Positions 1-13,434 of a stretch of DNA of 13,434 nucleotides are shown in pieces (within the stretch, counting starts at the first letter, position 1; every line of letters starts with the position of its first letter). Under the pieces are notes generated by a model that saw only the letters and a list, made by a program, of their open reading frames with translations, was not told the origin of the DNA and ran no database searches. Source of the stretch: an uncultured Porphyromonadaceae bacterium. Lineage in GTDB: Bacteria; Bacteroidota; Bacteroidia; Bacteroidales; Muribaculaceae. The translations under genes were made by a program, and so were the position numbers. Where the stretch lies: positions 1 to 13,434 of the forward strand of contig URQP01000076.1 of assembly GCA_900550025.1 (NCBI GenBank), given 5' to 3'.

Positions 1-35
1 AACTCTCTCAACTCTAAACTTTCAACTCTGAACTT
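1..35. repeat. Tandem heptamer repeat, five units of AACTYTN
   Basis: Five successive 7-base units start at 1, 8, 15, 22 and 29, each AACTCTN or AACTTTN. The same kind of heptamer recurs at 9767-9794 and, on the minus strand, at 2341-2362, always in non-coding DNA between genes. Such AACTYTN-type strings are common between genes in Bacteroidota genomes (general recollection). Its function is unknown. Confidence 0.7.
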
Positions 36-414
36 TAAAGTGCGACCTCCACGAGTCTCTCTTTTCCCAAAGACAAACCGTCTCCACACAGAGGCATATT
101 AAGCCTCTTTGAATGAACACAATGCAACTACTCCCTGATTTTTCAGCGGATACCAACAGTTCGATATAAAGAATATTTTTTCACAAGCCAAAGGATAAGA
201 TATAAGTATTTGCTTGACAGACAAAAACCTCAAAGAGGCTTCGCACAGTTAACTGGTGGCTTCAGCCGTCGGAGTGGAGCGGTAGGCACACCAGCCTTAT
301 CAAGGCTGCGCACCGTGACGTTTGCGCTATATGCGAGGTTTATAAGACTGTATAATGATGCTTTGACAGAGCAAGCCTTTCAATTTCCTTATCGAACTGA
401 CGTTAAATTCCCCC
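36..414. other. Non-coding stretch downstream of pgeF with several hairpins
   Basis: I see no convincing gene here. The only open frame, 210-440 on the plus strand, needs a TTG start, has no recognisable domain and runs into pgeF from the other strand. What is visible is structure: a 6-bp stem AGAGGC/GCCTCT at 90-108, a perfect 12-bp inverted pair between 101-112 and 230-241 (AAGCCTCTTTGA and its complement), a 7-bp stem with 3-base loop near 294-310 (CAGCCTT/AAGGCTG), and CTGGTG/CACCAG flanking about 254-289. The segment 220-330 is GC-richer than 110-215. It could be a 3' untranslated region, a small structured RNA or a decayed element. Confidence 0.45.
219..244 (-). terminator. Possible weak rho-independent terminator (minus strand)
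   Basis: Read on the minus strand, AAGCCTC-TTT-GAGGTTT makes a 7-bp stem with one G-U pair and a 3-base loop, followed by a short T tract. It lies about 175 bases after the pgeF stop, so it could end the obgE-pgeF transcript or a small RNA encoded in the minus-strand 3' region. The stem is weak and half of it can also pair with 101-112. Confidence 0.35.
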
Positions 415-1173
415 TTACGGTTTCAGCACGACGGCCGTAAGGTTGCGGCCTGAAGCCGTGCCAAGCACACGCGCCGAGAAAAACCGCGAGGGATTGCACC
501 GTGTACACAAGCCTGAACGCACCATATTCCCTTCCATCACTCCGCACTCACGCAGCCAATATACGTTGGCAGCCACAAGGTCGATGTGCGCCTTGCCCGT
601 GGCTTTATTCCTGACAACAATATCGCTAAGCGGCAATCCCCGCTCGCCGAACTGCTCCACCACCTCGTCGCCCACCTCGAAGCATCCTTGGCATATCGAG
701 GGCCCGAAAACCACCTGAATCCCGCCGGCCGAAGCGCCAAGCCCCGACATCGCCGCCACCACATTTTTGGCTATGCCGTTCATCGTCCCCTTCCAGCCGG
801 CATGGGCAGCGCCGACAACGCCAGCCTTCTTGTCGTAGAAAAGCATCGGGACACAGTCGGCCGTAAAAACGCCGAGAGCGACATCCTCCAACCTAGTCAC
901 CAAAGCATCCGCCTCGCCGGGCACACAATCCGGAGAACCGACAACAACCACATCCGTGCCATGCACCTGCCGCGCGGTAATCAGCCGCCCCGCCGGCAGC
1001 CCTATCCCGCGGCACAATTCCTCCCGGCAAGAGGCTACATGCCGGGGACTGTCGCCTACATAGCCGCAACAGTTGAAACCGGAATAAGGGTCATTGGCAT
1101 CAACGCCGCCGCGCCCCGCGGTAAAAGCGAAAGCGGAGCCGTTGTCACGGAAAGACAGCCGCTCAATCTTCAT
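415..1173 (-). CDS. pgeF: PgeF/YfiH family purine nucleoside phosphorylase (laccase-domain protein)
   Basis: This 252-residue protein belongs to the YfiH/PgeF family, formerly called polyphenol oxidase or laccase-domain proteins. Members are cytoplasmic zinc enzymes that cleave purine nucleosides (adenosine, inosine) by phosphorolysis and edit wrongly built peptidoglycan precursors in some bacteria. The three conserved metal/catalytic residues are visible: His71 in RQVHGTD, Cys107 in TADCVPM and His124 in AAHAGWKG. The C-terminal [14 protein letters not shown] signature is also present. I place the start at the internal ATG (1173), not at the upstream ATG at 1215, because it gives MKIERLSF, the usual family length, and an 11-bp overlap with the obgE stop, which fits translational coupling. 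It follows obgE in the same operon, an arrangement I recall from other Bacteroidota. Confidence 0.9.
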
Positions 1174-2326
1174 CCTTGAAATCGTCAGCCCAATATTCCT
1201 CAGGCCATTCCACATCCCACGCTTCCTCCTCGTCGCCGGATTCCTGCTCTATCACAAAAGCATCCTCCTCGTCGACACGGTGGTTCACGTCAAGGTCGCG
1301 GTGGGTGATACGCGCCGGGATGCGGTTGTCCTCGTCGTTGATTGTCCGCCACAACACATCTTTCAGCTCCGTAAGCCCCATACCCGTCACAGAAGATATG
1401 AAAACCGTCTCCACACCGTCGGGCAGCTCGCTATGGCGCATCTCGTCGATAAGCTCGTCGTCGAGCATGTCGCATTTGGTAATGGCCAGCACACGGCCCT
1501 TGTTCACAAGGTCGGGGTTGAAACGCTCCAGCTCGCCGAGCAATATCGAATATTCCCGGCGGATGTCGCCCGCGTCGGCAGGAATCATGAACAGAAGCAC
1601 CGCGTTGCGCTCTATATGCCGCAGGAAACGCAACCCGAGCCCCTTGCCCTCGCTCGCCCCCTCGATGATGCCGGGAATGTCGGCCATCACAAACGAGCGG
1701 TCGCCGCGGTAGCTCACGATGCCGAGATTCGGCTCGAGCGTAGTGAAAGGATAATCGGCAATCTTAGGCTTCGCCGCCGAAATCGACGACAGCAGAGTCG
1801 ACTTCCCGGCGTTCGGGAATCCCACAAGACCCACATCGGCAAGCAGCTTCAGCTCAAGCACCACCGACTTCTCTATCGCCGGCTCGCCGGGCTGCGCATA
1901 GCGCGGCGTACGGTTCGTGGGCGACTTGAAGTTCCAGTTGCCCAACCCGCCGCGGCCGCCGCGCAGGAGCTTCACCTCCTGCCCGTCGTCGGTCACCTCG
2001 CAAAGGAATTTTCCGGAATCGGCATCGTAGACAGCCGTGCCGCACGGCACCTCAATCACCCTGTCCTCGCCGTCCTTGCCCGAACTGCGACCTTCCGACC
2101 CGGCCTGTCCGTCGCCGGCAAACACATGTCGCTGGTACTTCAGATGGAGAAGCGTCCACAGGTTACGGTTGCCGCGCAGGATGATATGCCCTCCCCGTCC
2201 GCCGTTACCTCCGTCGGGACCGCCTTTCGGCACGTACTTTGCACGGTGGAAATGGCACGAGCCCGCGCCACCTTTGCCTGAACGGCAAAAAATCTTCACA
2301 TAATCGATGAAATTGGAATTAGCCAT
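1163..2326 (-). CDS. obgE: GTPase ObgE/CgtA
   Basis: This is the essential Obg-family GTPase that binds the 50S ribosomal subunit and couples ribosome maturation to the stringent response. The glycine-rich Obg fold spans about residues 1-158 ([30 protein letters not shown]). The G domain follows: P-loop GFPNAGKS at 169-176, switch I FTTLEP at 194-199, DIPG at 216-219, TKCD at 283-286 and SSV at 311-313. The tail from about 340 to 387 is very acidic, as is usual in Bacteroidota Obg, and there is no OCT/TGS domain. Length 387 fits the family. Translation starts 55 bases after tRNA-Arg on the same strand, with no terminator in between, so read-through from the tRNA promoter is possible. No clear Shine-Dalgarno is seen. 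The long open frame on the opposite strand is a shadow. Confidence 0.96.
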
Positions 2327-2340
2327 TGAAACAGGTTAAT

Positions 2341-2362
2341 GGGGGTTAAAAGGTTAAAGGTT
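2341..2362 (-). repeat. Short AACCTTT-type heptamer repeat in the obgE leader
   Basis: On the minus strand, units AACCTTT, AACCTTTT and AACCCCC follow one another just before obgE. They resemble the heptamers at 1-35 and 9767-9794. Confidence 0.45.
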
Positions 2363-2381
2363 ATGGGTAAAAAGGGATTTG

Positions 2382-2453
2382 TACCTCCGCCGAGAATCGA
2401 ACTCGGATCTAAAGTTTAGGAAACTTCCATTCTATCCGTTGAACTACAGAGGC
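2382..2453 (-). tRNA. tRNA-Arg (anticodon CCT)
   Basis: All four arms fold. The acceptor stem GCCTCTG pairs with CGGAGGT (with G1-U72 and one further G-U pair). The anticodon stem GAAGT/ACTTT encloses the loop TTCCTAA, giving anticodon CCT, which reads AGG. The T arm is CCGAG-TTCGATT-CTCGG. The 3' CCA is not encoded, as is common in Bacteroidota. The length of 72 includes the discriminator A. It may be co-transcribed with obgE. Confidence 0.93.
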
Positions 2454-2467
2454 CTGTTTTCAGGGGG

Positions 2468-2499
2468 CAAAGTTAGCTCATTTCGGGCTAATAGCCAAA
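2468..2499 (-). promoter_or_regulatory. Promoter of tRNA-Arg (Bacteroidota type)
   Basis: The minus strand reads TTTG at 2499-2496, then 20 bases, then TAACTTTG at 2475-2468. This is an exact match to the Bacteroidota -33 TTTG / -7 TAnnTTTG consensus. The tRNA 5' end is 14 bases downstream. It may also feed obgE and pgeF. Confidence 0.82.
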
Positions 2500-2535
2500 C
2501 CTCACAAGATTTTTAGCAAAAATTTCCCGAAAAAC

Positions 2536-2566
2536 TTGCACGGAAAAAACTTTCGGCGTACCTTTG
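2536..2566 (+). promoter_or_regulatory. Promoter of tRNA-Leu (Bacteroidota type)
   Basis: TTG at 2536-2538, a 20-base spacer and TACCTTTG at 2559-2566 match the Bacteroidota consensus. The tRNA begins 32 bases further on. It is divergent from the tRNA-Arg promoter. Confidence 0.8.
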
Positions 2567-2598
2567 CAAACGCAAAAGCCAATTACGTGGACGCTAAT

Positions 2599-2682
2599 GC
2601 CCAGATGGCGGAATTGGTAGACGCGCTGGTCTCAAACACCAGTGGAGTAAAATCCATCCCGGTTCGATCCCGGGTCTGGGTA
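2599..2682 (+). tRNA. tRNA-Leu (anticodon CAA)
   Basis: The acceptor stem GCCCAGA/TCTGGGT (G1-U72), the anticodon stem CTGGT/ACCAG with loop CTCAAAC (anticodon CAA, reads TTG), a long class-II variable arm near TGGAGTAAAATCCA, and the T arm CCGGTTCGATCCCGG are all present. CCA is not encoded. The gene is intact and sits at the left edge of the AT-rich island. No second copy of its 3' end is found elsewhere in the window. Confidence 0.95.
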
Positions 2683-2689
2683 CGAGGGA

Positions 2690-2733
2690 ATCGGCTAAGT
2701 AATTGAATATCAATACTTAGCCGATTTTATTTT
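2690..2733 (+). terminator. Strong rho-independent terminator after tRNA-Leu
   Basis: A perfect 12-bp inverted repeat (ATCGGCTAAGTA at 2690-2701, its complement at 2714-2725) extends by four more pairs around one bulged A, leaving a 3-base loop. TTTTATTTTG follows at once. It lies 8 bases after the tRNA. Confidence 0.88.
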
Positions 2734-2825
2734 GTACCTATTGTTCCCGTTTTGTCCCCAACCAAACTTAATTTACCATATCTTAAATACGATTAAACGT
2801 GAGTAAAAAAGGACCAAGCAACAAT
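2734..2825. other. AT-rich spacer with GTTCCC/GTCCCC pair
   Basis: No gene is seen. Two near-identical hexamers, GTTCCC at about 2743 and GTCCCC at about 2754, stand 11 bases apart. On the minus strand a T run at 2805-2811 follows the end of the 2826-3425 gene, but without a clear stem before it. This is the apparent left border of the accessory block. Confidence 0.35.
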
Positions 2826-3425
2826 TTAATCCCACCATCCCAACAGATGATATTCTAAAAATCTAAAGAATAGACAATACGCTTTGCGAAAGCGAACTTC
2901 ATGCTTGCTATCAACTTCATACATCCCCGGCGATTTATGATAAACACAGAAGCGATGTTTGTTTCTCGTATTCACATAGGGGATAGGAACATCAGAATTC
3001 TCATTCATAATAATATCCAAAAGCTTTGTGGCAATCCGCATCCGACTGATATCTTGTTCCGCACGAGCTAAATGCCCAAAGTTCTCCCAGTAGAAAATAA
3101 TCCATTCTAATTTGAATTTCAACAGATTCAAGAAATAATGATAATCATAGTCCGGATTCTCATTTATGTACATTGCCCATATCCATAAGCGGTCTTGTCT
3201 TATACCCTTTTGATACACTCTCCATTCTTTTTCAGAGAGTCCCTTGCGAAGTATGAAGTGGAATCGCTCTGACCAAGTTTCATCATCATCCATTGGGTTC
3301 ACTTCCTTCTGATATAACGGATTTTCCCTCATGGACTTTTCCATATCCTGCACTTCTTTCCTTTTGACTTGTGCCCAATCTTGAAAATAGGATTGAGCAT
3401 CTGTATATTTCTTTTTCATTTGCAT
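2826..3425 (-). CDS. Hypothetical helical protein, last gene of the WYL operon
   Basis: I do not recognise this 199-residue protein. It has no signal peptide and no membrane segment. It is rich in aromatic residues and in charged helical segments. Features that stand out are LWIWAMYINENPDYDYHYF (about 80-98), an amphipathic helix EWIIFYWENFGHLARAEQDISRMRIATKLLDI across about 107-138, and a tail ending GWWD. The tail and the layout (helical pair, then a short C-terminal helix ending WWD) recall small uncharacterised proteins of phages and islands, which is an impression and not an assignment. It starts 6 bases after the WYL gene stop, so it is almost certainly in that operon and probably translationally coupled. 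ATG codons at 3425 and 3419 are both possible starts. Confidence 0.75.
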   Translation of the reverse strand: MQMKKKYTDAQSYFQDWAQVKRKEVQDMEKSMRENPLYQKEVNPMDDDETWSERFHFILRKGLSEKEWRVYQKGIRQDRLWIWAMYINENPDYDYHYFLNLLKFKLEWIIFYWENFGHLARAEQDISRMRIATKLLDIIMNENSDVPIPYVNTRNKHRFCVYHKSPGMYEVDSKHEVRFRKAYCLFFRFLEYHLLGWWD

Positions 3426-3431
3426 GTGAGA

Positions 3432-4337
3432 TTACTGTTTATTGTATAATGAACTCATTTTCTCCACAGATTGAATCATTTCTTCCCGAAAAGTTAAAGG
3501 AGCAAGCACTTCCACATCCGCCCCTCTTGAAAGTAATTCCTGCCGGAAGTCTAAGGTTGGTTTCATACGGTACTCAAAGATAGAATAATCTTCCGTTGTT
3601 TCTATTTCGCATTGGGAATGGTGCAAAGGCAAAGCACGGATATACTGTACATGCATTCCATAGACTTTAATCCGAATCGTTTCCAATTTCTTGTTTTCAA
3701 TCATAATGCCAAAATAATCTGTAAAATAGGCTTCCGGATCAAATTCTTTAGGATAAACAAACTTCGTGTCCAAAGTAGTCAGTTGCTGTATTCTATCCAA
3801 AGAAAAGGTGCGGATATTATTCCGCTCTTTGCAGAAACCAATGACATACCATCTTTGCTTAAATACTTTGATGCAATAAGGTTGCAGCGTATAGGTACTT
3901 GGTTCTTCGTACCAATAACTTTGATAATATAGCTCCAATTCTAACCCGTCACGCATGGCTTCAATAACAGACGTGAGATGTTTTCTGCCGGAAGGAATCT
4001 CTTCAAACAGAATCCTGCGTTTCAAATGATGGCTTTCGTTTATTAGGTTATTGACCGCAAACGTATTAAGCAACCAGTTGCGGATGCCTCCCTTTTGCAT
4101 ATCATCCGCATTCTCAATATAGTAGTAATAACCTCCCTTTCGGTTACAATTGATATTTATATCAAACACTTGTTCGATGGCAATGCGCCAGTTATGAAAG
4201 GTTCTTAATGGAATATCTTCCCCTTCACTCAATCGTGAACGAAGCCAACGCTCGTTGATTTCCTCAAACGTGATTTTTCCGGCTCTGTAGATAGTGTCTA
4301 CTAACCAGATGTATTTGTCAAATAAATCTTTTGTCAT
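3432..4337 (-). CDS. WYL-domain transcriptional regulator
   Basis: This 301-residue protein has the build of a WYL regulator: a winged-helix-like DNA-binding N-terminus (about 1-75, with IPLRTFHNWRIAIEQVF as the probable recognition part), a WYL domain (about 117-190) and a WCX-like C-terminal domain (about 215-290). The motif RWYVIGF at 162-168 and SLDRI at 179-183 are the family hallmarks. WYL domains are SH3-like folds that bind nucleic acid or nucleotide-like ligands, and they often repress or sense in phage-defence and DNA-damage contexts. It is the second gene of a three-gene operon, 36 bases behind the duplicated-domain protein and 6 bases ahead of the 199-aa protein. It is the most likely local regulator of the shared upstream boxes of this island, which is inference. 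Confidence 0.9.
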   Translation of the reverse strand: MTKDLFDKYIWLVDTIYRAGKITFEEINERWLRSRLSEGEDIPLRTFHNWRIAIEQVFDININCNRKGGYYYYIENADDMQKGGIRNWLLNTFAVNNLINESHHLKRRILFEEIPSGRKHLTSVIEAMRDGLELELYYQSYWYEEPSTYTLQPYCIKVFKQRWYVIGFCKERNNIRTFSLDRIQQLTTLDTKFVYPKEFDPEAYFTDYFGIMIENKKLETIRIKVYGMHVQYIRALPLHHSQCEIETTEDYSIFEYRMKPTLDFRQELLSRGADVEVLAPLTFREEMIQSVEKMSSLYNKQ

Positions 4338-4373
4338 ACTATTCCTTTTTGTGAGTTCCTTCTACAAAATCAG

Positions 4374-5234
4374 CTATTTGAATAGTTTTTCAAGATGCCC
4401 TTGAATCATTTCTTCCGTTTCTCCGTAATAAGTGATTTCCCAAAGCAGTCCGGCGGTCAATTGTTGCGGCGTGATTATAATATCATATTCAATGATAATC
4501 CTCATGCTTAATATTTCCGACCATTTAGGATATGTTGCCATAGGTTGACATATTTCATCCTTATTTTTATCATAGATGGAACAATTCATATCAATCAAAG
4601 GCGAACACCCCTCCCAACGGGATGCCAAATAAATGCAATACTTTGACTTTGATGGTCCAAGTTGTTGAAGAGATTGATACACGTTTCGATAAGCTTCCCA
4701 ATTCGCGTTCTGAAACGATTTTGGTGCATTCCTTTGATACAAGGTCTTGAAATCGCTTAAGATATCATCAAAACAGAAACGTGTAAGCAAATACTTAAAG
4801 GTCAGATGTTCCAGATCAACATCCGTTAATCCATTACGCTTGTCATACGTAATCTCCCAAAGCAAGCCTGCAGTCAATTCTTCTAATGAAAGTGCAACAT
4901 TGCTATTGACAATGATTTCCATGCCTAAAATCTCTGACAGATAAGGATAGCTACCTATTCCCCGATAGTCGTAATCATTTCCATCTTCATAAAACAAGCA
5001 ACAGTTTGAACCTGTGAATTGTAACTCATCCCAACGTTCACTTATTTGAATAGCATACTTGGATTCACTTTCTTCTTTACGTGTTTGTAAGTCTTGATAT
5101 ACACCACGATAAATATCCCAATTTGTTTGTTCAAATAAGTCAGGTCTAACCTTCTGACATAAAGCTTTAAATTCAGGTAAGATGACATCAAAACTGAACT
5201 GAGTGAGCAAAGATTTGAATGTCGGTTGTTCCAT
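4374..5234 (-). CDS. Protein of unknown function with an internal tandem duplication (DUF6557-like)
   Basis: This 286-residue protein is made of two copies of one domain of about 125 residues, at about 6-131 and 146-270. Both copies run FK.LLT.F.FD.IL..FK.L, then NW..YR.VYQ.LQ, then SKY.I....RW, then YP..SEIL.M.I, and end LTAGLLWEITY. There is no signal peptide, membrane segment or catalytic motif that I can name. From memory the single domain resembles a family of small Bacteroidales proteins annotated DUF6557, which I could not verify. It is the first gene of the operon, and the promoter box at 5261-5286 lies 26 bases before the ATG. A role as a binding or immunity-type protein is possible but unproven. 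Confidence 0.85.
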   Translation of the reverse strand: MEQPTFKSLLTQFSFDVILPEFKALCQKVRPDLFEQTNWDIYRGVYQDLQTRKEESESKYAIQISERWDELQFTGSNCCLFYEDGNDYDYRGIGSYPYLSEILGMEIIVNSNVALSLEELTAGLLWEITYDKRNGLTDVDLEHLTFKYLLTRFCFDDILSDFKTLYQRNAPKSFQNANWEAYRNVYQSLQQLGPSKSKYCIYLASRWEGCSPLIDMNCSIYDKNKDEICQPMATYPKWSEILSMRIIIEYDIIITPQQLTAGLLWEITYYGETEEMIQGHLEKLFK

Positions 5235-5260
5235 AATACAAACTTTTGAATTCGTTAATA

Positions 5261-5296
5261 CAAATATCGCATAAAGTTATGCCATATTAAAGCATA
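5261..5296 (-). promoter_or_regulatory. Shared upstream element of the WYL operon
   Basis: The minus strand reads TATGGCATAA, 8 bases, then GATATTTG (5286-5261), a close match to the Bacteroidota nAnnTTTG -7 box. The layout is the same 10+8+8 as at 5346-5371, 8675-8700 and 9695-9720. The further upstream TATGCTTTAAT (5296-5286) is shared in the same register with the 9695-9730 element. No TTTG stands at the usual 20-base spacing. Confidence 0.55.
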
Positions 5297-5345
5297 CACT
5301 GAAAAGATTTTGTTATCAGGAGAAAAAGGGTTTCTTGTGCTTCCG

Positions 5346-5371
5346 TTTGGCATAAGGTGAAGTTATTTTTG
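5346..5371 (+). promoter_or_regulatory. Shared upstream element of the 5399 gene
   Basis: TTTGGCATAA, 8 bases, then TATTTTTG, the last being a perfect TAnnTTTG box, 27 bases before the ATG. TTTG stands 14 bases before the -7 box, too close for a normal -33 element, so GGCATAA may be a binding site for a regulator. Confidence 0.6.
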
Positions 5372-5398
5372 CTACATCATTAAACAAATAATACGATT

Positions 5399-6193
5399 AT
5401 GGATTTATATGCAGAAGATTTGGCGGACTACATCTATCAAGAAAATGATGTGAACAAGAAACGGACATTGCTGTTGGAAGTGGAAGCGGAAATCAAGAAG
5501 CTTATGGGCGAACAGGAAAAAGGGAATCTTGATTTGAGGCATATAGGTGCAACACAGATAGAAAAGATACAAGATTTGATAGATACACGGAGCTTGATTC
5601 TTAACCGGATGTTTCAAGCTACTCCACAGGAAATCAAACGCTTTAAAGCAGTAAATGAATTGCTGAATAGTTTGACCAAGAAGATGTATCATCGCATGGC
5701 AAACCTCTATCGCACATTGATTAATAGCCCCAAAGATGAATCTTTTGATGACGATTATGTCATCCGTGGTACACTGAGGTATGTATTCTGTGGGTTGGAG
5801 TCTATATTGGAATTACCGGAAGATGGTTATTATGGTTCCGATTTTGCTTACATGATAGAACTAATTTGTTGTTGTTTGCTTGAAGAATGCAATGGGGGAC
5901 TTCCCGAAATCGAAGAATGTTCTTGTAATTATTCACCCAAAAACACTTCGAATATGACAGATGAACAGTTACAATGTGTGGATGTATGGGATGATGGAGT
6001 GACATGGGCGGAAGGGCATTTGCGCCGCCCGGAACTGGAGCACATTGTTGTATGTCATGCCATACACGACATTTGCACACACAAGCCTTATTCCCTTCCG
6101 GACTTATTGCGGCTAAATGATTTTTGGGTGGAAGCCCATCTGGTCTGCCAGCATATCATAGACCAAAACGGGAAACGCTATAACTCGGATTAA
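5399..6193 (+). CDS. Hypothetical protein, divergent from the WYL operon
   Basis: I do not recognise this 264-residue protein. It is acidic and helical, with no signal peptide and no membrane span. Notable parts are a helical N-terminal half with ATPQEIKRFKAVNELLN near 74-90, YVFCGLESILELPEDGYYGSDF near 128-149, a cysteine run ICCCLLEEC at 156-164 followed by more Cys at 174 and 176, and a conserved-looking C-terminal stretch WDDGVTWAEGHLRRPELEHIV then CHAIHDICTHKPYSLPDLL near 197-237. The Cys/His-rich character could hint at metal binding but no classic motif is formed. It is the only plus-strand gene of the island, it has its own perfect -7 box at 5364-5371, and it shares the GGCATAA layout with its neighbours. 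Confidence 0.8.
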   Translation: MDLYAEDLADYIYQENDVNKKRTLLLEVEAEIKKLMGEQEKGNLDLRHIGATQIEKIQDLIDTRSLILNRMFQATPQEIKRFKAVNELLNSLTKKMYHRMANLYRTLINSPKDESFDDDYVIRGTLRYVFCGLESILELPEDGYYGSDFAYMIELICCCLLEECNGGLPEIEECSCNYSPKNTSNMTDEQLQCVDVWDDGVTWAEGHLRRPELEHIVVCHAIHDICTHKPYSLPDLLRLNDFWVEAHLVCQHIIDQNGKRYNSD

Positions 6194-6326
6194 TCATTTG
6201 TTTTGCAAAGTGCCTGAAAGGTGGAGACATTGCCAAACTTTGTGCTCCACTTTTCCTCGCATAGTCCTCCTTGCCATGCGTGTCCGAAAATGCGAACAAA
6301 TGTTTTCCTTTATAGTCCAGTCTCAT
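6156..6326 (-). pseudogene. Truncated start of a calcineurin-like phosphoesterase
   Basis: An ATG at 6326 overlaps the stop of the 762-aa gene by four bases (ATGA), the typical junction of coupled genes. The first residues read MRLDYKGKHLFAFSDTHGK, and FAFSDTHG is the motif-I signature (D-x-H) of calcineurin-like metallophosphoesterases near their N-terminus. After about residue 19 the frame continues for 37 residues with nothing resembling the family (no GD, GNHD or GHTH motifs) and ends at 6156 inside the tail of the convergent gene. The simplest reading is that a full phosphoesterase gene once followed and was cut by a deletion or insertion near 6265-6275. A chance resemblance of a short segment cannot be excluded. 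Confidence 0.5.
6221..6254 (+). terminator. Hairpin terminator between convergent genes
   Basis: GTGGAG-ACA pairs with TGT-CTCCAC around one bulged G, giving 9 bp and an 11-base loop, followed by TTTT on the plus strand. It lies 27 bases after the 5399-6193 gene and would end that transcript. Confidence 0.55.
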
Positions 6327-8611
6327 TCGTATTTCTCCTGTCTTTGGCGATGTCGCTCCCAATAATCACGCTCCCATTGAATAATTTCTTCCGTTTCTTT
6401 CCAGTGCGAACAGGTCATCTCAATGAAACAGGGACAAAACACATCTGCCCAAGTCACTTGTGGGAACATCATCCATCCTTCCTTTTCTCTTATCTCCACA
6501 GGCATATCAAGCGTTTCACTCCAAGGCATAAGATTCATAACAACATCTTCAAGATCTTGGTGGACGTACTTTTTTTCACGGGAGCTATAAAGCCAGTAAT
6601 AGGTATAACCGCCTTCGCAAACAATACGGTCAATGCCTGTGTAGTGGAAATCTTCTCGTGAACTCATATCATCGAATGCGGATTTATACTTTTTCCATGA
6701 ATGTTCTTTCCATATTGGATAGCCACCTTCTTTTATCTTTGCTTTCACGTCACTCCAATTCAAGCAGCGCATATAATAAGAGAGTGGCAAGAATACGGGA
6801 TCAAACGAGGCTTCCGCGATGGGTGCGCATTTTTGTCCTTTGTTCCGTTTCAGCAAATAGTCAAGAAAGCCCAACTGGTCAAGGTTTATGATATTTTTCA
6901 TGCAAACCTTGGTCAATGCTGAGTATTGTGGATTCCAATCTACGTGATAAAGCTCCGGGTTGTCAGAACAGTCAAGTTGGGTAAGGCGATTATTTTTCCG
7001 GATATTCAATATCTTCAACTTGTTGCCGCGGCAAACCAGGCGTCCCAGTCTTGGATTTTTGGAAACATTCAAACGTTTCAATCCTTGATTGACACAATAC
7101 AAGTCGATAAGTATCGGACATTGCGTTACATCCAATGCTTTCAGTGTACACGCTTCGCAAGTGTAATGGAAAGAGGTGAGGGTATGAGTCTCATCACTTT
7201 TCAAGCAGATATGCCATTCTCCTTTTTTCACATACGTATGTTCCGCATGGATTTCTTCCCCTTTCTCATTGTTTATCTCTTCCACTTGTCCGTCACCCCA
7301 ATCTATCGTAAATTGGCAATCGCCATAACTGGTGAACAAGAATCCGCAAACGGATTTCTGCTCTTTGGCAGCAACCGTCATTCTTATCTCATCCTTTTGC
7401 TCGAACAATATCTTTTTCAAGCGACGGAATGAACAGCGAGCAGACAGAATTTCGTTTTTCGCTTCCTCTGAATCATGCTCATAAATCTTTCTATCAACAA
7501 TTTTGTGATAACATTCAAACGCTTTACGCAAATCCTTCTTCGTGCCAAGGCCCTGCTCATACATTCGTCCTATGTTATAATTGTCATTTGCCTGCTTATA
7601 ATAATAAAATGCTTTTTCCATATCGGGTGTGGTGCCTTCGCCTCGTTCATACATTCCACCCAGTTTGTACACATATTCTCCTGCCAAATAGCATTCCAAG
7701 GCTTTTTTGTATTCCTTACGTTCATAATAGACATCTCCAGCCCAACAAGCAGACGAGCCTCCCGTTTTCATCCCGATACCCGTCAACATATCCAACGCTT
7801 CTTGGTTGCCATTCTTAGCCAAATCAGATAGTAAACGAAGTGCATTCCTCGCGGAATACTCGTTTTTCTTTTCACATTCTGCCTCGTGATCTAACAACAA
7901 CCGGAACCAATCGGTATGCAACAATTCATGCTCATCTATCTGCAAGTCATAATATGGCTTCCTTTGTGGGCTTCGGTATTTGCTTTCCCAAATGCGAAGT
8001 AAATGGACAGCAGAACGGTAACAACCTTTCTTTGCCCTTACATAGAGTATTTTCACTACTTTATCTTTCACCTTTTGGGGTACATGAGGCGAATGGAGTA
8101 GATTTCCTATAACACAAACATCAAAAAAAGAATCATCTCCGCCGCTTTCTAATGCTTCTATATATAAGGACAATGCATGATTGAAGTCACATTTTAGGGT
8201 AAAGAACGATGACTGCTTGATTACGTGTTTGGCGGACGAACAGCTAACTATCGGAGTATACCATTCGGCAAGTTCTACCATTGCCTTAATATGTTTTTGC
8301 TTAGCAGCTTTTTCGTACCAATCAATCATTTTGCTGAAATCAGAGAAATCAGCTTTACATAATTCTGGTTTCCTTGACAAGTCTGACCAAAATATAGCTT
8401 TCTCAAAGTTGGAGTAATTTCTGACTACTGCTTCCGCTTCATGTACCATTTTATGGTAAAGCAGTTCTCCCATCTCGTATTGTGCATCAGCATTGCCTCG
8501 CCGGGCAATAGGTTCCAACAGTTGGGCAGCTTCATCATATCGTTTGCTCCGCTCCAATTCATCCAGTTGCTTTCGCAAACGTTTGCTCACAACATTGCTT
8601 TTCTTTTCCAT
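6323..8611 (-). CDS. Sel1-repeat / PKD-like / LRR-like fusion protein
   Basis: This 762-residue protein has several repeat modules and no signal peptide. Sel1/TPR-type helical repeats occur at about 20-55 (YDEAAQLLEPIARRGNADAQYEMG), 92-118 (MIDWYEKAAKQKHIKAMVELAEW) and 255-370 (LGGMYERGEGTTPDMEKAFYYYK and IGRMYEQGLGTKKDLRKAFECY are the clearest). A PKD-like beta-sandwich follows at about 408-475, with FTIDWGDGQ and HTYVKKGEWHICLK. Three or four Bacteroidota-style leucine-rich repeats come next, about 486-560 (LKRLNVSKNPRLGRLVCRGN, LTQLDCSDNPEL). The last 150 residues (WSDVKAKIKEGGYPIW, YTYYWLYSSREKKYV) match nothing I know. PKD and this LRR type are usually in exported proteins, so their joining to Sel1 repeats in a protein with no export signal is odd. 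It lies behind the 8713-9597 gene, with terminator and promoter overlapping in between. Confidence 0.85.
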   Translation of the reverse strand: MEKKSNVVSKRLRKQLDELERSKRYDEAAQLLEPIARRGNADAQYEMGELLYHKMVHEAEAVVRNYSNFEKAIFWSDLSRKPELCKADFSDFSKMIDWYEKAAKQKHIKAMVELAEWYTPIVSCSSAKHVIKQSSFFTLKCDFNHALSLYIEALESGGDDSFFDVCVIGNLLHSPHVPQKVKDKVVKILYVRAKKGCYRSAVHLLRIWESKYRSPQRKPYYDLQIDEHELLHTDWFRLLLDHEAECEKKNEYSARNALRLLSDLAKNGNQEALDMLTGIGMKTGGSSACWAGDVYYERKEYKKALECYLAGEYVYKLGGMYERGEGTTPDMEKAFYYYKQANDNYNIGRMYEQGLGTKKDLRKAFECYHKIVDRKIYEHDSEEAKNEILSARCSFRRLKKILFEQKDEIRMTVAAKEQKSVCGFLFTSYGDCQFTIDWGDGQVEEINNEKGEEIHAEHTYVKKGEWHICLKSDETHTLTSFHYTCEACTLKALDVTQCPILIDLYCVNQGLKRLNVSKNPRLGRLVCRGNKLKILNIRKNNRLTQLDCSDNPELYHVDWNPQYSALTKVCMKNIINLDQLGFLDYLLKRNKGQKCAPIAEASFDPVFLPLSYYMRCLNWSDVKAKIKEGGYPIWKEHSWKKYKSAFDDMSSREDFHYTGIDRIVCEGGYTYYWLYSSREKKYVHQDLEDVVMNLMPWSETLDMPVEIREKEGWMMFPQVTWADVFCPCFIEMTCSHWKETEEIIQWERDYWERHRQRQEKYE

Positions 8612-8649
8612 ATTCTTCCGGTTTTAAGTTACACATAGGAAAAACAAAA

Positions 8650-8685
8650 CCTCATCTTTCCATCCATTTCAATGCAAAGATGAGG
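8650..8685 (-). terminator. Terminator after the 8713-9597 gene (overlaps next promoter)
   Basis: On the minus strand CCTCATCTTT (8685-8676), 16 bases, then its perfect complement AAAGATGAGG (8659-8650), followed at once by TTTTGTTTTT. This is a typical rho-independent terminator, 27 bases after the stop of the UDG-like gene. Its left arm is part of the element at 8675-8700. Confidence 0.78.
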
Positions 8686-8700
8686 TAAAGTTATGCCAAA
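8675..8700 (-). promoter_or_regulatory. Shared upstream element of the 762-aa gene
   Basis: The minus strand reads TTTGGCATAA, 8 bases, then CATCTTTG, ending 63 bases before the ATG. It has the same 10+8+8 layout as the elements at 5261, 5346 and 9695. The nAnnTTTG part is also the left arm of the terminator, so a transcript starting just downstream would lack that arm and escape termination. Confidence 0.55.
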
Positions 8701-8712
8701 GTGGTTCACAAG

Positions 8713-9597
8713 TTATTCTTTCTTTAATAGCTTGTCGATGTTTTCTTTAATGTCGGCAAGGATGGCATCGTAAAGTTTCCAATGAAATGCATTCGCATCT
8801 TTGGGTGAATACCCGGGATGATGGGTTAAGTAAGCAGATTTAACTCCTTCGAGTTGCAGCTTCGATACATCGCCTATTGGAAGACCTGAAAGTGCAATCG
8901 GTTCACCTATGACATTAAAGTTCTCTTTGATATAGTTACAATACTTTGTCTCTTTGGGGCCGGTAAGGAAGATGACAATGTCGGGTCTCAATATTTCAAT
9001 TTCTTTCGGAATAACATGAAAACATTTCTTTTCAATGCTATGCTCAAACGCATTGACAGCTTCCCCTCCTTCTCCTTTTCGTTTAGATAGTTTGGAAATC
9101 TCATTCCATATTAATGAAACTCGTTTGTCGGGGAAATCCTTTAATAACTCCCTAATACCTGACATTATTCCATTAACGCCAAAAAGGAGGAATCTATTTC
9201 TATGGTCTATTTTCTCTTTATAAAAATGTGCATCTACAGCATTATAATTATCATCGAGATAATCTTCATATGTAGCCATAACCTTGCCTACATCGGCTGG
9301 GTCTTCACCTTTTTCATCATATCTCACCCACCAATTGGGTTCCCTCCCAAAGAACATAATTTTTATGTCTGCTTTGGTATACCACTCTTCATGCTCAGCA
9401 TCTGCTTTCTTTGCATACCAATTAATATCTGCTTCTTGTGCTTTTTCTCGTTCTTCCTTTTCTTGCCCAGAACGATACAAAGAAATCAAGAACGGACATT
9501 GCAGTTTGTCTCGTAACCCATTGGCTTCCAGTTGTTCCATTAATCCGTTCCACTTACTTTCGTAAAGTTCGGTCAATTGCTCTGATAATGTTTCCAT
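8713..9597 (-). CDS. Uracil-DNA-glycosylase-superfamily-like protein
   Basis: This 294-residue soluble protein shows the three landmarks of the uracil-DNA glycosylase fold in the right order. IMFFGREPNWW at 80-90 is a motif-A-like segment after the first strand, DIVIFLTGP at 206-214 is a central strand and loop, and YLTHHPGYSP at 256-265 is a motif-B-like HP segment. A charged helical N-terminus (1-75, many Glu/Lys) precedes them. The catalytic Asp or Asn of true glycosylases is not obvious: GREPN has Glu and Asn where GLDPG-type enzymes carry Asp, so it could be a divergent enzyme, a binding protein, or inactive. It stands alone at the right end of the island with its own promoter and terminator. 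A role in acting on modified bases, for example of phage DNA, is speculation. Confidence 0.6.
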   Translation of the reverse strand: METLSEQLTELYESKWNGLMEQLEANGLRDKLQCPFLISLYRSGQEKEEREKAQEADINWYAKKADAEHEEWYTKADIKIMFFGREPNWWVRYDEKGEDPADVGKVMATYEDYLDDNYNAVDAHFYKEKIDHRNRFLLFGVNGIMSGIRELLKDFPDKRVSLIWNEISKLSKRKGEGGEAVNAFEHSIEKKCFHVIPKEIEILRPDIVIFLTGPKETKYCNYIKENFNVIGEPIALSGLPIGDVSKLQLEGVKSAYLTHHPGYSPKDANAFHWKLYDAILADIKENIDKLLKKE

Positions 9598-9630
9598 AAA
9601 CGTATATTTTAAAGTGGATGAATTTTAAAA

Positions 9631-9638
9631 CAAATATA
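9631..9638 (-). promoter_or_regulatory. Nearest -7 box of the UDG-like gene
   Basis: TATATTTG on the minus strand is an exact TAnnTTTG match, 33 bases before the ATG. No TTTG is found 19-21 bases upstream. Confidence 0.5.
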
Positions 9639-9694
9639 GCGAATCCCCCCAAGAAAGTTTTCATTCTCAATAAGAAACGCAATCTCTTTTGTCG

Positions 9695-9730
9695 CAAAGT
9701 TCTGTCAAGGATATGCAACATTAAAGCATA
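9695..9730 (-). promoter_or_regulatory. Shared upstream element before the UDG-like gene
   Basis: The minus strand reads TGTTGCATAT, 8 bases, then GAACTTTG (9720-9695), preceded by TATGCTTTAAT at 9730-9720, in the same register as in the 5261-5296 element. It ends 97 bases before the ATG, so either it is a second, upstream promoter or it is only a regulator site. Confidence 0.45.
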
Positions 9731-9766
9731 AGATAAGAAAAATCACAGTTGTGTCAATTTTTTCTC

Positions 9767-9794
9767 AACACTCAACCCTAAACACTCAACTTTC
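9767..9794. repeat. Tandem heptamer repeat, four units
   Basis: Units AACACTC, AACCCTA, AACACTC and AACTTTC start at 9767, 9774, 9781 and 9788. They are of the same class as at 1-35 and coincide with the change from AT-rich to GC-rich DNA. Confidence 0.65.
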
Positions 9795-9965
9795 AATGCG
9801 TTGCCGCCGATGAAACCAGCCACTTGCCCGCCGCCTTGGCGGTGGGCAAGTGGCTGACAAAGGAATCGGCCTCGTGGAGGCCGCGCTTGAAACAACAGTG
9901 CAACAAGTGCGGCCTCGCATAACCGTTAACCTCATAGCCTATAACCTTGCGGCGCAAGCCGCCAC
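9795..9965. other. GC-rich non-coding stretch with hairpins after the GH3 gene
   Basis: There is no believable gene. A minus-strand frame crosses it (9793-10065) but overlaps the GH3 C-terminus and mostly encodes the palindrome. Besides the 40-bp palindrome at 9817-9856 it holds GGCCTC-GTG-GAGGCC at about 9870-9884 and a stem around CTTGCGGCGCAAG near 9945-9960, which may act as the end of the GH3 transcript although no T tract follows. Confidence 0.45.
9817..9856. repeat. 40-bp palindrome
   Basis: CAGCCACTTGCCC at 9817-9829 pairs perfectly with GGGCAAGTGGCTG at 9844-9856. The stem continues inward with one G-U pair and CCGC/GCGG, leaving a 4-base loop, about 18 bp in all. There is no T tract on either side. 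It could be a rho-independent-like RNA stabiliser, a REP-type repeat or an attenuator. Confidence 0.8.
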
Positions 9966-12935
9966 TCAATGATGCAGCGAATCGTAGATGACGCTGAATA
10001 TCTTGAAGCGTGCGCCGACCTCGCCGAATGCCCGGTTGTTGCGCGTCGGGCAAACACGGTTGCAAAGGAAGATGTAAATCAAATCGTTCTTCGGGTCAAC
10101 CCAGAAACTCGTGCCGGTGAAGCCCGTATGGCCGTAGACCGACGGGTCGGCCTCCTCGCAAACCGACGAATATTCGGGATTTTCCGTGTTCGGCTTGTCG
10201 AATCCCAAACCGCGGAACGAGTTCGGGCTCTTCGACTCCGTGAACAGCTTCACCGTCTTCTCCGACAAAATCTGCTCGCCGCCGTACATGCCGCCGTTCA
10301 GCCACATGCCGCACAGCTTCGCCAAATCGTTGGCGTTCGAGAAAAATCCGGCGTTGCCCTGTATGCCGCCCGAGAAAGCCGCCGTCTCGTCGTGGACGCT
10401 GCCTTTCACCGTGCATTCGCGCATATAGCCGTCATATTCCGTAGCCGCTATCTCCGATGCCGGGTAATAGTCGAGAGGACGGTAAACCGAACGGTACGCG
10501 CCCAAGCGGTGGAAAATCTTGTCATAAACCCACCGGTCGTGCCTCATCCCCGTGGCGTTCTGTTCCGCCTCCGCAAGCATGCAGAAATTCAGGCAGCTAT
10601 ACAGGTAATCCCTGTCGGCGCGCAACGGCTGGTTATGGATGATGTTCATTATCGTGTCGTATGTGATTTTCCCCACATACAGGTTCTTCCCTATCTGGTA
10701 GTCGAAATCCTTCGTCTTCTTTGCCGAAGTGATGTCGCGGCGTATCTTGGCCGAGTCGTTGATATATCCGCCTCCGGCATAGCGGCTGTAGCCCGGTTGC
10801 TTCTTGCCTACGACAAGAGCGCCGTCATAGCTCGTCGAGTCGGTCATTATCTGGTACACGTTCAACGCCGCCGGCATGCCAGTCTCGTGGTAAAGCAGGT
10901 CGCGTATCAGCAAATCGCCCTTCGGTGTCCCGGCAAGAACCTTCGTATATGTGCCGAGCTTCGCGTCCACCGACATCAGGCCTTCGTCCACGGCCTTCAT
11001 TATCCCGGAAAGCGTTCCAGTGGCCTTCGACACAGAGGCAAGGTCGTATATCGTGTTGCCGTCCACTTTATAGTCTTTTGTCAAATCCGTAAAACCGTAA
11101 TTCTTGTTCACCACGATTTTTCCGTTATGCGCCACAAGCACCTGGCAGCCCGGAAACGCCCCTTTCTCCACTCCCAGATTGGCGAGCGAGTCGATGCCGG
11201 CCATAAGCCGTCCGTCGAACCCAACTTCCTCCGGGATGCCGTACCCGAGGCGCGAAGCGTGTATCGTCACGCCGTCGCCGCACTTGGCAACGCCTTCAAC
11301 CGTAACCGGGATACGCCCCGAGACCGTTATGCCGCCGAAAACAGCCTGTGCAGCATATTCCTGAGCCAACGGCTCTTTCTCATAGGCAAGCACCGCCGTG
11401 TTGCAAAGCGAAATCGAGCCGCTGTACTTCGTCAAGGCGTATGGTGTCACGAAGAACACCGGGACCACCTTCTCCGCTCCGCAGTCGAGGATTATGCGGT
11501 CGAGGTTCATCGCCGTGGTCAAATCGTTCTTGAAAACGGCCACTATCACTTTCGACGAACCCTTCACCGCTTCCGTCACCTCCGACGAATTGTCGGTGTT
11601 CATCGCGTAACGCTTCACGTCGGTATACAGGCGGCAAGTCTCCGAAAAGCGGTTGCCGGCAGGCGCGCCGAGGCTCACTACGCTCACCTCCTTGTCCAGC
11701 CCCTTCAAAGGCAGTATGTCGGCATCGTTTTTAAGCACCGTGATGGCGGCGGCAAACAACCTGCGGTTCACCACCTCGGCCGCAGCGGAGTTGATTCTTC
11801 CGCCAAGCCCTTCTATATTCACAGGCTCATACGCGTCAAGCCCAGCCGCATATTTATAACGCAATATCTTCTTGCACGACTCGTCAATTCTTTCCTTCAC
11901 CTTGCCGCCTTTCTTGTATGCGGCAACCATGGCTTCGTAGCTCTCGCCTACCTTGTACGGCTCAAGAAGCACGTCGGCACCGGCCATCATCGCCGGCATT
12001 CCGTTAGTCTTGCCGTCCATGTGCGCCCCGCGCATCTGCAACGCGTCAGTGAAAACCAGCCCCTTGAATCCCATATCGTCCTTAAGCAGCTTGGTAGCCA
12101 CCTGCTCGCAAAGCGAGGTGGGACGGTCGCCGGTCTTCAGCGCGGGTACGTTGAGATGACCCACCATCACGCCCGACAGCCCGGCGCGTATATAGCTCCT
12201 GAAAGGGACAAGCTCGGTCGATTGCAGCTCGATGAGCGAACGGTTCACCACCGGCAGCGTCTTGTGCGAGTCCTTGTCGGTGTCGCCATGCCCCGGGAAA
12301 TGCTTTGCCGACGAAAGCACGCCGTTGTCCTCCAAGCCTTTGGCGTATGCCACGGCCTTCCGGGCCACATTGTGCGGGTCTTCGCCGAACGAGCGCGTCC
12401 CGATTACCGGGTTCGACGGATTGCTGTTCACGTCCACCGCCGGCGCGAAATTCAGGTTCACCCCGGCCATCCGGCATTCCGCCGCCATCTCCTTGCCGTA
12501 GTCGTACAGCAGACGGTCGTCCTGTATCGCTCCGAGAGTCATGTTTTTCGGGAAACGCGGGGTGTCGTCCATACGCATCGACAGTCCCCACTCGCCGTCA
12601 AGCCCTACCATTACCGGCAGTTGCGAGACCGCATTGGCGTAATTGGCCAGTTCCGCGTGGTTTTCCAGCGTCCCTTCCGAAAAATATATGAAACCTATAT
12701 TGTAGTTTTCGACCAATCTCTTCACCGTTGATTTCGCGGCGTTCAGGTTCCGTGGGTCGACCACTTGGGCTATCAGTTGCCCTACACGCCGCTCCGCGTC
12801 CATGCTGTTGAACACGCTGTCGGCCCATTGCGAAGCCGCCGGATCGTTATATCCGGCCGAAACCGCGCGCTGCGGCATTACCGCCTGCGCCGCGGCCAAT
12901 AAAAGTAACGAGGCTGTTAATACACGTTTCTTCAT
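9966..12935 (-). CDS. GH3 beta-N-acetylhexosaminidase / serine beta-lactamase-like fusion, exported
   Basis: This 989-residue protein starts with a clear signal peptide (MKKRVLTASLLLLAAAQAVM, cut probably after AVSA near 27), so it acts in the periplasm or at the surface. A GH3 domain covers about 35-370, with KHFPGHGD at 211-218, the Asp222-His224 dyad (DSH) typical of NagZ-like N-acetylglucosaminidases, and the nucleophile Asp297 in FTDAL. A GH3 C-terminal-like domain follows to about 565. A class-C beta-lactamase/DD-peptidase-type domain covers about 575-985, with the SxxK pair Ser634-Lys637 (SVSK) and HTG at 936-938. Its second motif reads YSC (779-781) instead of the usual YxN. The combination is found in other Bacteroidota and suggests trimming of peptidoglycan fragments: sugar removal plus amide or ester hydrolysis of stem peptides. 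It begins 2 bases after the upstream gene stop, so it is in an operon with it. Confidence 0.93.
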   Translation of the reverse strand: MKKRVLTASLLLLAAAQAVMPQRAVSAGYNDPAASQWADSVFNSMDAERRVGQLIAQVVDPRNLNAAKSTVKRLVENYNIGFIYFSEGTLENHAELANYANAVSQLPVMVGLDGEWGLSMRMDDTPRFPKNMTLGAIQDDRLLYDYGKEMAAECRMAGVNLNFAPAVDVNSNPSNPVIGTRSFGEDPHNVARKAVAYAKGLEDNGVLSSAKHFPGHGDTDKDSHKTLPVVNRSLIELQSTELVPFRSYIRAGLSGVMVGHLNVPALKTGDRPTSLCEQVATKLLKDDMGFKGLVFTDALQMRGAHMDGKTNGMPAMMAGADVLLEPYKVGESYEAMVAAYKKGGKVKERIDESCKKILRYKYAAGLDAYEPVNIEGLGGRINSAAAEVVNRRLFAAAITVLKNDADILPLKGLDKEVSVVSLGAPAGNRFSETCRLYTDVKRYAMNTDNSSEVTEAVKGSSKVIVAVFKNDLTTAMNLDRIILDCGAEKVVPVFFVTPYALTKYSGSISLCNTAVLAYEKEPLAQEYAAQAVFGGITVSGRIPVTVEGVAKCGDGVTIHASRLGYGIPEEVGFDGRLMAGIDSLANLGVEKGAFPGCQVLVAHNGKIVVNKNYGFTDLTKDYKVDGNTIYDLASVSKATGTLSGIMKAVDEGLMSVDAKLGTYTKVLAGTPKGDLLIRDLLYHETGMPAALNVYQIMTDSTSYDGALVVGKKQPGYSRYAGGGYINDSAKIRRDITSAKKTKDFDYQIGKNLYVGKITYDTIMNIIHNQPLRADRDYLYSCLNFCMLAEAEQNATGMRHDRWVYDKIFHRLGAYRSVYRPLDYYPASEIAATEYDGYMRECTVKGSVHDETAAFSGGIQGNAGFFSNANDLAKLCGMWLNGGMYGGEQILSEKTVKLFTESKSPNSFRGLGFDKPNTENPEYSSVCEEADPSVYGHTGFTGTSFWVDPKNDLIYIFLCNRVCPTRNNRAFGEVGARFKIFSVIYDSLHH

Positions 12936-12937
12936 GC

Positions 12938-13434
12938 CTAATCGATTTTTTTCATCCTGACCGTCGTGTCAGGCTCTATCGCCTTGCCCGAAGCGGTCAA
13001 TTGTTTGATATGGTTAATTATGTCAGTTTTCAATTGTTCCTCACTGCGGGCCACCACCTTTCCGCCCGTGGCGAACGAAGCCATATTGTCGCCTCCGTTG
13101 GCAAGATAGTCGATTGTGGCCACCAAATATTTCCTGTCAGGCTCCAACGGCTTGCCGCCAATCCTCACGTCCACCGCCCGGCCGCCTTTCATCCCGGCCG
13201 ACACATGGCGGCTGACAGCGTCGCCCCCGCGGCCGGCCATCACGTCCAGACCCTCCTGAAGCGACCGGCCGTCTATCTCCATCACCACCACGCTGTTGGT
13301 AAACGGAAGCATCGTCAGCACAAGCCCCATCGAAACGTCGCCCTCAGGCAACGGCTGGCGTATGCCGCCCTTGTTGATTATCGCCAAATCTATTTTCCTT
13401 TCAGTCAGACCGGCGGCTATGTCATACACCGCAT
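12938..13434 (-). CDS. 5'-nucleotidase C-terminal domain protein (partial, 5' end outside window)
   Basis: About 165 C-terminal residues are present and the frame stays open to the window edge, so the true start lies beyond 13434. The GTG at 13429 is probably not a start. The sequence matches the C-terminal substrate-binding domain of UshA/5'-nucleotidase proteins: INKGGIRQPLPEGD, LTMLPFTNSVVVMEIDG, and DYLANGGDNMASF, which is the usual nucleobase-stacking and closing region. In many Bacteroidota this domain is encoded separately from the metallophosphatase domain, so the catalytic part may be a neighbouring gene outside the window. It should act in the periplasm on nucleotides. It ends 2 bases before the GH3/beta-lactamase gene. 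Confidence 0.9.
   Translation of the reverse strand, partial: AVYDIAAGLTERKIDLAIINKGGIRQPLPEGDVSMGLVLTMLPFTNSVVVMEIDGRSLQEGLDVMAGRGGDAVSRHVSAGMKGGRAVDVRIGGKPLEPDRKYLVATIDYLANGGDNMASFATGGKVVARSEEQLKTDIINHIKQLTASGKAIEPDTTVRMKKID

Follow-up and report, generated by a model that had tools for sequence, protein, structure and literature searches.

What reads a sequence layout that recurs upstream of four transcription units of one genomic island? In the window, by which we mean the whole stretch of 13,434 nucleotides analysed here, a preliminary description had claimed four sites built on a single 26-base plan and had named two candidate readers, the island's WYL regulator or another sigma factor. 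We located all four sites and consider it highly probable that they serve as the operator-promoter for the WYL regulator encoded on the island itself; a dimer of this protein would activate transcription by the primary sigma factor.

The island and its WYL protein

The genes concerned are the following.

2826..3425, minus strand: 199-aa protein without a Pfam family; its gene closes the probable site 1 operon
3432..4337, minus strand: WYL regulator, 301 aa (Pfam WYL 3.1e-19, WCX 1.5e-10), proposed binder of the dyad
4374..5234, minus strand: DUF6557 protein, 286 aa (DUF6557 5.5e-20, two stretches), heading the site 1 unit
5399..6193, plus strand: 264-aa protein of a family without a Pfam match over cut-off, downstream gene of site 2
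6323..8611, minus strand: 762-aa protein with Sel1 repeats, site 3 unit; an internalin-type match lies far under cut-off
8713..9597, minus strand: 294-aa protein, site 4 unit; a weak uracil-DNA-glycosylase-like match (E 0.055) lies under the curated cut-off

Transcription from site 1 probably continues through the DUF6557 gene into the WYL gene. Over a 148-residue alignment, the 199-aa protein shares 34% identity with a DprA-like protein of locus L069, in the C-terminal portion of the latter. The predicted fold of the 264-aa protein is confident and had no PDB match with an E of at most 0.001. PADLOC gave matches on the island for the WYL protein alone, and searches for relatives of this protein returned one weak match in plasmid collections and none in phage collections.

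Pfam placed the WYL and WCX domains of the regulator over cut-off and matched no HTH family. A predicted model of moderate quality (mean pLDDT 70.6, pTM 0.45) has helices at residues 2-19, 24-33 and 44-58 and strands at 62-65 and 71-74 ahead of the WYL domain; on this model, the protein would have the N-terminal winged HTH, WYL and WCX of a WYL transcription factor. Its PDB relatives are PafBC and DriD, the DriD match being limited to residues 159-293, and in fold searches (VIA-align, Foldseek) BrxR and CapW, which are WYL repressors, matched as well as DriD and PafBC. Activator and repressor folds thus match alike, and the fold therefore does not decide for activation. R162, W163, Y164, R176, D181 and R182 are among the residues invariant in 14 sequences (A1), consistent with a ligand groove.

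A two-armed promoter element at four sites

Each site comprises the 26-base layout, a dyad and a -7 box.

5261-5286, minus strand: site 1, 26-base layout, TATGGCATAA..GATATTTG
5278..5296, minus strand: site 1 dyad TATGC-N9-GCATA, TATGCTTTAATATGGCATA, kept in L001, L002, L003 and L063
5261..5268, minus strand: site 1 -7 box, GATATTTG; the ATG of the DUF6557 gene (5234) is 26 nt further on
5346-5371, plus strand: site 2, 26-base layout, TTTGGCATAA..TATTTTTG
5336..5354, plus strand: site 2 dyad, TGTGCTTCCGTTTGGCATA, with orthologous sites in L001-L003
5364..5371, plus strand: site 2 -7 box, TATTTTTG; the ATG at 5399 is 27 nt downstream
8675-8700, minus strand: site 3, 26-base layout, TTTGGCATAA..CATCTTTG
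8692..8710, minus strand: site 3 dyad, TGTGAACCACTTTGGCATA, with a weak left arm (2 mismatches), kept in L001-L003
8675..8682, minus strand: site 3 -7 box, CATCTTTG; the gene at 8611 is downstream
9695-9720, minus strand: site 4, 26-base layout, TGTTGCATAT..GAACTTTG
9712..9730, minus strand: site 4 dyad, TATGCTTTAATGTTGCATA, kept in L003 and L063
9695..9702, minus strand: site 4 -7 box, GAACTTTG; the ATG at 9597 is 97 nt downstream

A pattern resembling the one first described, GGCATAA-N9-AnnTTTG with up to two mismatches, matched five times in the window against 1.83 expected and is weak by itself, because 9 of 200 shuffles reach that count. We agree with the preliminary description that GGCATAA is not a -33 box: it constitutes the right-hand arm of the dyad TRTGCY-N7-GGCAYA, whose upstream second arm had been overlooked and is present at every one of the four sites. 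The further suggestion that another sigma factor reads GGCATAA is unsupported. The 36-base element TRTG-N10-GCATA-N10-nAnnTTTG, composed post hoc with the sites already known, has four exact matches in the window against 0.03 expected, a count that rules out chance as their source; four such elements occurred in none of 200 shuffles, and allowing one mismatch added no match in the window. At sites 1, 2, 3 and 4, TATGC-N9-GCATA has 0, 1, 2 and 0 mismatches, respectively; taken alone with up to two mismatches, this dyad is found eight times in the window (four outside the sites) against 5.81 expected, that is, at chance level. The -7 boxes at 8675 and 9695 deviate from TAnnTTTG. In the island copies listed above, among them L003 from Bacteroides caecigallinarum, flanks differ and the element is retained.

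One geometry in loci with related WYL genes

The locus set comprised 80 loci with relatives of the island WYL protein plus the window (81 records); the 80 were picked by their WYL gene and include near-duplicates (L033/L035; L059, L061, L062 and L065). In this set, exact TATGC-Nx-GCATA dyads numbered 25 at x=9 and 0-5 at any other x from 0 to 20, and within 40 nt of these 25 dyads nAnnTTTG stood 21 times at offset 9 and four times over all remaining offsets. When dyad and -7 box were placed in a geometry grid, 63 unique sites shared one cell, against a mean of 0.51 and a maximum of 4 in the other 167 cells. For TGC[CT]-N7-GGCA, offset 11 had 61 unique sites, and the remaining offsets between 5 and 19 had 0-2 apiece. 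Covariation between the arms was modest (86 pairs), with 77 against 71.3 expected at positions (2,20), 34 against 24.9 at (1,21), 42 against 34.5 at (3,19) and 33 against 28.6 at (8,14); the remaining three arm pairs covaried as in shuffles.

Most of these sites precede the regulator's gene: 81 of 127 lie within 2.5 kb upstream of WYL starts, and none in the 2.5 kb from the start onward. The WYL gene is the commonest target of the element, with a same-strand site at most 200 nt before its start in 31 of 80 loci and 200-3000 nt upstream in 31 more. We scored the regions upstream of 40 close WYL genes with a weight matrix. Of these, 19 passed 12 bits, a cut set after inspecting the results; when each region was shuffled three times and its best shuffle taken, 2 of 40 did so. 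The 5% point of the training sites, 25.7 bits, was passed by 10 of 40, and many close WYL genes are without a recognisable site.

Sites 1 and 4 have a longer stretch, TATGCTTTAATRTKGCATA, in common, as would be expected if one promoter had been duplicated within the island with no common regulator. We give this explanation practically no weight: the element is present in 69 of 81 records with conservation mainly at element positions, and the ORFs behind it form 47 sequence clusters (ORFs were chosen mechanically, and some are perhaps not genes), which rules duplication out. So many clusters also imply that a common site means a common switch, not a common pathway. The family of the 264-aa protein has the element upstream in 7 of 81 records.

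A -7 box that mostly lacks a -33 partner

The nAnnTTTG part looks like the Bacteroidota -7 box it had been taken for. The canonical Bacteroides sigma-ABfr promoter (TTTG at -33, TAnnTTTG at -7) has this box in common with the element, but carries TTTG about 19-21 nt before TAnnTTTG, where the element is mostly without it. Strict TTTG ending 18-21 nt before the box occurs in 4 of 77 elements, which rules out a canonical sigma-ABfr promoter, and in 38 of 343 other boxes (p 0.14, non-significant); TTG ending in the same range is rarer at the elements (8 of 77) than at other boxes (83 of 343; p 0.009). The element's own TTTG ends 14 nt before the box in 39 of 77. Sigma-54 promoters have a consensus of GG and GC 10 nt apart (-24/-12). 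GG is conserved at columns 13-14 of the element, but no GC is conserved at columns 24-27 (at most 0.12 bit), and a sigma-54 promoter was rejected.

The element follows close WYL relatives across genomes

We examined an order-level sample of 247 genomes, 40 with a close WYL relative, 74 with distant WYL relatives only and 133 without WYL. Perfect sites fell within the 40 close-WYL genomes in 17 of 20 cases, and at least one was present in 13 of 40 close-WYL, 1 of 74 distant-only and 1 of 133 no-WYL genomes (Fisher 6.8e-10); without G002, G015 and G106, which were also a source of motif loci, the figures are 10 of 37 against 2 of 207 (1.1e-7). No site at up to one mismatch was found in 19 of the 40 close-WYL genomes. 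The one-mismatch level is noisy in this sample (113 sites against 31 reversed-pattern matches), and at this level 26 of 133 genomes without a WYL match had a site. Nineteen WYL-bearing genomes held 1-10 elements each (79 in total; reversed-pattern control, 3). The motif is therefore no general housekeeping promoter.

Among the 55 sites of the 40 close-WYL genomes, 22 have a WYL gene at a distance of 6 kb or less, against about 0.3 expected (G002, G015 and G106 included). The other 33 have no listed WYL match that near, many of them being on other contigs, and perfect sites outside close-WYL genomes comprise one in a no-WYL genome and two in a distant-WYL-only genome. Both observations would suit an alternative sigma promoter, or another regulator encoded elsewhere to which the WYL link is indirect. 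This is nevertheless very improbable, given that the -7 box matches the one used by the primary sigma factor (PMC7366714), that the regulator's own gene is the most frequent target, and that operator type follows WYL subfamily at constant geometry, as described next.

Operator type changes with the WYL subfamily

Our prediction of a TRTGC element at rtcB promoters of close-WYL genomes failed; in the upstream regions taken from 40 of 82 rtcB matches, it was present in 1 of 9 (G223) and in 0 of 31 controls. In five of the 40 regions (L156, L161, L164, L183 and L188), a different type of dyad-like stretch occupied the same frame, and these stretches beside rtcB led us to the WYL subfamily test. 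A third dyad type beside rtcB, ACTACGCA-N7-TGCGTAGT, has mixed -7 box offsets (3, 11, 12, 17 and 18) and is anecdotal.

The distant WYL subfamily carries CG[AC]C-N7-G[GT]CG at the same -7 box distance as the TRTGCY dyad. At offset 11, the 80 close loci had 61 TGCY and 0 CGMC sites, and 20 distant loci (set A) had 0 and 7 (in 5 loci), respectively (p 1.0e-9). Three of twenty further stretches had one CGMC site each, always at offset 11, with none at 21 other offsets; this validation set still counts L268, which was misplaced (it covers the distal end of an AAA gene instead of a WYL upstream region) and had no site. Most distant loci lacked the strict CGMC site: none was present in 15 of the 20 loci of set A or in 17 of the 20 validation stretches. 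Fourteen looser sites of the distant type included 5 ahead of a WYL gene and 4 ahead of the AAA ATPase, as judged from first residues and length. Scoring palindromes agnostically at fixed geometry was no more than suggestive: set A had 5 at the predicted offset against 0-3 elsewhere, set B had 2, a number equalled at two other offsets, and the validation set had 3, equalled at one other offset. The putative recognition helix reads [RK]TFHN[WH] in 10 of 10 close proteins and RT[FL]xRD in 10 of 10 distant ones; for one distant WYL protein, the PDB matches left the HTH uncovered. One counter-example to a clean swap is a window-type site (one mismatch) upstream of a distant WYL gene, G057:C85. The second subfamily's core, CGAC-N7-GTCG, is identical to that of the operator published for Caulobacter DriD.

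These results bear on whether the WYL protein might instead bind the dyads as a repressor, covering -39 to -21 and blocking polymerase until a ligand releases it. The dyad does overlap the core promoter, including that of the regulator itself, and the fold matches to BrxR and CapW equal those to DriD and PafBC. A repressor, however, requires no exact -7 distance, yet one prevails (63 sites against at most 4), also with the changed operator; the -33 TTG is rarer than at other boxes, and the second operator core equals that of an activator. Repression thus appears unlikely. Of the two readers first proposed, the WYL regulator is favoured by co-distribution, clustering before the WYL gene, the subfamily-wise operator change and the DriD core, and for the same reasons the four units are likely to be one regulon.

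Comparison with known WYL regulators

DriD of Caulobacter crescentus, an ssDNA-sensing activator, is a WYL-WCX regulator like the island protein. In excerpts of its report, the consensus ATACGAC-N7-GTCGTAT lies over the -35 at a fixed -10 distance (PMC12340889), and both the two arms with N7 between them and the constant distance recur here. The DriD site covers a poor -35 and ours a poor -33, with moderate depletion (p 0.009 for TTG, 0.14 for TTTG). The DriD half-site ACGAC/GTCGT differs from that of the window subfamily (TRTGCY/GGCAYA), whereas the distant Bacteroidales subfamily has CG[AC]C/G[GT]CG. Unlike DriD, the present system has a Bacteroidota -7 box and largely accessory targets, and the sequence similarity is low.

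SiwR of Mycobacterium smegmatis is described, in the sections available, as a homodimer on a 19-bp imperfect palindrome between -35 and -10 whose induction requires the -26 region (PMC10693628). Our dyad is of similar size in the same promoter place, and the island regulator may likewise be a homodimer; SiwR is described there as serving one neighbouring operon, whereas here there are several units per genome, often including the regulator's own. PafBC of mycobacteria is, in the available text, a WYL activator of the sigma-adaptation type that uses a -26 motif and the housekeeping polymerase, sits between DNA and sigma domain 4 and alone, without polymerase, does not bind promoter DNA (PMC11804915). 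It is a heterodimer, in contrast to the single WYL gene and two-armed dyad here. PM2 of B. thetaiotaomicron, compared by its description in part of PMC7366714, is a near-palindromic promoter motif with elements near -10 and -30 that covers 75 genes enriched in oxidative stress, as against 1-10 sites per genome here.

A candidate WYL switch in Bacteroidales

In the activation mechanism that we favour, a WYL homodimer would bind the 19-21 bp dyad, with arms flanking the -33 place at about -39 to -35 and -25 to -21 (-7 box centred on -7), and would retain primary-sigma RNA polymerase at promoters with a good -7 box and mostly no -33 box, a docking mode known from DriD, SiwR and PafBC. Site 1 would drive the DUF6557-WYL-199 aa unit, so that the regulator would amplify itself, and three further units would come under its control through sites 2, 3 and 4. 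A nucleic-acid ligand that occupies the WYL groove, for example single-stranded DNA or RNA damage products, is the probable trigger.

Targets and neighbours include RtcB, an RNase T-type exonuclease, a HAD of RNA-repair proteins, AAA+ and other NTPases, and PD-(D/E)XK and GmrSD-type nucleases, and such genes suggest a role in nucleic-acid damage or against phages. With confidence evenly divided, we propose that Bacteroidales have parallel WYL switches with their own half-site codes (TRTGC, CGMC and perhaps ACTACGCA) and one DriD-like docking geometry, which mobile islands join through a ready-made promoter; the suggested damage or anti-phage response would be a Bacteroidota counterpart of the SOS-independent damage response. 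The literature matches listed contained no prior WYL code or geometry for Bacteroidota, and reports elsewhere are possible. WYL regulators of this phylum thereby gain a sequence code and an exact promoter geometry. The code would place islands of unknown genes in a named regulon and make regulons predictable from sequence, and the DriD mode of activation would extend to a phylum whose primary sigma factor and -7 box are different.

A dyad and a -7 box in four island promoters

All four promoter sites of the preliminary description were confirmed in the window sequence, and each carries a mirror-image second arm upstream, the dyads being TATGCTTTAATATGGCATA, TGTGCTTCCGTTTGGCATA, TGTGAACCACTTTGGCATA and TATGCTTTAATGTTGCATA. 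The island and its border have the following features.

2599-2683: tRNA-Leu gene
2826-3425: gene for a 199-aa protein, behind the WYL gene
3432-4337, minus strand: WYL regulator gene
5261-5286, minus strand: site 1, promoter of the gene starting at 5234
5346-5371, plus strand: site 2, promoter of the gene starting at 5399
5399-6193: gene for a 264-aa orphan protein
8675-8700, minus strand: site 3, promoter of the gene starting at 8611
9695-9720, minus strand: site 4, promoter of the gene starting at 9597
Further island genes: DUF6557 protein (286 aa), Sel1-repeat protein, weakly UDG-like protein

A pattern like the layout first described gives a modest signal by itself (5 matches at up to two mismatches vs 1.83 expected) and a stronger one with the second arm: TRTG-N10-GCATA-N10-nAnnTTTG has four exact matches in the window, namely the four sites, with 0.03 expected and 0 of 200 shuffles reaching four. 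Because this full pattern was composed after the sites had been seen, its weight rests on comparison with the loci of relatives.

Two sites contain additional inverted repeats. At site 3, a perfect repeat, CCTCATCTTT-N16-AAAGATGAGG (8650-8685), overlaps the -7 box and extends into the leader, is largely retained in three island copies (L001-L003) and could fold the 5' leader into a hairpin. At site 1, arms AATATCGCATAA and TTATGCCATATT (92% complementary) span the right dyad arm and the -7 box (5263-5288), with the core also found in L001-L003.

Fixed geometry across relatives

A protein database search with the WYL protein yielded 4425 relatives at E 1e-10, and an alignment of 14 WYL sequences including that of the window (A1) was used to fetch loci from a genome collection (best 80 of 155 confirmed). 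Their WYL proteins are 56-98% identical to that of the window, and their titles are mostly Bacteroidales, with few others such as L032 and the 'uncultured bacterium' loci L068 and L069. Across these 80 loci and the window, the exact dyad TATGC-Nx-GCATA has 25 occurrences for x = 9, against 0-5 for any other x between 0 and 20. The box nAnnTTTG followed 21 exact and 56 one-mismatch dyads at an offset (nucleotides between dyad and box) of 9, with at most 4 at each other offset in a search of up to 40 nt. With TGC, GCA and TAnnTTTG alone fixed, one of 168 spacer-by-offset cells held 63 unique sites, the other 167 holding at most 4 (mean 0.51).

The consensus CnTRTGCYnYnnTTTGGCATA-N9-TAnYTTTGC summarises 130 sites of at most two mismatches found in 69/81 records (window site 3, with more mismatches, is not one of them) and also contains positions outside the selection criteria: C at -2, TTTG at 10-13 and C after the box. 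Arm-to-arm covariation was modest, pairs (2,20), (1,21), (3,19) and (8,14) exceeding shuffles and the other three pairs tested doing no better than them.

Location and targets of the element

The element lies close to WYL genes: of 127 sites in the 80 loci, 81 fall in the 2.5 kb before the WYL start and none in the 2.5 kb after it. A same-strand site precedes the WYL gene by less than 200 nt in 31/80 loci, a further 31/80 have a site 200-3000 nt upstream, and 12/80 have no site anywhere in the locus. Start codons mostly follow the -7 box by 15-60 nt. The 126 downstream ORFs of at least 60 aa, picked mechanically, form 47 sequence clusters, among them WYL (31), an approximately 565-aa AAA+ ATPase (13), the window's 264-aa family (7), RtcB (6) and DUF6557 (5). 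Families matched by Pfam in a selection of 30 targets and neighbours (3 had none) included RtcB, AAA, PDDEXK_4, PLD, Metallophos, RNase_T, bpMoxR, tubulin-like, DNA_processg_A, GmrSD and HAD_SAK_2, the HAD family of RNA-repair proteins.

As raw counts in the flanks of 81 records, recurrent neighbours were RNase T-type exonuclease (20), metallophosphatase (14), the 264-aa family (11, including the window) and RtcB (10). The commonest neighbour of the window-type WYL family is a 570-aa AAA+ ATPase (L020:8246-9958 and relatives; 26/81 records); at least 16 of its 33 matches in a sample of the order lie within 3 kb of a WYL match, and the pair looks like a two-gene module.

A probable regulon in a low-G+C island

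G+C content is 36-44% in the island (about 2.5-10 kb) and mostly 53-60% in the flanks (1-kb windows). The tRNA-Leu gene adjoins the start of the low-G+C stretch (2500-10000), and this border (2597-2760) is shared with L063, another island copy. The 286-aa, WYL and 199-aa genes are consecutive, separated by 36 and 6 nt, which makes site 1 their probable common promoter. Since elements are retained at orthologous places in L001, L002, L003 and L063 while the flanks diverge, the four units probably constitute one regulon, as first proposed; the further idea of one system with a shared function is conjectural.

PADLOC matched only the WYL protein on the island. The predicted structure of the 264-aa protein (mean pLDDT 87, pTM 0.85) matched nothing in the PDB at E ≤ 0.001; polar residues invariant across 24 family members, including E29, R64, E78, R105, D118, D119, D142, D148, D199, H223, D235 and R238, suggest an enzyme. 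L069 encodes a DprA-like protein, also with the element at its gene, and the C-terminal part of this protein is 34% identical (50/148) to the 199-aa protein.

Genome-wide distribution

With up to one mismatch, the element occurs 79 times (reversed pattern, 3) and in 19/19 genomes scanned out of those behind 20 of the comparison loci; these genomes are not independent of the motif. A second set comprised 247 genomes sampled evenly across the order. By best WYL match, 40 of them reach E 1e-60, 74 have only weaker relatives and 133 have none at 1e-10. Perfect sites numbered 17 in 13/40, 2 in 1/74 and 1 in 1/133 genomes, respectively (Fisher 6.8e-10). The close-WYL group includes at least three genomes (G002, G015 and G106) that had also supplied motif loci, and without these three the comparison is 10/37 vs 2/207 genomes (p 1.1e-7). 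One-mismatch sites numbered 38, 25 and 30 in the three groups; all sites together came to 113 vs 31 reversed-pattern matches, indicating that one-mismatch sites are largely background outside the close-WYL group. Within that group, 22/55 sites lie within 6 kb of a WYL gene (about 0.3 expected), and 19/40 genomes have no site with up to one mismatch. By weight matrix, 19/40 upstream regions of close WYL genes pass 12 bits, a cut picked after looking (shuffles 2/40), and 10/40 pass 25.7 bits; some non-passing regions resemble further variants, for example GCTGC/GCAGT (L120) and ACTGC/TCAGT (L146).

The probable operator changes with the WYL subfamily

Upstream regions of 20 more distant WYL genes contain nine CG[AC]C-N7-G[GT]CG dyads. 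In seven of these, from 5/20 loci, nAnnTTTG comes at offset 11, as in the window type; no dyad has it at any other offset between 5 and 19. The element TGC[CT]-N7-GGCA is absent from these 20 loci; the 80 close loci hold 61 sites of this type and none of the CG[AC]C type at offset 11 (p 1.0e-9). Among 20 further stretches fetched afterwards (one misplaced), three contain one CG[AC]C-type site each, all at offset 11; the 21 other offsets have 0, and among alternative spacers from 4 to 12 only that of 10 yielded a site (one). Fourteen looser sites (CGNC-N7-GNCG) each lie 10-37 nt before an ORF, five of these being WYL genes and four AAA ATPases (by first residues and length). The putative recognition helix reads [RK]TFHN[WH] in 10/10 close WYL proteins and RTFQRD (7), RTLQRD, RTFLRD or RTFKRD (1 each) in ten distant ones, and this helix may read the DNA. 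Against a clean swap, a second distant group had no CG[AC]C-type dyad at all, and one distant WYL gene (G057:C85) has a one-mismatch window-type site ~1.2 kb upstream.

Operator type tracks WYL subfamily at constant distance to the polymerase box, our main reason for naming the WYL protein as binder. The preliminary description had offered the GGCATAA part as a possible site of this regulator, and the subfamily-dependent operator now favours it as the putative binder.

The prediction that the TRTGC element precedes rtcB failed (1/9 in close-WYL genomes, 0/31 in controls); the search revealed that dyads of other kinds occupy this frame, and some of them adjoin WYL genes of more distant relationship. 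Dyads of a third kind, ACTACGCA-N7-TGCGTAGT, whose -7 box offsets are mixed, were seen in L156, L183, L188, L223 and L233, next to rtcB and genes of another WYL subfamily or in the space separating the two. A listed WYL match lies within 3 kb of 8/82 rtcB matches, and four rtcB-linked WYL proteins differ from both groups above in the putative recognition helix.

Mode of control

DriD of Caulobacter, a WYL activator, has the operator consensus ATACGAC-N7-GTCGTAT, which covers -35 and keeps a fixed distance from -10 (PMC12340889). SiwR requires the -26 region and recognises a 19-bp palindrome located between -35 and -10 (PMC10693628), while PafBC occupies a -26 motif, placed between the DNA and sigma domain 4 (PMC11804915). 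In B. thetaiotaomicron the primary promoter combines a -7 element (TAnnTTTG in B. fragilis) with one at -33 (PMC7366714). With the -7 box taken as centred on -7, the dyad arms occupy about -39 to -35 and -25 to -21, either side of -33. Elements have a canonical -33 TTG less often than do the remaining -7 boxes in these loci (8/77 vs 83/343, p 0.009); a stricter test with TTTG was not significant (4/77 vs 38/343, p 0.14). An activator docked on polymerase would require a single fixed distance, which would account for the one found across two operator types. That the WYL protein represses instead seems improbable to us, and a fold comparison does not separate activation from repression.

Among the papers listed for WYL proteins with Bacteroides promoters or palindromes and for DriD operators, none showed a Bacteroidota WYL operator. 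PM2 of B. thetaiotaomicron is also near-palindromic, and is set beside the element by description only, its letters being shown in a figure. Activation by the WYL protein would resemble control by DriD, but with a different half-site code on Bacteroidota promoters. DriD-like WYL control is known; what we rate as new would be this half-site code, tied to accessory and RNA-repair genes.
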